64,000 bases of DNA from Pontibacter lucknowensis (GTDB lineage Bacteria; Bacteroidota; Bacteroidia; Cytophagales; Hymenobacteraceae): NCBI RefSeq assembly GCF_900156415.1, contig NZ_FTNM01000007.1, positions 62,001 through 126,000 of the forward strand. Reading direction: 5' to 3'. The notes under the pieces were generated by a model. The model saw only the letters and a list, made by a program, of their open reading frames with translations, searched no databases and was not told the DNA's origin. Each line of letters starts with the position of its first letter. The first letter of the stretch is position 1. Below, one piece after another: positions 1 through 64,000 of the stretch. The position numbers were made by a program, and so were the translations under genes.

Positions 1-524
1 CAACCGGCAGTGGCGGTATCGTTTCGCTTCAGGTTCGGGATGTCGAGCATGCCGGTCACAGCCAGGCCAAAGATTGGCTCGGGGCTGTCGATGCTGTGAC
101 CGCCTGCCAACGGTATACCTGCTTCGTGGCAGATGCTGCGGCTACCTTCGATCACACGCTTGGCTACCTCTGGGGCCAGTTTGTCAATTGGCCAGCCCAG
201 TACGGCAATAGCCATCGTAGGTATACCGCCCATGGCGTATACATCCGAAATGGCGTTAGCAGAGGCGATACGGCCAAAGTCGTAGGCATCATCCACGATC
301 GGCATGAAAAAGTCAGTGGTGCTGATGACGGCGCGGCCATTGCCAATGTCATACACGGCGGCATCGTCGCGGGAGCTGTTCCCAACCAGTAGCTTGTCGT
401 TTTCGGGGTAGTGAATGTTGGTGTGCAGGATCTTATCAAGCACTTTTGGGGATATTTTGCAGCCGCAGCCAGCACCGTGGCTGTACTGGGTAAGCTTTAT
501 GTCTTGTATGCTAGTTTCTTCCAT
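1..524 (-). CDS. selD: Selenide, water dikinase SelD (partial, C-terminus off window)
   Basis: SelD uses ATP to activate selenide to selenophosphate, the selenium donor for tRNA 2-selenouridine (and for selenocysteine where that pathway exists). The visible N-terminal 174 residues carry [15 protein letters not shown]; Cys20 and Lys23 correspond to the catalytic Cys17 and Lys20 of E. coli SelD, so this is the cysteine form and not a selenoprotein. Further family motifs are the segment around [11 protein letters not shown] and [18 protein letters not shown]. It starts at ATG 524, four bases after the stop of mnmH, which supplies the enzyme that uses its product. The 3' part lies beyond base 1. 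Identification is firm; completeness of the gene cannot be judged here. Confidence 0.96.
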
Positions 525-528
525 GGTA

Positions 529-1557
529 TTAGATCAGCTGATGCTGTTTTGCAAATTTAATCAGGTGCTGGGCGTTCTCTTCCGGTTTCAAAGTTTCCAG
601 AGGCAGTCGCAGCACCACCTGCTTTTTGGCTAGTTCGTAGGTATAGGCCTTGTCGTAATAGGTGAGGGCGATGTCAACCATTTTCTCCATGTCGCCAGCC
701 GAGATGGCTTCAATTGCCTCTTTCGTGGCCATCCCTCCCAGGCGTTTTTTTATTCTGAGAATGGCCGACTCCAACAAGGCTGGATCAGTGCGGCAGTACT
801 CTTCGGCCAGCTTTTGTATACGCAGCGCCTTGGGTACTTCGAGCACAATGGTAGGCGAAGCTTGCATACGATCGAAGAGCGGCTTAGGCATCTGTACCTT
901 GCCGATGCTGATGCTCTCGTCCTCCAGCCACAGCGGCTGCTGTTCATCCAGCTCGAGCATGGCCATACCCAGCAGGTTCTCGAAGTGCTCGGTGCTGGGC
1001 TGCGGTGCCATACCTATACCTCCGAAGGCAGAGCCTTTGTGGCTGGCCAACCCTTCGAGGTCGAGCACCTGCTGACCGTGCTGTTGCAGGTATGGGAGCA
1101 GGTCTGTTTTGCCACTGCCGGTGTTGCCGCTGATAATAAGCAATGGCCGCTCCCGCTCAAACTGCCCGTGCATGTAATGGCGGTAAGCCTTGTAGCCACC
1201 CTGCAACAGGTATACTTTGAATCCGGCAAAGTCGAGGAGCCAGGCCATGGCCCCACTGCGCATACCGCCGCGCCAGCAGTGTACCAGCAGCTCTTTCTGC
1301 GGCGCCAGTTTCTCTGCCTCCTGCACAAACTTTGACATCTTGGGGCCGAATAGGTCGAGCCCGATCAGCACAGCCGGGTCATGCCCCTGTTGTTTGTAGG
1401 CTGTGCCTACTTTAGCCCGCTCTTCATCCGAGAAAATAGGGAAGCTCAATGCCTGCGGTATACGTCCGATCGCATACTCTTTTGGGGCGCGGGCATCCAG
1501 CACGGGCAACTGCTTCGCTTTCTGCAGAAAGTCTTCTATGGTGATGCTGTTGATCAC
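529..1557 (-). CDS. mnmH: tRNA 2-selenouridine synthase MnmH (SelU)
   Basis: Replaces sulfur by selenium at the wobble 2-thiouridine of certain tRNAs, using selenophosphate from the adjacent selD product. The 342-residue protein has an N-terminal rhodanese domain (about residues 5-130) with the active-site loop HCWRGGMRS and Cys94 as the expected catalytic cysteine. A P-loop domain follows, with GNTGSGKT at about 144-151. Length and domain order match the family. It sits two bases after pdxJ and four bases before selD, so the three are almost certainly co-transcribed. No frameshift or missing key residue is visible. Confidence 0.96.
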
Positions 1558-1559
1558 GG

Positions 1560-2273
1560 CTACTTGAGTTGACGCAGGTATAGCTGGATGGTGTTCTCCA
1601 GCCCGAAGTATAGCGCGTCACAGATGAGCGCATGCCCGATGCTTACTTCCAACAGGCCAGGCAGTGTGTCCTTCAGGTACTTCAGGTTGTCAAGGTCAAG
1701 GTCGTGGCCGGCATTGAGGCCAATGCCGAAATCCTGCGCTCTCCGGGCTGCTACCAGGTATGACCGTATCGCTTCTTCAGGGCTGGTCGGGTACCCTTTG
1801 GCATAGGCTTCCGTGTATAACTCAACCCGATCAGTGCCTACCAGGGAGGCGCCTTCGATCATGCGTACATCCGGGTCCACGAAAATAGAAGTGCGTATAC
1901 CTAGCTCCTTCAGCTCACCGATCACATCTGTCAGGAAGTCCTTGTGCGTGAGTGTATCCCAACCGGCGTTGGAAGTGATAGCGTCAGGTGCATCCGGCAC
2001 GAGTGTCGCCTGTGCAGGGCGCACGTCTTTTACCAGTTTTAGAAAATCAGGAGTCGGGTTGCCTTCAATGTTAAACTCGGTGGTTACGACTTCTTTCAGA
2101 TCATACACGTCGCGGTAGCGGATATGGCGCTCGTCGGGACGTGGGTGCACGGTGATGCCTTCGGCTCCGAACCGCTCGCAGTCTTTAGCGACCTGCACTA
2201 CGTTTGGTCTGTCGCCGCCGCGGGCGTTCCGCAGTGTGGCTATTTTGTTTATATTTACACTGAGTTTGGTCAT
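1560..2273 (-). CDS. pdxJ: Pyridoxine 5'-phosphate synthase PdxJ
   Basis: Last step of DXP-dependent vitamin B6 synthesis: condenses 3-amino-2-oxopropyl phosphate with 1-deoxyxylulose 5-phosphate to pyridoxine 5'-phosphate. The 237-residue cytoplasmic TIM barrel has the family signatures [15 protein letters not shown] at the N-terminus, [15 protein letters not shown] with the two active-site histidines, FNIEGNPT with the catalytic glutamate, and [13 protein letters not shown] near the C-terminus. It is first in the pdxJ-mnmH-selD operon. Coupling B6 synthesis to selenium tRNA modification has no obvious biochemical logic and may only reflect shared transcription. Confidence 0.97.
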
Positions 2274-2439
2274 GGTATGTGTTTTATAGCCCGCAGGCTG
2301 GTGGTACGTATGCTTACGGAAAGACTAAATTAATGGAAATTTGCTTAAGATGATAACCTATGGCTTTGGCCGTAGTAGTGTATAAAGTATAGGCAGGAGG
2401 TGTGTCACTTACTGTAAACAATCAATCAACAATAAAACT

Positions 2440-2901
2440 ATGAGTTTAAAACAACGCATTGAAGCCGATATCAAGCAGGCGATGTTGGCCAAAGACAAAG
2501 CCCGCCTACAGGCACTCCGCAGCATCAAATCCCAGATCCTGCTGGCTGAAACCGAAAAGGGTGGTACCGATGGTCTAAGTGAGGATACTGAGCTGAAACT
2601 GCTCACCAAAGCCGCCAAGCAACGCCGCGAGTCAGCTGAGGTATACGCCCAGCAGCAGCGCCCCGACCTGGAGCAAGTTGAGCTGGCAGAGCTCGCCGTA
2701 ATAGAAGAGTATATGCCAAAGCAGCTGGATGAGGGTGACTTGCGCATTCGCCTGCTGGACATCATACAGCGAGTAGGCGCAACCGGCCCGTCTGACCTTG
2801 GCAAAGTGATGGGCGTCGCCTCCCGCGAACTCGCCGGGCAGGCTGACGGTCGCGCAATTTCGAAAGCGGTAGGTGATTTGCTTAACAACACCGATTTCTA
2901 G
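2440..2901 (+). CDS. GatB/YqeY domain protein
   Basis: A 153-residue cytoplasmic protein of the YqeY family, related to the C-terminal tRNA-binding tail of GatB/GatE amidotransferases. It begins with a helical segment (MSLKQRIEADIKQAM, then LQALRSIKSQI) and ends with GKVMGVASRELAGQADGR, the typical small three-helix domain. Length is normal for the family. The cellular role is not established; YqeY proteins are often encoded near rpsU or dnaG, which is not the case here. It is divergent from pdxJ across 166 bases. A hairpin with a T-rich tail follows it. Confidence 0.9.
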   Translation: MSLKQRIEADIKQAMLAKDKARLQALRSIKSQILLAETEKGGTDGLSEDTELKLLTKAAKQRRESAEVYAQQQRPDLEQVELAELAVIEEYMPKQLDEGDLRIRLLDIIQRVGATGPSDLGKVMGVASRELAGQADGRAISKAVGDLLNNTDF

Positions 2902-2951
2902 CATTTGGATTTTTTGCGGCTTGCACACTAGTGAGACTGCTGCAATTACAT

Positions 2952-3003
2952 TATATTTGAAGGCAGGGGCGACAAGTGTTCGCTTCTGCCTTTAATTTTT
3001 TTA
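2952..3003 (+). terminator. Hairpin with T-tract between yqeY and cvpA; -7-like box just before it
   Basis: AAGGCAG at 2960-2966 pairs with CTGCCTT at 2987-2993, with an inner GCGA/TCGC pairing and a T-rich stretch up to the cvpA GTG start. This looks like the intrinsic terminator of the YqeY gene. TATATTTG at 2952-2959 matches the Bacteroidota -7 promoter consensus, which would place the hairpin inside a cvpA leader; that reading is uncertain. Confidence 0.6.
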
Positions 3004-3007
3004 TCCC

Positions 3008-3526
3008 GTGAGTACCTTCGATATTTTTCTGGCTATACCAATTCTGTTCGGCGCCTTCATGGGCTTCCGCAAAGGTCTTTTGCTCGAACTGATTTCGCTT
3101 TTTGCGCTTGTACTGGGCATTCTGCTTGGCCTCAAACTGCTTGATTCCGGCCTGCCCATCATGAAAGAGTACATTGGCGACGCTGGTGGCTTGCTGCCTT
3201 TCGTTACCTTCCTGGTCATCTTTGTGGCTATTATTCTGGGGGTGCGGGTGTTGGGTATCCTGCTCAAAAAAGTGATCGACTTTACTCCCTTTGGTTTGTT
3301 TGACAACATTCTGGGCGGATTGCTCGGAGCTCTCAAATGGACATTGGCCCTGAGCCTGTTGCTCTATGTTTCGGAGATGGCAGGTATAGCCATTACGCCA
3401 GAAACTGCTGCCAGCTCAATGGTATACCCATTCGTAGTCAAAACGACTCCTTATGCGCTTAGCGTCATGAGCTACGTGCTGCCATTTGTAAAGTCACTGC
3501 TGCTTTCGCTGAAGAACCATTTTTAG
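3008..3526 (+). CDS. CvpA family membrane protein
   Basis: A 172-residue integral inner-membrane protein with four predicted hydrophobic segments (about residues 5-25, 28-46, 62-85 and 100-125). It matches the CvpA family, named for colicin V production in E. coli and generally linked to envelope homeostasis; its exact function is not settled. The family hallmark F-G-A-F-M-G-F-R-K-G-L near the N-terminus and the central Phe-Gly-Leu-Phe-Asp-Asn-Ile-Leu-Gly-Gly motif are present. Translation starts at GTG 3008. It ends five bases before the pabA-like gene, suggesting co-transcription. Confidence 0.9.
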   Translation: MSTFDIFLAIPILFGAFMGFRKGLLLELISLFALVLGILLGLKLLDSGLPIMKEYIGDAGGLLPFVTFLVIFVAIILGVRVLGILLKKVIDFTPFGLFDNILGGLLGALKWTLALSLLLYVSEMAGIAITPETAASSMVYPFVVKTTPYALSVMSYVLPFVKSLLLSLKNHF

Positions 3527-3531
3527 GCGGC

Positions 3532-4104
3532 ATGCTTCTGTTGCTCGATAATTTTGACTCGTTTACCTACAACCTGGTTGACTACTTCGGGCAGCTAGGG
3601 GTGGAGATGCATGTGCTGCGCAATGATGTGAAATTGGAGGAGGTGCAGGGGCTCCCGATTGAGGGCATTGTGCTTTCACCCGGGCCGGGGGAGCCGCAGA
3701 AGGCAGGTGTAATGATGGACGTAATCCGGCATTACCATGACAAAGTGCCCATGCTGGGCATCTGTCTGGGGCATCAGGCGCTGGGTGAGTTTTTGGGAGC
3801 GCAGCTAGACAAAGGTATAAAGCCAATGCACGGCAAAATCTCGGAGATCAGCTGCGAGGATGATCCGCTGTTCGCTGGTCTGCCCTCCAAGATGCCCGTT
3901 GTACGCTACCATTCACTTGTTTTGAAGCATTGGCCTGACAGTATTGTGCCGCTTGCGTATACAGCCGAAGGGGAACTGATGGCCTTCAGGCACAGTACAC
4001 TGCCGCTGCATGCGCTGCAGTTTCATCCGGAGGCCGCCCTCACGACTTATGGCCTCGATATGCTGCGAAATTGGCTTGATATTGCTAATATTGCAGGTCG
4101 GTAG
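3532..4104 (+). CDS. pabA: Aminodeoxychorismate/anthranilate synthase glutaminase subunit
   Basis: Class I glutamine amidotransferase of 190 residues that supplies ammonia to a chorismate-using partner (PabB for folate or TrpE for tryptophan). The catalytic triad context is clear: LLLDNFDSFTYNL at the start, GICLGHQALGEFLGA with the nucleophilic cysteine, and LQFHPEA with the catalytic histidine. No trpE, pabB or trp gene is adjacent, so PabA is the more likely role, but the enzyme may serve both pathways as in other bacteria with a single such subunit. Confidence 0.92.
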   Translation: MLLLLDNFDSFTYNLVDYFGQLGVEMHVLRNDVKLEEVQGLPIEGIVLSPGPGEPQKAGVMMDVIRHYHDKVPMLGICLGHQALGEFLGAQLDKGIKPMHGKISEISCEDDPLFAGLPSKMPVVRYHSLVLKHWPDSIVPLAYTAEGELMAFRHSTLPLHALQFHPEAALTTYGLDMLRNWLDIANIAGR

Positions 4105-4147
4105 CAGCCGGATTTTTTACAACACATTACTTTTACGAATTTCAGGA

Positions 4148-4924
4148 ATGGATCTACAGATCAAACACGAAGGCGAATTTCAGTACATTGACGAAGGAGA
4201 AGGAGAAGTGCTACTATTGCTGCACGGCTTGTTCGGAGCCCTTAGCAACTGGAACGGCGTAGTGGACCATTTTTCTAAAAATTACCGTGTGGTTATTCCG
4301 CTGATGCCTATCTATGAAATGGCGCTTCATAAAGCGGGTGTGCCCGGGCTGGTTTCTTTCATCGAGGATTTTGTTAAATTTAAGAACCTGAGCGACCTCA
4401 CACTGCTGGGCAACTCACTGGGCGGGCACGTGGCCCTGGTCTATACCTTGAAGAACCCTAATAAGGTAAAACGTCTGGTGCTGACCGGAAGCTCTGGCCT
4501 GTTCGAGGACTCCATGGGCGGATCGTTTCCGAAGCGCGGCAACTACGAGTATGTAAAAGAGCGTGTGGAGTATACCTTCTACAGCCCGGAGACAGCTACG
4601 AAAGAGCTTGTAGACGAAGTGTTCGATATTACCAACAGCAATGCCAAGTGCTTGCGCATAATCGCTATCGCCAAGTCGGCGCAGCGGCATAATATGGCAA
4701 AGGATATCACAAACATAAAGGTGCCTACGTTGTTGATATGGGGATTGAATGATACGATCACCCCACCGCTTGTTGCGCACGAGTTCAACAGGCTGATGCC
4801 GGGCTCGCAGCTTTACTTCATAGATAAGTGCGGACATGCTCCCATGATGGAACATCCGGAGCGGTTTAACAGTATCTTAGATAAATTTTTGGCCAAAACA
4901 GAAGCAAGGGAAACAGCCACATGA
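4148..4924 (+). CDS. Alpha/beta hydrolase
   Basis: A 258-residue soluble hydrolase. Visible motifs are the oxyanion region LLLLHGLFGALSNW, the nucleophile elbow GNSLGGH (Ser), the acid region WGLNDTITPP and the histidine context CGHAPMMEHPERF, so the catalytic triad is complete. The start is placed at ATG 4148; the frame stays open into the end of pabA but those codons are that gene read out of frame. The ATGA overlap with the CBS protein implies translational coupling. Substrate unknown. Confidence 0.9.
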   Translation: MDLQIKHEGEFQYIDEGEGEVLLLLHGLFGALSNWNGVVDHFSKNYRVVIPLMPIYEMALHKAGVPGLVSFIEDFVKFKNLSDLTLLGNSLGGHVALVYTLKNPNKVKRLVLTGSSGLFEDSMGGSFPKRGNYEYVKERVEYTFYSPETATKELVDEVFDITNSNAKCLRIIAIAKSAQRHNMAKDITNIKVPTLLIWGLNDTITPPLVAHEFNRLMPGSQLYFIDKCGHAPMMEHPERFNSILDKFLAKTEARETAT

Positions 4925-5586
4925 TCGCAGAAGAACTCATCAACCAAATGATACCGCCGCTTAAGCTTTACGACACCGTCGACAAAGCCTTGCGATGGAT
5001 GGATGAGTTCCGCGTAAACGAACTGCCCGTGTCCCGCAACCGCAAGTACATGGGGCTCGCCACTGAAACCAATCTGATCGAACTCCCTGACCGCAGCCAG
5101 ACACTGGAGCAGATTAAACTTGAGTACCAGGATGTGTTTGTGATGCACCACCAGCATTTCTATGATGTGATGGAGGCCGCTATCAAAAACAAGATTCAGG
5201 TGGTGCCTGTGCTTGACGAAGAGCAGGACTATATGGGCATTATCACCATCAACGATACCCTGGCCGCTTTTGGACAGATGTCGGCCTTACAGGGCCAGGG
5301 TAGTATACTGGTGCTTACTATGCAAGAGCGAGACTATTCCCTTGGACAGATCAGCCGCCTGATAGAGGAGGAGAATGTCAAGATACTGAGCGCCTATGTA
5401 TCGCCAGACGAAGTAGATCCTTACAATATCAAGCTCACGCTTAAACTCAATACAACCGATCTCACGCGCATTATCGCCACACTCGAGCGATTCGAATACC
5501 GGGTGACGGCGCAATTCCAGGACGGATCCAAATATGACGTTGGTCGTGACCGCCTGGATATGCTGTTCAAGTACCTGGACATATAG
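4921..5586 (+). CDS. CBS domain-containing protein
   Basis: A 221-residue protein with two CBS repeats (about residues 10-65 and 70-130) and a C-terminal domain with alternating hydrophobic strands (about 140-215) that resembles an ACT-like fold. CBS pairs bind adenosyl ligands and act as energy or metabolite sensors. The gene overlaps the hydrolase stop by four bases (ATGA). It lies two genes before nadK; the same neighbourhood occurs in other Bacteroidota, but I cannot name a partner. Function is unknown beyond a sensory role. Confidence 0.85.
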   Translation: MIAEELINQMIPPLKLYDTVDKALRWMDEFRVNELPVSRNRKYMGLATETNLIELPDRSQTLEQIKLEYQDVFVMHHQHFYDVMEAAIKNKIQVVPVLDEEQDYMGIITINDTLAAFGQMSALQGQGSILVLTMQERDYSLGQISRLIEEENVKILSAYVSPDEVDPYNIKLTLKLNTTDLTRIIATLERFEYRVTAQFQDGSKYDVGRDRLDMLFKYLDI

Positions 5587-5600
5587 CCCTGTCCCAGTCC

Positions 5601-6989
5601 GTGATCATTCGCACTTTCCTGCTGCTGTGTTTTAATTTGCTTGGCTATACCTTAGCGGCGCAGCCCTGCATGACCGAATATGTTGTGATCGACAGTGTCG
5701 GCTTTGAAGGCAACGAGATCAGTAAAGGCCGCATGCTCCTCTTCGAACTTAATATCGCTACTGGCGATACGCTAGCTACAGCTGAGTTGGAAGGCAAGCT
5801 GGAGGAAAATCGCAGAAGACTGTTTAACCTGCGTCTGTTTCATGAAGTAGGCTATACCTATACCTGTCTAGAAGGGCGGGTGTCTGTGACCTATACCATG
5901 CAGGAGCGCTGGTACCTGTACCCGATTCCTATCTTCGACCTGGCTGATCGTAACTTCAACGCCTGGCTTGAGCGCCGCGACTGGGGACGTGTCGACTATG
6001 GAATCAACCTGATCAGGCGCAATTTCAGAGGACGGAATGAAGAGGTGCGTGTCAGATTGCAGCAAGGTTTCAACAAGCGGCTGGAGTTTATCTACCGGGT
6101 GCCTTATGTCAGCCGTGCGCATAAGCTGGGTATGGACTTTGGGGTGGCCGACTACCGGAGCCGTGCCATTGATTACCGCACACTGAATAACCGACAGCGG
6201 TTTTTTGTGCAGGAGAGCGGCGTGCCAATTCAGCGCACCCTGCTCACGACTGGCCTTACACACCGGCAGAGCGTACAGCGGCAGGAAGGGATACGACTAA
6301 CATATGTGAAGGAGCAAGTGGCTGATACTGTACTAGCGCTTAATCCGGTGTACTACAGTGATGGAGGTCATGACCGGCAGTATCTGCGAGTGGAGCTGTC
6401 GAAAGTGGTAAACCTGCGCAATTCCTTTATTTACCCGCTCACCGGTAGTTATTTTGAAGCTATAGCCGCGCAGACGTTTTTTTTGAACGGAAACGGAACG
6501 CCTATCACAACTCTGCGTGCAAAGTATGTGGATTATCGCCATTTATCAGGTAAATATTATTATTTTGTGGGTGGTGAAGCGCAAACCCGGTTGTCACGCC
6601 GCTATGCTTACGCTGATAATGTGGCGCTCGGCTTTCGGTCGCTGGTGCGGGGATATGAACTGCAGGTGGTTGGCGGGCAGCACTTCGGCTTGTTTAAGCA
6701 GGGACTGACCCGGGAGCTCTTTCAGCACGAGGGGGTGCATCTGAAGTTTATTCGGAGTCCTAAGTTCAACAAGGTGCCATTGGCCCTGTATGCCAACGTC
6801 TTCACTGACGCCGGTTACGTAGCCGACGATGTATTTGATAAAGGCAACCCGCTGGCCAACCGGCTGCTGGCAGGAGCGGGGGCGGGACTGCACCTGGTCA
6901 CCTTTTATGACTTTGTGTTTCGGGCGGAGTACACCCTGAATCGCGAAGGCAATGGCGGCCTATACTTTAGTGGCCGCTTCCCCTTTTAA
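5601..6989 (+). CDS. POTRA / surface-antigen D15 type outer-membrane protein
   Basis: A 462-residue exported protein starting at GTG 5601 with a signal peptide (about 1-20, cleaved after LAA). A single POTRA-like domain (about 28-105: IDSVGFEGNEISKGRMLLFE and later strands) precedes a C-terminal beta-barrel rich in alternating aromatic and polar residues and ending in phenylalanine (SGRFPF), as outer-membrane barrels do. It belongs to the Omp85/BamA-TamA superfamily but is much shorter than the five-POTRA BamA at 10672. It may insert or anchor a specific set of outer-membrane proteins. No recognised name. Confidence 0.82.
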   Translation: MIIRTFLLLCFNLLGYTLAAQPCMTEYVVIDSVGFEGNEISKGRMLLFELNIATGDTLATAELEGKLEENRRRLFNLRLFHEVGYTYTCLEGRVSVTYTMQERWYLYPIPIFDLADRNFNAWLERRDWGRVDYGINLIRRNFRGRNEEVRVRLQQGFNKRLEFIYRVPYVSRAHKLGMDFGVADYRSRAIDYRTLNNRQRFFVQESGVPIQRTLLTTGLTHRQSVQRQEGIRLTYVKEQVADTVLALNPVYYSDGGHDRQYLRVELSKVVNLRNSFIYPLTGSYFEAIAAQTFFLNGNGTPITTLRAKYVDYRHLSGKYYYFVGGEAQTRLSRRYAYADNVALGFRSLVRGYELQVVGGQHFGLFKQGLTRELFQHEGVHLKFIRSPKFNKVPLALYANVFTDAGYVADDVFDKGNPLANRLLAGAGAGLHLVTFYDFVFRAEYTLNREGNGGLYFSGRFPF

Positions 6990-7003
6990 CGAAAAGAAGA
7001 TAT

Positions 7004-7891
7004 ATGAAGATAGCTATACTGGGAAAACCCTTTGACGAAGAGTACGGTCCGTTTATTCAGAATCTTTTTGACGAACTGCAGCGCCGTAAAGCCGACATTC
7101 TGGTGGTGGAGCATTTCAGTCTGTTTCTGCAGAACCGTATCAATTTGCCGGAAGGTATACCTACTTTCACCCGTGGCGATAGCCTGGAAGGAGTAGACTT
7201 TGTGCTGAGCCTTGGTGGCGACGGCACTCTGCTGGACACCGTTACCTATGTGGGGGCGCTCCAGATTCCAATCCTGGGTATCAACACGGGGCGACTCGGC
7301 TTTCTGGCCACCATTGCCCACGACAGCATCAACCTGGCACTGGATGCCCTTTTTAAAGGACACTATACCTTCGATGACCGGGCACTTATCCGGGTAGATT
7401 CCGACCTGGAAATCTTTGATGGAATCAACTTTGGGCTTAATGAATTCAGTTTGCTAAAGCGTGATTCCTCGTCCATGATAGCTGTACATGCGTATATAGA
7501 TGGTGAGTATCTGAACACTTACTGGGCCGATGGGCTGGTAGTGGCCACCCCGACCGGATCGACGGGCTATTCGCTTAGCTGTGGTGGTCCGTTGGTATTA
7601 CCACAGACCAACAATTTCGTTATATCACCCGTATGCCCTCACAACCTGAATGTGCGGCCTATGATCGTGTCAGACCGAAGCGTGATCTCATTTGAAGTAG
7701 AAGGGCGCAGCAGCACATACCTGGCCTCGCTCGACTCAAGGTCCGTTCCAGTAGACATGTCAGTTCAGATAGCGGTGCGACGAGAGAATTTTGTGGCACG
7801 ACTTGTCAAACTGCATCACGTAAACTTCCTGACTACCTTGCGTGGCAAGTTAAACTGGGGTCTTGATAAAAGAACAAATATTTTTAGGTAA
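7004..7891 (+). CDS. nadK: NAD kinase
   Basis: Phosphorylates NAD+ to NADP+ in the cytoplasm. The 295-residue protein has the GGDGTLL motif at 71-77 with catalytic Asp73, the NTGRLGFLA segment, and the NAD-binding TPTGSTGYSLSCGGPLV segment. Length and motif order are those of bacterial NadK. It begins 14 bases after the D15-type gene and is probably the last gene of this plus-strand run, because a promoter box for the next gene lies at 7941. Confidence 0.97.
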   Translation: MKIAILGKPFDEEYGPFIQNLFDELQRRKADILVVEHFSLFLQNRINLPEGIPTFTRGDSLEGVDFVLSLGGDGTLLDTVTYVGALQIPILGINTGRLGFLATIAHDSINLALDALFKGHYTFDDRALIRVDSDLEIFDGINFGLNEFSLLKRDSSSMIAVHAYIDGEYLNTYWADGLVVATPTGSTGYSLSCGGPLVLPQTNNFVISPVCPHNLNVRPMIVSDRSVISFEVEGRSSTYLASLDSRSVPVDMSVQIAVRRENFVARLVKLHHVNFLTTLRGKLNWGLDKRTNIFR

Positions 7892-7917
7892 ATTATATTC
7901 AATATTTAATATACATA

Positions 7918-7948
7918 TTTTTATACCAGAAAATTATTTCTATTTTTG
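7918..7948 (+). promoter_or_regulatory. Putative promoter for the first porG-like gene
   Basis: TATTTTTG at 7941-7948 matches the Bacteroidota -7 consensus TAnnTTTG. A T-rich -33 element (TTTT at about 7919-7922) lies 18 bases upstream. A start about 6 bases downstream gives a leader of roughly 60 bases before ATG 8016, and argues against using the in-frame codons between 7863 and 8016. Confidence 0.6.
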
Positions 7949-8015
7949 TCACAATGGTTTAATTTGGATGAATTATAAGCCTGCGGAAATACGCTTAAAA
8001 AGAAATTGGTTCGCT

Positions 8016-9017
8016 ATGAAGAGATTTACTACGCTGTTTTTATTACTTACTGTTGTGCTTACTACTGTGGCCATAGAGGCTGAAGCACAGCGCTTTACTA
8101 AGCGAAAGGAGTACTCCACAGTGGGTATCCAGCTGGGTGCTTCTAACTACTTCGGCGACCTGGTGCCTCAGCCAAACTTTACGAGTATGCGCATTAAGTC
8201 TACTCGTCCGAGTGTGGGGATCAATTATACGCACCGTCACTTCCCGCGTATTTCTTCGCGTGTGGCTTTCAACTGGAACCGCATTGCGGGTGATGATGCC
8301 CTGGCAGCCGGACCTGATGAAGGGGAGAACCTAGGCCGATACAGACGTAACCTGTCTTTCCGCAACGATATTAAAGAATTGAGTGCTGTAGCGATCATTG
8401 ACCTTTTCGAAAACCGTAACTATTACCGCCGCCGTCCGGACTTCGTGCCTTATGGTTTTATCGGTGTAGCAGTAATGCACCACAACCCGAAAGCGTATTA
8501 TGAAAACGGCTCTCATCCAGGTTTGTCAGCTGATCAGGATATTCCTTCTGGCTGGTATGCCTTGCAGCCACTTGGTACAGAAGGTCAGTTCGTAGATCAT
8601 CCGGGCACTGTTAGCGACCCTTACAGCCGCGTACAGATCGCCATTCCTTTTGGACTTGGTGTACGATACAAGCTGGACCGCAACTGGGACTTTAGCTTCG
8701 AGGTAGGCTGGAGAGCCACCTTTACAGACTACCTGGATGACGTTAGTACAGCCCACGTAGATAAAAACGTACTGCTAAGTGAGGGCAACCGCGTAGACAA
8801 CCGTAATGCCTCTGTAATCTTCTCTGACAGAAGCGCTGAGTCAGGCTTCACAAATGACCTGATTACAGAGCCGAATGGTTTCAGTCGTCTGCGTCCATAT
8901 GGTACAAGCAATAACCGTACACGGGGTAACAGCTCTGACAATGATTGGTACATCCAAACAAGCTTAGGCCTGAACTATATCTTGAATCCACGTGTAAGAA
9001 GACCTAAATTCAGATAA
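8016..9017 (+). CDS. DUF6089 / PorG-like outer-membrane beta-barrel protein (copy 1)
   Basis: A 333-residue protein with a signal peptide (MKRFTTLFLLLTVVL..., cleavage near AEAQ) and a barrel-like body opening with GIQLGASNYFGDL, the signature of the DUF6089 family. The founding functional member is PorG of the Porphyromonas gingivalis type IX secretion system, and there too porG precedes uppS, bamA and two ompH genes. The start at ATG 8016 is chosen because a promoter box lies upstream of it inside the longer frame. The protein is longer than copy 2 by an insert with Gly/Asp-rich loops. PorG-like function is inferred from family and synteny. Confidence 0.82.
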   Translation: MKRFTTLFLLLTVVLTTVAIEAEAQRFTKRKEYSTVGIQLGASNYFGDLVPQPNFTSMRIKSTRPSVGINYTHRHFPRISSRVAFNWNRIAGDDALAAGPDEGENLGRYRRNLSFRNDIKELSAVAIIDLFENRNYYRRRPDFVPYGFIGVAVMHHNPKAYYENGSHPGLSADQDIPSGWYALQPLGTEGQFVDHPGTVSDPYSRVQIAIPFGLGVRYKLDRNWDFSFEVGWRATFTDYLDDVSTAHVDKNVLLSEGNRVDNRNASVIFSDRSAESGFTNDLITEPNGFSRLRPYGTSNNRTRGNSSDNDWYIQTSLGLNYILNPRVRRPKFR

Positions 9018-9021
9018 TATA

Positions 9022-9055
9022 ACGGAGTATAGTGCGTTGTTTTCCTAAACTCCGT
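9022..9055 (+). repeat. Inverted repeat between the two porG-like genes
   Basis: ACGGAGT at 9022-9028 pairs with ACTCCGT at 9049-9055 around a 20-base loop. There is no T-tract on the plus strand, so it is not an ordinary terminator. It could be a processing or stability element between the two cistrons. A GTG at 9032 lies in the loop, which favours ATG 9065 as the start of the next gene. Confidence 0.45.
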
Positions 9056-9064
9056 AAAAAATAC

Positions 9065-9871
9065 ATGATTTTGAATACATTCAGACAGACGCTCCTTATT
9101 TGTGTACTACTGCAAATTGGGAGCGTCTTTTTATGCAATACTGCTAAGGCTCAGCTGCAGCAGATCAAGCCTGTGACTACCAGTGAGATTGGTGCCGGTA
9201 TAGGAGGAGCTAATTATGTTGGTGAGATATCACCCAATTACCGCTTTCTGAATAACCAGCCTGCCATGACGATCTTCTATCGTCATGATATTTCAGCGCC
9301 CATCACGCTTAAGGCCGCCTTTATGGGTAGCCATCGCATCTTTAACGACAAGGCATTCAAAGATGAGTCGCAAAACCTGCCTCACCACGATTGGCGTGAC
9401 ACGGAGTTGAAACTAAGTATGCTGGAGTTTTCGCTAGGTATAGAATACAATTTTCTCGATTACTACGAAGATGTTCGTAAGCCGCACCGCGTATCGCCTT
9501 ATTTCTTCGTAGGAGCCGCACTGCTAAATTTCAACCATCAGCTTACCCGCCAGGGCGATGTGATGGAACCTTTCGATAACAAATTTGCTGTTACCATTCC
9601 TTTTGGAGTAGGGGTGAAATATGCGCTAAGCAAGCATTGGAATCTGGGTCTGGAGTTTGGCCCTCGGTTTATGTTTACAGATAACCTGGACTATCTGCAA
9701 GAGAGTGGATCTGGATTGTTAGCCACAGATCTGGGGGCAAGCAGCTCAAAGGCGTATGCTAACCCCTTCGATAAAGATATGTACTTCTATAACGGTATAA
9801 GCCTTTCCTACACACTATATCGACTCAACTGCCCCCCTGTTTACAAACGCAAAGCCGGAATACTAGATTAA
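9065..9871 (+). CDS. DUF6089 / PorG-like outer-membrane beta-barrel protein (copy 2)
   Basis: A 268-residue secreted protein. The signal peptide runs about 1-30 (hydrophobic LLICVLLQIGSVFLC, cleavage after AKA). The family opening is EIGAGIGGANYVGEISPNYRF, followed by regularly spaced beta strands such as YFFVGAALLNF and IPFGVGVKYALSKHWNLGLE. It is homologous in layout to the preceding gene, so the two form a tandem pair upstream of uppS-bamA. A GTG at 9032 would add 11 residues, but ATG 9065 gives a cleaner signal peptide. Confidence 0.82.
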   Translation: MILNTFRQTLLICVLLQIGSVFLCNTAKAQLQQIKPVTTSEIGAGIGGANYVGEISPNYRFLNNQPAMTIFYRHDISAPITLKAAFMGSHRIFNDKAFKDESQNLPHHDWRDTELKLSMLEFSLGIEYNFLDYYEDVRKPHRVSPYFFVGAALLNFNHQLTRQGDVMEPFDNKFAVTIPFGVGVKYALSKHWNLGLEFGPRFMFTDNLDYLQESGSGLLATDLGASSSKAYANPFDKDMYFYNGISLSYTLYRLNCPPVYKRKAGILD

Positions 9872-9931
9872 CCCGCTAAAATTTCATTAAATTATCTTGC
9901 TTTTTGTAACTTGCAAGGAAATTGTGGTTTA

Positions 9932-10675
9932 ATGAATTTAAGGGAACAAGTAGATTTAGACAATTTGCCAAGACACATTGCCGTTATCATGGACGGGAAT
10001 GGACGATGGGCAAAGAAACGTGGCGGCCTGCGAATTTTCGGTCATCAGAGTGCTATCACGGCTGTTCGTGAAACGGTAGAGGCCGCAGCGGAGATGGGAG
10101 TCGAATATCTAACCCTGTACGCCTTTTCTACCGAAAACTGGTCGAGGCCGGCAACAGAGGTTTCCGCATTGATGCAACTACTAGTCTCTACTATCAGAAA
10201 AGAGACCGCGACTCTGAATAAGAACAATATCCGGCTGCAGACAATAGGAAATACAGAAAGCCTGCCCAAAGCCTGTCAGAAAGAATTGCTTGAAGCAATC
10301 GAGATAACAAAGGATAACAGCCGCATGACCCTGGTACTGGCCCTGAGCTACAGCGGTCGCTGGGACATTGCACAAGCCATGCAACGAATTGCCGTTGAAG
10401 TGGGTCATGGTACTATAGCACCAACTGATATAAGTGAGGCCACTGTTGCGCGGTATCTCTCTACGGCGGGTATACCTGATCCTGAATTACTGATTCGTAC
10501 AAGTGGGGAGCAGCGTATCAGCAATTTTCTGCTTTGGCAACTGGCCTATACAGAGCTCTACATTACAGAGCTACTCTGGCCTGATTTCCGCAAAGAGCAC
10601 CTCTACGAAGCTATATGTGCCTTCCAGAGAAGAGAACGCCGCTTTGGCAAGACAAGTGAACAACTAACAAAGTGA
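9932..10675 (+). CDS. uppS: Isoprenyl transferase (undecaprenyl diphosphate synthase)
   Basis: Cis-prenyltransferase that extends farnesyl diphosphate with isopentenyl units to C55 undecaprenyl diphosphate, the lipid carrier for peptidoglycan and surface polysaccharide. The 247-residue protein shows HIAVIMDGNGRWAKKRG (catalytic Asp and Arg), LYAFSTENWSRP, and RTSGEQRISNFLLWQLAYTE near the C-terminus. Start at ATG 9932; an earlier TTG at 9911 adds nothing conserved. Its TGA overlaps the GTG of bamA, a GTGA junction that suggests coupled translation. Confidence 0.97.
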   Translation: MNLREQVDLDNLPRHIAVIMDGNGRWAKKRGGLRIFGHQSAITAVRETVEAAAEMGVEYLTLYAFSTENWSRPATEVSALMQLLVSTIRKETATLNKNNIRLQTIGNTESLPKACQKELLEAIEITKDNSRMTLVLALSYSGRWDIAQAMQRIAVEVGHGTIAPTDISEATVARYLSTAGIPDPELLIRTSGEQRISNFLLWQLAYTELYITELLWPDFRKEHLYEAICAFQRRERRFGKTSEQLTK

Positions 10676-13161
10676 ACATATTAATGACAAGATGCATCTG
10701 GGTGCTTGTGTTTCTGCTAATGACAGGCACAGCTTCTTCACAAGTTCTGAATAATCAAGCACAGAGCAATACGATTGACTACGGTCAGCCCCAACAGTAC
10801 CGCATTGGGGGCATTGAGTTTACAGGAATTAAATTCCTGGATCCTACTGCACTTACTGGTATTACGGGTCTTAAGATTGGCGATGAGATCACAGTACCAG
10901 GTGAAGACATAAGCCGTGCTATTCAAAAATTGTGGGACCAGGGCCTCTTAGGTGATGTAGACGTATACGTAACCCGCATCGAAGGCAACCAGATCTTCCT
11001 GAACTTCGACCTGAAAGAACGCCCGCGTCTGTCCCGCTTTGAGTTCAATGGTATCAACAAATCGCAGCAGGATGCCCTTCGGGAGAAGATCAACCTGATC
11101 AGAGGGAAGGTGGTAACAGATGCTGTGCTCAATCAAACACGTAACATTATCCGCAAGTACTACGCTGAAAAGAGTTTCCTCAACGCCAAGATCAACATTG
11201 TGCAGCGACCTGACTCCCTGCTGCCAAACAGTGTCGTGCTGAACATCAACATTGACAGAGGTGATAAAGTAAAAATCTCTGAGATCATTTTTGAAGGCAA
11301 CGAAGCATTTGCCGACAAAAAATTGCGCCGCCAGCTGAAGAAGACAAAAGAAAAACGCTTCTATAAAATATTTACTTCGTCCAAATTCCAGCGCTCAGAG
11401 TACGAGAACGACAAGCAGCTCCTGCTGGACTTCTACAATTCAGAGGGCTATCGTGATGCGATCATCGTGTCAGACACAGTATACAATACCAGTGAAGATC
11501 GTTTAGGTATCCGGATCACCCTTGATGAAGGTAACCGCTACTACTACCGCAATATTACCTGGAATGGAAACTACCTGTACGAGGATGATTACCTGACCCG
11601 CGTACTCGGTATAAACAAGGGAGATGTGTACAACAAGCAGGAACTTGATAAGCGCCTGAACTATAACCCTGCAGGTATAGACGTTTCTGCGCTTTACCAA
11701 AATGACGGCTATCTGTTCTTCAACATTGATCCGGTGGAGGTGACTGTGGAAGGTGACTCTATCGACATTGAGATGCGTATGTCAGAAGGTCCGCAGGCAA
11801 CGATCAGCAAAGTGACGGTGACGGGCAATACCAAGACTAGTGACCATGTGGTGCTTCGTGAGATCCGTACCTTGCCTGGTCAGAAGTACAGCCGCGAAGA
11901 TTTGATCCGCTCCCGAAACGAATTGGCAAACCTAGGTTACTTTGATCCGGAAACGATCGGACTGAACCCAATGCCGAATCCGGAAGAAGGAACTGTAGAT
12001 ATTAACTATACCGTATCAGAGCGTCCGAATGACCAGATCAGCCTTTCAGGAGGTTGGGGTGGCCCGATTGGCGCGGTAGGTACAGTAGGCCTTACCCTGA
12101 ACAACTTCTCAACCCGCAAGCTGTTTAAGTTGTCTGAGTGGCGACCGCTTCCAAGTGGTGACGGTCAGCGCCTGAACCTGAACGTGCAGGCCAACGGCCG
12201 CTACTACCAGTCCTACTCCTTCTCCTTTACAGAGCCGTGGTTAGGTGGTCGTAAGCGAAACTCACTTACAGCAAGTGTATTCAAGACCATCCGCCGCGAC
12301 CCAAGAGCCGATGTGGATAGTCGACTGAATGTAGATGGCGCAGCGCTTAGCCTGGGCCGTACTCTGAATTGGCCAGACAACTTCTTCCAGTTGAGTCACT
12401 CTTTGAGCTATAACCGCTATACCCTGAAAAACTTCAACCTGTTTGGTGGTTTCAACAATGGTGTATCGAACAGTATATCGTTGAACAACACCCTGGCACG
12501 TGTAAGTATAGATAACCCAACATTCCCTCGCAGAGGTTCTAACATTTCTCTTAGTGTGAACCTAACGCCACCTTATTCGCTGTTTTCTGAGAAGCGCAAT
12601 AACTTTGAGTATGTTGAATTCAATAAATGGATGCTCGATGCATCGTTCTTCATGAATTTGGCAGGAAATTTGGTGTTGAACACACGAGCCCACTTTGGCT
12701 TCCTGAACAACTACAACTCGAAGACAAGTATTGGTCCTTTTGAGCGTTTTAGATTAGGAGGTAACGGCTTAGGTGGTGCCAATATCTTTGTAGGAACTGA
12801 TTACATTGGTCTGCGTGGTTATGATGACGAGTCTGTAATCAATAACCCGGATCCAACCTTGATCAACACAGGTGGTGTTGCTTACAATAAGTTTGTAATG
12901 GAGGCTAGGTATCTGATCTCTCCTAACCCGGCTGCTACGATCTATGGTCTGACATTCCTGGAAGCAGGTAACAGCTTTGGATCTTATGACCGCTACAATC
13001 CATTTAAGCTGTATCGCTCTGGTGGTGTGGGTGTGCGTATCTTCATGGCAGCCTTCGGTCTGTTAGGGTTTGACTACGGCTGGAGATTTGATGATGTGCC
13101 AGGACGTCCGGAAATGAAGCGTGGTCAATTCCACTTCATGATCGGGCAGCAGATACGATAA
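10672..13161 (+). CDS. bamA: Outer-membrane assembly factor BamA
   Basis: Central subunit of the beta-barrel assembly machine. The 829-residue protein has a signal peptide (about 1-24, ending ASSQ), five POTRA repeats (about 40-450, each with the G-x-x-F/x-D pattern such as IGGIEFTGIKFLD and ISKVTVTGNTKTSD), and a 16-strand barrel to the C-terminus with the Omp85 signature RLGGNGLGG...LRGYDDESV. The start overlaps the uppS stop (GTG 10672); ATG 10684 is a possible alternative. Followed by two skp-like chaperone genes, as in other Bacteroidota. Confidence 0.97.
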   Translation: MNILMTRCIWVLVFLLMTGTASSQVLNNQAQSNTIDYGQPQQYRIGGIEFTGIKFLDPTALTGITGLKIGDEITVPGEDISRAIQKLWDQGLLGDVDVYVTRIEGNQIFLNFDLKERPRLSRFEFNGINKSQQDALREKINLIRGKVVTDAVLNQTRNIIRKYYAEKSFLNAKINIVQRPDSLLPNSVVLNINIDRGDKVKISEIIFEGNEAFADKKLRRQLKKTKEKRFYKIFTSSKFQRSEYENDKQLLLDFYNSEGYRDAIIVSDTVYNTSEDRLGIRITLDEGNRYYYRNITWNGNYLYEDDYLTRVLGINKGDVYNKQELDKRLNYNPAGIDVSALYQNDGYLFFNIDPVEVTVEGDSIDIEMRMSEGPQATISKVTVTGNTKTSDHVVLREIRTLPGQKYSREDLIRSRNELANLGYFDPETIGLNPMPNPEEGTVDINYTVSERPNDQISLSGGWGGPIGAVGTVGLTLNNFSTRKLFKLSEWRPLPSGDGQRLNLNVQANGRYYQSYSFSFTEPWLGGRKRNSLTASVFKTIRRDPRADVDSRLNVDGAALSLGRTLNWPDNFFQLSHSLSYNRYTLKNFNLFGGFNNGVSNSISLNNTLARVSIDNPTFPRRGSNISLSVNLTPPYSLFSEKRNNFEYVEFNKWMLDASFFMNLAGNLVLNTRAHFGFLNNYNSKTSIGPFERFRLGGNGLGGANIFVGTDYIGLRGYDDESVINNPDPTLINTGGVAYNKFVMEARYLISPNPAATIYGLTFLEAGNSFGSYDRYNPFKLYRSGGVGVRIFMAAFGLLGFDYGWRFDDVPGRPEMKRGQFHFMIGQQIR

Positions 13162-13170
13162 TGAATTAGT

Positions 13171-13833
13171 ATGAAAAAGTTTTTGTTCATCTTTTTAGCC
13201 GGGTTTTTCCTATCGACTGTTTCACAGGCGCAGAAGTTTGGCTATATTGATTCTAACTTCATTCTGAGCAAGATGCCGGCATACGCCAAAGCACAGGTGG
13301 AACTGGACAAGCAGAGTGCAGCCTGGCAGAAGGAAATCGAAGGGATGTATCAGGCGGTTGAGAAGATGAAGGAAGACTATAAGGCCGAAGAGGTGCTTCT
13401 GACAGAGGAAATGAAGAAGAAGCGCCAGGCTGAGATATCCCGCAAAGAAAATGAAGTGCGGGAGTATCAGCGCAAAGTATTCGGCTTTGAAGGCATGATG
13501 TTTAAGCGGCGTCAGGATCTGATCAGACCAATTCAGGACGAAGTCTTCACGGCAGTTGAGAAAGTCGCAAAGGCAAGAGGCCTACAGACGGTGTTTGATA
13601 AGTCAGGAGATCTGATCATGATCTATACTAACCCGGTGCATGATTATACAGAGTATGTGCTGGAAGAACTGGGACTTGCTACCGATAAGCAGAATGTGCC
13701 AGGCAAGCAGCCGACAGATGCACTGGTAGATGATCCAAACAGTTTACCTGAAACAGGTATAGAAAACGAGGAGAATCAGACGCAGCAGACTAAGCAGAAG
13801 ACGCCTCCAACAAAAAAGAAGTCAAACAACTAA
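13171..13833 (+). CDS. OmpH/Skp family periplasmic chaperone (copy 1)
   Basis: A 220-residue secreted protein with signal peptide (about 1-21, cleaved at SQAQ). The family opening KFGYIDSNFILSKMPAY is followed by long amphipathic helices (about 50-140), the tentacles that hold unfolded outer-membrane proteins. The final 40 residues are a low-complexity Gln/Thr/Lys tail. It lies nine bases after bamA and very likely feeds barrels to it. Copy 2 follows after 28 bases. Confidence 0.93.
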   Translation: MKKFLFIFLAGFFLSTVSQAQKFGYIDSNFILSKMPAYAKAQVELDKQSAAWQKEIEGMYQAVEKMKEDYKAEEVLLTEEMKKKRQAEISRKENEVREYQRKVFGFEGMMFKRRQDLIRPIQDEVFTAVEKVAKARGLQTVFDKSGDLIMIYTNPVHDYTEYVLEELGLATDKQNVPGKQPTDALVDDPNSLPETGIENEENQTQQTKQKTPPTKKKSNN

Positions 13834-13861
13834 ACAAGAATAACAAATTAACCATCCAATC

Positions 13862-14470
13862 ATGAACAAAATCAAATTTTTAGTAGTAGCGTTTTTCTTT
13901 ATCAGCTTTGCATCTTTTGCGCAGACAAACGAGCAGGCAACTAAGATAGGTTATGCTAACGTGGAAGAGATTCTGAGCAAGATGCCGGAAAGAACAGCCA
14001 TGCAGAAAGAGTTGGAAACTTACGGCCAGAAACTACAGGAGCAGTTTGCAACTAAGGAGACTGAGTATAACAACAAACTGCAGGCTTATCAGAAAGGCGC
14101 CTCCACTATGGACAAAGTAGTGCGCGAAGACAAAGAGCGTGAACTGGTGAACCTGGAGCAGTCAATCCAGAAGTTCCAGTACGATGCCCAGATGTCTATT
14201 CGTGAGAAAGAGCAGTCACTGATTCAGCCTGTACTTGTAAAGATCGAGAATGCCATCAAAGAAGTAGCGAAGGAAAACGGTTACCTCTATATCCTGAGTG
14301 AGCAGGCTATTTTGGAAGGTCCTGACAGTGGCAACATCAACAACCTGGTGTTCAAGAAACTGGGCGTGGATCCTAACAAGCAGCCAGCTGCAGCTCAGCA
14401 GGCACAGCCACAGCAGCAGCCAGCTGCCGCTAAGCCAGCAACTACAACGCCAGCCAAAAAGAAAAAATAA
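13862..14470 (+). CDS. OmpH/Skp family periplasmic chaperone (copy 2)
   Basis: A 202-residue paralogue of the preceding gene. It has a signal peptide (about 1-20, FASFAQ), the same IGYANVEEILSKMPER opening, a coiled-coil helical body (about 45-130), and a C-terminal Ala/Gln/Pro-rich tail ending in a run of lysines. It is the last gene of the envelope operon; an intrinsic terminator begins 23 bases past its stop. Tandem Skp copies after bamA are usual in this phylum. Confidence 0.93.
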   Translation: MNKIKFLVVAFFFISFASFAQTNEQATKIGYANVEEILSKMPERTAMQKELETYGQKLQEQFATKETEYNNKLQAYQKGASTMDKVVREDKERELVNLEQSIQKFQYDAQMSIREKEQSLIQPVLVKIENAIKEVAKENGYLYILSEQAILEGPDSGNINNLVFKKLGVDPNKQPAAAQQAQPQQQPAAAKPATTTPAKKKK

Positions 14471-14493
14471 GTAATACTCCTTTGTGAGTTCAG

Positions 14494-14528
14494 GAAAGCC
14501 GATGTTCTATACTTCGGCTTTCTTTTTG
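14494..14528 (+). terminator. Intrinsic terminator after the bamA-skp operon
   Basis: GAAAGCCGA (14494-14502) pairs perfectly with TCGGCTTTC (14514-14522), followed by a T run at 14523-14527. It lies inside the longest open frame that could be drawn for the next gene, so that frame cannot all be coding and rluD must start downstream. Confidence 0.85.
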
Positions 14529-14549
14529 TTTATACCTAAAGCCAGTACC

Positions 14550-15587
14550 GTGATTGACTTTGAAGAAGAAGAGCAGGACAGTATAGAGGATTCGGACGAA
14601 TTATATGAGCACCACCGCATTGTGGTGGATAAAGGCCAGGCGCTGCTGCGCATCGATAAGTTCCTGATGGATCGGCTGCCTAATGTGACCCGTAATAAGT
14701 TGCAGGGCGCTATACGCTCCGAATCAGTGCAGGTGAACCAAAAGCCTGTGAAGGTAAGCTATAAGGTAAAGCCGCTGGATGTGATCACGATCACATTGGC
14801 TACACCTCCTCGTGATACCGAGATCATCCCAGAGGATATCCCTATCAACATCATGTATGAAGATGAGGAGCTGCTCATCATTAACAAGGAGCCAGGAATG
14901 GTGGTACATCCAGGCTTTAATAACTGGTCAGGAACGCTGGTGAATGCGCTTACCTATCACCTGCAGCAACTACCGACTACCCGCAACGGTGAGGGCCGCC
15001 CAGGTCTTGTGCATCGCATCGATAAAGACACCTCGGGCTTGCTTGTCATTGCCAAGACTGAGTATAGTATGGCTTTTCTGGCAAAGCAGTTTTTTAAGCA
15101 CACCATTGAGCGTACTTACTATGCATTGGTATGGGGTGTGCCAAAGCAGGATGAAGGCACTATAGTAGGTCATGTTGGACGTAGTGCGAAAGATAGAAGG
15201 GTAATGACCGTATACCCGAACGGGGAGTTTGGAAAGCATGCAGTAACCCATTATAAGGTACTACAAAAGTATAAGTATGTGTCGCTGGTGCAGTGCAACC
15301 TGGAGACAGGTCGGACACACCAGATAAGAGCGCATATGAAGTACCTGGGCCACCCTTTGTTCTCTGATGCTACCTACGGAGGGGATAAGATATTACAGGG
15401 CATGCCAACGGGCTCTTATAAGACATTCGTTGAGAACGCTTTTAAATTAATGCCCCGACAGGCGCTGCATGCCAAGTCACTAGGCTTCATTCATCCGACT
15501 ACAAAGGAATTTATACAATTCAATTCTGAATTGCCTGATGACTTTCAGGCCGCACTTGAAAAGTGGTCACTTTACGAAAATCAGTAA
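14550..15587 (+). CDS. rluD: RluA/RluD family 23S rRNA pseudouridine synthase
   Basis: Converts uridines of 23S rRNA to pseudouridine, by RluD precedent in helix 69. The 345-residue protein has an N-terminal S4-like RNA-binding domain (about 20-90: LLRIDKFLMDRLPNVTRNKLQ...) and the catalytic domain with GLVHRIDKDTSGLLVIAKT, whose HRID-K-D segment contains the essential aspartate. Later family motifs are LETGRTHQIRAHMKYLGHPL and ALHAKSLGFIHP. The start is set at GTG 14550 because a terminator occupies 14494-14528. An upstream GTG at 14484 stays in frame but is rejected for that reason. The exact target site is inferred. Confidence 0.92.
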   Translation: MIDFEEEEQDSIEDSDELYEHHRIVVDKGQALLRIDKFLMDRLPNVTRNKLQGAIRSESVQVNQKPVKVSYKVKPLDVITITLATPPRDTEIIPEDIPINIMYEDEELLIINKEPGMVVHPGFNNWSGTLVNALTYHLQQLPTTRNGEGRPGLVHRIDKDTSGLLVIAKTEYSMAFLAKQFFKHTIERTYYALVWGVPKQDEGTIVGHVGRSAKDRRVMTVYPNGEFGKHAVTHYKVLQKYKYVSLVQCNLETGRTHQIRAHMKYLGHPLFSDATYGGDKILQGMPTGSYKTFVENAFKLMPRQALHAKSLGFIHPTTKEFIQFNSELPDDFQAALEKWSLYENQ

Positions 15588-15620
15588 GAACTAAGAATAA
15601 CCTTTTTTGCCTAGGTATAG

Positions 15621-15664
15621 GCATACAAAAAGCCCGCTCCTGATGGAGCGGGCTTTTTGTATGC
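15621..15664. terminator. Bidirectional terminator between rluD and the TPR gene
   Basis: A perfect 20-bp stem (GCATACAAAAAGCCCGCTCC at 15621-15640 with its complement at 15645-15664) around a 4-base TGAT loop. A and T tracts on either side give a T run for both strands, serving the two convergent genes. Confidence 0.92.
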
Positions 15665-15682
15665 TTGATTTACGGGTTAAGA

Positions 15683-17287
15683 TTAACGTCTCTTTTTTTG
15701 AGAGGGAGTCTTGTTGATCTCAGCCAGAGCTGTTTCAGCCTGTGTATTGGTAGGGTCTAGTGTTTTTACCTCTGTCCAGTGCTTGATAGCGTTGTCACGC
15801 TCACCTTTCAGGTAATAGTAATAACCCAGATAAGTATTGGCTTCGATTAACTCCTTCTTATACTTTTCTTTCTCACCGTTTGTAAGCTTGATAAACTCTT
15901 CGTAGTGAGGCTTCGCCAAACCTTGCTCTGTTTCAGGGTCCAGGTTAGACTGCGCACGGGCTCTCCACAGGTGTGCATAAGCATAAGTAGGGTTGGCGTC
16001 CGTGATCTTCTTGTAAGTCTCGTCAGCCTTCTCAAACTGCTCTGCCATCATATAGGCGTTACCCAGGTGGAAGTAGTCGGTATTAGAAGCTCCTAGTTTT
16101 TCCTGCTTTCTGTTGTAAACCTCTACAGCTTTGTCAAACTGCTTCTCACGGGCATACATGTTAGCAAGGTCATAGTAAAGCTCTGGTTTAGTAGGTTCTA
16201 ATGCAATTGCTTTCTCGAGGTTCTCTACAGCTTTTGCAGGCTGGTTGTTTCTTGCCAGGATTCTGCCATAATACTCGTAGTCGCTTGCAATCAGGCTATT
16301 CTGGTCTACCTTGCTCAGGTAGTTTTCCATTGCCTTAAGTGCTTCTTCAGGCTTGCCAAGTTCAAGGTAAGAGTAAGCCAACAGACGGTTCATTGTCTTG
16401 TTGTTAGGCTCTGTTTTCAGCACTTCCTGTACTTCACGCAGCGTACCTTCATAATCTTTTGTCAGGAAAAGGAAAGAGGCATACTTAGCACGAGTTGCAG
16501 GCGTATTTTCCGACATGTCTACAAACTGCTTGAACGTAGACAGTGCTCTGTCATACTGACCGGCAAAGTAGTAAAGCTCGCCAAGGTCACTGTACGCAGG
16601 TGCATAGTTTGGATCTAGTTCGATTGCCTTCTTATAAGCTTCTTCTGCTTCATTGTAGTTACGTGAGCTAGTATAAAGCTGGCCTCTTCTCAGGTGAGCC
16701 TTTGGCGACTTGTCGTTGATACGAATAGCATTGTCATAGCTTGTCATAGCCTGACCACCATTGCCCAGCTTCAGATAAGCATCACCCATCAGGAGATATG
16801 CTTCAGCATTATTTTTGTCACGCTCAACTGCCTGCTTAAGATACTCAATCGCTTTATTATAATCCTGCTCAGTTGCTTCAGGAGCCATCAGATAAGCTTC
16901 ACCGATACTGGCAAGTACGTGAGAATCCTTTTTACCACGCTTCATAGCATCAGCAAAATGCTTCTCAGCACCAGCACGATTGCCTTTGGCCATTTCTACT
17001 TTACCAAGTCCTACCATATTGATAGCAGACTTAGAGTTTTTAGCTAAGCCTTGGTTAAAGTAGTAGGCTGCCGAATCTACGTTCTCAGAACGAAGGTATA
17101 CATCACCCAGTCCAAAGTAAGCGTTGTCAGCGTTCTTGTTGTTCAACTGAGATTTATAAATAGACTTAGCCTCCTGATAGCGCCCCAGGTCCACCGCTTT
17201 GCGGCCCTGATCGCCAGACTGCGCAAATGCCGCTGCTGTAGGGAACATGGCAGCTACCAGCAAAGCATATTTCCAGTTATTTGTCAT
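15683..17287 (-). CDS. Secreted TPR-repeat protein of the TonB/ExbBD cluster
   Basis: A 534-residue protein with a signal peptide (about 1-22, AAAFAQ) followed almost entirely by tetratricopeptide repeats (at least ten, e.g. AYFGLGDVYLRSENVDSAAY and AEAYLLMGDAYLKLGNGGQA). TPR arrays are scaffolds for protein-protein contacts, here in the periplasm. It closes a minus-strand series after a PstS-like lipoprotein, an arrangement repeated in many Bacteroidota next to ExbB-ExbD-ExbD-TonB, so a role in TonB-linked transport or envelope organisation is plausible but unproven. Confidence 0.88.
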   Translation of the reverse strand: MTNNWKYALLVAAMFPTAAAFAQSGDQGRKAVDLGRYQEAKSIYKSQLNNKNADNAYFGLGDVYLRSENVDSAAYYFNQGLAKNSKSAINMVGLGKVEMAKGNRAGAEKHFADAMKRGKKDSHVLASIGEAYLMAPEATEQDYNKAIEYLKQAVERDKNNAEAYLLMGDAYLKLGNGGQAMTSYDNAIRINDKSPKAHLRRGQLYTSSRNYNEAEEAYKKAIELDPNYAPAYSDLGELYYFAGQYDRALSTFKQFVDMSENTPATRAKYASFLFLTKDYEGTLREVQEVLKTEPNNKTMNRLLAYSYLELGKPEEALKAMENYLSKVDQNSLIASDYEYYGRILARNNQPAKAVENLEKAIALEPTKPELYYDLANMYAREKQFDKAVEVYNRKQEKLGASNTDYFHLGNAYMMAEQFEKADETYKKITDANPTYAYAHLWRARAQSNLDPETEQGLAKPHYEEFIKLTNGEKEKYKKELIEANTYLGYYYYLKGERDNAIKHWTEVKTLDPTNTQAETALAEINKTPSQKKRR

Positions 17288-17328
17288 TGTTAGTTTAATT
17301 TAGGTTGTGTTATTATTGTTTGTAATGG

Positions 17329-18291
17329 TTAATCCTGTCTGAATTTACTCGCTCTATTATTAAAGCCCACTATACGTACTGGCATAGTGGCAGGCACAAG
17401 ACCTGACTTTAATATAATACGTTGTCCGCGGTCACTTGCTACATAGGATGCAAAACCTGTGCCAAGACCCGCACGGCCCTCAGTACTAATGATATACCAG
17501 AACCTTCTGAGCGGATATTCTCCCTGCGCAATGTAAGCCTGGTACGGCTGAAAATAACTATCTGTTGTTACCGGGTTATCTTCGGCACTTACTCCTACTA
17601 CCTTTACCTGGCTAAGAAAATTGAGCGAAGTTGTATCATCGCGGTCGCTTATCCAGTTCACACCAATTACCCCAATTGCATTCTCGTTCTTCGCAACATA
17701 GTCTATCAGTGCAGGATGGGAGTTGCTAGCGGAGGCTGTAGGAGGCAACGGTTGGCCTGCCATCAGCGTATCACGCATGTACCTCGCTGTACTGGAGTTG
17801 TTGTTGTCAAAGACAATAGCAATGTCCCGTAAACTGCTTTCTGGGTTTAACTGCTTCCAACTGGTAATCTTTCCTGTAAAGATGTCTCGCAGTTCACTCA
17901 TGGTCAGGAGGGTATCCTGATTCTTGTTGTTAACAATAAGTGCAACGGCATCGATGGCGATTCTAGTATACCTGGGTGTAAGCTTTCGCTGATCAAATAC
18001 TTCTTTCTCCTGATCAGTCATTTTGCGCGATACAATTGCGATTCGTGTGCTGTCATTGATCAGGTCATCAAACACCTTACCCTCTGCCTTGTACTGCGCA
18101 TTTATATTGGCGTATTTGTAGATACCTTCAAATGTGCTTACCTGGCTTTCTATAATTGGTTGGAAGGTCTCATCTACACTTATGCCGATGGTACCAGTCG
18201 TTGAGGTGTCGCGTTTCGTTTCAGGGTTACCGCCGCAAGCTGCAAGCGCAACTAGTCCGAGCCCCAAAACCACTTTGGCTGCTTTAATCAT
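17329..18291 (-). CDS. PstS-like substrate-binding lipoprotein
   Basis: A 320-residue lipoprotein: signal peptide with lipobox LAAC (Cys19), then a periplasmic binding-protein fold of the phosphate-binding PstS type (about 35-310). PstS-like stretches include SRKMTDQEKEVF, LTMSELRDIFTGKITSWKQL and IAIVFDNNNSSTARYM. No pstC, pstA or pstB gene is nearby, so it is unlikely to serve a classic phosphate ABC transporter. Linkage to ExbB/ExbD/TonB suggests the fold has been recruited to another envelope job. It lies one base from the upstream small membrane-protein gene. Confidence 0.85.
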   Translation of the reverse strand: MIKAAKVVLGLGLVALAACGGNPETKRDTSTTGTIGISVDETFQPIIESQVSTFEGIYKYANINAQYKAEGKVFDDLINDSTRIAIVSRKMTDQEKEVFDQRKLTPRYTRIAIDAVALIVNNKNQDTLLTMSELRDIFTGKITSWKQLNPESSLRDIAIVFDNNNSSTARYMRDTLMAGQPLPPTASASNSHPALIDYVAKNENAIGVIGVNWISDRDDTTSLNFLSQVKVVGVSAEDNPVTTDSYFQPYQAYIAQGEYPLRRFWYIISTEGRAGLGTGFASYVASDRGQRIILKSGLVPATMPVRIVGFNNRASKFRQD

Positions 18292-18292
18292 C

Positions 18293-18547
18293 TTATCTGT
18301 CTCTCCTTGATTTGGAATTAACCTGATATGCTCTCACAAATCGTATGAGGCCATACAGTATAAGGGTGCCACCAAAGATGGTACGTGCCGTTTGTGACAT
18401 TTCCAGGTTATACTGCTCCTCATCCATAAAGATGATAAATAGTCCCAGCGCTACATATACCAATGTCATCAGCATGCCAAAATAGCGTGCAAATTTGTTG
18501 AAAAATGTAACAGACGGTTTTTCGTCTTCTCGCCTTGGTCGTAGCAT
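18293..18547 (-). CDS. Small two-helix membrane protein
   Basis: An 84-residue protein with charged ends (MLRPRREDEKPS... and ...NSKSRRDR) and two hydrophobic segments (about 22-43 and 55-72), predicting a hairpin in the inner membrane. It ends one base before the PstS-like gene and sits between it and the TonB genes. I do not recognise a characterised family; position suggests an accessory part of the ExbBD/TonB/PstS-like/TPR group. Confidence 0.78.
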   Translation of the reverse strand: MLRPRREDEKPSVTFFNKFARYFGMLMTLVYVALGLFIIFMDEEQYNLEMSQTARTIFGGTLILYGLIRFVRAYQVNSKSRRDR

Positions 18548-18589
18548 GTTCAGGTTTGCCTATATATGTAGGCCTAAATTTAAGGTTTA

Positions 18590-18642
18590 TACTTTAAAAA
18601 CTAAAGCAGAAGCCATGCTATGTGTAGATTAGCTTCTGCTTT
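18590..18642 (-). terminator. Intrinsic terminator after the downstream tonB gene
   Basis: AAAGCAGAAGC (18603-18613) pairs with GCTTCTGCTTT (18632-18642). Read on the minus strand the stem is followed by AGTTTTTAAAG, a T tract. It separates tonB copy 2 from the small membrane-protein gene, which therefore probably has its own promoter. Confidence 0.75.
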
Positions 18643-18659
18643 ATACTTTATATTATCAT

Positions 18660-19502
18660 TTATCGTTGCAAGTTGAATCGTATTGGTAAAGTATAACGTA
18701 CCGCAACAGGTTTTCCATTTTGTCTGCCTGGTGTCCAATCAGGTAAGCTTTCAATAACTCGCAGTGCCTCTTCATCGGTTCCGAAGCCCAATCCTTTCAA
18801 TACTGTAGCATCGGTTACTTTACCGTTCCGGTTTACTACAAAGCTTACAATAACTATGCCTTCTATTTGCTCTGTAATTGCTTGGCGAGGATAACGTATT
18901 TTTTTGCTTATGTAGCGCATTAGTGCTGCTTCCCCTCCCTCAAATGCAGGCATCTCCTCGGCAAAGTCAATTACGCTATTTCCTTCTCCGCCATCAGTAC
19001 CTGTTGTGCCAGCGTTACCGTCTGTTTCTATACCTTCCAGGTCTATGCTACTCAGTAGTTCTCCATCCGTATTCTGTGTTCCTATTATGGCTCCTTCCAT
19101 CTGTTGTTGTGTAGGTGGAACTTCATCCGGACCAGGGTGCGAATCTGGTACAACAGTAGGGGTAGGGTTTCTGACAGTCTTGATTTGTTTTTCCTGTACG
19201 GGCACTACTGCTTGCTGTACAGGTTCTGGATTCTCTTTTGGCGGTGGGGGTAATAAAGGTTGATCTATTATAATTACCCTTTTATCCTTTTCAGAATCAT
19301 GCTTCGCTGTCTGTGCTATTTCTTGTTTACCAACAATAAGTGGCCAGCCAAGCCCAGTAGTAAAGATGCTTGTTGCTAATAATGCTGCTGTTAAGATGTG
19401 CTTGCTATAATCCTTTCTGAGTACGTAAGCTCCATAAGCTTTATTTCGTGCTGCAAACACTACATTATTAAATGTCATGTCGAATAAATAGTTTTCTTTC
19501 AT
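18660..19502 (-). CDS. TonB family energy transducer (copy 2)
   Basis: A 280-residue protein: a cytoplasmic N-terminus with the Bacteroidota pattern ARNKAYGAYVLRKDYSKH, one membrane helix (about 36-55), a Pro/Glu/Thr-rich periplasmic spacer (about 65-175) and a C-terminal TonB domain (about 190-280: IRYPRQAITEQIEGIVIVSF, DEEALRVIESLPDWTPGRQN, YTLPIRF). It carries proton-motive energy from ExbB/ExbD to TonB-dependent outer-membrane receptors. Clearly a paralogue of the upstream TonB, separated from it by a terminator and about 200 bases, so it can be regulated apart. Confidence 0.93.
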   Translation of the reverse strand: MKENYLFDMTFNNVVFAARNKAYGAYVLRKDYSKHILTAALLATSIFTTGLGWPLIVGKQEIAQTAKHDSEKDKRVIIIDQPLLPPPPKENPEPVQQAVVPVQEKQIKTVRNPTPTVVPDSHPGPDEVPPTQQQMEGAIIGTQNTDGELLSSIDLEGIETDGNAGTTGTDGGEGNSVIDFAEEMPAFEGGEAALMRYISKKIRYPRQAITEQIEGIVIVSFVVNRNGKVTDATVLKGLGFGTDEEALRVIESLPDWTPGRQNGKPVAVRYTLPIRFNLQR

Positions 19503-19650
19503 GGCGCATAAGTTTTAAATGTGAAGCAGTATTATCTGCATTTTCTTATTAGATGCACCACTAGCTATTTTTCCACAAGCTGTCTCGTTATTTTTTCATT
19601 GAATACATTTTTTGGGATAATGCCTGGGGCTCTGATTGAAAACTAGTGCA

Positions 19651-19688
19651 TATAAAAAAAGGCCCTCCTGGGAGGGCCTTTTTTTATA
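19651..19688. terminator. Bidirectional-looking terminator between the two tonB genes
   Basis: An almost perfect palindrome: seven A's, GGCCCTC, loop CTGG, GAGGGCC, seven T's, with flanking TATA on both sides. On the minus strand it ends the exbB-exbD-exbD-tonB transcript. Confidence 0.9.
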
Positions 19689-19703
19689 TTTATGGAGTCA
19701 GAT

Positions 19704-20528
19704 TTACTTGATAGCAAATCGTACTGGCAATGTATAGCGAACAGGTACTGATCGACCGTTCTGCTTACCTGGAGACCACTTCGGCATTGTTTTCACAACG
19801 CGTACAGCTTCTTCGTCAGTACCAGAGCCGAGGCTTTTCACAACCTCAATTTCTGAGATTTCGCCTGTACGGCTTACTACGAACGAAAGTACTACCAGGC
19901 CTTCTACACCGGCACGCTGTGCAGCAGCTGGGTAGCGGATGTTCTTACCAAGATATCTCATCATTTCGCCTTCACCACCTGGGAATTCAGGCATCTGCTC
20001 AACGTAAGTATATGGCTTTTCTTCTACTACTTCAGCAACAACGTCGCTTGTACCGTCGATGTCTCCTAAATCAAGAGGAGCACCTTTAACACCTTCAACG
20101 TTTTTAGTACCAATGTCGATGTCTTCCAGTTCCTTCTGATCTGGCACCTGTTCCTCTTCCACAACTTCAGCATCACGCTTCACAACTGGTGGCGTAAACT
20201 TCACCTGTGCACGCACTGGTGGCGGCGGCGGTGGAAGATCTGGTGGCGGTGGCGGCGGTGGCGGCGTCGCTTCATCAATTGGTGGTGGTGGTGCTAACTC
20301 TACCTCTGTTACAATACGTTCTACTGGTACCACGACTTCCTCTTCTTCAAATAACTTAGCAATCAGTGGAATACTGATCAAAAGCGCAAAGATTGAGATA
20401 GCCATAATGGCTGCGGTAGTAACATGCTTATTGTACAGTCGACGTAGTAGGTAGGCGCCATACGCTCTGTTTCGTCCGGCAAAGACGATGTCGTCGAGCG
20501 ATGCTTTTTCTAACTTACTAGTTTCCAT
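19704..20528 (-). CDS. TonB family energy transducer (copy 1)
   Basis: A 274-residue TonB. The N-terminus GRNRAYGAYLLRRLYNKH precedes one membrane helix (about 36-55). A strongly proline-rich spacer (about 78-105, runs of Pro with Ile-Asp-Glu-Ala and Asp-Leu) spans the periplasm. The C-terminal domain has IRYPAAAQRAGVEGLVVLSF and YTLPVRF. Three bases separate it from the upstream ExbD gene, so it belongs to the exbB-exbD-exbD-tonB transcript. Confidence 0.95.
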   Translation of the reverse strand: METSKLEKASLDDIVFAGRNRAYGAYLLRRLYNKHVTTAAIMAISIFALLISIPLIAKLFEEEEVVVPVERIVTEVELAPPPPIDEATPPPPPPPPDLPPPPPPVRAQVKFTPPVVKRDAEVVEEEQVPDQKELEDIDIGTKNVEGVKGAPLDLGDIDGTSDVVAEVVEEKPYTYVEQMPEFPGGEGEMMRYLGKNIRYPAAAQRAGVEGLVVLSFVVSRTGEISEIEVVKSLGSGTDEEAVRVVKTMPKWSPGKQNGRSVPVRYTLPVRFAIK

Positions 20529-20531
20529 GTG

Positions 20532-21059
20532 TTACTGTCCAGTTATGTCCTGAATCAACTGCTTGTCATTGTCGTTGATCTCAACAATAGCAAAGCGGTT
20601 GGTGTCAGTGATTTTCAATTCATCTAAAATATCTACTACGTTCTTGTAGCGAGACCCCTCCATTGGCTTAACGAGTACCGTCATTTTCTCGTTTCCGCGC
20701 ACTTGTGGCGAAATCAATACTTTTCTGATACCGTTAGCAGAGTAGTCGGTTGTTTGAACTTCCGGATTTTCGGCTGGATCACCGAGACCAAAGTAGTAGT
20801 ATACTCTGTCATTCTCCCCTAAGACAATTGTCATTGCGTTACTAGCTTTCAGAGCGATTTGCTCATCTTCAGTGTCCGGCTTGACAGGCATGTTGATTTC
20901 CATGGTCTGTGGCTTGCTGAACGTAGTAGTAAGCATGAAGAAAGTCAATAGAAGGAATGCAAGGTCTACCATGGGTGTCATGTCCAGATGGACAGACATT
21001 TTTTTGGCCCTTTTCTTACCACCTTTACCGGAGTCGGCTTTTTCTTGTATTTCTGCCAT
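20532..21059 (-). CDS. ExbD/TolR biopolymer transport protein (copy 2)
   Basis: A 175-residue protein with a short Lys-rich cytoplasmic N-terminus, one membrane helix (about 27-47, DMTPMVDLAFLLLTFFMLTT) carrying the Asp expected to bind protons, and a periplasmic domain. It pairs with ExbB to power TonB. It follows the other ExbD by 16 bases. Paired ExbD genes in one cluster are common in Bacteroidota and suggest a mixed stator. Confidence 0.94.
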   Translation of the reverse strand: MAEIQEKADSGKGGKKRAKKMSVHLDMTPMVDLAFLLLTFFMLTTTFSKPQTMEINMPVKPDTEDEQIALKASNAMTIVLGENDRVYYYFGLGDPAENPEVQTTDYSANGIRKVLISPQVRGNEKMTVLVKPMEGSRYKNVVDILDELKITDTNRFAIVEINDNDKQLIQDITGQ

Positions 21060-21075
21060 TTTTTAGCTCCTTTTT

Positions 21076-21681
21076 TTAGAGGTTAGAAGGTCTATTTTCC
21101 ATGTCCGTAATCAGGTTGAACCTGTTGATCTTACGTTCCTGCAGCGTATCCATTACCCTTTTTACGGTAGGATAGCTTACATCCACATCCCCTTTGATTG
21201 CGATCACAACTTTAGGGTTTGTTAAGCGAGTCTGGTGTACCCAGTCACCTAGTTCATTTCTGGCTGAGTCAACCGGTATACCTGGCTGATTCACGTTTTT
21301 GCGATCAGCAGGCTCCATGGCCAGATACGACTTGAGTTGGTTCACCGGTACACCGAAGTTGGTCAACAGAGAGAAGGTCTTACGCTCTTCTTCTGTAAAG
21401 CTAACGCCGTACTTGGTGCCCATCTTGTCAAGCAACGCTTCTTTAGTTCCCTGCCCATCAACACCAAAGAACACTCTGTCCTCTTTGTCTACCGTGATGG
21501 TGATGATGTTGGTGTCAGGAAGTTTGATCTCTGATACAGAGGATGGTGTATCTACAACCACTGCCTCTTCAGGAGCAAACTTTGTTGTCAACATAAAGAA
21601 AGTAACCAGCAAGAAGGCCAAGTCCACCATCGGCGTCATATCCAACGACGGTTTGGTTCTTTTTACTTTTACTTTAGGCAT
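21076..21681 (-). CDS. ExbD/TolR biopolymer transport protein (copy 1)
   Basis: A 201-residue ExbD with the same DMTPMVDLAFLLVTFFMLTT membrane helix (about 14-33) and conserved Asp, and a larger periplasmic part than copy 2 (an extra segment at about 85-140). It starts 18 bases after exbB. Together with copy 2 it forms the proton channel partner of the TonB motor. Confidence 0.94.
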   Translation of the reverse strand: MPKVKVKRTKPSLDMTPMVDLAFLLVTFFMLTTKFAPEEAVVVDTPSSVSEIKLPDTNIITITVDKEDRVFFGVDGQGTKEALLDKMGTKYGVSFTEEERKTFSLLTNFGVPVNQLKSYLAMEPADRKNVNQPGIPVDSARNELGDWVHQTRLTNPKVVIAIKGDVDVSYPTVKRVMDTLQERKINRFNLITDMENRPSNL

Positions 21682-21699
21682 TTTATTGGGTTATAGCGA

Positions 21700-22575
21700 T
21701 TAGATAGTTGAATGAGGTCTTACAGTGTTAGCTGCAGTTTCGTGCTGCGAAGCGAACGTAGAGATGATGCTGAAACCAGCTTCGTCAATGCTGTAAGTTA
21801 ATTCGTCAATCTTGCTAGTAAAGAAGTTATAAGCAATGATCGCGATAGCAGAACCAGTTACACCAAGAGCTGTGTTGATAAGGGCCTCAGAGATACCGTT
21901 TGCAAGAGCTACTGCGTCTGGAGAACCTGCTGTTGCAAGAGCCGAGAACGCCTTCACCATACCTAGTACCGTACCGATCAAACCTGTAAGTGTAGAAACC
22001 GAAGCGATAGTAGAGATAATCACCAGGTTTTTCTCCAGCATTGGAAGTTCCAGTGAAGTAGACTCTTCAATTTCTTTCTGAATAGCGGCTACTTTCTCAG
22101 CTTTAAGCAGTTCTGGCTCGTTCTGCATTTCTTTGTACTTAAGCAAACCAGCTTTTACCACGTTACCAACAGAACCTTTCTGTGCGTCGCAGGCAGCAAT
22201 AGCACCGTTGATGTCACGCTGGTTCAGTTTCTGAGAGATTGTACGTACGAAACCGGCAACGTTCTTAGTTCCTTTTGCTTTGCTGATTGTAAGTGAACGC
22301 TCGATAGCAAAGATGAAAACCAGAAGGTTAAGCGTCAAAAGGATAGGTACTACCCAACCACCTTTATAAACAATACCCAGGTAGTTGTCCGGAAGTGGAT
22401 GGTTCGCATTGTCACCGCCTTCAAAGTTGGCAGGATTACCGAATACGAACATATAGATAAGTACACATGCAATAAATGCAACCGGAATTACGATAGTGGC
22501 AAATAGAGAGGAAGTTGTACCGCTCTTTTGTTCTACATTAGCATCTTTGCTCACTACTGCAGTCTTTTTTTCCAT
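21700..22575 (-). CDS. exbB: ExbB/TolQ/MotA family proton channel protein
   Basis: A 291-residue inner-membrane protein with an N-terminal hydrophobic helix (about 27-48), a second at about 73-93, and the C-terminal pair (about 160-185 and 205-235) containing STIASVSTLTGLIGTVLGM, the MotA/TolQ/ExbB signature. It forms the pentameric channel of the TonB motor. First gene of the cluster; a promoter with both boxes lies about 230 bases upstream. Confidence 0.95.
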   Translation of the reverse strand: MEKKTAVVSKDANVEQKSGTTSSLFATIVIPVAFIACVLIYMFVFGNPANFEGGDNANHPLPDNYLGIVYKGGWVVPILLTLNLLVFIFAIERSLTISKAKGTKNVAGFVRTISQKLNQRDINGAIAACDAQKGSVGNVVKAGLLKYKEMQNEPELLKAEKVAAIQKEIEESTSLELPMLEKNLVIISTIASVSTLTGLIGTVLGMVKAFSALATAGSPDAVALANGISEALINTALGVTGSAIAIIAYNFFTSKIDELTYSIDEAGFSIISTFASQHETAANTVRPHSTI

Positions 22576-23137
22576 TTTGTTTAAAAGTTTAAAGTTTAGC
22601 TGTTTGTGTTGTAATTAAATCGATTGTGTAATATAAGAATGTAATTGTTTTGGATTTAGTTCTTTATTGGTTTTGCAATTTCTGCTTTTTCCGCAATTTT
22701 CAAACGATTTCAAGCTTTAAATTTTGAAAAATCCCGACTTAATACTGTAAAGTCTGTCTAAAATAAATTTTTCGCTGCTTTAGCTTAAGGCGAATATTGC
22801 GGCTTTACAAATATATTTTATTTTAAATTCTTATCCAAAGTTTAAACTTCATACAGCTTGTCCTCTTTACTTTTCTGTATCCCTTACTGCCTGTTAAACA
22901 GCGGTTTATTCGCCATAATGGGTGGTAATAAACCTAAATTGTAACGTGATTTTAGTGCAAGCAATAAGTGAGGTTACTGTAATAGTAATAAAACAGGTGT
23001 GCGTTATTCAGAGAAGAGCAAAGCGTTTAAACTATTTGGTTGTAATAAAATTAAGTAAAACTAAGTTTGCTTGAGTTGTGCCTGAGAACAAATAGAAGCA
23101 TAAATATAATGCATGTTTGACTAAACTGTATGCATGC
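22576..23137. other. 562-base AT-rich intergenic region between exbB and mazG
   Basis: No convincing reading frame or RNA gene is seen. It holds the exbB promoter (22808-22839, minus). Further upstream lies an inverted repeat, GGTTTATT at 22903-22910 with AATAAACC at 22927-22934, which could be an operator or a terminator-like hairpin. The rest looks like a long untranslated leader and 3' spacer. Confidence 0.6.
22808..22839 (-). promoter_or_regulatory. Promoter of the exbB cluster
   Basis: On the minus strand TTTG (22839-22836) is followed after 20 bases by TATATTTG (22815-22808). Both boxes match the Bacteroidota housekeeping promoter (TTTG, 19-21 bases, TAnnTTTG). Transcription would begin near 22802, giving a leader of about 225 bases. 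Confidence 0.75.
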
Positions 23138-23947
23138 CTATCTTTTTTTTGCCTGATTCCAGTAAATGTCCATTTCATTTAAGGACAAATCCTGTAGTCG
23201 TTTGCCATTTTTAGAGGCTTCCTCTTCCATGTACTGAAACCGATCTATAAATTTCAGGTTGGTTTTTTCCAGTGCTTCTTCTGGGTTTATGTCAATAAAA
23301 CGGGCAAAGTTAATGAGTGAAAAAAGCAGGTCCCCAAATTCGCTGGTAGCTTTTAGGTGATCGATGGACTGAAGGTCTGCTATATTAAATTCAGATTCAA
23401 ATTCATTCAATTCCTCCTGTACCTTTTTCCACACCTCCGACTTGTCATCCCAATCGAAACCTGCTCCACGGGCCTTCTCCTGTATGCGCATAGCTTTTAC
23501 AAGCGCTGGTAATGAGGCTGGTACGCCACCTAATACCGATTTGTTGCCTTCTTTCAGTTTCAGTCGCTCCCAGTTCTGCTTCACCTCTTCTTCCGTACTG
23601 GCTGTTGCATCCCCATAAATGTGTGGATGTCTGAAGATAAGCTTCTCACAAAGTGAGTTCAGGACATCCGCTATGTCGAAGGCTTTTTGTTCAGAGGCTA
23701 TTTTGGCATAAAACACCATATGGAGCATGATGTCCCCAATCTCCTTTTTTATTTCCTGCATATCCTGCCGGATAATGGCGTCAGATAGCTCATAGGTTTC
23801 CTCAATAGTCAAATGGCGCAGGCTTTCTATGGTCTGCTTCCTGTCCCAGGGGCATTTTTCACGCAGATCATCCATCACATCCAGCAGCCGGTCAAAAGCC
23901 TGAAGCTGTCGGCCACGTGGAGTATCTTCAAAACGTTGATTAGTCAT
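23138..23947 (-). CDS. mazG: Nucleoside triphosphate pyrophosphohydrolase MazG
   Basis: Hydrolyses (d)NTPs, including non-canonical ones, to monophosphates and pyrophosphate. The 269-residue protein has the two MazG domains: residues about 15-120 with CPWDRKQTIESLRHLTIEETYE and EIGDIMLHMVFYAKI (E-E-x-x-E and E-x-x-D metal motifs), and a second at about 165-255. The start is set at ATG 23947 because the conserved region begins right there and a TATATTTG promoter box lies at 23953-23960. A longer frame reaches upstream to 24103 but that part is unconserved-looking and would overlap the promoter. Confidence 0.95.
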   Translation of the reverse strand: MTNQRFEDTPRGRQLQAFDRLLDVMDDLREKCPWDRKQTIESLRHLTIEETYELSDAIIRQDMQEIKKEIGDIMLHMVFYAKIASEQKAFDIADVLNSLCEKLIFRHPHIYGDATASTEEEVKQNWERLKLKEGNKSVLGGVPASLPALVKAMRIQEKARGAGFDWDDKSEVWKKVQEELNEFESEFNIADLQSIDHLKATSEFGDLLFSLINFARFIDINPEEALEKTNLKFIDRFQYMEEEASKNGKRLQDLSLNEMDIYWNQAKKR

Positions 23948-23952
23948 AAAGG

Positions 23953-23960
23953 CAAATATA
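23953..23960 (-). promoter_or_regulatory. -7 box of mazG, giving an almost leaderless transcript
   Basis: TATATTTG on the minus strand lies five bases before the mazG ATG (23947). With the usual 5-7 base spacing the transcript would start at or next to the initiation codon. No convincing -33 box is seen. Confidence 0.55.
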
Positions 23961-24120
23961 ATAAATAACTGCCAGAGGTAGTTATATAGGCATTCTGCTA
24001 TGTAGTAAATAGGACGATGATGACTATTTGCCGACAAGCATTCTGCTTGAGTTACAGTTCTGTGATGTTCGGGCTGACGGATACCGCAGCAGATAATGTT
24101 CAAACCTAAAACTAAATTAT

Positions 24121-24128
24121 TACTTTTG
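24121..24128 (+). promoter_or_regulatory. -7 box of glmM
   Basis: TACTTTTG matches TAnnTTTG. A weak TGTT lies 20 bases upstream in the -33 position. The leader before GTG 24152 would be about 18 bases. Confidence 0.55.
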
Positions 24129-24151
24129 CAGCTGAAAAAAATATTCTCGTA

Positions 24152-25543
24152 GTGGCTTTAATAAAATCAATTTCAGGAATCAGAGGTACGATTGGAGGGC
24201 AGGCCGGTGAAGCGCTTACCCCAGTGGATGTAGTGAAGTTTGCCGCCGCTTTCGGTACCTGGGTGTTGCAGACTACTGGCAACAATACCATCATTGTAGG
24301 ACGCGATGCACGCCTTTCAGGTGACATGGTGAACAAGCTGGTTTGCGCGACCCTGCAGGGCTTAGGTATAAATGTAGTTGATCTGGGGCTGTCAACGACG
24401 CCCACTGTGGAAATGGCCGTGCCGGACTACAAAGCCGGTGGCGGCATCATTCTGACAGCCAGCCATAACCCAAAGCAGTGGAATGCGCTCAAACTTCTTA
24501 ACCAGAAAGGCGAGTTTATCTCTGATGCTGAAGGCAAACTGGTGCTGGAATTGGCAGACAAGGAGGCCTTTGAGTTTGCGCAGGTAAACGACCTGGGCAG
24601 ATACCAGCGGGATGACGAAGCGTTGCAAAAGCACATCGATACCATCTTGGCACTACCGATTGTAGATGTAAACGCTATTAAAGAAAAAGACTTCAGCGTA
24701 GCTATCGACTGTGTCAACTCTTCCGGAGGTATAGCGATACCGATGCTGCTGGAGGCGTTGGGAGTACATAAGGTTGAAAAGCTCTTTTGCGAGCCGGACG
24801 GCAATTTCCCCCACAACCCGGAACCGCTGCCAGAGAACCTGCGCGAGATAGCTCGCGTGATCGAGAAAGGCAAGTTTGACCTAGGTATAGTAGTAGACCC
24901 AGATGTGGATCGCCTGGCCCTGATCAATGAAGATGGCAGTATGTTCGGTGAAGAGTATACCTTAGTAGCCGTAGCTGATTATGTGCTGAAGAATCAGGTG
25001 GGCAACACGGTTTCTAACCTCTCCTCAACAAGAGCATTGCGTGACGTGACTGAGAAGGCTGGAGGCAATTACTTTGCCGCTGCTGTGGGTGAAGTAAACG
25101 TGGTGAATATGATGAAGGCGGAGAATGCCATCATAGGTGGCGAAGGTAATGGAGGTATAATCTACCCTGAACTGCACTATGGTCGTGATGCCCTGGTAGG
25201 TATAGCTTTGTTCCTGACACACCTGGCTAAGTCAGGTATGAGCATGACGCGCCTGCGTGCCAGCTACCCGAACTATTACATCTCTAAAAATAAAATAGAG
25301 CTGACTCCTGAAGTGGATGTAGACCAGGTGCTAGTTCAAATGCAGGAGCGTTACGCCAAGCAGCCGATTAACACCATTGACGGTGTGAAGATTGAGTTTG
25401 ATAAGGAGTGGGTGCACCTGCGCAAGTCTAATACAGAGCCTATCATCCGCATCTATGCTGAATCGGAGAGCAACGCCACAGCCGAGCACCTGGCCAATAA
25501 AATCATTGCTGACATCAAAGAGATCATTTCGACAAAAGCGTAA
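24152..25543 (+). CDS. glmM: Phosphoglucosamine mutase
   Basis: Interconverts glucosamine 6-phosphate and glucosamine 1-phosphate on the way to UDP-GlcNAc. The 463-residue protein (GTG start) has the alpha-phosphohexomutase layout: SGIRGTIGG at the N-terminus, the phosphoserine loop TASHNPKQWNALK with Ser104, the metal loop DPDVDRLALI, the sugar-binding GEGNGGIIYP and the C-terminal phosphate loop RKSNTEPIIRIYAES. The asparagine-rich serine loop fits the GlmM/ManB relatives of Bacteroidota; phosphomannomutase activity cannot be excluded. A strong terminator follows. Confidence 0.9.
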   Translation: MALIKSISGIRGTIGGQAGEALTPVDVVKFAAAFGTWVLQTTGNNTIIVGRDARLSGDMVNKLVCATLQGLGINVVDLGLSTTPTVEMAVPDYKAGGGIILTASHNPKQWNALKLLNQKGEFISDAEGKLVLELADKEAFEFAQVNDLGRYQRDDEALQKHIDTILALPIVDVNAIKEKDFSVAIDCVNSSGGIAIPMLLEALGVHKVEKLFCEPDGNFPHNPEPLPENLREIARVIEKGKFDLGIVVDPDVDRLALINEDGSMFGEEYTLVAVADYVLKNQVGNTVSNLSSTRALRDVTEKAGGNYFAAAVGEVNVVNMMKAENAIIGGEGNGGIIYPELHYGRDALVGIALFLTHLAKSGMSMTRLRASYPNYYISKNKIELTPEVDVDQVLVQMQERYAKQPINTIDGVKIEFDKEWVHLRKSNTEPIIRIYAESESNATAEHLANKIIADIKEIISTKA

Positions 25544-25581
25544 TGTGTTGTTGCTGTAGCATATTAATTAACTAGCAATCA

Positions 25582-25636
25582 GAGGTTGCGCCAAAGGAGA
25601 AATCAAGCTTTTTCTCCATTGGCGCAACTTTTTTTT
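25582..25636 (+). terminator. Intrinsic terminator after glmM
   Basis: GTTGCGCCAA (25585-25594) pairs with TTGGCGCAAC (25619-25628), with further inner pairing of GGAGAAA and TTTCTCC, then eight T's. Confidence 0.92.
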
Positions 25637-25678
25637 ATACTTTAGTAGTTCGTTTAAGAGAATCCAATACAAAATATC

Positions 25679-26821
25679 ATGCGTGTTTATTTAGATAATG
25701 CAGCTACCACCCCTCTGGACAAAGAGGTTTTTGATGCCATGGCACCTTTTATGCTCGAGCACTTTGGCAACCCTTCTTCCATCCATTCACATGGACGAGA
25801 GGTGAGGTCTGCTATCGAAAAAGCCCGCCGCTCGGTAGCTACGCTGTTGAACACGTCGCCTGCCGAAGTATTCTTTACCTCGGGCGGTACTGAGGCTGAT
25901 AATGCTGCCATTGTCTGTTCCTGTCGTTCGCTAGGTATAAAGCATGCCATCACTACTAAATTGGAGCATCATGCCGTGCTGCATACCATGGAGATGCTGG
26001 AAAAGAACGGAGAGGTTCAGCTGAGCTACCTGCGGCATGATGAACGCGGCAACCTGGACCTGGAGCATCTGGAGGAGATGTTGGCTAATCAGCCACGCAC
26101 GATCGTTTCCATCATGCATGCCAATAACGAAATTGGTACTTTGAACGATATCGAGAAGATCGGAGAGATCTGCAGAAAGTATGACGCGATTTTTCACTCC
26201 GACACTGTGCAGACCATGGGCCACTACAAGCACGATGTGCAGCAGATCGGGGCCAACTTTCTGATAGGTTCAGCACATAAATTCCATGGGCCAAAGGGTG
26301 TGGGCTTCCTGTACTGTGATGCCAGCACTAAGATTCAGCCATTGATCCAGGGTGGTGCGCAGGAGCGCAACATGCGTGGCGGCACCGAGAACGTGTATGG
26401 TATCATTGGTTTGGCCAAGGCGCTGGAAATTGCCTACCGTGATATGGCCGAGCACCAGAAGCACATACAGGGATTGAAGGACCGCATGATCTACAAACTA
26501 CGGGAACAGATGGAGGATGTGAGCTTTAACGGAATGTCGGAGTTTGCGGACAAGAGTTTATATACCGTACTCAATGTGAGCCTGCCTGCCTCTGACATTA
26601 ACGAAATGCTGTTGTTCAGCCTGGACATCGCCAAGATTTCGGCTTCAGGTGGAAGTGCCTGCAGTAGCGGTGCCAATGCCGGTTCGCATGTGCTTCGTGC
26701 TTTGGAAGTAGATCCGGCTAGAGGTTCTGTTCGCTTTTCGTTCAGCAAGTATAACACAGAAGCAGAGATCGATTATGTAGCTGAAACGCTTGCCAAAATG
26801 TATAAAAAGGAGCTGGCCTAG
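25679..26821 (+). CDS. Cysteine desulfurase (NifS/IscS family)
   Basis: PLP enzyme that removes sulfur from cysteine for Fe-S clusters, thiolated tRNA and other sulfur acceptors. The 380-residue protein has YLDNAATTP at the start, the PLP lysine in SAHKFHGPKG (Lys201), and the sulfur-carrying cysteine in SASGGSACSSG (Cys328). The long mobile loop around Cys328 is of the class I (IscS/NifS) type. No iscU or other isc gene is adjacent, so whether it feeds Fe-S assembly or tRNA thiolation is open; mnmH in this genome needs a thiolated tRNA precursor. Confidence 0.94.
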   Translation: MRVYLDNAATTPLDKEVFDAMAPFMLEHFGNPSSIHSHGREVRSAIEKARRSVATLLNTSPAEVFFTSGGTEADNAAIVCSCRSLGIKHAITTKLEHHAVLHTMEMLEKNGEVQLSYLRHDERGNLDLEHLEEMLANQPRTIVSIMHANNEIGTLNDIEKIGEICRKYDAIFHSDTVQTMGHYKHDVQQIGANFLIGSAHKFHGPKGVGFLYCDASTKIQPLIQGGAQERNMRGGTENVYGIIGLAKALEIAYRDMAEHQKHIQGLKDRMIYKLREQMEDVSFNGMSEFADKSLYTVLNVSLPASDINEMLLFSLDIAKISASGGSACSSGANAGSHVLRALEVDPARGSVRFSFSKYNTEAEIDYVAETLAKMYKKELA

Positions 26822-26846
26822 GTATAGCTGGCATCCTTCAAAATAT

Positions 26847-26882
26847 AAAAAGGCTTCAGCAGTAATGCTGGAGCCTTTCTTT
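26847..26882. terminator. Terminator after the cysteine desulfurase gene
   Basis: AAGGCTTCAGCA and TGCTGGAGCCTT form a 12-bp stem with one mismatch around GTAA, followed by TCTTT. It ends before the ATG of the LOG-family gene at 26919. Confidence 0.8.
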
Positions 26883-26918
26883 GTGAAACGAAATTTTATA
26901 GGAGAACAAGGTATAGAG

Positions 26919-27500
26919 ATGAGAAATATAGGCGTTTTTTGTGGAGCCAATGTAGGTATAAACCTAATGTACAGTGAGTCTGCAGCGCGATTAGGGGAGT
27001 TAATGGCGGAGCAAGGTATAAAGCTGGTATATGGTGGTGGCAACGTAGGACTGATGGGGGTGATTGCCGATGCGGTGCTGGCAGCAGGAGGCACAGGTAT
27101 AGGCGTGATCCCGCAAAGCCTGGTTGACAGGGAAGTAGCCCATAGAGGACTGCAGGAACTGGTTGTTGTGGAGACAATGCACGAGCGGAAAGCCATCATG
27201 GCGGCTCGTTCCGATGCATTTATCGCTATGCCCGGCGGCTTTGGTACATTCGACGAGATCTGCGAGATCATCACATGGAACCAGCTCGGCATCATCAAGA
27301 AGCCGGTGGCCTTCTATAATATAAACGGCTATTGGGACAAGTTTTTCGAGATGATCGATCATACCGTAGCTGAGGGTTTTGTGAAAGGTGACCAGCGCGA
27401 AAACCTGATCGTAGAAAGTGATGCGGAGGTACTGCTAGATAGAATCAGGGCTTATGCCGATTCCACATCTGATTACTGGATTGATTTTAAGAGGATATAA
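26919..27500 (+). CDS. LOG family protein (TIGR00730, nucleoside 5'-monophosphate phosphoribohydrolase)
   Basis: A 193-residue Rossmann-fold enzyme with the LOG signature PGGFGTFDE and the catalytic segment MHERKAIM. LOG proteins cleave the N-glycosidic bond of AMP-type nucleotides; in plants they make active cytokinin, while in most bacteria they act in purine turnover. A longer frame runs back to 26790 through the desulfurase terminator, so ATG 26919 is preferred. Followed by a large palindromic terminator. Confidence 0.92.
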   Translation: MRNIGVFCGANVGINLMYSESAARLGELMAEQGIKLVYGGGNVGLMGVIADAVLAAGGTGIGVIPQSLVDREVAHRGLQELVVVETMHERKAIMAARSDAFIAMPGGFGTFDEICEIITWNQLGIIKKPVAFYNINGYWDKFFEMIDHTVAEGFVKGDQRENLIVESDAEVLLDRIRAYADSTSDYWIDFKRI

Positions 27501-27537
27501 ATTGCTGGTTGTTAGTTGCTGTGCCCTCGCCGCTTGA

Positions 27538-27581
27538 TGACCGAACGGTCACGCCCAGTTCAAACAGCTATGCTGTTTGCA
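27538..27581. repeat. Two short perfect inverted repeats after the LOG gene
   Basis: TGACCG-AA-CGGTCA at about 27538-27551 and CAAACAGC-TAT-GCTGTTTG at about 27563-27581. Neither has a T tract. Together with the following terminator they make three hairpins in about 140 bases. Function not known; they might be the remnant of a small intergenic repeat element. Confidence 0.4.
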
Positions 27582-27627
27582 TTGATTAAGGACGAATTGA
27601 CCTCTCTTTAGCACCCGTCAACGATGT

Positions 27628-27675
27628 AAAACAGAAGCGCCGCTGCAAATATTTGCAGCGGCGCTTCTGTTTTTA
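27628..27675. terminator. Bidirectional terminator between the LOG gene and hemH
   Basis: A 40-base perfect palindrome (ACAGAAGCGCCGCTGCAAAT and its complement, 27631-27670) flanked by AAA and a T run. It serves both convergent genes. Confidence 0.9.
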
Positions 27676-27756
27676 TACCTGTGAGGGAGGAGCTAGCTAT
27701 ACCTGCAGGGACATTTATAAAGTTCCAGCCTCCACATCCTCAAATTTTAAACCCTT

Positions 27757-28785
27757 CTAATTCTCCAGCACCATGTTCTTCAGCGCCTCCACCCAAGTGT
27801 CGCTGGAGTTAAGGCTTTCTACGAGCACCCACTTCTCGCCGCCGGCGTGCTCAAACTCCTCTCTAAACTCTTCGCCGACTTCTATAGTCGTTTCGAGACA
27901 GTCGGCTACGAAGGCAGGGCTGAAAGCAAGTACTTTCTTGATGCCTTTGGCTGGCATGGTCTTCAGAACTTCGTCAGTATAAGGTTGCAGCCATGGGTCT
28001 TTGCCCAGGCGCGACTGGAAAGCGACGGTATACTGGTCCTCTTTCAGGCCCAATTCAGCAGCCAGCAAGCGCGAAGTCTCAAAGCAGGAGGCGCGGTAGC
28101 AATAACGGTTGCGCTTATTGTAGCTGTTGCAGCAGGAGCCCAGTTTGCAGTAGCCTTTGTCGCTGCCTTTCAGAATCTGTCGCTCCGGCACACCGTGGTA
28201 GCTGAACACCACGTGGTCGTAGTTGTCTTCGGCCATGTACTTCTTGCCCAACTCAGCGAAGGCGTTGATGAAACCAGGGTCGTCACAGTAAGTCGAGATG
28301 AAGTTGATGCTCGGGATGATCCACCAGTCCTTCACGATCTCCATGATCTTATCCTGCACCGAACCTGTGGTAGCGGAGGCGTACTGCGGGAAAAGCGGTA
28401 CGACAATGATGCGGGACACGCTCTTGTCACGGAGTTCGTCCAAGGCACTCTTGATGCTTGGACTTTGGTAGCGCATACCGAAAGCCACATGATAATCGGC
28501 GCCCAGGCTAGTCTGAAGTTTAGCCTGCAGGTCGCGGCCATGGTACATGAGTGGCGAACCGCGATCGGTCCACAGCTGCTGATATACCTTGGCAGACTTT
28601 GGTGCCCGAAAAGGAGCGATCACGCCATTCACCAGTGCAAAGCGTCCCACGGGGTTTATATCGATCACGCGCGGGTCTAGCAGGAACTCACGCAGGTATT
28701 TTCTTACATCAGGAGTGCTGGGTGTATCCGGTGTGCCTAGGTTCACTAGTAAAACCCCAATCTTGCCTGTTTTTTTCTTGCTCAT
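27757..28785 (-). CDS. hemH: Ferrochelatase
   Basis: Inserts ferrous iron into protoporphyrin IX in the last step of protoheme synthesis. The 342-residue protein has the N-terminal VLLVNLGTPD, active-site FSYHGVPER (His197) and the C-terminal SPAFVADCLETTIEVGEE. An internal insert contains Cys213, 218, 219, 229 and 234 in the order C-x4-CC-x9-C-x4-C. Such internal cysteines ligate a [2Fe-2S] cluster in some bacterial ferrochelatases, so a cluster is likely here. A TATCTTTG -7 box (28819-28812) lies about 25 bases upstream of the start. Confidence 0.96.
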   Translation of the reverse strand: MSKKKTGKIGVLLVNLGTPDTPSTPDVRKYLREFLLDPRVIDINPVGRFALVNGVIAPFRAPKSAKVYQQLWTDRGSPLMYHGRDLQAKLQTSLGADYHVAFGMRYQSPSIKSALDELRDKSVSRIIVVPLFPQYASATTGSVQDKIMEIVKDWWIIPSINFISTYCDDPGFINAFAELGKKYMAEDNYDHVVFSYHGVPERQILKGSDKGYCKLGSCCNSYNKRNRYCYRASCFETSRLLAAELGLKEDQYTVAFQSRLGKDPWLQPYTDEVLKTMPAKGIKKVLAFSPAFVADCLETTIEVGEEFREEFEHAGGEKWVLVESLNSSDTWVEALKNMVLEN

Positions 28786-28811
28786 CTAAATCAATAGTGC
28801 TTTTTGCTATA

Positions 28812-28819
28812 CAAAGATA
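28812..28819 (-). promoter_or_regulatory. -7 box of hemH
   Basis: TATCTTTG on the minus strand, matching TAnnTTTG. The leader would be about 20 bases. No clear -33 box. Confidence 0.5.
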
Positions 28820-28978
28820 CGAAGTATAACGAGTTAGTTATGATCGATAGTTTCTATACCCTGATAGAGGAAGGTATGGAGTAAAGCTGAAAGCAGAGAG
28901 AAATGTTTGAAACTTCATCCACTCGATTAATCAAATTTCTAAATCCACACATTTTCACGGGGTTTCGTAAAAAAGAAG

Positions 28979-28986
28979 TAATTTTG
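28979..28986 (+). promoter_or_regulatory. -7 box of era
   Basis: TAATTTTG matches TAnnTTTG, with TTTT at 28952-28955 as a possible -33 element. The predicted start near 28992 puts ATG 29005 about 12 bases into the transcript and excludes the longer upstream frame. Confidence 0.6.
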
Positions 28987-29004
28987 CATCCTCAAATTTT
29001 AATT

Positions 29005-29892
29005 ATGTCACAAGCTCCGCACAAAGCTGGTTTTGTAAGTATAGTAGGTAAGCCAAACGTGGGTAAATCCACGCTCATGAACGCCCTGGTAGGGGAGAAG
29101 CTATCTATTATCACGTCCAAAGCCCAGACCACACGTCACCGCATCATGGGTATCCTGAATGGCGATGATTTCCAGATCGTGTACTCTGATACCCCTGGCA
29201 TCATCAAGCCGCAGTACGCTTTGCACGAGTCCATGATGAGTTTTGTGCGCACTTCTCTGGAAGATGCCGATATCATTCTGTTTGTGACGGATATCTATGA
29301 AAAACACGACGAGGATGATGTGATCAAGCGATTGCAGCATGCCGAGGTGCCAATCCTGTTGCTGATCAACAAGATTGATCAGGCTACAGAAGAGGAAGTG
29401 CAGGAGAAGGTAGCTTATTGGCAGGAGAAGATGAACCCGACCGAGATCCACCCGATTTCGGCTTTGCATAACTTTGGCGTAGAGCAGCTTTTCAATCGAT
29501 TGATGGCTTTGTTGCCCGAGCATCCGGCTTTTTACCCGAAAGATGAACTGACTGACAAGCCCGAGCGTTTCTTTGTGTCGGAGATGATCCGCGAGAAGAT
29601 CTTCCTCAACTACAAAAAAGAAATTCCCTACAGCACCGAGGTGGTGGTAGAGGAGTTTAAAGAGGAAGAGGACATCATCCGTATCCGTGCCGAAATCAGT
29701 GTGGAGCGCAAGAGCCAGAAAGGTATTGTGATTGGCCACAAAGGCGAAGCGCTGAAGAAAGTAGGCACGCAGGCCCGCCTGGATATGGAACAGTTTTTCC
29801 AGAAAAAGATATTTCTTGATTTATACGTGCGCGTGAACGAGAACTGGCGAACCGACCAGAAGCTGCTACGCCGATTCGGCTACAGCGAGTAG
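29005..29892 (+). CDS. era: GTPase Era
   Basis: Ribosome-assembly GTPase that binds 16S rRNA near its 3' end. The 295-residue protein has G1 GKPNVGKST, G3 DTPG, G4 NKID, and a C-terminal KH domain with GHKGEALKKVG. Start set at ATG 29005 from conservation and the promoter box. It is followed after 63 bases by der, another ribosome GTPase; co-transcription is likely because no terminator with a T run is evident between them. Confidence 0.97.
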   Translation: MSQAPHKAGFVSIVGKPNVGKSTLMNALVGEKLSIITSKAQTTRHRIMGILNGDDFQIVYSDTPGIIKPQYALHESMMSFVRTSLEDADIILFVTDIYEKHDEDDVIKRLQHAEVPILLLINKIDQATEEEVQEKVAYWQEKMNPTEIHPISALHNFGVEQLFNRLMALLPEHPAFYPKDELTDKPERFFVSEMIREKIFLNYKKEIPYSTEVVVEEFKEEEDIIRIRAEISVERKSQKGIVIGHKGEALKKVGTQARLDMEQFFQKKIFLDLYVRVNENWRTDQKLLRRFGYSE

Positions 29893-29955
29893 CGCACCAT
29901 TAAAGCTTCGGGGCAAGGTGCTCCGGGGGCACTTTAACTATTTTATTTTATTTAG

Positions 29956-31269
29956 ATGTCAACCAACATCATTGCAATCGTAGGACGTCCGAATGTGGGC
30001 AAGTCTACACTTTTTAACCGCCTTGTAGGGCGCCGCCAGGCCATTATGGACAACGAGAGCGGCGTAACCCGCGACCGTAGCTACGGGCACGGCGACTGGA
30101 CCGGCAAGTATTACACCGTGATTGACACAGGTGGCTACGTGCACGGATCCGACGATATTTTTGAAGGAGAAATCAACAAGCAGGTAGAGCTGGCCATTAA
30201 AGAAGCCGATGTGATCCTGTTCATGGTAGATGTGGAAGCAGGCCTGACCGGACTGGACGAAGAGTTTGCCAACGTACTGCGTCGCTCAGACAAGCCTATC
30301 TATGTAGTGGCCAACAAAGCCGATACCAATGCGCGTGCTCATCAAATGGGCGAGTTCTATGCGCTTGGTTTAGGTATAGACATCTTCCCGATCTCGTCGC
30401 AGAGCGGCTCCGGTACAGGTGAGTTGCTGGATGAGGTAGTGAAGCACTTCAAAACCGAAGGTACTGAGGATCCGGATGCAGGTATACCCAGACTTGCCGT
30501 GCTGGGTCGTCCGAACGTGGGCAAGTCCTCTTTCGTGAACATGCTGCTGGGTGTGGAGCGTAACATCGTAACCGACATTGCCGGTACTACCCGCGATGCG
30601 ATCGACTCACGCTACAATGCCTTCGGCAAAGAGTTTATCATCGTAGATACCGCTGGTCTGCGCCGCAAGAGCAAAGTGAGCGAAGACATTGAGTTTTACT
30701 CCGTGATGCGCTCCGTGCGTGCTTTGGAAGATGCCGATGTTTGTATCGTGATGCTGGATGCCACCAGAGGGATTGAGTCACAGGATGTTAACATTATCTC
30801 ATTGGCCGAGAAAAACCGCAAAGGCATCGTAATACTGGTGAACAAATGGGACTTGGTAGAGAAAGAGACGAATACGACTAAGGAGTTCGAAGAGAAGATT
30901 CTTGAAGCGATCGCACCGATTAAGTATGTGCCGATCATCTTTACCTCTGTTGTGACAAAGCAGCGTGTGCACAAGGCCGTTGAAACAGCGATGGAGGTAT
31001 ACGAGCAGAAAACGCGTAAAATCTCTACCTCGAAGCTGAACGACAAAATCCTTCCGGACATCGAGCGTTACCCGCCACCGTCAGTTAAAGGCAAGTTCAT
31101 CAAGATCAAGTATGTGACGCAACTGCCGACGCACAACCCAACATTTGCGTTCTTCTGTAACCTACCGCAGTATGTGAAGGAACCTTACACACGCTACCTT
31201 GAAAACAGTATCCGGAAGCATTTTGGCTTCGAAGGTGTGCCGATCAAAGTGTTGTTTAAGAAAAAATAA
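29956..31269 (+). CDS. der: GTPase Der (EngA)
   Basis: Double GTPase needed for 50S subunit assembly. The 437-residue protein has two G domains, each with its own P-loop (GRPNVGKST at about 10-18 and GRPNVGKSS at about 183-191), DTGG and DTAG G3 motifs, NKAD and NKWD G4 motifs, and a C-terminal KH-like domain ending with a lysine run. Length is normal. Confidence 0.97.
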   Translation: MSTNIIAIVGRPNVGKSTLFNRLVGRRQAIMDNESGVTRDRSYGHGDWTGKYYTVIDTGGYVHGSDDIFEGEINKQVELAIKEADVILFMVDVEAGLTGLDEEFANVLRRSDKPIYVVANKADTNARAHQMGEFYALGLGIDIFPISSQSGSGTGELLDEVVKHFKTEGTEDPDAGIPRLAVLGRPNVGKSSFVNMLLGVERNIVTDIAGTTRDAIDSRYNAFGKEFIIVDTAGLRRKSKVSEDIEFYSVMRSVRALEDADVCIVMLDATRGIESQDVNIISLAEKNRKGIVILVNKWDLVEKETNTTKEFEEKILEAIAPIKYVPIIFTSVVTKQRVHKAVETAMEVYEQKTRKISTSKLNDKILPDIERYPPPSVKGKFIKIKYVTQLPTHNPTFAFFCNLPQYVKEPYTRYLENSIRKHFGFEGVPIKVLFKKK

Positions 31270-31302
31270 GAGCTTCTATATCAATATATTCAGATATACT
31301 GT

Positions 31303-31310
31303 TATATTTG
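31303..31310 (+). promoter_or_regulatory. -7 box of the first small lipoprotein gene
   Basis: TATATTTG matches TAnnTTTG; leader about 25 bases to ATG 31342. No strong -33 box. Confidence 0.5.
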
Positions 31311-31341
31311 ATGCTTCATCTTTAACCAATCACAAAACATT

Positions 31342-31527
31342 ATGAAAAAAGTATTCGGTTTACTATTCGTTGCAGGTCTTTTTACATTTGCATCATGCAA
31401 TAACGCAGAAGAAACTGCAACTGATGTTGAGACTACTGAAACTGAAACTGTAGAGACAGTTGACGTTGAGACTGACATGGAGATGGACACTACATCTGTA
31501 ATGGAAGACACAACTACTGTTCAGTAA
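31342..31527 (+). CDS. Small acidic lipoprotein (61 aa)
   Basis: A 61-residue predicted lipoprotein: signal peptide MKKVFGLLFVAGLFTF with lipobox FASC (Cys19), then a 42-residue tail made almost only of Thr, Glu, Val, Asp and Met (TETETVETVDVETD...). No fold or family is recognised. It has its own promoter box and terminator. A second gene of the same design follows at 31673, so the two look like a tandem pair of surface or periplasmic low-complexity lipoproteins. Confidence 0.8.
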   Translation: MKKVFGLLFVAGLFTFASCNNAEETATDVETTETETVETVDVETDMEMDTTSVMEDTTTVQ

Positions 31528-31572
31528 TCACACTAGTACCAGTACTACCTGACCATGTGGTCAGGCAAAAGA

Positions 31573-31602
31573 AAAAAGCACTCCATGGAGTGCTTTTTTT
31601 TA
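31573..31602. terminator. Intrinsic terminator after the first small lipoprotein gene
   Basis: AAAAAAGCACTCC and GGAGTGCTTTTTT form a palindrome around AT at the centre, with at least eight T's on the plus strand. Confidence 0.9.
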
Positions 31603-31672
31603 TATATGCCAAAACCTATACATACTGACCCCGTATTGCAAGAAGCTTATTTCTCACCTTAACCAACTTAAT

Positions 31673-31852
31673 ATGAAAAAGCCAATTTTAATGATGCTTG
31701 TTGCAGGTTTGCTAACTTTCTCTTTCACATCGTGCGAAACTCGTGAAGAAAACACACAGGAAAGAATGGAAGACACTGCAGAAGACGTAGGCGACGACGT
31801 GGAAAATGCCGCTGAAGAAGTAGAAGACGAAACAGAAGAAGCTGTACAATAA
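31673..31852 (+). CDS. Small acidic lipoprotein (59 aa)
   Basis: A 59-residue predicted lipoprotein: signal peptide MKKPILMMLVAGLLTFSF with lipobox FTSC (Cys21). The mature part is an acidic segment, probably helical (RMEDTAEDVGDDVENAAEEV...), with Glu, Asp and Ala in heptad-like spacing. It resembles the preceding 61-residue lipoprotein in design but the tails differ in composition. A terminator begins 15 bases after the stop. It falls below common gene-length cut-offs and may be missing from automated annotation. Confidence 0.78.
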   Translation: MKKPILMMLVAGLLTFSFTSCETREENTQERMEDTAEDVGDDVENAAEEVEDETEEAVQ

Positions 31853-31864
31853 AATATCCACAAC

Positions 31865-31909
31865 ATAAAAAAACGGCAGGCCCTTCTAAGAGTCTGCCGT
31901 TTTTTATGT
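31865..31909. terminator. Bidirectional terminator after the second small lipoprotein gene
   Basis: ACGGCAG and CTGCCGT with flanking seven A's and six T's; it also serves the convergent gene ending at 31928. Confidence 0.88.
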
Positions 31910-31927
31910 CTGCAATCAGGTATATGA

Positions 31928-32497
31928 TCAAGGACCAAGCCGTTTCTGAATCATACTGTTAACCAGCGCAAAGAGTCGCTTGGGCGTATAGGTGCGCCAA
32001 TGTAGCTCATCCAGGGTGCCGCCTGAGTTGATGTACGAGTCTATGTTGTAGCTGCGCATCTCGCTCAGCACAAAGTCACGGAAGCTGATGGCTGCTATCC
32101 AACCTTCCTCCACATCCTCAAACCACTCTTCGTAATAATCGTCTTCGGAGCCGTGGAAATTGAACACATTCTCACCTATCAGGATAAAATGCTTGATACC
32201 CTCCTGCACGAGCGGGTCGATGATGTTACGCTTGAGCTTCATGATGTCATTGTTCAGCGCATCGTTCCATTCCCCGATAAACTCGATTACGGCAAAACTC
32301 AATTCGTAGTCGGCATATAATATCTTCAGAAAAAGGGTTTCGGAATCTATGTCATCCCACTGCGGATGTATGTAATAGCCGTAGATGGTATGGGTATAGT
32401 GCGTCAGGCTGTTCTCGGCTCCATACAGTGGAGAGCGAGGGTCGTCGGTAGCTGAATAGAGCTCCAGCCAGTTATAAAAGGGTTCGATCGTATGCAT
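31928..32497 (-). CDS. Conserved hypothetical protein (189 aa)
   Basis: A 189-residue soluble protein without signal peptide or membrane helix. It is rich in aromatic and acidic residues (NWLELYSATDDPRSP, YYIHPQWDDIDSETL, EDDYYEEWFEDVEEGW). I recognise no catalytic motif; the middle (HFILIGENVFNFHGSEDDYY) is the kind of strand-loop found in several Bacteroidota proteins of unknown function. Read convergently with the small lipoprotein genes and isolated from other minus-strand genes. Confidence 0.72.
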   Translation of the reverse strand: MHTIEPFYNWLELYSATDDPRSPLYGAENSLTHYTHTIYGYYIHPQWDDIDSETLFLKILYADYELSFAVIEFIGEWNDALNNDIMKLKRNIIDPLVQEGIKHFILIGENVFNFHGSEDDYYEEWFEDVEEGWIAAISFRDFVLSEMRSYNIDSYINSGGTLDELHWRTYTPKRLFALVNSMIQKRLGP

Positions 32498-32719
32498 ATA
32501 TCAATTCATTCTGCTGCCTGTGCCACTGGCAGGCATTTGTCTGTCTACTCTAAGATTTTGGACAAAGTTGGCTATATTTAAGGAAGAAATCGCCTGATTA
32601 GTCAACTCCTGCATGCTGATGCAGGTATAAGCAGGTACAAAATGGCCGCAAGATATGCTAAGGCTGCCCTGAGTACGTTATAACATAGCACGTTCCAACT
32701 GAAACACCACTCATTTTCT

Positions 32720-33802
32720 ATGCAGTTCACATTCAGCTTCAATTTTTTAAGACAGACCATCTCTTTGCTTCTCCTGCTTGTAATGCTGAGTTACAGCAAT
32801 AAGGCGTTTGCGAAAGCAGACTATATCAAAGAGTACCATCCTCGAATCAACAAAGCTGAAAGGCTGGTGATGGCAAAGGACTACGAAGGGGCGCTGGAGA
32901 CTTACCAGCAGGCCTTCTCGGCTGTACCCAAGGGCTTTGCCCGCGACTATTACAATGCCGCAGTATGCGCAACGCTCACGGGCAACGAAAAACAAGGTAT
33001 AGACTACCTCGAGAAACTGGTAGAAAAGGGGGTGACCCTGGAGTACCTGGAGCAGCAGGAGGTGTTTGAACCACTGCGAGCCCATAAAGGCTGGAAGAAG
33101 TTCGCAAAAAAATATCCGAAGCGCCGCAAAGCCTTCCGTGAGAACATGAATATAGACCTGCGCGCCGACCTTGATGAGCTCTGGGCCCGTGACCAGTTCT
33201 TCCGGCAGGCTAAGGGAGGCCTGCGCGTACATGCCGACACGATCAGAAAAATAGAAGCTGATAATGTGAAAAAGCTGCTGGCTTGGATTAGCAAACACGG
33301 CTATCCGGGGGAGGAGCTGATTGGAGTGCCCGACACCTTGGAGACGCTGCCTCGCTTCAGTATTGTGATTCAACGCCAGACTTCTGCCCGCAACGGCTTT
33401 GATTTTACGCCTGTGCTCACCCAGGCAGTACAGGAGGGCAAACTCGACCCGCACGCGGCGGCTTACCTGATGGACCAGCAACAGGGTAAGAATCTGTATC
33501 GGTCTAAAGTGCTGGCCCGTGTGATCTGCAATAAACCGGAAGACTGTCAGGATGATGATGAGTTTGGCGATCTGTCGAGCCGCTATCTGATTCAGCGTAT
33601 GAGCGAGGAAGAAGAGGCGCGGGCGAATGAGCTCCGGCAGGCGCTTGGACTGGAGCCTGTAGCCGACTATCGCGAGAAAATGCGTTACGCCATGAAAGAT
33701 GACCGCTTTAAGCTAGGCTATGACTGGGCGGTGACCAGTTACAAAGTACCAAGCAAAGAAGCCGCAAAAGTGCTTGTAGAAAGTATGGCCATCCTGGACT
33801 AG
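32720..33802 (+). CDS. Secreted TPR protein with DUF6624-like C-terminal domain
   Basis: A 360-residue exported protein. The signal peptide spans about 1-31 (SLLLLLVMLSYSNKAFA). A TPR-like pair follows (about 35-105: RLVMAKDYEGALETYQQAF, DYYNAAVCATLTGNEKQG). The C-terminal part (about 145-345) has the pattern LDELWARDQFFR...HADTIRKIEADNVKKLL..HGYPGEELIG, which resembles DUF6624. Biochemical function is unknown. It is a single gene with a very strong terminator behind it. Confidence 0.75.
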   Translation: MQFTFSFNFLRQTISLLLLLVMLSYSNKAFAKADYIKEYHPRINKAERLVMAKDYEGALETYQQAFSAVPKGFARDYYNAAVCATLTGNEKQGIDYLEKLVEKGVTLEYLEQQEVFEPLRAHKGWKKFAKKYPKRRKAFRENMNIDLRADLDELWARDQFFRQAKGGLRVHADTIRKIEADNVKKLLAWISKHGYPGEELIGVPDTLETLPRFSIVIQRQTSARNGFDFTPVLTQAVQEGKLDPHAAAYLMDQQQGKNLYRSKVLARVICNKPEDCQDDDEFGDLSSRYLIQRMSEEEEARANELRQALGLEPVADYREKMRYAMKDDRFKLGYDWAVTSYKVPSKEAAKVLVESMAILD

Positions 33803-33822
33803 CAGCTCTTAATCAAAAAGCT

Positions 33823-33878
33823 ATAAAACAGCTCGGCCTGCCAGTATAAAAGTCTACTGGCAGGCCGAGCTGTTTTAT
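33823..33878. terminator. Bidirectional terminator with a 24-bp perfect stem
   Basis: The stem at 33823-33846 and 33855-33878 (core ACAGCTCGGCCTGCCAGTA) is perfect around an 8-base loop, with AAAA/TTTT near both ends. It separates the convergent DUF6624-like gene and murQ. Confidence 0.9.
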
Positions 33879-33893
33879 CAGAAATAAGTCTTC

Positions 33894-34712
33894 TTAAGAA
33901 ATACCATTGCCATTACGGTAGGCCTCGATGGCGGCACGAACGCTACCATACTTCTTGAGCAACGCAGCAGCTTCGGGTTTCGCCAACTGTAGCTCTTCCA
34001 TCAGCATGCGTGTGCCACGCTCCACCAGCTTGGTATTCGATAGCTGCATGTCTACCATCTTGTTGCCCCTCACATGGCCAAGCTGGATCATGGTGGCAGT
34101 GGTGAGCATGTTGAGCACCAGCTTTTGAGCAGTACCGGCTTTCATGCGGGTGCTGCCCGTCACAAATTCCGGCCCTGTAACCACTTCTACCGGATAGTCA
34201 GCGGCGGCGGCTATAGCACTGTTGGCATTGCACACAATACAGCCTGTGGCTATCCCCTGGCGACGGCAGTCTTCCAATCCGCCTATTACATATGGCGTGC
34301 TGCCCGAAGCGGCTATACCTACCACGATGTCTTTGGCCGTGATGTTATGCTCCTGCAGGTCCTTCCAGGCTTGCTTTGTGTCATCTTCAGCAAACTCCAC
34401 TGCCTTCCGTATGGCGCCGTCACCACCTGCTATGATGCCGACTACCAGGCCGTGAGGCACCCCATACGTAGGAGGGCACTCCGATGCGTCTACTATGCCG
34501 AGCCGACCGCTGGTGCCTGCCCCAATGTAAAAAAGTCTGCCTCCGTCACGGAGGCGCTCTACAGTAGCATTTACCAGCGTTTCGATCTGAGGTATAACAC
34601 GCTCAACAGCCAGTGGCACACTTTTGTCTTCCTGGTTGATGCAGGTGAGCACCTCGTGCACGGGCATTTGCTCTAGTCTATCGTAAAGTGAGTCGGATTC
34701 GGTAGTGGACAC
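33894..34712 (-). CDS. murQ: N-acetylmuramic acid 6-phosphate etherase
   Basis: Cleaves the lactyl ether of MurNAc 6-phosphate to GlcNAc 6-phosphate and D-lactate in peptidoglycan recycling. The 272-residue SIS-domain protein has FYIGAGTSGRLG, DASECPPTYG, the sugar-phosphate loop AASGSTPYV and TGSTRMKAGTAQKLVLNM. It lies downstream of an amino-sugar kinase gene, which would supply its phosphorylated substrate, so the two form a recycling pair. Length is slightly shorter than E. coli MurQ (298) but motifs are intact. Confidence 0.95.
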   Translation of the reverse strand: MSTTESDSLYDRLEQMPVHEVLTCINQEDKSVPLAVERVIPQIETLVNATVERLRDGGRLFYIGAGTSGRLGIVDASECPPTYGVPHGLVVGIIAGGDGAIRKAVEFAEDDTKQAWKDLQEHNITAKDIVVGIAASGSTPYVIGGLEDCRRQGIATGCIVCNANSAIAAAADYPVEVVTGPEFVTGSTRMKAGTAQKLVLNMLTTATMIQLGHVRGNKMVDMQLSNTKLVERGTRMLMEELQLAKPEAAALLKKYGSVRAAIEAYRNGNGIS

Positions 34713-34760
34713 TGTGTTAATCGGTCAAATTTGAATTCAGTAAAAAAAGCGTGTTTGTAG

Positions 34761-35621
34761 TTAGGCATTCTGCATTTTGAGCAGCTCCTGGTGGTATTTG
34801 ATCAGGCCTTCGCTTGGGCTGGAGATGATCACTCCGATATGGCAGCCATACTTCTTGGCTACCAGCTTGAGCGTGTCCGAGAAATGAAACGCGATAGAAC
34901 CAACAAAGTTTACAGGAAGCTCACCAAAACCCTCGTATTTGCTGACATGACGCTCAAAGAACTCTTCGAAGTTCTCGTAAATCATCTCTTTGATTACCGG
35001 GCTCTTGCGCTTCTCATACATAAACTTAGCAAAGGTGGCCAGGTACTGGCTAGGTATGTCAGAGCCATATACGGCGTCAAGGATACCGTCTTTCGTAAGG
35101 TTATACCTGTTCTTGAGTGAAGTGGCCAGTTCCTCAGGCAACTCGCGGTACATGTAGGCCTTGATCAACAGCTTGCCCAGGTAGGCTCCACTGCCTTCGT
35201 CACCCATCAGGAAACCAAGCGAAGTCACGTTATCTATAATGTTCTTGCCATCGTAAAGACAGGAGTTAGAGCCTGTTCCCAGGATACAGGCTATACCTGG
35301 CTTGTGGCCACACAGGGCGCGGGCAGCAGCTAGCAAGTCGTGGTCTACATAGTTGGGCACGTTGGGGAAGGCGCGGCTAAGGGCATCTTCTACGCGTTTG
35401 TTACGCTCCGGAGAGCTACAGCCAGCACCGTAATAGTAAATGGCGCTAATATTTTTTTCTTTCAGCTGAGGCAGCAGCTCGGTCTCAAAAATGCTGTAAA
35501 TCTTGTCAGTATCGAGGTACTGCGGGTTGATGCCAGTTGTGTTGACCTGTTCATATTCGTTGTCGGCATCGATTACACGCCAGTCTGTTTTTGTAGAGCC
35601 GCTGTCAGCTATCAGAATCAT
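34761..35621 (-). CDS. BadF/BadG-family N-acetylglucosamine/N-acetylmuramic acid kinase
   Basis: A 286-residue ASKHA-fold kinase: phosphate-1 loop IADSGSTKTDW, the adenosine loop ACILGTGSNSCLYDG, and GFLMGDEGSGAYLG. The family phosphorylates GlcNAc, GlcN or MurNAc. Its position 48 bases upstream of murQ on the same strand suggests that it makes MurNAc 6-phosphate (MurK-like) or GlcNAc 6-phosphate for cell-wall recycling. Which sugar it prefers cannot be read from the sequence. Confidence 0.88.
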   Translation of the reverse strand: MILIADSGSTKTDWRVIDADNEYEQVNTTGINPQYLDTDKIYSIFETELLPQLKEKNISAIYYYGAGCSSPERNKRVEDALSRAFPNVPNYVDHDLLAAARALCGHKPGIACILGTGSNSCLYDGKNIIDNVTSLGFLMGDEGSGAYLGKLLIKAYMYRELPEELATSLKNRYNLTKDGILDAVYGSDIPSQYLATFAKFMYEKRKSPVIKEMIYENFEEFFERHVSKYEGFGELPVNFVGSIAFHFSDTLKLVAKKYGCHIGVIISSPSEGLIKYHQELLKMQNA

Positions 35622-35682
35622 AATATTGGTAATTTATAGTTGATCAGGAGCCTACCTGTTACAGTAGCATACTCCCTGTGTT

Positions 35683-35940
35683 TTATTTTCGGTATACTGA
35701 ATTTTTGACTTGTCCGATCACCTCAAATTTGTCAAATACATATTCGGTATGCGGCGCGTCCTTCAACTCCTCGGTCAGGTCCTGGCCTGCCCAGTGTTCG
35801 TAGTGGTTGCCGCTCCGCCACAGGCGTGATTTTTTCACGTCGTAAATCAGGCCTTTGTAAGCCACCCATACCTCGTCACGGTCCTGGCCATTGCGCAGGG
35901 CAAGCTGTTGCAGGGTGAACTCCGGGAGATTTTCTTCCAT
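35683..35940 (-). CDS. Cytochrome b5-like heme/steroid-binding domain protein
   Basis: An 85-residue single-domain protein with the membrane-associated-progesterone-receptor (MAPR) type b5 pattern: LPEFTLQQLALRNG, VWVAYKGLIYDVKKSRLW, and HYEHWAGQDLTEELKDAPH. MAPR-type domains bind heme or steroids without the paired histidines of classic cytochrome b5; bacterial roles are unclear. The frame stays open to ATG 36057, but a TATATTTG box at 35978-35971 lies inside that extension and the family domain begins at ATG 35940, so the shorter start is used. The longer form would add 39 residues with a Cys-x2-Cys. Confidence 0.75.
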   Translation of the reverse strand: MEENLPEFTLQQLALRNGQDRDEVWVAYKGLIYDVKKSRLWRSGNHYEHWAGQDLTEELKDAPHTEYVFDKFEVIGQVKNSVYRK

Positions 35941-35970
35941 TTGGTTGCAGGCCTCACAAAGCCCGGGTTG

Positions 35971-35978
35971 CAAATATA
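35971..35978 (-). promoter_or_regulatory. -7 box before the cytochrome b5-like gene
   Basis: TATATTTG on the minus strand with TTTG 24 bases upstream (somewhat long spacing). It lies between the arginase-family stop and ATG 35940 and gives a leader of about 25 bases. Confidence 0.5.
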
Positions 35979-36049
35979 ATAATACTGCCCTAGTGATTGG
36001 GGCAAACGGAACAGAATCGGGTTTGTTTCTTTGTTCGCTTCCTGAAGTA

Positions 36050-37201
36050 TTAGCCAATGCGGGCCTGCGTCAGGATCCAGCGGTTAGGCACTTCGCCTTT
36101 GATGGCCTGCAGGTAGTCTTCATAGCTGCAGGGTACAATGCGGGGACTCTTTTCATCTGAAAGGGGTTCTACTTCCATCCACCACTTTTCACTTGCTTTG
36201 CTTTTATAGAATGTCATACGCTCCGGGTTATCACTGAAGGCCACGGCGTATTTGGTAAACTTGCTGGAGCTGAATTCTGTTTCATTCTTGCGGTGGTAGA
36301 AGCCCTCTATAAAGTACCAGATCATGGTGGCGATGGTCATGGCCGTTAGTTCCTGGCTGTCCTGTGCAGGATCATACTCGTAAATTCCCAGTGATGTCAT
36401 CTGGTCACTCAGACCTGCATACCAGCACAGCTGGCAGGCTTCCTCGCCAGTAAGCCCGAACGGGTTGGCAGGCGTATAGCCCGGCGCATCCTGATGGCGG
36501 ATAGCCGAAATGTCAAAAGTGAGCAGGTCTGCCAGGCGCACAACCGGCTCCATCTCCTGCACACTGCGGTGCACTTCGCCTACACGGTAAGCCTCAAAGT
36601 GCAGCTTTTCGAACGTGGCCATCACTTCTGGGTCCACCAGGTAAGACTGATAGCCGATCTGGCCCAGGCTGAAGAGGTAGTTCGGTTCGTGCATCAGGAT
36701 CTGGCGGAGCTGCTTTTTATTGGCAGGCACGTCATTGTCTTCGCTCATATCCACGCTGCTGTCCACGGTTACCATATTCACGGCACGTTCCAGGTACTCG
36801 TAGCCCATGTACTGTCCGTACTCCAGGTCATGCGTGCCGCCGATGATAATGGGAATGGTATTATGCGAGATGAGGACTTCAACTATTTCTTTCAACCGCA
36901 GGTAAGTGTCGTCGAGTGTTATGCCCGGGCGTAGGTTGCCCAGGTCGACTATGTTGCAGCGACCGGCTCCTTTGTGCATGCTGTACAGTTTTTTGCGTAC
37001 AGCACGGGCCGGAATCATCTCTGCTACTGTTTCCTCTCCTTGTCCCCGGGTCTCGTTTATCCCGATCAGGGCGATGTCAGCTGAGCGCCAGTCAGGGAAT
37101 TTGCCAGTAAAGCGGCCGATGTAGGCACCAAGTGTGCGCGGTTTGTCAAGCAGCGCAAAAATGTCCTCATTCAGAGGTTCGAAAAAGATGGAAAGGTTCA
37201 T
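36050..37201 (-). CDS. Arginase/formimidoylglutamase family protein with altered metal site
   Basis: A 383-residue protein of the ureohydrolase fold. The family landmarks are recognisable but altered. GGTHDLEYG keeps the first metal His (124). The DAHxD motif reads Asp147-Ser-Ser149-Val-Asp151, losing the central His. The DxD motif reads Asp230-Ile-Ser232, losing the second Asp. Thus two of six usual Mn ligands are replaced by serine. It is usually labelled formimidoylglutamase (HutG) in related genomes; no hut gene is nearby. It may bind one metal, or act non-catalytically. A TATATTTG box at 37228-37221 precedes it closely. Confidence 0.8.
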   Translation of the reverse strand: MNLSIFFEPLNEDIFALLDKPRTLGAYIGRFTGKFPDWRSADIALIGINETRGQGEETVAEMIPARAVRKKLYSMHKGAGRCNIVDLGNLRPGITLDDTYLRLKEIVEVLISHNTIPIIIGGTHDLEYGQYMGYEYLERAVNMVTVDSSVDMSEDNDVPANKKQLRQILMHEPNYLFSLGQIGYQSYLVDPEVMATFEKLHFEAYRVGEVHRSVQEMEPVVRLADLLTFDISAIRHQDAPGYTPANPFGLTGEEACQLCWYAGLSDQMTSLGIYEYDPAQDSQELTAMTIATMIWYFIEGFYHRKNETEFSSSKFTKYAVAFSDNPERMTFYKSKASEKWWMEVEPLSDEKSPRIVPCSYEDYLQAIKGEVPNRWILTQARIG

Positions 37202-37220
37202 AAATCAGTATCAGGAAGGT

Positions 37221-37228
37221 CAAATATA
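37221..37228 (-). promoter_or_regulatory. -7 box of the arginase-family gene
   Basis: TATATTTG on the minus strand; leader about 14 bases to ATG 37201. Confidence 0.5.
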
Positions 37229-37442
37229 GCAAAACTGCTGCTTTTGTGAGCGGCTTTTATTAACTATAACTTTTTCGCGTAAAAAGTGCAATCAATATAA
37301 TGAATAGCAAATATTTGTACAGGAAGGTATAGAAATTTCAGAAAAAAATAATTAAAATGCACATACTAACGAACGTGTGGCCCATGTTGTGCCATCGTTC
37401 GTGATGTCCTAAAATAGACTGACACTAACCTTAGCAAACACA

Positions 37443-39200
37443 ATGAACGTAACCCGCACCCTTGATCTGCTGCCTTTTCAGCTGCAGAACTCGCCTCAGC
37501 CGGATTGTCTGGCTACAAAAGTTAACGGACAATGGATTAAATACAGCACACAGGATGTGCAGGACACTGCCAACCAGGTAAGCCTTGGTCTGCTGAAACT
37601 AGGTATAGGAAAGGGCGACAAAGTGGCTATTATTTCCCTGAACCGGCCGGAGTGGGTGTTTGCTGACTTTGGTATACAGCAAATAGGTGCTATAAGTGTA
37701 CCAATGTACCCGACAATCACGGTAGAGGACTACCGCTACATCTTCAACGATGCGGAGGTGAAAGCTGTGTTTGTGTCTGATGCGGAGCTCTACAACAAAG
37801 TAGTGGCTGCTACAGAGGGGATGGAGAGCATCAAAGAGATCTATACCTTCGACGAAATTCACGGTGCCAAGCACTGGAAGGAAGTGATCAAACTGGGAGA
37901 AGGAGAAGACGTAGCACAGCTTGAGCCATTGAAGGCTGGTGTTGGTCCTGACGATATCCTCACCATTATCTATACCTCTGGTACAACCGGCAACCCGAAG
38001 GGGGTTATGCTGACAAATAACAACATTATCAGTAACGTGACTGGTACGCTGCCTTATGTGCCTGTAAACCAGCATCACCGCGCACTGAGCTTCCTGCCGC
38101 TTTGCCATATTTTCGAGCGCATGCTCCTTTATTTATATATGCGCATTGGCGTGTCGATCTACTACGCTGAGAGCATCGAGAAAGTGGCCGACAACCTGAA
38201 AGAGGTGCAGCCGCATGTGTTTACCACGGTGCCGCGTCTGCTCGAGAAGGTATATGACAAGATCGTGGCCAAAGGTATGGAACTGACCGGCGTGAAGCGT
38301 AAGCTTTTCTTCTGGGCACTGGAGCTCGGTCTGCAGTATGATACCCGCGAAGACAAAGGCTGGTGGTATAACAAGCAGCTGGAACTGGCCAATAAACTTA
38401 TCTTCAGCAAATGGCGCGAGGCCCTGGGCGGCAACGTAATTGCCATTGTATCGGGTGGCGCGGCGCTACAGCCACGCCTGGCCCGTGTGTTCTGGTCAGC
38501 CAACATCCGCGTGATGGAAGGTTATGGTCTGACAGAGACGTCGCCAGTGATAGCCGTGAACCGCTACGAGCCGGAGAACAACGTGATTGGTACCGTAGGT
38601 ATGGCCATCGATGGGGTGGAGATCAAAATCGCAGAGGATGGCGAGATACTGACCCGTGGACCACACGTGATGAAAGGCTACTACAAGAAACCTGATCTGA
38701 CGGCCGAGGTGATCGATGCCGAAAACTGGTTCCATACCGGTGACATAGGAGAGCTGGTAGAGGGCAAGTTTCTTAAGATCACGGACCGCAAGAAAGAGAT
38801 GTTCAAAACGTCGGGTGGCAAGTATGTGGCACCGCAGCCGATCGAGAACAAGCTGAAGGAGTCGGTAGTGATAGAGCAGGCCATGGTGGTAGGAGCCGGG
38901 CAGAAGTATGCCGCTGCTCTGATCGTGCCTTCGTTCCTGGGGCTGCAGGACTGGTGTGCACACAAAGGTATCCCGTATACCTCTGATGCCGAGATGATCA
39001 CCAAGCCGGAGATCATGGACAAGTATAAGCGTGAGGTGGATAAAGCCAACGAAGGGCTGGCGCAATTCGAGACCATCAAGAAGTTCACGCTGATCCCGAA
39101 CATGTGGACGGTGGAAAGCGGTGAGCTGACACCGACCCTGAAGGTGAAGCGCAAAAACATCACAGCTAATTACCAGAAAGAGATTGACAGTATGTATTAA
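37443..39200 (+). CDS. fadD: Long-chain acyl-CoA synthetase (AMP-forming)
   Basis: Activates fatty acids to acyl-CoA with ATP. The 585-residue enzyme has the AMP-binding signature IIYTSGTTGNPKGVMLT, the motif GYGLTETSP, the GDIGELVEGKFLKITDRKKE hinge region and the C-terminal lysine region. It resembles the FadD15/ACSL-like class of eukaryote-type synthetases. It stands at the head of a plus-strand fatty-acid degradation region (MarR regulator, then FadN-, FadA- and FadE-type genes) but is separated from them by a terminator. Confidence 0.93.
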   Translation: MNVTRTLDLLPFQLQNSPQPDCLATKVNGQWIKYSTQDVQDTANQVSLGLLKLGIGKGDKVAIISLNRPEWVFADFGIQQIGAISVPMYPTITVEDYRYIFNDAEVKAVFVSDAELYNKVVAATEGMESIKEIYTFDEIHGAKHWKEVIKLGEGEDVAQLEPLKAGVGPDDILTIIYTSGTTGNPKGVMLTNNNIISNVTGTLPYVPVNQHHRALSFLPLCHIFERMLLYLYMRIGVSIYYAESIEKVADNLKEVQPHVFTTVPRLLEKVYDKIVAKGMELTGVKRKLFFWALELGLQYDTREDKGWWYNKQLELANKLIFSKWREALGGNVIAIVSGGAALQPRLARVFWSANIRVMEGYGLTETSPVIAVNRYEPENNVIGTVGMAIDGVEIKIAEDGEILTRGPHVMKGYYKKPDLTAEVIDAENWFHTGDIGELVEGKFLKITDRKKEMFKTSGGKYVAPQPIENKLKESVVIEQAMVVGAGQKYAAALIVPSFLGLQDWCAHKGIPYTSDAEMITKPEIMDKYKREVDKANEGLAQFETIKKFTLIPNMWTVESGELTPTLKVKRKNITANYQKEIDSMY

Positions 39201-39235
39201 TATGAAGTGAATTGAAGGTTTAAAGCCTTTCAGGT

Positions 39236-39273
39236 AACAAAAAACCCTTTCCGGACCGGAAAGGGTTTTTTGT
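39236..39273. terminator. Intrinsic terminator after fadD
   Basis: CCCTTTCCG and CGGAAAGGG form a stem flanked by A's and a run of six T's. Confidence 0.88.
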
Positions 39274-39404
39274 TTGTAACCATTCTATGAATTATACATA
39301 AACTATAGCGGAAGGTACTATAGCACGAAATCCACTTTAACCTTTGAAGTCGGGAGGGGAATAAATTTTTCGTTAAATTAGTATGCTTGCATAACATTTT
39401 TCTT

Positions 39405-39412
39405 TATATTTG
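39405..39412 (+). promoter_or_regulatory. -7 box of the marR-fadN-fadA-fadE genes
   Basis: TATATTTG matches TAnnTTTG, 18 bases before ATG 39431. TTG at 39387 is a -33 candidate but the spacing (15) is short. Confidence 0.55.
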
Positions 39413-39430
39413 GTATAAACTACATGATGC

Positions 39431-39865
39431 ATGAAGCCGGAAGAGACCGTAGATTATAATGTGAAGGTTTGTTGGCATGCTATCTCGCGTATGTATAATA
39501 CAGAGGCTGCCAAAAATGATATTACCACCTCCATTGGATTTGTTCTGTTAAACATCAATCAGGAGACAGGCACCCCCGCCACGAAGATTGCCCCCCTGCT
39601 TGGTTTGGAGGCGCGCAGCCTGACCCGCATCCTGAAGAGCATGGAGGAGAAAGGCCTTATCTATAAGGTGTCTGACGACAAGGATAAACGGCTGGTGCGG
39701 ATTTTCCTGACCGAACTAGGGCTGGAGAAAAAGGAAGTATCGCGCAGAACGGTGCTCCATTTTAACCATAAAGTGCAGGAAGCTATACCACAGGAAGAGT
39801 TGAATACCTTTTTCCGGGTTTCCGAGCGCATCATCAACATGATCGAAAACAAAGAGATTTTCTAA
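39431..39865 (+). CDS. MarR family transcriptional regulator
   Basis: A 144-residue winged-helix repressor-type protein: helix-turn-helix at about 45-75 (TPATKIAPLLGLEARSLTRI) and wing DKDKRLVRIFLT. It is the first gene of the fad operon (26 bases before the FadN-type gene) and very probably controls it, with an acyl-CoA or fatty acid as ligand. This pairing of a MarR protein with fatty-acid degradation genes is common in Bacteroidota; ligand and operator are not known from sequence. Confidence 0.9.
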   Translation: MKPEETVDYNVKVCWHAISRMYNTEAAKNDITTSIGFVLLNINQETGTPATKIAPLLGLEARSLTRILKSMEEKGLIYKVSDDKDKRLVRIFLTELGLEKKEVSRRTVLHFNHKVQEAIPQEELNTFFRVSERIINMIENKEIF

Positions 39866-39891
39866 CCATAGTAGACCATCAAGCTTTTTCT

Positions 39892-42294
39892 ATGAAGAGA
39901 TTAATTAAGAAAGTAGCCGTGCTGGGTTCCGGTGTCATGGGCTCCCGCATTGCCTGCCACTTTGCCAACATCGGTGTGCAGGTACTGTTGCTCGACATCG
40001 TGCCACGCGAACTCACCCCCGACGAAGAGAAAAAAGGGCTGACGCTGGAAAGCAAGCATGTCCGCAACCGCATTGTGAACAGTGCGCTGGAAGCAGCCAT
40101 TAAGTCTAATCCTTCGCCCCTTTACCGTAAGTCCGATGCCCGCCTGATCCAGACGGGTAACTTCGAAGACAACATGAAGGATATCGCCAGCGCCGACTGG
40201 ACCATTGAGGTGGTGGTGGAGAACCTGAAGATCAAGCATTCAGTGTTTGAGCAGGTGGAGAAGCACCGCAAGCCGGGCACGCTGATCACCTCCAACACCT
40301 CGGGTATCCCGATTCACATGATGCTGGAGGGCCGATCTGACGATTTCAAAAAGCACTTCTGCGGTACGCACTTCTTCAACCCGCCGCGCTATCTCAAGCT
40401 ATTAGAAATTATACCTACGCCAGAAACCGATCAGGATGTTGTAGACTTCCTCATGCACTACGGCGACCTATACCTTGGCAAGACGACTGTACTGGCCAAA
40501 GATACACCGGCTTTCATTGCGAACCGTGTGGGTATCTACGCCATCATGCAAGGCCTGCAGGTGATGAACAAACTCGGACTGAACGTGGACGAGGTGGATC
40601 GTATCACAGGTCCGATCATTGGTCGTCCGAAGTCTGCTACGTTCCGCACGCTGGATGTGGTAGGTCTGGATACTCTGGCTAATGTAGCCAACGGTCTGTA
40701 CCAGACAGGAGAGAAGGACGAGTCGCGTGAGTTATTCAAGCTACCGGACTACCTGCAGAAAATGGTGGAGAACAAGTGGCTGGGCGACAAAACCGGTCAG
40801 GGTTTCTACAAGAAAACGAAAGATGCCAAAGGCAAAACCGAGATCCTGACCCTCGACCTGAACACGCTGGAGTATGGACCAAAGCAGCGTCCGAAGTTCC
40901 AGAGCCTCGAAATTCTCAAGCCGATTGAGGATCTGAAGAAGCGCGTGAAGACCTTCTCCAAGCAAAACGATAAGGCAGCCCAGTTCTTCAACGAGTCACT
41001 CTATGGCTTGTTCCAGTACGTGAGCAACCGCATACCTGAGATCTCCGACGAACTCTACCGCATCGACGACGCCATGCGTGCCGGCTTTGGCTGGGAGCTG
41101 GGTCCGTTCGAGTACTGGGACGTGATCGGCGCCCGCGAAGGTGTGCAGCGCATGATCGAAGCCGGTTACCAGCCTGCGGCCTGGGTAGAGGAGATGCTCA
41201 ACCAAGGCAAAGAGTCCTTCTACATAGTGGAGAGCGGCAACCGCCGTTATTACGACATCCAGAGCAAAGAATACAAGGCAATACCAGGTGTTGAGAACTT
41301 CATCATCCTTGACAACCTGCGCAGCAACAAAGTAGTGTGGAAAAACACTGGCGCTACACTGATCGACCTCGGTGACGGCATCCTGAACGTGGAATTCCAC
41401 ACGAAGATGAACACCATCGGTGGTGATGTGGTGCAGGGGCTGAACAAGGGTATAGAGATTGCCGAGAAAGAGTTCAGAGGCATGGTAGTGGGCAGTCAGG
41501 CAGCGAACTTCTCAGCTGGTGCCAATGTGGGCTTAATTTACATGTATGCCCTAGAGCAGGAGTATGACGAGATCAACTTTATGATCAAGCAGTTTCAGGA
41601 TACGATGATGCGCATGCGCTATTCAGCTATACCTGTGGTAGGCGCGCCGCACGGTCTCACACTGGGCGGTGGCTGCGAGCTGAACTTGCATTGCGACCAT
41701 GTGCAGGCAGCTGCCGAAACCTACATGGGTCTGGTGGAGTTTGGCGTAGGCCTTATACCTGGCGGTGGCGGTACTAAAGAGATGACGCTCCGCGCAGCCG
41801 AGATGTACGAAGAGGGTGATATTGAGTACAACACGCTCAAGAACATCTACCTCAACATAGGTATGGCCAAGGTGTCTACTTCTGCCAAAGAGGCCTTCGA
41901 CTTAGGCTTTATGCGTCAGGGCGACGCGATAACTCTCAACATCAACCGTCAGATTGCTGATGCCAAAGCGCAGGCGATTCGTCTGGCCGAGGCGGGGTAT
42001 ACGCAGCCAGCCAAGAAAACCAAGATAAAAGTACAGGGCAAAGGTGCTTTAGGCATGTTCCTGACGGGAGCCAGTGCGATGGTATCAGGTGGCTACATTT
42101 CAGAGCACGACCAGAAGATATCGCACAAACTCGCTTACGTGATGTGCGGCGGCGACCTCTCTGCTCCGACAGATGTGAGCGAGCAATACCTGCTGGATCT
42201 GGAGCGTGAAGCCTTCCTGTCACTGACCGGTGAACGCAAGACACTAGAGCGTATCCAGAGCATCCTGACCACAGGCAAGCCACTGAGAAATTAA
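39892..42294 (+). CDS. fadN: 3-hydroxyacyl-CoA dehydrogenase / enoyl-CoA hydratase (FadN type)
   Basis: An 800-residue bifunctional beta-oxidation enzyme. The dehydrogenase comes first (NAD loop KKVAVLGSGVMGSRIACHF at about 5-23; GTHFFNPPRYLKLLEIIP with the catalytic His) and the crotonase-like hydratase comes last (about 480-680, GLTLGGGCELNLHCD and GVGLIPGGGGTKEM). This order is the reverse of E. coli FadB and equals Bacillus FadN. It is followed by fadA and fadE, the same gene order as the Bacillus fadNAE operon. Confidence 0.94.
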   Translation: MKRLIKKVAVLGSGVMGSRIACHFANIGVQVLLLDIVPRELTPDEEKKGLTLESKHVRNRIVNSALEAAIKSNPSPLYRKSDARLIQTGNFEDNMKDIASADWTIEVVVENLKIKHSVFEQVEKHRKPGTLITSNTSGIPIHMMLEGRSDDFKKHFCGTHFFNPPRYLKLLEIIPTPETDQDVVDFLMHYGDLYLGKTTVLAKDTPAFIANRVGIYAIMQGLQVMNKLGLNVDEVDRITGPIIGRPKSATFRTLDVVGLDTLANVANGLYQTGEKDESRELFKLPDYLQKMVENKWLGDKTGQGFYKKTKDAKGKTEILTLDLNTLEYGPKQRPKFQSLEILKPIEDLKKRVKTFSKQNDKAAQFFNESLYGLFQYVSNRIPEISDELYRIDDAMRAGFGWELGPFEYWDVIGAREGVQRMIEAGYQPAAWVEEMLNQGKESFYIVESGNRRYYDIQSKEYKAIPGVENFIILDNLRSNKVVWKNTGATLIDLGDGILNVEFHTKMNTIGGDVVQGLNKGIEIAEKEFRGMVVGSQAANFSAGANVGLIYMYALEQEYDEINFMIKQFQDTMMRMRYSAIPVVGAPHGLTLGGGCELNLHCDHVQAAAETYMGLVEFGVGLIPGGGGTKEMTLRAAEMYEEGDIEYNTLKNIYLNIGMAKVSTSAKEAFDLGFMRQGDAITLNINRQIADAKAQAIRLAEAGYTQPAKKTKIKVQGKGALGMFLTGASAMVSGGYISEHDQKISHKLAYVMCGGDLSAPTDVSEQYLLDLEREAFLSLTGERKTLERIQSILTTGKPLRN

Positions 42295-42387
42295 TGTCTA
42301 ATGGGTAATGAAAGATGATTGTGCTGTTCAGAGAGCATACCTGAGAGAGCAACAATCAACCATTTAACAATTTAGCAATTAAAAAAT

Positions 42388-43566
42388 ATGAACAACGCAT
42401 ATATCGTAGCCGGATTTCGTAGCGCAGTAGGCAAAGCCGGGCGCGGAGGCTTCCGGTTCACCAGACCTGATGACCTGGCCGCTGACGTCATCAAACATCT
42501 TATGGCTTCTGTACCTGCCCTCGACCCGGAGCGTGTAGACGACCTGATTGTGGGTAATGCCGTGCCGGAAGCGGAGCAGGGCCTGCAGATTGGCCGTATG
42601 ATTGCGCTTTTGTCTCTGCCGATGTCCGTATCCGGTATGACGGTAAACCGCTACTGCGGCTCCGGTGTGGAAACCATCGCGATGGCCTGCAACCGTATAC
42701 AGGCAGGTATGGCCGACTGTATTGTCGCAGGCGGCACCGAATCTATGTCGATGGTGCCGACAGTGGGCTGGAAGACAGTGCCGAACTACAACATCGCCAA
42801 GAAGAATCCGGACTGGTACCTGAGCATGGGCCTCACGGCTGAAGCAGTGGCCAAAGACTACAATGTTTCACGTGAAGACCAGGACGAGTTTGCCTACAAC
42901 TCACACCAGAAGGCGATCAACGCCATCAAGAATGGCTATTTTAAAGAGCAGATCGTGCCTATTACAGTGGAGGAAACCTACATCGACGAGAACGGCAAGA
43001 AGAAGACCCGCACTTATGTCGTAGATACTGATGAAGGTCCACGTGCCGACACTTCCCTTGAAGCCCTGGCCAGACTGAAGCCTGTGTTTGCGGCCGGCGG
43101 TTCTGTAACAGCCGGTAACTCTTCCCAGACCTCTGACGGTGCTGCCTTTGTGATCGTGATGAGCGAGCGCATGGTGAAAGAACTCAACCTGGAGCCGATC
43201 GCCCGTATGGTGAGCTACGGCACCGGTGGTGTGGATCCGCGCATCATGGGTATGGGCCCGATTGCAGCCGTTCCGAAAGCACTGAAAATGGCTGGTTTGA
43301 CACTTAATGACATCGACCTGATCGAGATGAACGAAGCCTTTGCTGCCCAGTCCATTGCCGTAATGCGCCACCTCGACTTCGACCCAGCCAAGCTGAACGT
43401 AAGCGGCGGGGCGATCGCACTTGGTCACCCGCTGGGTTGCTCCGGAGCTAAGCTTAGCATACAGCAATTCCATGAGCTGCGCCGCCTTGGCAAGAAGTAC
43501 GGCATGGTTACCGCCTGTGTAGGCGGTGGACAGGGCGTAGCCGGCATCTATGAGCTTTTGAAGTAA
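42388..43566 (+). CDS. fadA: Acetyl-CoA acyltransferase (3-ketoacyl-CoA thiolase)
   Basis: Thiolytic cleavage of 3-ketoacyl-CoA, the last beta-oxidation step. The 392-residue enzyme has the acyl-accepting Cys90 (NRYCGSG), GGAIALGHPLGCSGAK with the catalytic His, and TACVGGGQGVAGIYE with the second cysteine. It lies 93 bases after fadN; the spacer contains low-complexity AACAATTTAGCAATT-like sequence and no terminator. Confidence 0.96.
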   Translation: MNNAYIVAGFRSAVGKAGRGGFRFTRPDDLAADVIKHLMASVPALDPERVDDLIVGNAVPEAEQGLQIGRMIALLSLPMSVSGMTVNRYCGSGVETIAMACNRIQAGMADCIVAGGTESMSMVPTVGWKTVPNYNIAKKNPDWYLSMGLTAEAVAKDYNVSREDQDEFAYNSHQKAINAIKNGYFKEQIVPITVEETYIDENGKKKTRTYVVDTDEGPRADTSLEALARLKPVFAAGGSVTAGNSSQTSDGAAFVIVMSERMVKELNLEPIARMVSYGTGGVDPRIMGMGPIAAVPKALKMAGLTLNDIDLIEMNEAFAAQSIAVMRHLDFDPAKLNVSGGAIALGHPLGCSGAKLSIQQFHELRRLGKKYGMVTACVGGGQGVAGIYELLK

Positions 43567-43605
43567 AAACTAACCTGAACCTAAAAACACTAATCATATT
43601 CTGCC

Positions 43606-45402
43606 ATGGAAAATGTAACAGATAAAAATAAAGCCACTGTTCGCGGTGGTGAATTCCTGATAAAAGAAACTGACGCGCAGGACGTATTTATACCTGCCGA
43701 GTTTAGCGAGGAGCAGCGCATGATGGCGCAGACCTGTCTGGACTTTGTGCGCGAAGAAGTGAACCCGCTTCTTGACCGCCTCGACAACCATGAGGAAGGC
43801 CTGATGGAAGGTCTGATGAAAAAGGCTGGCGAGCTTGGCTTGTTCGCAGTGTCGATGCCAGAGCAATACGGTGGCCTGAACATGGACTTCAACACATCAC
43901 TTCTGGTAACAGAGTCAGTAGGTGGTGGACATTCCTTCCCGGTGGCTTTTGCGGCTCACACAGGTATAGGTATGCTGCCGATCCTGTACTTCGGTACGGA
44001 CGAGCAGAAAGAGAAGTACCTGCCAAAGCTGACTTCCGGCGAATGGGCGGCAGCTTACTGCCTCACCGAACCAGGCTCTGGTTCTGATGCCCTGGCTGCT
44101 AAAACCAAAGCGGTGCTAAACGAAGCTGGTACACACTACATCCTGAACGGCCAGAAAATGTGGATCACGAACGCCGGTTTTGCCGATGTGTTCATCGTGT
44201 TTGCGCAGGTGGACGGCGACAAGTTCACAGGCTTTATTGTGGAGAAAGGTTATCCGGGCCTGAGCCTTGGCAACGAGGAGCACAAAATGGGTATCAAGGG
44301 TTCTTCTACGCGCCAGGTGTTCCTGTCGGATTGCGAAGTGCCGAAAGAAAACGTGCTCGGCGACATCGGCAAAGGTCACCTGATCGCTTTCAACATCCTG
44401 AACATCGGCCGTATCAAGCTTTGCGCGGCGACGCTGGGCGCCTCTAAGAAGGTGGTAGACCTGTCGGTGAAGTATGCCAACGAGCGACAGCAGTTCAAAC
44501 TGCCAATCTCTAAATTCGGTGCCATCCGTCACAAACTGGCAGAGCAAGCCATTCGCATCTATGCAGTTGAGTCAGCGCTATACCGTTGCGGTATGGACAT
44601 TTATCGCAAGGAGCAGGAGCTACTGGCTTCTGGAAAAGGCGAGAACGAAGCTATGCTGGGTGCTGCCCGCGAGTTTGCTGTAGAGTGCGCCATGCTGAAA
44701 GTGGAAGGCTCTGAAGTGCTCGACTATGTGGTGGACGAAGGGGTGCAGATCTACGGTGGCTACGGCTTCTCAGCTGACTACCCGATGGACCGCGCTTACC
44801 GCGACTCCCGTATCAACCGCATCTTCGAAGGTACCAACGAGATCAACCGCATGCTTACGGTGGACATGATCCTCAAAAAAGCCATGAACGGTGAGCTGGA
44901 CCTGATGGGCCCTGCACAAAATGTGCAAAACGAACTGATGGCTATACCTGATTTCGGTGCTGAAGAGGAAGGCATGTTCGCAGCAGAGCACAAGGCGATC
45001 CGCAACCTGAAGAAAGCGATCCTGATGGTAGCCGGCACTGCGGTACAGAAATACATGAACTCACTGGCCAAAGAGCAGGAGATCCTGATGAACATCGCTG
45101 ACATGGCTATCAAGACGTACGTGGCGGAATCAACGCTGCTGCGTGTAGAGAAACTGGTAGGCATGAAAGGCGAGGATGCCGTGGCGAACCAGATCGACAT
45201 TGTACGCGTGACCGTGAACGATGCCGTGGACACCGCCTTCCTGGCTGGTAAAGATGCGATCGCCTCTATGGCGGAAGGTGACGAGCAACGTCTATTGTTC
45301 ATGGGCCTGAAGCGCTTCACCAAGAAAGACCTCTACAATACCAAGGAGGCACGTCGTCGCATAGCAGCCGCTATGATTGACGCAAACGAATTCGTGTACT
45401 AG
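43606..45402 (+). CDS. fadE: Acyl-CoA dehydrogenase (FadE type, with C-terminal extension)
   Basis: First step of beta-oxidation: FAD-dependent desaturation of acyl-CoA. The 598-residue protein has the standard three-domain dehydrogenase (about 30-420: YCLTEPGSGSDALAAKT, GQKMWITNAGFADVFIV, YGGYGFSADYPMDRAYRD, RIFEGTNEINRML) plus a C-terminal helical extension (about 430-598) found in the Bacillus FadE and VLCAD-like class. It is 39 bases after fadA and is the last gene of the fad operon. Confidence 0.95.
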   Translation: MENVTDKNKATVRGGEFLIKETDAQDVFIPAEFSEEQRMMAQTCLDFVREEVNPLLDRLDNHEEGLMEGLMKKAGELGLFAVSMPEQYGGLNMDFNTSLLVTESVGGGHSFPVAFAAHTGIGMLPILYFGTDEQKEKYLPKLTSGEWAAAYCLTEPGSGSDALAAKTKAVLNEAGTHYILNGQKMWITNAGFADVFIVFAQVDGDKFTGFIVEKGYPGLSLGNEEHKMGIKGSSTRQVFLSDCEVPKENVLGDIGKGHLIAFNILNIGRIKLCAATLGASKKVVDLSVKYANERQQFKLPISKFGAIRHKLAEQAIRIYAVESALYRCGMDIYRKEQELLASGKGENEAMLGAAREFAVECAMLKVEGSEVLDYVVDEGVQIYGGYGFSADYPMDRAYRDSRINRIFEGTNEINRMLTVDMILKKAMNGELDLMGPAQNVQNELMAIPDFGAEEEGMFAAEHKAIRNLKKAILMVAGTAVQKYMNSLAKEQEILMNIADMAIKTYVAESTLLRVEKLVGMKGEDAVANQIDIVRVTVNDAVDTAFLAGKDAIASMAEGDEQRLLFMGLKRFTKKDLYNTKEARRRIAAAMIDANEFVY

Positions 45403-45426
45403 ATTCTGACAAATCTATAGTTTTGG

Positions 45427-45460
45427 AAAGGCTGCTTCCTTAGGAGGTGGCCTTTTTGTA
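45427..45460 (+). terminator. Probable terminator after the fad operon
   Basis: AAAGGC and GCCTTT with imperfect inner pairing (TTCC/GGAGG), followed by TTTTTG. The stem is weaker than others in the window. Confidence 0.65.
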
Positions 45461-45545
45461 TTAAGGGATTGTTGCTGAATGACTTAATAGCATCTCATGC
45501 GTAAATATACCTGAATACCGGATTGTCATTAACATAGAGGAGCGT

Positions 45546-46277
45546 ATGGGGGTAACATGCTTAATTCCCTGCTATAACGAACGGGAGCGGATTGCGACAG
45601 TACTGGAAGCCGTGTCGAAAGTAAAGGCTATACAACAGGTAATCTGTGTGGATGACGGATCGGCTGATGGCACCGCTACGATGGTAAGCCGGCAATGGCC
45701 TACTGTGCAAGTCATCCGCCTCAGCCAAAACCAGGGAAAAGCCGCCGCTATACAGTATGGCCTTCAGTTTGTGCAGCATGAGTTGGTTCTGTTGATGGAT
45801 GCTGATTTGCAGGAATTAAATAAAACTGAACTTGAGAGAGCTATTTCTGCTTTCCAGGACACTGCCAATGTTGACATGCTAATCTTGCGGCGAATCCGGT
45901 CGCCATGGTTTGTGCGCTGGTACCGAAGTGATATACTGCTGTCCGGAGAGCGGCTTCTGCTGCGAAGTGACTTAGAGCAGGTACTGGCCCAGCCAGTGGC
46001 ACGCTATCAGTTGGAAGTAGCCATTAACCGCTACATGATCAAGCGTGGCAAGCGGGTACGCTGGATGCCATGGTCTGCCATGAATACCTATAAGGTAGAC
46101 AAACTCGGGATGCTGGAAGGGTCTCGTAGAGAGTTCCGGATGTATGTAGAGATAGTGGACTATGTAGGTTTTGTGCACATGCTGGTGCAGCTGAGTTCTT
46201 TTACCCGCAAGCTTAAAAAACAAAAAAGCGCGCCAAGAGAGTGGCCACGCTTTTTGTCGGGTATATGGTTAGACTAG
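45546..46277 (+). CDS. Glycosyltransferase family 2
   Basis: A 243-residue protein without membrane helices. The GT-A fold is marked by VTCLIPCYNERERI, VCVDDGSADGTA-like sequence at about 36-48 and the DXD-type LMDADLQEL at about 85-93. It could add a sugar to a lipid carrier or a secondary metabolite; no polysaccharide gene is adjacent. Its stop codon abuts the stop of the convergent gene at 46278, and the last 20 codons contain the terminator of that gene. Confidence 0.85.
   Translation: MGVTCLIPCYNERERIATVLEAVSKVKAIQQVICVDDGSADGTATMVSRQWPTVQVIRLSQNQGKAAAIQYGLQFVQHELVLLMDADLQELNKTELERAISAFQDTANVDMLILRRIRSPWFVRWYRSDILLSGERLLLRSDLEQVLAQPVARYQLEVAINRYMIKRGKRVRWMPWSAMNTYKVDKLGMLEGSRREFRMYVEIVDYVGFVHMLVQLSSFTRKLKKQKSAPREWPRFLSGIWLD
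46214..46255 (-). terminator. Terminator of the 46278-47765 gene, inside the GT2 coding region
   Basis: On the minus strand AAAAAGCGTGGCCA and TGGCGCGCTTTTTT pair around a short loop, followed by TTTTTTGTTTTTT. The whole element lies within the last codons of the convergent glycosyltransferase gene, because the two genes end on adjacent bases. Confidence 0.75.
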
Positions 46278-47765
46278 TTACCTGATCTGCAGACGACGTA
46301 GCTGCAGGCTGTTCGCTTTCTTGGATGGCCGCACCACTACTACCAGGTCCTTTTCGCCTAGCCAGGCCGTGAAGTCTTTTACGTAAGCAGTGTCTTCGCC
46401 TTTGGCTACATTCAGGCCAGCAGCCTTAGGTGCTTCAGCCTTACCGGTGCTGGTGTCAATGCGGCGCAGGTATAGGTCATGCTTTCCGTTCAACTCTTCC
46501 AGGGTGAGCAGGTGCAGCGTGTTACCCGCCAGATGATAGCGATACGAGATGCCTGTAAAGGCTTCATCAGCAGGTGCCTTCTGATTTTTCATCAGCACAG
46601 AGCTCCAGGCTGTGCCCATAAACTGATCATAGGCAAACAGGTGAATCTCTTTGGCATAGTAAGGAGAGTTCTCACCACCCTCCATGTACTTTTTCTCTGC
46701 CATTACGATTAGTTTTTCCTCAGGTGTCAGGATCAGGTCGGTCAGGTAAATGTCCTCGAGGCGCTTGGCTTTTGCACCGCCGCTTTTATCCAGGCTGTTC
46801 ACACTAGCGAGATATTCAGGTGTGAATCTGAACTCCTCTGCAAACACCATATCTTCTTTTTCGAAATCAAATTTTACAGCTTTCAGGCTATAATACTCAC
46901 CGGATTTCTCATCGGCCGTCAGTACGACACCATACAGGTTGCCATTGGGCTGCAGGGCGTACTTGCTGTCCATGATGTATACCTTCTTGCCTTCAAAAAT
47001 GCCTCCTACCAACACTGACATGCCCTTAGCAACCGGCGACTTTAAGGTATACTGGCGTACGGTCAGGCGTTCCATGTTCTCAGAGATCAGGCTGATGAAC
47101 TGGTCGCCGGCATCATTCACGATCACCTCAGCTGACACAATACCGCGAAGGTCAGTCAGGCTGTACTTCGTATCTTTTACTTTCTGAAGTTTGCCGTCAT
47201 ACAGGCTGCCGCTGATAGACTGCAGGACCTGATTGCCAGAAACGCTATAACGGTAGGCTAAAAGTTTGGTGCCGTCAGGCGAGATTGCTATACCTGCTTT
47301 ACGGGCATCCGCTGGAGCTTCGAGCAGCAGTACGGGCTTCTCTTTCTGACCGCTACGCAGGTCTACCCGATGTGCATACAGCACCTGATTGCCCTGCTCA
47401 TTTGTGCGGTGCGTGACCAGCAGCACAGCTTCCTGGTTTCTGGCAAAAGCCTCCACCGTTTCTTCAGCGGCCAATGGTACAGTAGCCGACCAGGCTTTTT
47501 TGAGGGCGGTATTATAGCGCTCTATGGCATACTCGCCAGGTTTGCTGCGGCTGAGGATTACGAAGCCCTCGGTTCCGAGCGGAAGCGTCTTGCTGCTGAT
47601 GCTTTGGTTGTATTGGTCTTCCGTATTGTCAGGGATGTAATTGAAAGGTATGGCGGCTCTCTTACCCTGAGACGATGCTGGTGCTGCAGCAAAGAGTATG
47701 GCCAGGAACAAAAGCGGTAGCAGGCGTAGTATTTTCAAGGGTATAAAGTTAAATGGTAACTGCAT
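46278..47765 (-). CDS. Secreted protein of unknown function (495 aa)
   Basis: A 495-residue exported protein with a signal peptide (about 1-33, LPLLFLAILFAAAPASSQ). The body consists of repeated beta-strand-like segments (EGFVILSRSKPGEYAIERY, GIAISPDGTKLLAYRY, YVKDFTAWLGEKDLVVVV), consistent with a beta-propeller. The ISPDGTKLLAY segment resembles WD40/PD40-like blades. No enzyme motif is recognised. It is a single gene. Confidence 0.75.
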   Translation of the reverse strand: MQLPFNFIPLKILRLLPLLFLAILFAAAPASSQGKRAAIPFNYIPDNTEDQYNQSISSKTLPLGTEGFVILSRSKPGEYAIERYNTALKKAWSATVPLAAEETVEAFARNQEAVLLVTHRTNEQGNQVLYAHRVDLRSGQKEKPVLLLEAPADARKAGIAISPDGTKLLAYRYSVSGNQVLQSISGSLYDGKLQKVKDTKYSLTDLRGIVSAEVIVNDAGDQFISLISENMERLTVRQYTLKSPVAKGMSVLVGGIFEGKKVYIMDSKYALQPNGNLYGVVLTADEKSGEYYSLKAVKFDFEKEDMVFAEEFRFTPEYLASVNSLDKSGGAKAKRLEDIYLTDLILTPEEKLIVMAEKKYMEGGENSPYYAKEIHLFAYDQFMGTAWSSVLMKNQKAPADEAFTGISYRYHLAGNTLHLLTLEELNGKHDLYLRRIDTSTGKAEAPKAAGLNVAKGEDTAYVKDFTAWLGEKDLVVVVRPSKKANSLQLRRLQIR

Positions 47766-47863
47766 GTGTGTGCTTATGGGTATTCAGGAGCTAATATAAT
47801 CAAAATTGTTTCTCGTGGAACGAGGTATGGGATAAGCTAAGAACGCACAGGTATAGGTATAGC

Positions 47864-48265
47864 TTAGAGTTGTATCTCCTCTGCCAGTACACGCACCGGC
47901 TGCTTGTGCTCGTCTATGGCTACAAAGGTAAAGCTGCCATGTACCGCCTTCAGCCGAACATCAGAGTACATTTCTTCAATATAGATTTCCACCTGCACCT
48001 TGAGGCTGGTATTGCCTACACTACTCACCTGTCCGATTAACTCTACAATGGTGCCTGCAGGTATAGGCTGCGTGAAATCTATCCGGTCAGACGATACCGT
48101 TACCACCCGTTTGCGGCAGAAGCGGGTAGCCGTGATAAAAGCCACCTCGTCCATTAGTTGCATGGCAGTGCCGCCAAATAGGGTGTCATAATGATTGGTC
48201 GTGTTCGGGAAAACTGCTTTGAAGATGCGCGTTTCTGACTCGGTAATACGTTGCTGTAAATTCAT
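47864..48265 (-). CDS. Acyl-CoA thioesterase (YciA-like hotdog)
   Basis: A 133-residue single hotdog domain: FPNTTNHYDTLFGGTAMQLMDEVAFITAT with the conserved Asn and Asp of the YciA/acyl-CoA thioesterase family, and VTVSSDRIDFTQPIPAG. It hydrolyses acyl-CoA to free acid and CoA. An in-frame TAA lies just upstream of ATG 48265, fixing the start. The upstream 240 bases contain no other long frame and lead into a cobalamin riboswitch on the same strand, an unusual association. Confidence 0.9.
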   Translation of the reverse strand: MNLQQRITESETRIFKAVFPNTTNHYDTLFGGTAMQLMDEVAFITATRFCRKRVVTVSSDRIDFTQPIPAGTIVELIGQVSSVGNTSLKVQVEIYIEEMYSDVRLKAVHGSFTFVAIDEHKQPVRVLAEEIQL

Positions 48266-48435
48266 AATTTATAGGTTTAAGTGTGCTGGAGTGTAGGTGC
48301 GCCGCGCCACACAGCTGTGGCTGTAGGTTCAATTGAAGGTAAAAGCAGGAGCTGAATAGTGGCATACACAGATAATTTGGGCATGCCGGTGCAGAAAAAA
48401 TGTGGAGAGGGAGTAGGTGCAAATGCGCTGCAAAG

Positions 48436-48495
48436 TCAACTTGAGCTGCAGGAGGTGACTACTACGCTAACCACAGGCTTTAGGCGCGAAAGCAT
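48436..48495 (-). CDS. Short ORF (19 codons) directly behind the cobalamin riboswitch
   Basis: ATG 48495, 17 bases after the B12 box, opens a frame of 19 codons (MLSRLKPVVSVVVTSCSSS) ended by TGA at 48436. The N-terminus has a positively charged then hydrophobic pattern like a signal peptide cut short. It may be the decayed start of a lost outer-membrane receptor, a leader peptide, or chance. No homology can be claimed. Confidence 0.3.
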   Translation of the reverse strand: MLSRLKPVVSVVVTSCSSS

Positions 48496-48504
48496 GCGTG
48501 GAAT

Positions 48505-48650
48505 ATTGTTGGGGCAAGTCTCCTGGCTTGTAACATTGTTGCCGTCCTTCTCATCCGGGCTCCGGACAATGGACATTTGTGTGGCAGCAATCAATTGTTA
48601 CTTACAGTTGCGCGTCAGCCCGTGATTTGCACACGGTTCCTTTTTAAACC
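48505..48650 (-). ncRNA. Cobalamin (vitamin B12) riboswitch
   Basis: Read on the minus strand, the region shows the ordered conserved blocks of the cobalamin aptamer: AAAAAGGAACC, P3 hairpin CCGTG-TGCAAAT-CACGG (48636-48620), GCGCAACTGTAAG (48613-48601), TGCCACAC (48586-48579), GAGAAGGACGGC, and the B12 box AAGCCAGGAGACTTGCCC (48529-48512). The P5 pairing GTAACA with TGTTAC closes the core. It binds adenosylcobalamin-type ligands and normally represses B12 uptake or synthesis genes. Here the next gene on the strand is a thioesterase 240 bases away; recG lies upstream in the same direction. Confidence 0.9.
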
Positions 48651-48700
48651 TGAGCTATTCCTAGCTGAGGTACCTCCAAACGCTGTAAAGATAGAAATTT

Positions 48701-50797
48701 TTAACTGATGCGGCTCCAGTTGACAGTATTTACGCTCAGCGACTTAATATGCCGCATGATATTCTGGTTCTGTGGCTGCTCCAACTGAGGGTCTTCGTTG
48801 AGCACACGTTGCGCAGCTGCACGTGACTCTTGTAGGATAGGAGCGTCTTTGGCCAAATCGGCAATGAGCAGATCCAGCACACCGCTTTGCTGCGTACCCA
48901 TCAGGTCGCCTGGTCCGCGCAGCTTCAGGTCAATGTCAGCAATCTCAAAGCCATTGTTGGTGCGCACCATCGTCTCCAGCCTGGTCTTGCTGTCTTTGCT
49001 CAGCTTATACCCTGTCATCAGGATGCAGTAGCTCTGCTCCGCACCCCGGCCCACCCTGCCACGCAACTGGTGCAGCTGCGACAAACCGAAGCGCTCCGCA
49101 CTCTCGATGATCATCACAGAGGCGTTGGGCACGTTCACGCCTACTTCAATTACAGTCGTAGCTACCATGATCTGTGTTTCGTTACGCACAAAGCGCTGCA
49201 TTTCGTAGTCTTTATCCTGCGCCTTGAGTTTGCCATGCACCATGCTCACCTGGTACTCTGGGAAAGCACGGCGGATACTTTCATAGCCATCCATCAGGTC
49301 CTTGTAATCCATCCCTTCCGACTCCTCAATGAGTGGGTACACGATGTATACCTGGCGGCCGAGCTTAATCTGATCGCGCACAAACTGGAACACCTTCAGG
49401 CGGTGTGAGTCAAAGCGGTGCACGGTCACGATCTCTTTACGGCCGGCCGGCATTTCGTCGATTACCGACACATCCAGGTCGCCGTAAAGTGTCATAGCCA
49501 GAGTACGGGGTATAGGAGTGGCGGTCATCACGAGTACATGCGGGATAATGCGCGGGTTTTTGCGCCACAGCCTGGAACGCTGCTCTACCCCAAAGCGGTG
49601 CTGCTCATCCACAATGCAAAGTCCCAGGTTATGGAATTGCACCACGTCTTCCAGCAAAGCATGCGTTCCCACGATCATTTTCATCTCACCGGAGCGCAGC
49701 TGCTCGTGCAGTACCTTGCGGTCTTTGGTTTTAGTGGAGCCGGTGAGTTTGCCGATGTTTATACCTAGTCGGTCAGCAAAAGCTTTGAGACCGGTATAAT
49801 GTTGGTCTGCCAAAATCTCGGTAGGCGCCATCAGCACCGATTGCGCTCCGTTATCGGCCGCGATCAGCATTGTGATGAAGGCTACGATGGTCTTGCCTGA
49901 GCCCACATCTCCCTGCAACAAGCGGTTCATCTGCTTGCCGGCTGTCAGGTCTTTGTGTATTTCCTTAATCACCCGCTTCTGCGCATTGGTCAGGTCGAAG
50001 GTCATGTGGTTCTTGTAGAACTCCGTTACCGTCGGAACATGCCTGAACACCTGACCGGCCAGGTCGGCGCGGCGCACTGTTTTCTGGCGCAGCAGGCGCA
50101 GTTGTATGTAAAAGAGCTCTTCAAACTTGAGTCGGAACTTAGCGGCATTGTACTTCTCCACCGACTGCGGAAAGTGGATATTGATCAACGCATCCCGTTT
50201 GCTCATCAGGCGGTAATGGTCAATCAGCTCCGGCGAAAGCGTCTCGTTAATATTTGGCACTGCCACCTTCAGCAGCATTTCCATGTAACGGGCTATGACC
50301 TTGCTCTCAACACGGAATGCCTTCAGCTTTTCAGTGGTATGGTATACAGGTTGCAGAAAAGAGGTCGTCTGTTTCTCTTCTCCCAATTCCTCCAGCTCTG
50401 GATGTGCCATGCTCCACTTGCCATTAAATGAAGTAGGCTTGCCAAACACGATGTAGTCGGTGTGGTTTTTTAGCGTCTTTTGCATCCACTTCACCCCTTT
50501 AAACCAAACCAGCTCCATCTCATTGCCGTCTTCGTCCACCAGTGTGGCAGCCAAGCGTTGTTTCCGACCTTCGCCGAGCACTTCCTTACCCCGCACACGC
50601 CCGCGTACCTGCACATAAGGCATGCTTTCGTCCAAGTCTGTTATTTTGTAGAATTGGGTGCGGTCGAGGTAGCGGAAAGGATAGTGTTGAATGAGGTCAC
50701 CGTAGGTATAAATATTGAGCTCCTTCTGCAGCAGCTCAGCCCGCTGCGGCCCCACGCCTTTCAAAAATTCGATCTTGGTATGGAAGAAGTTGTTCAA
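48701..50797 (-). CDS. recG: ATP-dependent DNA helicase RecG
   Basis: Remodels stalled replication forks and Holliday junctions. The 698-residue protein has the N-terminal wedge (OB) domain (about 1-240) and the two RecA-like helicase domains: GDVGSGKT (motif I), DEQHRFG (motif II), MTATPIPRTLAM (motif III), and ERFGLSQLHQLRGRVGRG (motif VI). Length is normal. A TATCTTTG box (50834-50827) lies about 30 bases upstream, right beside the terminator that follows gldD. Confidence 0.97.
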   Translation of the reverse strand: MNNFFHTKIEFLKGVGPQRAELLQKELNIYTYGDLIQHYPFRYLDRTQFYKITDLDESMPYVQVRGRVRGKEVLGEGRKQRLAATLVDEDGNEMELVWFKGVKWMQKTLKNHTDYIVFGKPTSFNGKWSMAHPELEELGEEKQTTSFLQPVYHTTEKLKAFRVESKVIARYMEMLLKVAVPNINETLSPELIDHYRLMSKRDALINIHFPQSVEKYNAAKFRLKFEELFYIQLRLLRQKTVRRADLAGQVFRHVPTVTEFYKNHMTFDLTNAQKRVIKEIHKDLTAGKQMNRLLQGDVGSGKTIVAFITMLIAADNGAQSVLMAPTEILADQHYTGLKAFADRLGINIGKLTGSTKTKDRKVLHEQLRSGEMKMIVGTHALLEDVVQFHNLGLCIVDEQHRFGVEQRSRLWRKNPRIIPHVLVMTATPIPRTLAMTLYGDLDVSVIDEMPAGRKEIVTVHRFDSHRLKVFQFVRDQIKLGRQVYIVYPLIEESEGMDYKDLMDGYESIRRAFPEYQVSMVHGKLKAQDKDYEMQRFVRNETQIMVATTVIEVGVNVPNASVMIIESAERFGLSQLHQLRGRVGRGAEQSYCILMTGYKLSKDSKTRLETMVRTNNGFEIADIDLKLRGPGDLMGTQQSGVLDLLIADLAKDAPILQESRAAAQRVLNEDPQLEQPQNQNIMRHIKSLSVNTVNWSRIS

Positions 50798-50839
50798 GGG
50801 TGCTAGCTTGTAATTTGGTTAGTATACAAAGATAAAAGG

Positions 50840-50885
50840 CAAAGGACAAAAGACCGCAGGTATAATGACGGTCTTTTGTCCTTTG
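50840..50885. terminator. Terminator between gldD and recG
   Basis: CAAAGGACAAAAGACCG and CGGTCTTTTGTCCTTTG form a perfect 17-bp stem around a 12-base loop. It ends the mutY-ssb-gldE-gldD run on the minus strand. Confidence 0.85.
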
Positions 50886-50910
50886 TTAGCATGTCTTCTG
50901 TTTAAGAAAT

Positions 50911-51531
50911 CTACTTCCTATCCTTAAACTCCAGTGTGTTCAGCATGTGTACAATATCCTTCTTCACATACTCAATAACCGGAGCCAGTGAGTCGTTTTG
51001 AGTGGCAGTTCTGAAGTAGAGCGCTCCCCGGAAGAAGTGATTGGTTGTGTCAGTTACATAGAACTGAAACTGGCTTGGGATCTCGCCTTCCAGCTCAAAC
51101 ACAGAGGCAATATCTCCCTGCGGTGTTCTGATCTCTGTTTCTTCAATAGAATACGCCTTTATCTGGTGTTTGCCGGTCAGTTTGCGCGCATCCTCGATCA
51201 GGTTATTCAACATCTTCGGATCATTGTTGATCGCCTTATAAGTCAATTGCACGTTCGCTCCCAGGCTCGGGTAAATGACATTGATCCAGTGTGGCTGCGC
51301 AATCATCGAAGAATCAGGGCGTATCTTGGCGTGCTTCGAATACTCGAAGGTATACGGATGCTTGTCCTGCAGCTGCTGGTAAGCAGCTTCTGGCAAGTCA
51401 ATGCGGTTGTATCCTTTTGGTTTTGGGGTGTACTCGGCGTTACAGCCAATGATGGACAGGGCCATACCTGCCCATAGGGCCATTTGCAGTTTAGCTGACT
51501 TTATGATAGTGCTCTTTTTTGCTTGCGACAT
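50911..51531 (-). CDS. gldD: Gliding motility lipoprotein GldD
   Basis: A 206-residue lipoprotein with a Lys-rich N-terminus, hydrophobic stretch and lipobox IIGC (Cys30). The mature part opens with the GldD signature [18 protein letters not shown] and ends in a domain with [19 protein letters not shown]. GldD is required for gliding and linked to type IX secretion in Flavobacterium. It follows gldE, the same pair as there. The start at 51531 overlaps the gldE stop by 41 bases; ATG 51483 would avoid overlap but remove the charged n-region of the signal. Confidence 0.92.
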
Positions 51532-52861
51532 TAATCTTGATTCGTTTTACACGCTTATTGTCCGCCGACTCAACCGTAAAGTAATAGCGACCATACGACA
51601 CTTCTTCGCCTACGTAAGGTATACGACCAAAAAGTGCCAGCATCAGGCCTGCCACTGTTTCGTGCTCGCTCTTTACTTCGTTAAAGGCATCGAACGGAAC
51701 TTCCGTGATCTTACAAAAGTCATGCAGCGATGTTTTACCGTCAAATATAAAGGTATTTTCGTCGAGTTGTGAGTAAATGATCTCGTCCTCGTCATCAAAC
51801 TCGTCATTGATCTCACCTACAATCTCTTCGATTACATCTTCCATCGTAAGCAGTCCTACTGTAGTGCCATACTCGTTCACCACGATGGCCATGTGCACGT
51901 GCTTTTCCCTAAAGTCCTGCAGTAGGTTGGAGATGTGCTTGGTTTCCGGTACGTAAAAGGGCGCTCTGATCAGGTTCTGCCATTTAAAGTCAGTTCCTTT
52001 GTCAAGGTGCGGCAGCAGGTCTTTTACATAGAGTATGCCGTCGATGCTGTCGGTGCTTTCAGTATAAACCGGCACGCGCGAATAACCCCACTTGATGATC
52101 TGCGGAAGCAGTTCAGGTAGAGTAGCACTCTGCGGGAAAGCCACGATATCCATACGAGGACGCATTATCTGCTTCACCGTAATCGATCCGAAGTTTACAA
52201 TGCCGCGCAAGATCTTACGCTCTTCAGGCGACGTCTCTTCGTTGGTAAGGGCCACATCCAGACTATGGTGTAATTCTTCCAGTGTTTGGCTATAAGCACG
52301 CACACGGTAGCGCTTGTCTATGAAATTGCTGATACCGGTCAGCAACCAGGCAAGCGGTCGTAGCACAGGCCGCAAAGCATCCAGTATCGGAGCCATACGC
52401 TGCGCAATAGCAGTGCCGTGCTTGCGTGCATATACCTTAGGAAGTACCTCCCCAAAGAAAACGATCAGGAACGTAACTACCAACACACTGGCCAGCATCG
52501 TAGAAGTCGCCAGCGAAGTAGAGCCGACAAATTGCCACGCAATGTAGGCGCAGAGCGTGATGATACTAACATTGATCGCATTGTTAATGATCAGGAGCGA
52601 GGCCAGTAGTTGGCGTGGGCTCTGCAGGAGGTGGTGTACCAGTTGGAGCTTTTTTTCTTTGCTTGTTCTGGCTTTTTCAATCTCCTGAGGGGTGAGAGAG
52701 AAAAAAGCTGCCTCCGCCCCCGAAGTGAGGGCAGAGAGCAGCAATAAGATAAAGCAAGCCGAGATGGCTGCGATATATTCAATTCTAAGTAAAGCTGTTG
52801 CGCTTTGTAAAAGTTGCAGTAAGCTATAACTTAGGGGGTCTCCGGAATCTAAACTGTCCAA
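51491..52861 (-). CDS. gldE: Gliding motility-associated protein GldE
   Basis: A 456-residue inner-membrane protein of the HlyC/CorC family: N-terminal DUF21/CNNM membrane domain (about 30-190, four helices), two CBS domains (about 230-350, including [20 protein letters not shown] and [20 protein letters not shown]), and a C-terminal CorC_HlyC domain (about 370-450). In Flavobacterium GldE works with GldD, encoded next to it. Gene order mutY-ssb-gldE-gldD is shared with other Bacteroidota. Confidence 0.92.
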
Positions 52862-52887
52862 AATCAGATAGTTAGGTTAAACATAGG

Positions 52888-53379
52888 TTAGAACGGCAGG
52901 TCATCTGGCTCGTCGTTCTGGAAGGCAGACGCATTGCCCTTGCCTGATGCGGTAGCACTGCCCTGACCTGAGGTTTGTCCCGATGACTGTGATGAAGAGC
53001 CGCCCTGGAATCCGCCAGAGTTGCCATTGCCACCTGTCTGTGCTTCAGTACGGGACGTTAGCATGGTCATGCTATCGGCGACAATCTCGGTTCTGTACCG
53101 CTGAACACCGTCTTTGTCCTGGTAGTTGTCTGTGCGAAGCTTGCCCTCAATGTAAACTGAGTGCCCTTTGCGCACATACTTTTCGGCTACCTCGGCCAAA
53201 CCGCGCCAAAGCACGATGTTGTGCCACTCGGTGCGCTCCTGGCGCTCGCCGTTTTTGTCTTTGAATGTTTCGGAAGTAGCGATCGGGAAACGCGCTACAG
53301 CTACGCCGCCTTCAAGGTGGCGAACTTCTGGGTCCTTACCAAGATTTCCGATAAGGATTACTTTGTTAACACTTGCCAT
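52888..53379 (-). CDS. ssb: Single-stranded DNA-binding protein
   Basis: A 163-residue SSB: OB fold at about 1-110 ([61 protein letters not shown]), a Gly/Ser/Gln-rich flexible linker, and the acidic tip ending DDLPF that recruits partner proteins. It lies 26 bases upstream of gldE. Confidence 0.97.
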
Positions 53380-53489
53380 GTCTTTTTTTGTTAAATATTA
53401 AATTGATTAGGGCTACTCCGACAACCAAGCCGGAGGCAATTATGGCTACTGAACCTTTAGAATGCATTTTCACGCATAAAAGTTTCAGT

Positions 53490-54581
53490 TTATAAATTTA
53501 GTAAAATCTTCTCATCTTTCAAATAGCTGTCGATAAGAATTGGCTTCGGCAAAGCCTCTATTTTTTCAGATGAATAAGGTGCCAGTCGCGCCTCCTGCAA
53601 AACCTCTTTACTTAAACGAAAATCGAGCTGAATGAGATAAAACCGGGCTGTTATTTTCTGGTGACTAAGCACATGCTTATAGTCTTTGCGCGGTGGCAAA
53701 AGATGTGATTCCTGCACTGCTACACCTGCATCGTTCAGTTCTTTCAGCAGCCTGGCGGTGTCCAGGATTTTCGTGTCGCTTTCGTGCAGGTAAAAATCAT
53801 ACAATCCTTCCCAAATATCGCCACTCAGGCGCTTGCGCATGTAATACTGTCCTTCGTGCATAAAAACCATGTAGTGGAAAAAGCGTGGGCGGGCGGCCTT
53901 TGCCTTTGACTTGACAGGAAGCTCCTGCACCAGGCCATGTGTGAAAGCGAAGCAGGACTGCTGCAGCGGGCAGAACAGGCAATCGGGCATGACGGGGGTG
54001 CACTGGATAGCCCCGAACTCCATGATAGCTTGATTGAAGGTGTCAGGCGCATCAGCAGGTATAAGTTCGTTGGCCAGTTGCTGAAACACCTTTCGTGAAG
54101 CAGGTGCCGCAATATCGTCTGATAATCCAAACACCCGGGCCAGCACCCTGAAAACGTTGCCATCGAGCACAGCAACCTTCTCCTGAAAGGCAAAAGAGGC
54201 GATAGCGGCAGCTGTGTAGCTTCCCACGCCCTTCAGTTTCAGGAGCTCTTCATACTTGTTTGGGAACACGCCGCCATATTCCTGCACGATCTGCTTAGCT
54301 GTGTGGTGCATATTACGGGCCCTGGAGTAGTAGCCAAGTCCCTGCCAGAGGCGTAGCACTTCATCCTGAGGGGCCGCCGCCAGGTGCTGCACGGTTGGGT
54401 AGGCTTCGGCAAAGCGTTGGAAGTATGGCAGTCCCTGGGCTACGCGCGTCTGCTGCAGGATCACTTCAGAAAGCCAGATCAGGTATGGATCGGTGGTGTC
54501 GCGCCAGGGCAGGGTTCTTTTGTGGCGCTGGTACCATGTCAGCAACGTGTTTGGGAAGTATGTGCTAGGAATGTTTTTCAT
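53490..54581 (-). CDS. mutY: A/G-specific adenine glycosylase
   Basis: Removes adenine mispaired with 8-oxoguanine. The 363-residue protein has catalytic Glu39 in WLSEVILQQTRV, the HhH element LKGVGSYTAAAI (about 116-127), Asp140 in VLDGNVFRV, a [4Fe-4S] motif with Cys194, 201, 204 and 210, and a C-terminal NUDIX-like MutY domain. The start is ATG 54581 since a TACATTTG promoter box lies at 54626-54619 inside the longer open frame that would begin at 54632. Confidence 0.96.
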   Translation of the reverse strand: MKNIPSTYFPNTLLTWYQRHKRTLPWRDTTDPYLIWLSEVILQQTRVAQGLPYFQRFAEAYPTVQHLAAAPQDEVLRLWQGLGYYSRARNMHHTAKQIVQEYGGVFPNKYEELLKLKGVGSYTAAAIASFAFQEKVAVLDGNVFRVLARVFGLSDDIAAPASRKVFQQLANELIPADAPDTFNQAIMEFGAIQCTPVMPDCLFCPLQQSCFAFTHGLVQELPVKSKAKAARPRFFHYMVFMHEGQYYMRKRLSGDIWEGLYDFYLHESDTKILDTARLLKELNDAGVAVQESHLLPPRKDYKHVLSHQKITARFYLIQLDFRLSKEVLQEARLAPYSSEKIEALPKPILIDSYLKDEKILLNL

Positions 54582-54933
54582 AATAAAAGGTCCCTTGAGC
54601 TCAGGCAGCTTGAACAGACAAATGTAAGACATTGTTCTGAGTGTGGAAGGAATGTATTGGTGTCAGTTTTTGTATCTTATTAAAATATAAGTAGATACGT
54701 GGCGTTAGGAAGAGGGCAAGCTGGCATGGGTATTGCAAGAGAACCGTCAGCCAAAAGGTGTGGAGAAGGTATATGAACGGCAAGGTTAAATCTGTAATAA
54801 TTTAGTGCTAAAGCTTTTACTTGTCGAAAAGTAGGTATACCTTTGTGCCCCGAAAAATGGGGAACGACAGCGCTGTTGTTTCTCCTGAAAAAGAGAAAGT
54901 TAACTTATTACTAATTTATAAAAATCTAAGAAA
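54582..54933. other. Divergent promoter region between mutY and hup
   Basis: The 352 bases hold two -7 boxes: TACATTTG on the minus strand (54626-54619) for mutY and TACCTTTG on the plus strand (54838-54845) for hup. The latter has TTTT at about 54815 as -33 element with 19-base spacing and a predicted leader of about 83 bases. No other structure is seen. Confidence 0.6.
54838..54845 (+). promoter_or_regulatory. -7 box of hup
   Basis: TACCTTTG matches TAnnTTTG and is followed by an A-rich leader up to GTG 54934. A -33 candidate TTTT lies 19 bases upstream. Confidence 0.6.
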
Positions 54934-55239
54934 GTGACTAAAGCAGAAGTAATATCAGAAATTGCTGATAAAACAGGGATTGATAAGGCTGATGTGCAAT
55001 CTACCATTGAGGCATTTTTCAAAGTGGTGAAAGACTCTATGGCCGATGGCAACAACATCTACGTGAGAGGTTTTGGAAGCTTTGTAAACAAGAAGCGCGC
55101 TAAGAAAGTGGCTCGTAACATTTCGAAGAACACTTCCATCATTATTGATGAGCACTTTATTCCAAGCTTCAAGCCATCTAAGACCTTTATTGCTAAGATT
55201 AAGAACAGCAAAAAGATCAAAGAACTGGCTCATTCTTAA
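54934..55239 (+). CDS. hup: HU family DNA-binding protein
   Basis: A 101-residue nucleoid protein starting at GTG 54934. The HU fold is clear: TKAEVISEIADKTGIDKADV, then DGNNIYVRGFGSFVNKKRAKKVARN and the beta-arm/tail FKPSKTFIAKIKNSKKIK. It binds and bends DNA without strong sequence preference. It lies upstream of a TPR gene, a ribosomal-type small protein and RNase G on the same strand. Confidence 0.96.
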   Translation: MTKAEVISEIADKTGIDKADVQSTIEAFFKVVKDSMADGNNIYVRGFGSFVNKKRAKKVARNISKNTSIIIDEHFIPSFKPSKTFIAKIKNSKKIKELAHS

Positions 55240-55311
55240 TTCTTTCGTATATTTGCCGGTTGCCTGTTTGGTTATCCTTTAAAAAACAGTCACTTACAAA
55301 AACAGAAACAC

Positions 55312-56172
55312 ATGTCACGCGCTCAAATATTTATTCTTGTAGCAGCAATTGCTTTGGCAGGGGCTATGTTCTTTCTGCCTAAAGTGGTTGTGACGAAGGA
55401 TGACAGTACAGTAGCTGCTGAGCAGACTGCAACCATACCTGAAGGACACTCTGAGGATGATGGCCACGACCATGGACCTGCGCCAGCCGCTGCGGCTGAT
55501 GGGATGCACTCGATGGCTACGCCAGAGCAAATGATGGAACTGGCTACAGTACGTGCCCGCTATAACAAAGCATCTGATGCCAAAACACGCGGCTTGTTAG
55601 CCAATGAACTGGCAGCTGCTTATGCTGCAGCAAGTAAATTTGACAGTGCAGGTTACTATTACGAGTTGGCCGCTGAAGCCCGTCCGGGTGAAAAGACCTA
55701 CCGTAAAGCAGGTGACCAGTACTTTGAAGCCTTTACTTATGCAGCCACACAGCAGCGTGCGAGCGAAATGGGCGGCAAGGCACGTAAAATGTATGAGCAG
55801 GTGCTAAAGAACAATCCTTCGGACATGGACGCGAAAACAAACGTGGCCATGACTTATATCGCCAGCGAAAATCCTATGCAGGGTATAACGCTGTTGCGTG
55901 AGGTGATTTCGGCAGATCCGAAAAACCAGAAGGCGCTGTTTAACTTAGGTATACTGTCAGTGCAGTCAGGGCAGTGGGACAAAGCCGCCGAGCGTTTCCA
56001 GGAGTTGACAACCGTTAACCCGGATCACGTAGAAGGCACTTTCTACCTGGCTGTGTCGCTGGCCGAAACCGGTAAGAAAGAAGAAGCCATCAGGACTTTC
56101 AATAAAGTGAAGACGATGAGCAGCGACCCTGCACTGACAGCTTCAGTTGACGAGTACCTGGCAAAAATGTAA
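55312..56172 (+). CDS. Membrane-anchored TPR protein with His-rich linker
   Basis: A 286-residue protein with an N-terminal membrane anchor or signal (about 5-25), a His/Asp/Ala-rich linker (about 44-68, GHSEDDGHDHGP and further), and TPR repeats over about 75-280 (NELAAAYAAASKFDSAGYYY, ALFNLGILSVQSGQWDKAAE, GTFYLAVSLAETGKKEEA). It is placed between hup and the COX24-type gene, a common Bacteroidota order. Its role is unknown; the histidine cluster might bind metal. Confidence 0.82.
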   Translation: MSRAQIFILVAAIALAGAMFFLPKVVVTKDDSTVAAEQTATIPEGHSEDDGHDHGPAPAAAADGMHSMATPEQMMELATVRARYNKASDAKTRGLLANELAAAYAAASKFDSAGYYYELAAEARPGEKTYRKAGDQYFEAFTYAATQQRASEMGGKARKMYEQVLKNNPSDMDAKTNVAMTYIASENPMQGITLLREVISADPKNQKALFNLGILSVQSGQWDKAAERFQELTTVNPDHVEGTFYLAVSLAETGKKEEAIRTFNKVKTMSSDPALTASVDEYLAKM

Positions 56173-56208
56173 TAAAAGAAATAATCATTTAATAAAAATT
56201 TCAAGACT

Positions 56209-56298
56209 ATGCCTTGCGGAAAGAAAAGAAAAAGACATAAGATTGCTACTCACAAGAGAAAGAAGCGTCTAAGAAAAAACAGACATAAGAAGAAGTAA
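56209..56298 (+). CDS. 29-residue AURKAIP1/COX24-type small ribosomal protein
   Basis: The frame ATG 56209 to TAA 56298 encodes MPCGKKRKRHKIATHKRKKR followed by LRKNRHKKK, a 29-residue very basic protein. It matches the Bacteroidota members of the AURKAIP1/COX24 domain family, related to mitochondrial mS38 and mycobacterial bS22, which are parts of the ribosome. It lies 36 bases after the TPR gene and upstream of RNase G, a conserved place. It is too short for many gene finders. The ribosomal assignment rests on family knowledge. Confidence 0.88.
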   Translation: MPCGKKRKRHKIATHKRKKRLRKNRHKKK

Positions 56299-56318
56299 TT
56301 TCTTCTGCGTTTATTGAG

Positions 56319-56350
56319 GCCCACATTGCTTCTGCAATTGTGGGCTTTGG
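56319..56350 (+). terminator. Hairpin after the small ribosomal protein gene
   Basis: GCCCACA-TTGC and GCAA-TTGTGGGC pair around TTCT, followed by only TTT then GG. It could be a weak terminator or a processing site ahead of rng. Confidence 0.55.
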
Positions 56351-56380
56351 TCTATACATCCAACTAATCTTTGAGAGAAA

Positions 56381-57967
56381 TTGAGTAACGAGCTTATTAT
56401 CAATTCTACTCAGGATGGAGAGCGCATCGCCTTATTACAGGATAAGAGACTTGTAGAGTTTCACCACGAGAAAAAGGACACCAACTACATTGTAGGGGAT
56501 ATCTTTCTGGGGACTGTAAAAAAGGTAATGCCAGGCCTAAACGCCGCTTTTATTGATATTGGCTACCACAAAGATGCATTTCTGCATTACCATGATCTGG
56601 GAGCCAATATCAAAACCCTGAACAAGTATGTGAAAGCGGCACAGACACAGAAGAACGCTTCTGCAAAGCTTAACCAGCTTAAATTTGAGCCAGAAATTGA
56701 CAAACTCGGCAAGATCGCTGATGTTCTTAAAAAGGGACAGCAGGTATTGGTGCAGATTGTCAAAGAACCGATTTCAACCAAAGGGCCGCGCCTTTCATGT
56801 GAGCTTTCGCTCGCCGGTCGATACCTGGTGCTCGTACCGTTTTCAAACACGGTAAGCGTATCCAAGAAGATCGTTAGCAAGGAAGAACGCACACGCCTTA
56901 AGCGCCTGATCAACTCGATCAAGCCTGAGAACTTTGGCGTGATCATCCGGACAGTGGCAGAAGGCCGTGAGGTGGCAGAACTCGACAGAGACCTGCGCAA
57001 CATGGTGGAGAGCTGGGAAGAAGGCTTTAAATCGCTGAAGATTGCCAAGCCCAATGACAAGATCATTGGGGAATTGGGACGTTCTTCGTCCATACTGAGA
57101 GACTTAATGAACGAGAGCTTTGACAACATAGTAGTCGACGACGAGTCGCTCTATGACGAGATCAAAGCATACATCGGTAGCATTGCGCCAGATAAAGTAA
57201 AAATTCTGAAGCATTACACCGGTAAGACAAAAACCTTCGAACACTTTAACATTGAGCGGCAACTAAAGGCTGCATTCGGTAAAACAGTGACCATACCAGG
57301 CGGCGGATACCTGGTGATAGAGCACACCGAAGCCCTGCACGTAGTCGATGTGAACAGTGGGAATAAATCTAATACCGAAACCGATCAGGAGGCTACCGCG
57401 CTGAATGTGAATATGATGGCTGCCAGAGAAGTGGCCCGTCAGCTGCGACTCCGGGATATAGGTGGTATCATTGTAATTGACTTCATTGACATGAAGTCGC
57501 CCGAAAACCGCCAGAAAGTATACGAGGTAGTCAAAGAGGAGCTGAAGAGAGACCGATCCAAGTCGACAGTTCTGCCTATCTCTAAGTTTGGCCTGATGCA
57601 GATCACGCGACAGCGTGTAAGGCCAGAGCAGAATATCGTGACCGGCGAGGTATGCCCTACCTGTAACGGCACCGGTAAAATAACTGCCAGCATTCTGATT
57701 ACTGATGAAATAGACGTAGCGGTAGACGACCTGCTCACGCGACACAACCATAGAAGTCTGACACTGTACGTGCATCCTTTCCTGTATGCTTACTATACAA
57801 AAGGATGGTTCTCCAAGCAGATCAAGTGGTTCTTCCACTACTTCAAGTGGGTGAAATTTGTAAAAGACACTTCGCTCGGCATTACTGACTTTAAGGTAAT
57901 GGATGACAAAGGCGAAGAAATAGAGCTGCGCACCGCCCTGACGGAGGTGAACGGGACGCAGGAATAA
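56381..57967 (+). CDS. rng: Ribonuclease G (RNase E/G family)
   Basis: Endoribonuclease for rRNA 5' maturation and mRNA turnover. The 528-residue protein, starting at TTG 56381 (SNELIINSTQDGERIALL), has the S1 domain (about 35-130), the 5'-sensor/RNase H-like region, and the catalytic part with HVVDVNSGNKS and IIVIDFIDM, whose Asp residues bind Mg. The Zn-link motif CPTCNGTG is present. It lies in the HU - TPR - COX24-type - rng order typical for the phylum. Confidence 0.95.
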   Translation: MSNELIINSTQDGERIALLQDKRLVEFHHEKKDTNYIVGDIFLGTVKKVMPGLNAAFIDIGYHKDAFLHYHDLGANIKTLNKYVKAAQTQKNASAKLNQLKFEPEIDKLGKIADVLKKGQQVLVQIVKEPISTKGPRLSCELSLAGRYLVLVPFSNTVSVSKKIVSKEERTRLKRLINSIKPENFGVIIRTVAEGREVAELDRDLRNMVESWEEGFKSLKIAKPNDKIIGELGRSSSILRDLMNESFDNIVVDDESLYDEIKAYIGSIAPDKVKILKHYTGKTKTFEHFNIERQLKAAFGKTVTIPGGGYLVIEHTEALHVVDVNSGNKSNTETDQEATALNVNMMAAREVARQLRLRDIGGIIVIDFIDMKSPENRQKVYEVVKEELKRDRSKSTVLPISKFGLMQITRQRVRPEQNIVTGEVCPTCNGTGKITASILITDEIDVAVDDLLTRHNHRSLTLYVHPFLYAYYTKGWFSKQIKWFFHYFKWVKFVKDTSLGITDFKVMDDKGEEIELRTALTEVNGTQE

Positions 57968-57995
57968 GAAAATTTTAATCAGATTCAATGGCAAC

Positions 57996-58036
57996 AAAAA
58001 GGCCGCTCTGTTTATTCAGAGCGGCCTTTTTGATTT
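57996..58036. terminator. Bidirectional terminator between rng and the beta-barrel gene
   Basis: AAAAAGGCCGCTCTG and CAGAGCGGCCTTTTT form a perfect 15-bp stem around TTTATT. Confidence 0.92.
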
Positions 58037-58051
58037 GTGTTCAAGTTATAC

Positions 58052-58729
58052 TTAGAACTTGATGCCCACATCAAGGGATACCCCGTTGTTCTTGATCGCA
58101 ATGTTTTTGTCACCTAGTCGGTCACTATAGAAATTGTCAATATTACTCAGACCACGCAGGTAAGTAACACCGCCAAATAGTTTAGTGCTCTGACCGAGTT
58201 GCAATTCGGCGCCAGTTCCCAACAGGGCGCTGGTTTCAAAGATATTGAAGCGCTTCGCTGTCTTCTCACCATTGATCACTTTTTGGTTGTTAACCTGGGC
58301 TGACACCTTGGTTCCAAGAGCACCACCTACCTGGAAGTACAGGATCACATCCGGCGCTACCTCATTAGTGAACAGCTTAAGCGTGAGCGGTATTTCCAGA
58401 TACTGCACAGTCAGGTCATCCTCTACTGGCACTGTCGTTGGCTGGCCGTTCGGATCCTGTGAAGTAAAATCATACTTGATTTTAGAGCCTTTGCTGCGGA
58501 ACATCAAACCAGAGCTGAAGGCATAGTTATTGGAGAAAAAATAATCACCAACCACACCTACACCAATACGCAGTGTATTGCTGCTTTTTTCAAAACCGTG
58601 TCTGTCCTCAGCTATAAAGCGATTGCCTGAAATGGTAGGGGAGAACTGAATGCCGATTTCCATTTGGGCCATGGCAGTGGATGTAAAGCCCAAAAAGAGC
58701 AGCAGTAATGCGAGTTTTTTGAATTGCAT
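58052..58729 (-). CDS. Outer-membrane beta-barrel protein (PorT-like family)
   Basis: A 225-residue exported protein: signal peptide about 1-22 (FTSTAMAQ) followed by an eight-strand-like barrel with alternating residues (EIGIQFSPTISGNRF, YFFSNNYAFSSGLMFRS, YLEIPLTLKLF, NNGVSLDVGIKF) and a terminal Phe. It fits the broad 'porin family / PorT family' barrel group of Bacteroidota. Adjacent to gldB but divergent from it. Whether it has a role in secretion is unknown. Confidence 0.82.
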   Translation of the reverse strand: MQFKKLALLLLFLGFTSTAMAQMEIGIQFSPTISGNRFIAEDRHGFEKSSNTLRIGVGVVGDYFFSNNYAFSSGLMFRSKGSKIKYDFTSQDPNGQPTTVPVEDDLTVQYLEIPLTLKLFTNEVAPDVILYFQVGGALGTKVSAQVNNQKVINGEKTAKRFNIFETSALLGTGAELQLGQSTKLFGGVTYLRGLSNIDNFYSDRLGDKNIAIKNNGVSLDVGIKF

Positions 58730-58772
58730 GTTAATTTGTCGCGTTAATTTATTCTAATACGGGATAACCCTG

Positions 58773-58780
58773 TATTTTTG
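58773..58780 (+). promoter_or_regulatory. -7 box of gldB
   Basis: TATTTTTG matches TAnnTTTG, with ATTT about 22 bases upstream. The leader before ATG 58797 would be about 11 bases. Confidence 0.5.
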
Positions 58781-58796
58781 TATTAAATATTCGGCA

Positions 58797-59792
58797 ATGT
58801 ATCACAGATTATTATTACTCGCAACCATCCTATTGCTTTTTAGCTGTAAGAAGAAGGGGGGCTGCGACATACCTGAAGAAATTGAGCGTATACCTGTAAC
58901 GGTAGAGATCGAACGACTGGAAAAGCCCTTTTTTGCGGCAAGCTCAAAGCAGGACATCGCTACTTTCCTTGATAGCAATCCCGTCTTTGCGGAACGTTTC
59001 ATCCAACGCCGGAACTACCCTTCGGACTCGGCAGTAATTAATGCGCTTTATGCGTTGGCCACTAACCCTGAGCTCCAGAAGCTGGCGCAGGAGGCGGACC
59101 AGACTTTCGGTGACATGGCTACAGAAAAGCAGCAGCTCGAAACTGCTTTCAAGCATATCAAATATTACTATCCTGAGTTTGGGGAGCCGCAGGTCAAAAC
59201 TTTCGTTTCTGGTCTCAACCAGGACCTGATGGTATCAGACAGCCTGCTGGTTTTCGGTATTGACTTTTTTATTGGCAAAGATGCCAGCTACCGACCTGAT
59301 ACCTACGATTACATCCTGAAACGCTACGAGCGGCCGAACATGGTGCCAGCCGCCATGCTGCTGCTGTCTAACCGATTCAATAAAACCAGTTTCCTGGAGC
59401 GTAGTCTGTTAGCCGAGATGGTGAATACAGGTAAAGCCTATTATTTTGTGAAATCCATCATGCCTTGCACGCCTGACTCTACCATCATCGGGTATAGCGG
59501 ACAGCAACTGGCCGATGTGCGCCACAACGAAGGCCGCATCTGGGCACATTTCGTCGAGCAAAAACTGCTCTATGAGAAAAGCCCATTCGTAGTAAACAAG
59601 TACATCGGCGAGCGACCTAATACGCCCGAAATCGACCCAACCTCCCCTGGTCGCCTGGGTACCTGGGTAGGCTGGCAGATTGTGCGCAGGTATATGGAGC
59701 GCAATCCGAAGGTCACGTTGCAGGAACTGATGGCTGACGACGATCACCAGAAAATTTTCAACGAATCGAAATACAAGCCTGAGAAGCGATAG
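58797..59792 (+). CDS. gldB: Gliding motility lipoprotein GldB
   Basis: A 331-residue lipoprotein with lipobox LFSC (Cys17). The body shows GldB features: TVEIERLEKPFFA, AFKHIKYYYPEFGEP, LVFGIDFFIGKDASYRPD and a C-terminal EIDPTSPGRLGTWVGWQIVRRYMERNP. GldB is required for gliding in Flavobacterium and has a fold seen in the DUF2268/peptidase-like group. In many relatives gldC follows; here a glycosyltransferase gene does. With gldD and gldE elsewhere in the window, gliding or type IX secretion is likely in this organism. Confidence 0.92.
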   Translation: MYHRLLLLATILLLFSCKKKGGCDIPEEIERIPVTVEIERLEKPFFAASSKQDIATFLDSNPVFAERFIQRRNYPSDSAVINALYALATNPELQKLAQEADQTFGDMATEKQQLETAFKHIKYYYPEFGEPQVKTFVSGLNQDLMVSDSLLVFGIDFFIGKDASYRPDTYDYILKRYERPNMVPAAMLLLSNRFNKTSFLERSLLAEMVNTGKAYYFVKSIMPCTPDSTIIGYSGQQLADVRHNEGRIWAHFVEQKLLYEKSPFVVNKYIGERPNTPEIDPTSPGRLGTWVGWQIVRRYMERNPKVTLQELMADDDHQKIFNESKYKPEKR

Positions 59793-59821
59793 TTCTATAC
59801 CTCGCCTCTATACCTGCGCGC

Positions 59822-61024
59822 ATGCACATAGCTATTTTTAATCAGCATCATCACAACCCTGACTGCCCTTCTACCTGCAGGCACTACACCTTTCTGGAGT
59901 ACCTGGCCAAACGACATAAGGTGAGTCTGGTAACGAGCAGCGCCTGGAAGCAGCTTCGCATTACAGACAGGTATAAGTGGGTGCCGGATGGAGTGGACCT
60001 TTACGAACAGGAGGTGCCCTACAGCAACAAAATGGGCGTGCGCAGGCGACTTGTTTCTTACGGCGGCTTTGCAGCCTACAGCCTGGCCAAAGGTCTTTCT
60101 ATACCTAAGCCTGATGTGGTCTGGGGAGTGTCAACACCGCTTTCTACGCCTTGGATGGCAGCCCGTGTCGCAAAGATGCGTGGCATTCCGTGGGTGTTTG
60201 AGGTGCAGGACCTGTGGCCTAGCTTCCCGATTGAAATGGGAGCAGTCAAGAAGGAGTGGCTAAAACGACGCCTTTTCAGGCTTGAGAAGAATCTCTACCA
60301 GAATGCCAGCCATATCATCACACTTTCTCCGGATATGGAAGAATATGTGGTTAGGCAAGGTATAGCGCGGGATAAGGTAAGCACTATCCTGAATGGCACT
60401 GACTTGGAAATGGCCGACGCTGCGACTCCTGAGAGAGTGGCAGCACTGCGAAAGCAATATCAGCTGCAAGGCAAGCAAGTCGTACTCTATGCCGGTACGT
60501 TTGGTCGCGCCAATGATATACCTACCATTATGCAGGCAGCTGAAGCAATGGCTAACCAACAGGACATTGTATTTGTGCTGGCAGGAGGAGGCTACTATGA
60601 CAACGAACTGCGGAAGCTGTCGTTGCGCCTGCCTAACCTGGTGCTAATGCCGCCACAGCCGCGCCCTGATGTGTTCACCCTATTCAAATTAGCAGATCTG
60701 GCACTCATTACCTTCAACGATTTGCCTGTGCTCGCCTCTAATTCTCCGGCCAAGCTTTATGATAGCCTGGCTTGCGGTGTTCCCGTGCTTGTGACTAATC
60801 CCGGTTGGACAAAGACATTCGTGGAGCAACATAACTGTGGCTGGTACAGTCCTGCAAGTCAGCCTGAACTGTTGGCTAAGAAGATAAAAGAGATCATGGC
60901 TGATCGTGAAAAGCGGCGACAGGCCGGGGCCAATGGGCAATCCATAGCCCGGCAGCTGTTCGACCGCCAGCAACTTGCCGCCCAGGTAGAGCAGGTTTTG
61001 TTGCAGGTGACAGGCAAGGTATAG
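59822..61024 (+). CDS. Glycosyltransferase family 4 (WbuB-like)
   Basis: A 400-residue GT-B enzyme. The N-terminal acceptor domain starts MHIAIFNQHHHNPDCPSTCR and includes GIPWVFEVQDLWPSFPIEMG. The C-terminal donor domain has VVLYAGTFGRANDIPT, the nucleotide-sugar loop and PAKLYDSLACGVPVLVTNPG with the E/D-x7-type acidic region. The 'EVQDLWP' and 'FG-x-AND' elements are of the WbuB type, which adds an amino sugar in O-antigen synthesis. It starts 29 bases after gldB and may share its transcript. Confidence 0.9.
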   Translation: MHIAIFNQHHHNPDCPSTCRHYTFLEYLAKRHKVSLVTSSAWKQLRITDRYKWVPDGVDLYEQEVPYSNKMGVRRRLVSYGGFAAYSLAKGLSIPKPDVVWGVSTPLSTPWMAARVAKMRGIPWVFEVQDLWPSFPIEMGAVKKEWLKRRLFRLEKNLYQNASHIITLSPDMEEYVVRQGIARDKVSTILNGTDLEMADAATPERVAALRKQYQLQGKQVVLYAGTFGRANDIPTIMQAAEAMANQQDIVFVLAGGGYYDNELRKLSLRLPNLVLMPPQPRPDVFTLFKLADLALITFNDLPVLASNSPAKLYDSLACGVPVLVTNPGWTKTFVEQHNCGWYSPASQPELLAKKIKEIMADREKRRQAGANGQSIARQLFDRQQLAAQVEQVLLQVTGKV

Positions 61025-61027
61025 GCT

Positions 61028-61561
61028 TTAGTCTTTGATGCTCGCCGACAGTTGTCTGAAGTCTTCTTTAAGCTGTGGCGCGTTTGCGGCCAATGTCCAG
61101 CAAATCACTTTGTAGTAATGTGTTTTTGTTTCTACAGCTGTGATGAGCATAAAGAAGTCGCCATCTTCATCAGTCCACTTCAGTTCGCTTTGCGCAACAT
61201 GGTTTCCATTTGATTCAAAAACCTTGGCCTTGCTCAGTTTGCGTCTCTTCTCCTCCTTTTTGTAGTCGGCCGCAAAGCTATCCAGAAAATCAGCCGCATT
61301 TTCGAACCTCATGCCCTTCAGTTCAAGCTCTTCTTTCGAGTCCTCTATCACAATTGTATAAGCCTCTTTATTTTTATTGAAATACTGCAGACTGGCAACA
61401 TCGTTCAGCTCATAAGTTTTGACCATGTAGCTGGGTATTTCCATTGAGTAAGAGTGACCTCCTTTGCGCTCAGCAAACTGCGTTTGAGCATGCGCGGCAG
61501 AGTAACTGCCCAGGAGGAGCAGGAAGAAGGCTAATAGTTTAGCAGGAGTAAAAGTTTGCAT
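61028..61561 (-). CDS. Secreted protein of unknown function (177 aa)
   Basis: A 177-residue exported protein: signal peptide about 1-26 (LLAFFLLLLGSYSAAHAQ), then a mixed alpha/beta domain (GGHSYSMEIPSYMVKTYEL, KEAYTIVIEDSKEELELKG, FFMLITAVETKTHYYKVICW). No family is recognised with confidence. A longer frame adds 16 residues upstream, but a promoter-like box (TATATTTA at 61598-61591) lies close before ATG 61561, so the shorter start is used. Convergent with the GT4 gene, three bases apart. Confidence 0.72.
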   Translation of the reverse strand: MQTFTPAKLLAFFLLLLGSYSAAHAQTQFAERKGGHSYSMEIPSYMVKTYELNDVASLQYFNKNKEAYTIVIEDSKEELELKGMRFENAADFLDSFAADYKKEEKRRKLSKAKVFESNGNHVAQSELKWTDEDGDFFMLITAVETKTHYYKVICWTLAANAPQLKEDFRQLSASIKD

Positions 61562-61867
61562 AAGCTTATAAAAGTATAATGATGAATAGCTAAATATAGG
61601 AAGTTGCATTTATTTTGGTGCAATTATTTTTCTGGTTCAATAACTCAAAGAAAGGTGTAAAAACTACTCAGGTGTTGCCAGGGTGTTAAAGTCTATGGTC
61701 TTTTTGTTACGTTTATGGCTTTGCAACACTGATACTTGTGGCGGGGCGTGAGGAGAGAGCGGGTTTTTGGCACAGCCTTTGATTATGGAGGTATAGCAGA
61801 GCATATTTTCAGGCCTGGGCTTTGCTACTAATCGAACTTACCATAAAAAAATGAAGGAGAAATAAAG
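61562..61867. other. Divergent intergenic region with one visible promoter
   Basis: The 306 bases hold TTG (61623-61621), 22 bases, then TATATTTA (61598-61591) on the minus strand for the 177-residue secreted protein. On the plus strand nothing as clear is seen; the A/G-rich GGAGAAATAAAG just before ATG 61868 may help initiation. No RNA gene or repeat recognised. Confidence 0.5.
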
Positions 61868-62392
61868 ATGAAGAAGATAATAGCAGCCCTTTCGCTAGGC
61901 ATGTTAGTTGCAGGTGGTAGCGCTTTTGCTCAGACCTCAACCAAACCGCAAGACCAAAAGCCGCGCAGTGAAATGCGGGCAGCCATGAAGGACAGAGCCC
62001 AGAAAAGCCCTGAAGAGATGGCCCAGATGAAAACTGATAGAATGGCTCAGAGGTTAGAGTTGAACGAAGCTCAGAAAAGCCAATTACAGGCACTGAACAT
62101 GCGACAGGCACAGGAAATGAAAGCTATGCGCGAGAGCCATAAAGCAACCGGAGAAAAGTCAACTGAGCAGAGAGCGCAGATGCAGGAAGCTAGAAAAGCA
62201 AACCACGATCAGTGGCAGGCTGAGCTGAAAAGCATCCTGACTGCAGAGCAATATGCTAAGTATGAAGCCGATCGTGAGCAGATGAAGCAGAAGCGTGCTG
62301 ATGGCAGAAAAGGCCAGAAATCAGGTGAACACAAGAAATCTGGCGAGCATAAGAAAAGAGGCGAGTACAAGAAGCAACAGCAGGGAAAGTAA
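61868..62392 (+). CDS. Secreted Spy/CpxP-like helical protein (DUF4890-like)
   Basis: A 174-residue exported protein: signal peptide about 1-21 (GGSAFAQ) and an alpha-helical, Lys/Glu/Gln/Met-rich body. LTAEQYAKYEADREQMKQK and the earlier LELNEAQKSQLQALNMRQ are the LTxxQ-type motifs of the Spy/CpxP periplasmic group. The C-terminus has a short repeat, GEHKKS-GEHKKR-GEYKKQ. Likely a periplasmic stress or chaperone-like factor. Known members bind unfolded proteins; this one is not characterised. Confidence 0.75.
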   Translation: MKKIIAALSLGMLVAGGSAFAQTSTKPQDQKPRSEMRAAMKDRAQKSPEEMAQMKTDRMAQRLELNEAQKSQLQALNMRQAQEMKAMRESHKATGEKSTEQRAQMQEARKANHDQWQAELKSILTAEQYAKYEADREQMKQKRADGRKGQKSGEHKKSGEHKKRGEYKKQQQGK

Positions 62393-62414
62393 TCCCTTTT
62401 AAGAACCCATAGTT

Positions 62415-62456
62415 AAAGCGCGGGTGGACCATAAAGTGTCTGCCCGCGCTTTTTTA
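62415..62456. terminator. Terminator between the Spy-like gene and nth
   Basis: AAGCGCGGG (62416-62424) pairs with CCCGCGCTT (62443-62451), followed by T's to 62455. Confidence 0.85.
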
Positions 62457-63143
62457 TTAGGCTATACCTCCGACTTTGTTTTCAGGATCGTCAGGTATGT
62501 TAGGATAATGCTTCTGGAAGAAGGCGCAGAAATGCGTGAGCGGGCATTCCTCACACTTGGGCCTACGGGCGATGCAGATGTAACGTCCATGTAATATGAG
62601 CCAGTGGTGCGCCTTCGCAATGAGTTCCTGCGGCAGGTTAGCTACAAGCTCTTTCTCTACCTCGAGGGGAGTTTTGGCTGTCTTCGAAACCAGGCCGAGG
62701 CGCTTGCTCACCCGAAACACATGCGTATCCACGGCCATGGCCGGCTGGTTCCAGATCACCGAGACGATCACATTGGCGGTTTTGCGACCCACACCCGGCA
62801 GCTTCACCAGCTCCTCCACCGTGCTGGGCACCTCTGAGTTGAACTGCTCCACCAGCATTCTTCCCAAGCCAGCTAAATGCTTCGCTTTGTTGTTGGGGTA
62901 GGAGATGCTCCTGATGATTGGGAAAATTTCCTCCGGAGTCGCTGCAGCCAGATGTTCGGGTGTAGGGAATGACTCGAACAGGGCAGGCGTTACCATGTTT
63001 ACCCGTTTGTCGGTACACTGGGCGCTGAGTACAACGGCCAGTATCAGTTCATAAGGATTGGAGTAGGCCAGCTCAGTTTCCGGGTCCGGAAAGTTCTGGG
63101 TAAAGTGCTCGATCAGCAGCTTATAGCGTTCACGTTTGCGCAT
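62457..63143 (-). CDS. nth: Endonuclease III
   Basis: DNA glycosylase/AP lyase for oxidised pyrimidines. The 228-residue protein has the HhH motif LPGVGRKTANVI with catalytic Lys121, Asp139 in VDTHVFRV, and the [4Fe-4S] cysteines Cys190, 197, 200 and 206. Length matches the family. It lies 19 bases after the small anti-sigma-like gene on the same strand, so it may share the sigma-factor transcript. Confidence 0.97.
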   Translation of the reverse strand: MRKRERYKLLIEHFTQNFPDPETELAYSNPYELILAVVLSAQCTDKRVNMVTPALFESFPTPEHLAAATPEEIFPIIRSISYPNNKAKHLAGLGRMLVEQFNSEVPSTVEELVKLPGVGRKTANVIVSVIWNQPAMAVDTHVFRVSKRLGLVSKTAKTPLEVEKELVANLPQELIAKAHHWLILHGRYICIARRPKCEECPLTHFCAFFQKHYPNIPDDPENKVGGIA

Positions 63144-63162
63144 AAAAAAAGTTTGCAGTCGG

Positions 63163-63393
63163 TTAAGACTGCAAACTTAAGCTTTTTGAGTAATTTAAAA
63201 TGTTGTCGATAGACTGCTGGCTAGGGCTTTTGGCCGCGCCGTCAAGCAGTCGCTGGAGGAGCATGAGATCAGAGCAGCTGTCAGCCAGCTCGTTGTCGTG
63301 CATCAATGCTGTTTCCAGTTGCTCGAGGGCAGGGTCTGCCAACTCATTGTATACGTACTGGATCAGCTCATTCTGAGTAGAGGTTTTTATCAT
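63163..63393 (-). CDS. Small anti-sigma-like protein overlapping the sigma gene
   Basis: A 76-residue acidic helical protein (IKTSTQNELIQYVYNELADP, then ALEQLETALMHDNELADS). The N-terminal pattern resembles the cytoplasmic helix of zinc-less anti-sigma factors, but there is no membrane segment. Its ATG (63393) lies inside the last codons of the sigma-factor gene, overlapping by 26 bases, a common arrangement for sigma/anti-sigma pairs. The function is inferred from context only. Confidence 0.65.
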   Translation of the reverse strand: MIKTSTQNELIQYVYNELADPALEQLETALMHDNELADSCSDLMLLQRLLDGAAKSPSQQSIDNILNYSKSLSLQS

Positions 63394-63970
63394 AAGCAAT
63401 CGTGCTGTTTAGCATCTTTTTTCTTAGGTTGATCAATGCGTAGCGCATACGACCTAAAGCTGTGTTGATGCTCACACCGGTTGCTTCGGCTATCTCCTGG
63501 AAACTCATATCGGCATAATGACGCATCATGAGTACTTCCCGCTGCGCCTGTGGCAGCGTTTGGATCAGCTCGCGCAGTCTGGCATGGGTGTCCTCCTTGA
63601 TCTGCTGTGACTCAGCGGAGTCTTCAGCAAAAGACAAGGCGTTGAACACATTACTACCGTCCTCCAGCGTGATCATCGGGCTTCGTTTCTCTTTACGGAA
63701 AAAGTCGATTGCCAGGTTGTGGGCAATACGGCATATCCAGGACGAGAACTTGCCTTCTTCGTTATACCTGCCGCCCTTCATGGTATGGATAGCCTTGATA
63801 AAAGCGTCCTGCATGAGGTCCTCAGCGGTATACGTGTCCTTAACAATCAGTAAGATCGTAGTGAATACTTTGTTCTTGTGTCTGTTTACTAGCTGTTCAA
63901 ACGCATTTTCGTTACCTGCGATGTAGAGCGAGACTAAAGCAGAGTCGCTCAGCTGGGTAGTTGTATTCAT
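63368..63970 (-). CDS. ECF-type RNA polymerase sigma factor
   Basis: A 200-residue sigma-70 family factor: region 2 (about 25-100) with YTAEDLMQDAFIKAIHTM and SSWICRIAHNLAIDFFRKEKR, and region 4 (about 130-185) with LPQAQREVLMMRHYADMSFQEIAEATGVSINTALGRMRYALINL. It directs RNA polymerase to a specific promoter set. The Bacteroidota-wide ECF branch with this sequence is usually constitutive or stress-linked. The 3' end overlaps the small anti-sigma-like gene. Confidence 0.93.
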   Translation of the reverse strand: MNTTTQLSDSALVSLYIAGNENAFEQLVNRHKNKVFTTILLIVKDTYTAEDLMQDAFIKAIHTMKGGRYNEEGKFSSWICRIAHNLAIDFFRKEKRSPMITLEDGSNVFNALSFAEDSAESQQIKEDTHARLRELIQTLPQAQREVLMMRHYADMSFQEIAEATGVSINTALGRMRYALINLRKKMLNSTIAYDKNLYSE

Positions 63971-64000
63971 CGTAAAGCTACATTAGTTTAACGTAGAGCT

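Follow-up and report, generated by a model that had tools for sequence, protein, structure and literature searches.

The cobalamin riboswitch on the minus strand of the 64-kb window (the whole stretch of DNA analyzed here) precedes a gene for a hotdog (4HBT) acyl-CoA thioesterase, hereafter ACOT, and sequence comparisons indicate that this gene is conserved as a target of B12 riboswitches and accompanies B12-independent isozymes. The assignment follows from recurrence of the linkage in 13 of the 21 ACOT-bearing species of the genus, in 59 of the 80 closest ACOT loci, and in 13 of 27 loci from an even sample of the phylum vs 0 of 22 paralogue controls. On this evidence, expression of ACOT is very probably under B12 control. 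The coordinates of the features are given in Table 1.

Table 1 Features of the riboswitch-ACOT unit and its upstream neighbor, in window coordinates.
Feature	Position	Strand	Basis
ACOT, regulated gene, 133-aa hotdog (4HBT) acyl-CoA thioesterase	47864..48265	(-)	PF03061; riboswitch-linked orthologues
Spacer/untranslated leader, little conserved	48266..48476	(-)	37% mean identity, 13 species
P13-type hairpin GCUUU-CGCGCCU-AAAGC	48477..48493	(-)	Same hairpin behind B12 riboswitches phylum-wide, with compensatory stem changes
L13 (CGCG) of the P13-type hairpin	48488-48485	(-)	
Cobalamin riboswitch aptamer RF00174, full length	48496..48692	(-)	cmscan; conservation in 13 species
B12 box AAGCCAGGAGACTTGCCC	48512..48529	(-)	Sequence; aligned to RF00174 consensus
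Aptamer loop L5 (CGCG), putative partner of L13	48611..48614	(-)	Covariation
TATCTTT, candidate Bacteroidota -7 box (TAnnTTTG type) at the aptamer 5' end	48687..48693	(-)	Inferred
recG, upstream neighbor, outside the unit	48701..50797	(-)	ORF; genome G006 has the riboswitch-ACOT pair without recG

The RNA is an ordinary member of RF00174. A cmscan search of the whole window matched the Cobalamin model over positions 1–189 of 189 at 48692–48496 (-) with 85.9 bits (E = 8.7e-20), well above the gathering threshold of 31.5 bits, and this was the sole over-threshold Rfam match in the 64 kb. A first-pass annotation made from the sequence had placed a minus-strand cobalamin aptamer at 48505–48650, and the covariance model bears this out, with that interval forming the inner part of the match. 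The two motifs it had pointed to, the ACUGUAA core (GCGCAACTGTAA, near 48613–48602 on the minus strand) and the B12 box, are present and align with the model. The window RNA is thus like the RF00174 class (B12 element, AdoCbl class I) in its full-length match, its B12 box, and a P13-type hairpin with an L5–L13 partner. We consider the element a working adenosylcobalamin-type riboswitch, predicted to bind cobalamin and alter gene expression, and hold the explanation developed below, taken as a whole, to be moderately probable.

An equivalent P13-type hairpin was found 3' of B12 riboswitches in most loci examined, and its stem varied in a compensatory manner across the phylum (GCUUU/GAAGC, AAACUUU/GAAGUUU, UACCUU/GGGGUA, and AAACUUU/AAGGUUU). 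The hairpin loop matched the aptamer loop that precedes CAACUG. Among the phylum loci this pair was CGCG/CGCG in 63 cases and CCCG/CGGG in 32, with no crosswise combinations; four CCCG copies carried a CGUG loop, and the remaining combinations were mostly spurious pattern matches. We take the covarying pair to be the L5–L13 kissing loop known for the B12 riboswitch class, and use the loop names of that class. The window locus has this feature in the CGCG/CGCG form, so the switch is intact rather than in decay.

At least one RF00174 element was present in all 50 genomes of the genus searched, and 21 of these genomes contained a close ACOT orthologue. In the 13 species with the riboswitch directly upstream of ACOT, the gap was ~180–235 bases; in the window ACOT starts 230 bases past the aptamer and is the next gene on that strand. 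Comparison of the interval among these species gave mean pairwise identities of 95% for the aptamer core and 76% for the aptamer while the spacer drifted, and the DNA before the aptamer was 40% identical. recG lay upstream in 12 of the 13, and the pair was retained in G006 where recG is absent, so riboswitch and ACOT outlive a change of neighborhood. The remaining eight congeners had no riboswitch within ~4 kb upstream of ACOT, which indicates that some lineages lost the link or never gained it; support in the gene tree is too low to distinguish loss from absence of gain.

The riboswitch unit may have its own promoter. TA[TC]CTTT was kept in 12 of the 13 species within poorly conserved flanking DNA, and TATCTTT resembles the Bacteroidota -7 consensus. 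On this basis, the transcript probably begins with the aptamer, just beyond recG. A scan for sigma-70 promoters and intrinsic terminators returned nothing above shuffled sequences, and thermodynamic folding of the leader gave no significant signal (z = -1.07). No conserved ORF occurred in the leader among the 13 species. A short leader ORF (MLSRLKPVVSVVVTSCSSS, ATG at 48495) was suspected to be the start of a lost lipoprotein or receptor, and was rejected: 3 of the 13 congeners lack the ATG and the reading frame is not preserved, so this sequence belongs to the P13 stem and the spacer.

The neighbors named in the first-pass annotation, recG ending at 48701 and a 4HBT thioesterase at 48265–47864, were both recovered. 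Its label of the thioesterase as YciA-like holds at the superfamily level, where ACOT scored 67 bits against PF03061 (gathering 20.6), and fails at the equivalog level, where the score against the YciA model NF007970 was 56.9 bits with a cut-off of 162. ACOT shares the hotdog domain with YciA and other 4HBT thioesterases, and its PDB relatives are acyl-CoA hydrolases, but unlike YciA it belongs to a tightly conserved subfamily of its own, and the genome also encodes two distant paralogues (~30% identity). dN/dS values of 0.02–0.05 vs congeners indicate strong purifying selection. Elsewhere in the window are a beta-oxidation cluster (FadB-, FadA-, and FadE-like; 39892–45402, plus strand) ~2.5 kb from ACOT, and the gliding motility lipoprotein GldD (50911–51531).

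The 80 closest ACOT loci, taken from named genomes, were scanned with Rfam, except for a few that were called by motif or from the match in their own genome. The loci in which a B12 riboswitch lay on the ACOT strand no more than 4 kb upstream (56 plus 3 called by motif) spanned many genera and several gene orders. The riboswitch directly preceded ACOT in Pontibacter and Chryseobacterium, and metE stood between them in Belliella, Pedobacter, Mucilaginibacter, Tenacibaculum, and others. Further orders were riboswitch-metE-fabH-ACOT, riboswitch-nrdB-nrdA-ACOT (L104), riboswitch-Cys_rich_CWC-ACOT, and riboswitch-TonB receptor (btuB-like)-ACOT, the last of which also included a surface-lipoprotein-like gene at one locus. 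Three Rfam B12 classes occurred upstream of ACOT: RF00174, RF01482, and RF01689. Like members of the B12 isozyme regulon, ACOT has an upstream, same-strand riboswitch across species. Eight genomes of another genus (L173–L180) had ACOT behind ribBA and no riboswitch.

Several of the intervening genes recurred. A FabH/KAS III homologue was present between metE and ACOT in riboswitch-led operons at L100, L102, L108, L130, and L136. Class I nrdB, mostly with nrdA, was riboswitch-led with ACOT last at L104, L171, L172, L184, L185, and G322 (L218 + L182). A small cysteine-rich CWC-domain protein (PF14375 in the L092 copy) was encoded between riboswitch and ACOT at L092, L116, L125, L137, and L144, and is possibly another B12-regulated gene. 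In L173–L180, the genes directly ahead of ACOT were FtsK, LolA-like, LptG-like, and RibBA, with names judged from the translations.

Because the closest loci are biased toward near relatives of the query, we also examined 296 genomes sampled evenly across the phylum. Thirty contained an ACOT above 140 bits, and 27 were scanned, the window's own genome being excluded. The 13 loci with a same-strand riboswitch within 4.5 kb upstream comprised 12 of RF00174 and one of RF01689, while none of the 22 distant thioesterase paralogues in the same genomes had one (hypergeometric p ~8e-5, nominal, kinship ignored). This value is optimistic since the genomes are akin, yet the variety of operons is hard to obtain from one event. 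A fourteenth case, riboswitch-metE-nrdB-nrdA-ACOT in G322, appeared once the upstream stretch was extended, with the riboswitch called by motif only.

These distributions overturn the description of the riboswitch as an orphan, given the upstream pairing with ACOT in 13 congeners and its recurrence across the phylum. They also bear on the loss of the controlled gene, one of two readings in the first-pass annotation; in that case btuB or metE, for example, would have been lost and ACOT would lie by chance behind a relic. Viewed alone, the window locus, which has a leader of 230 bases and lacks a classic B12 gene, would suit such a history, and since elsewhere ACOT closes metE and nrdAB operons, loss of a middle gene may have yielded the direct order. 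Set against this are the joint retention of aptamer, P13 hairpin, L5–L13 pair, and thioesterase in 13 species over a drifting spacer, the direct order in Chryseobacterium-type genomes, and the empty paralogue controls. The relic reading is already largely refuted, and we give it very little weight. It is similarly improbable that ACOT is a passenger gaining nothing from B12 control. Its frequent terminal position in metE, nrdAB, and btuB operons would be expected of a passenger, but ACOT occurs in four or more types of operon and has its own riboswitch where metE, nrdAB, and btuB are absent from the locus (Pontibacter and Chryseobacterium-type genomes).

The window genome (4.47 Mb, 19 contigs) contained two RF00174 copies, one preceding ACOT and the other preceding a TonB-dependent receptor, which is the ordinary B12-uptake arrangement. 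Its genus is very probably Pontibacter, judging from the named species that carry the orthologous locus. It encodes metH, class II ribonucleotide reductase, and methylmalonyl-CoA mutase; metE was not found in this genome. Only two metE genes occurred among the 50 genus genomes (G029:C210:14949-17714 and G037:C1:4133257-4135897), each directly behind a B12 riboswitch.

Off with B12 and on without it is the known direction for the RF00174 class. With plentiful B12, the aptamer would bind the cofactor, the L5–L13 kissing loop would close, and ACOT would be shut off; when B12 is scarce, the thioesterase would be made. Action on the start codon ~230 bases downstream could proceed by attenuation, Rho, or another route.

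The companions of ACOT are B12-free replacements for MetH and class II ribonucleotide reductase, together with a B12 receptor, which leaves methylmalonyl-CoA mutase as the remaining major B12 enzyme, and the one that handles acyl-CoA. No B12-free isozyme of this mutase is known. ACOT may serve as damage control for this third of the major B12 enzymes: without B12 the mutase would stall, methylmalonyl- and propionyl-CoA would tie up coenzyme A, and ACOT would hydrolyze these esters and free it. This role on methylmalonyl-/propionyl-CoA has a roughly even to slightly better chance of being correct. The FabH homologue in some Pedobacter/Mucilaginibacter-type operons fits acyl-CoA relief, because propionyl-CoA can serve as a primer for KAS III enzymes. 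The other reading in the first-pass annotation was that the thioesterase is B12-regulated, acyl-CoA pools and the mutase being linked; the regulation is supported, and the metabolic reason remains a good inference. The ACOT loci searched contained no neighboring mutase gene. The mutase was present in 291 of the 296 phylum genomes, and this near-universality makes its co-occurrence with ACOT uninformative. One genome, G051, contained ACOT and lacked the mutase, and its ACOT had no riboswitch.

ACOT could instead be a general medium-/long-chain acyl-CoA thioesterase that tunes fatty acid or beta-oxidation flux at low B12, which we regard as rather unlikely though the strongest of the alternatives. 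Its sequence gives only the hotdog superfamily, its structurally characterized relatives hydrolyze a broad range of acyl-CoAs, and the fabH-containing operons and the beta-oxidation genes in the window would suit such a function. However, each of the riboswitch partners metE, nrdAB, and btuB relates to a B12-dependent reaction, and among the common B12 enzymes of these genomes the mutase alone handles acyl-CoA. ACOT shares its riboswitch logic and, in several genera, operons with the B12-independent isozymes metE and nrdAB. Unlike those isozymes, ACOT cannot replace the chemistry of the mutase and would relieve the block instead. As a 4HBT family member it would not carry out the reaction of a B12-dependent enzyme without B12; 4HBT thioesterases are not known to synthesize methionine, reduce ribonucleotides, or perform the mutase rearrangement.

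The cobalamin regulon has been divided into four categories, B12 transport, B12 synthesis, cobalt transport, and isozymes (PMC3766115), and a thioesterase target fits none of them. A literature search that did not extend to the older B12-regulon papers and the regulon databases, where an earlier mention is possible, found no report connecting cobalamin riboswitches with thioesterase genes. In animals, methylmalonyl- and propionyl-CoA are known to accumulate when B12 is deficient. For Bacteroidota we tentatively propose, at slightly less than an even chance, that a methylmalonyl-/propionyl-CoA thioesterase dedicated to this task and controlled by a riboswitch stands in for the B12-independent mutase alternative that these bacteria lack, as metabolite repair that releases trapped coenzyme A under B12 starvation. 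The recurrence of ACOT with B12-free backup enzymes suggests that the thioesterase is the cell's coping route when a B12-dependent acyl-CoA enzyme stalls. A thioesterase in the B12 riboswitch set gives a functional lead for this enzyme subfamily, and would offer a testable answer to how mutase-reliant bacteria survive without B12.
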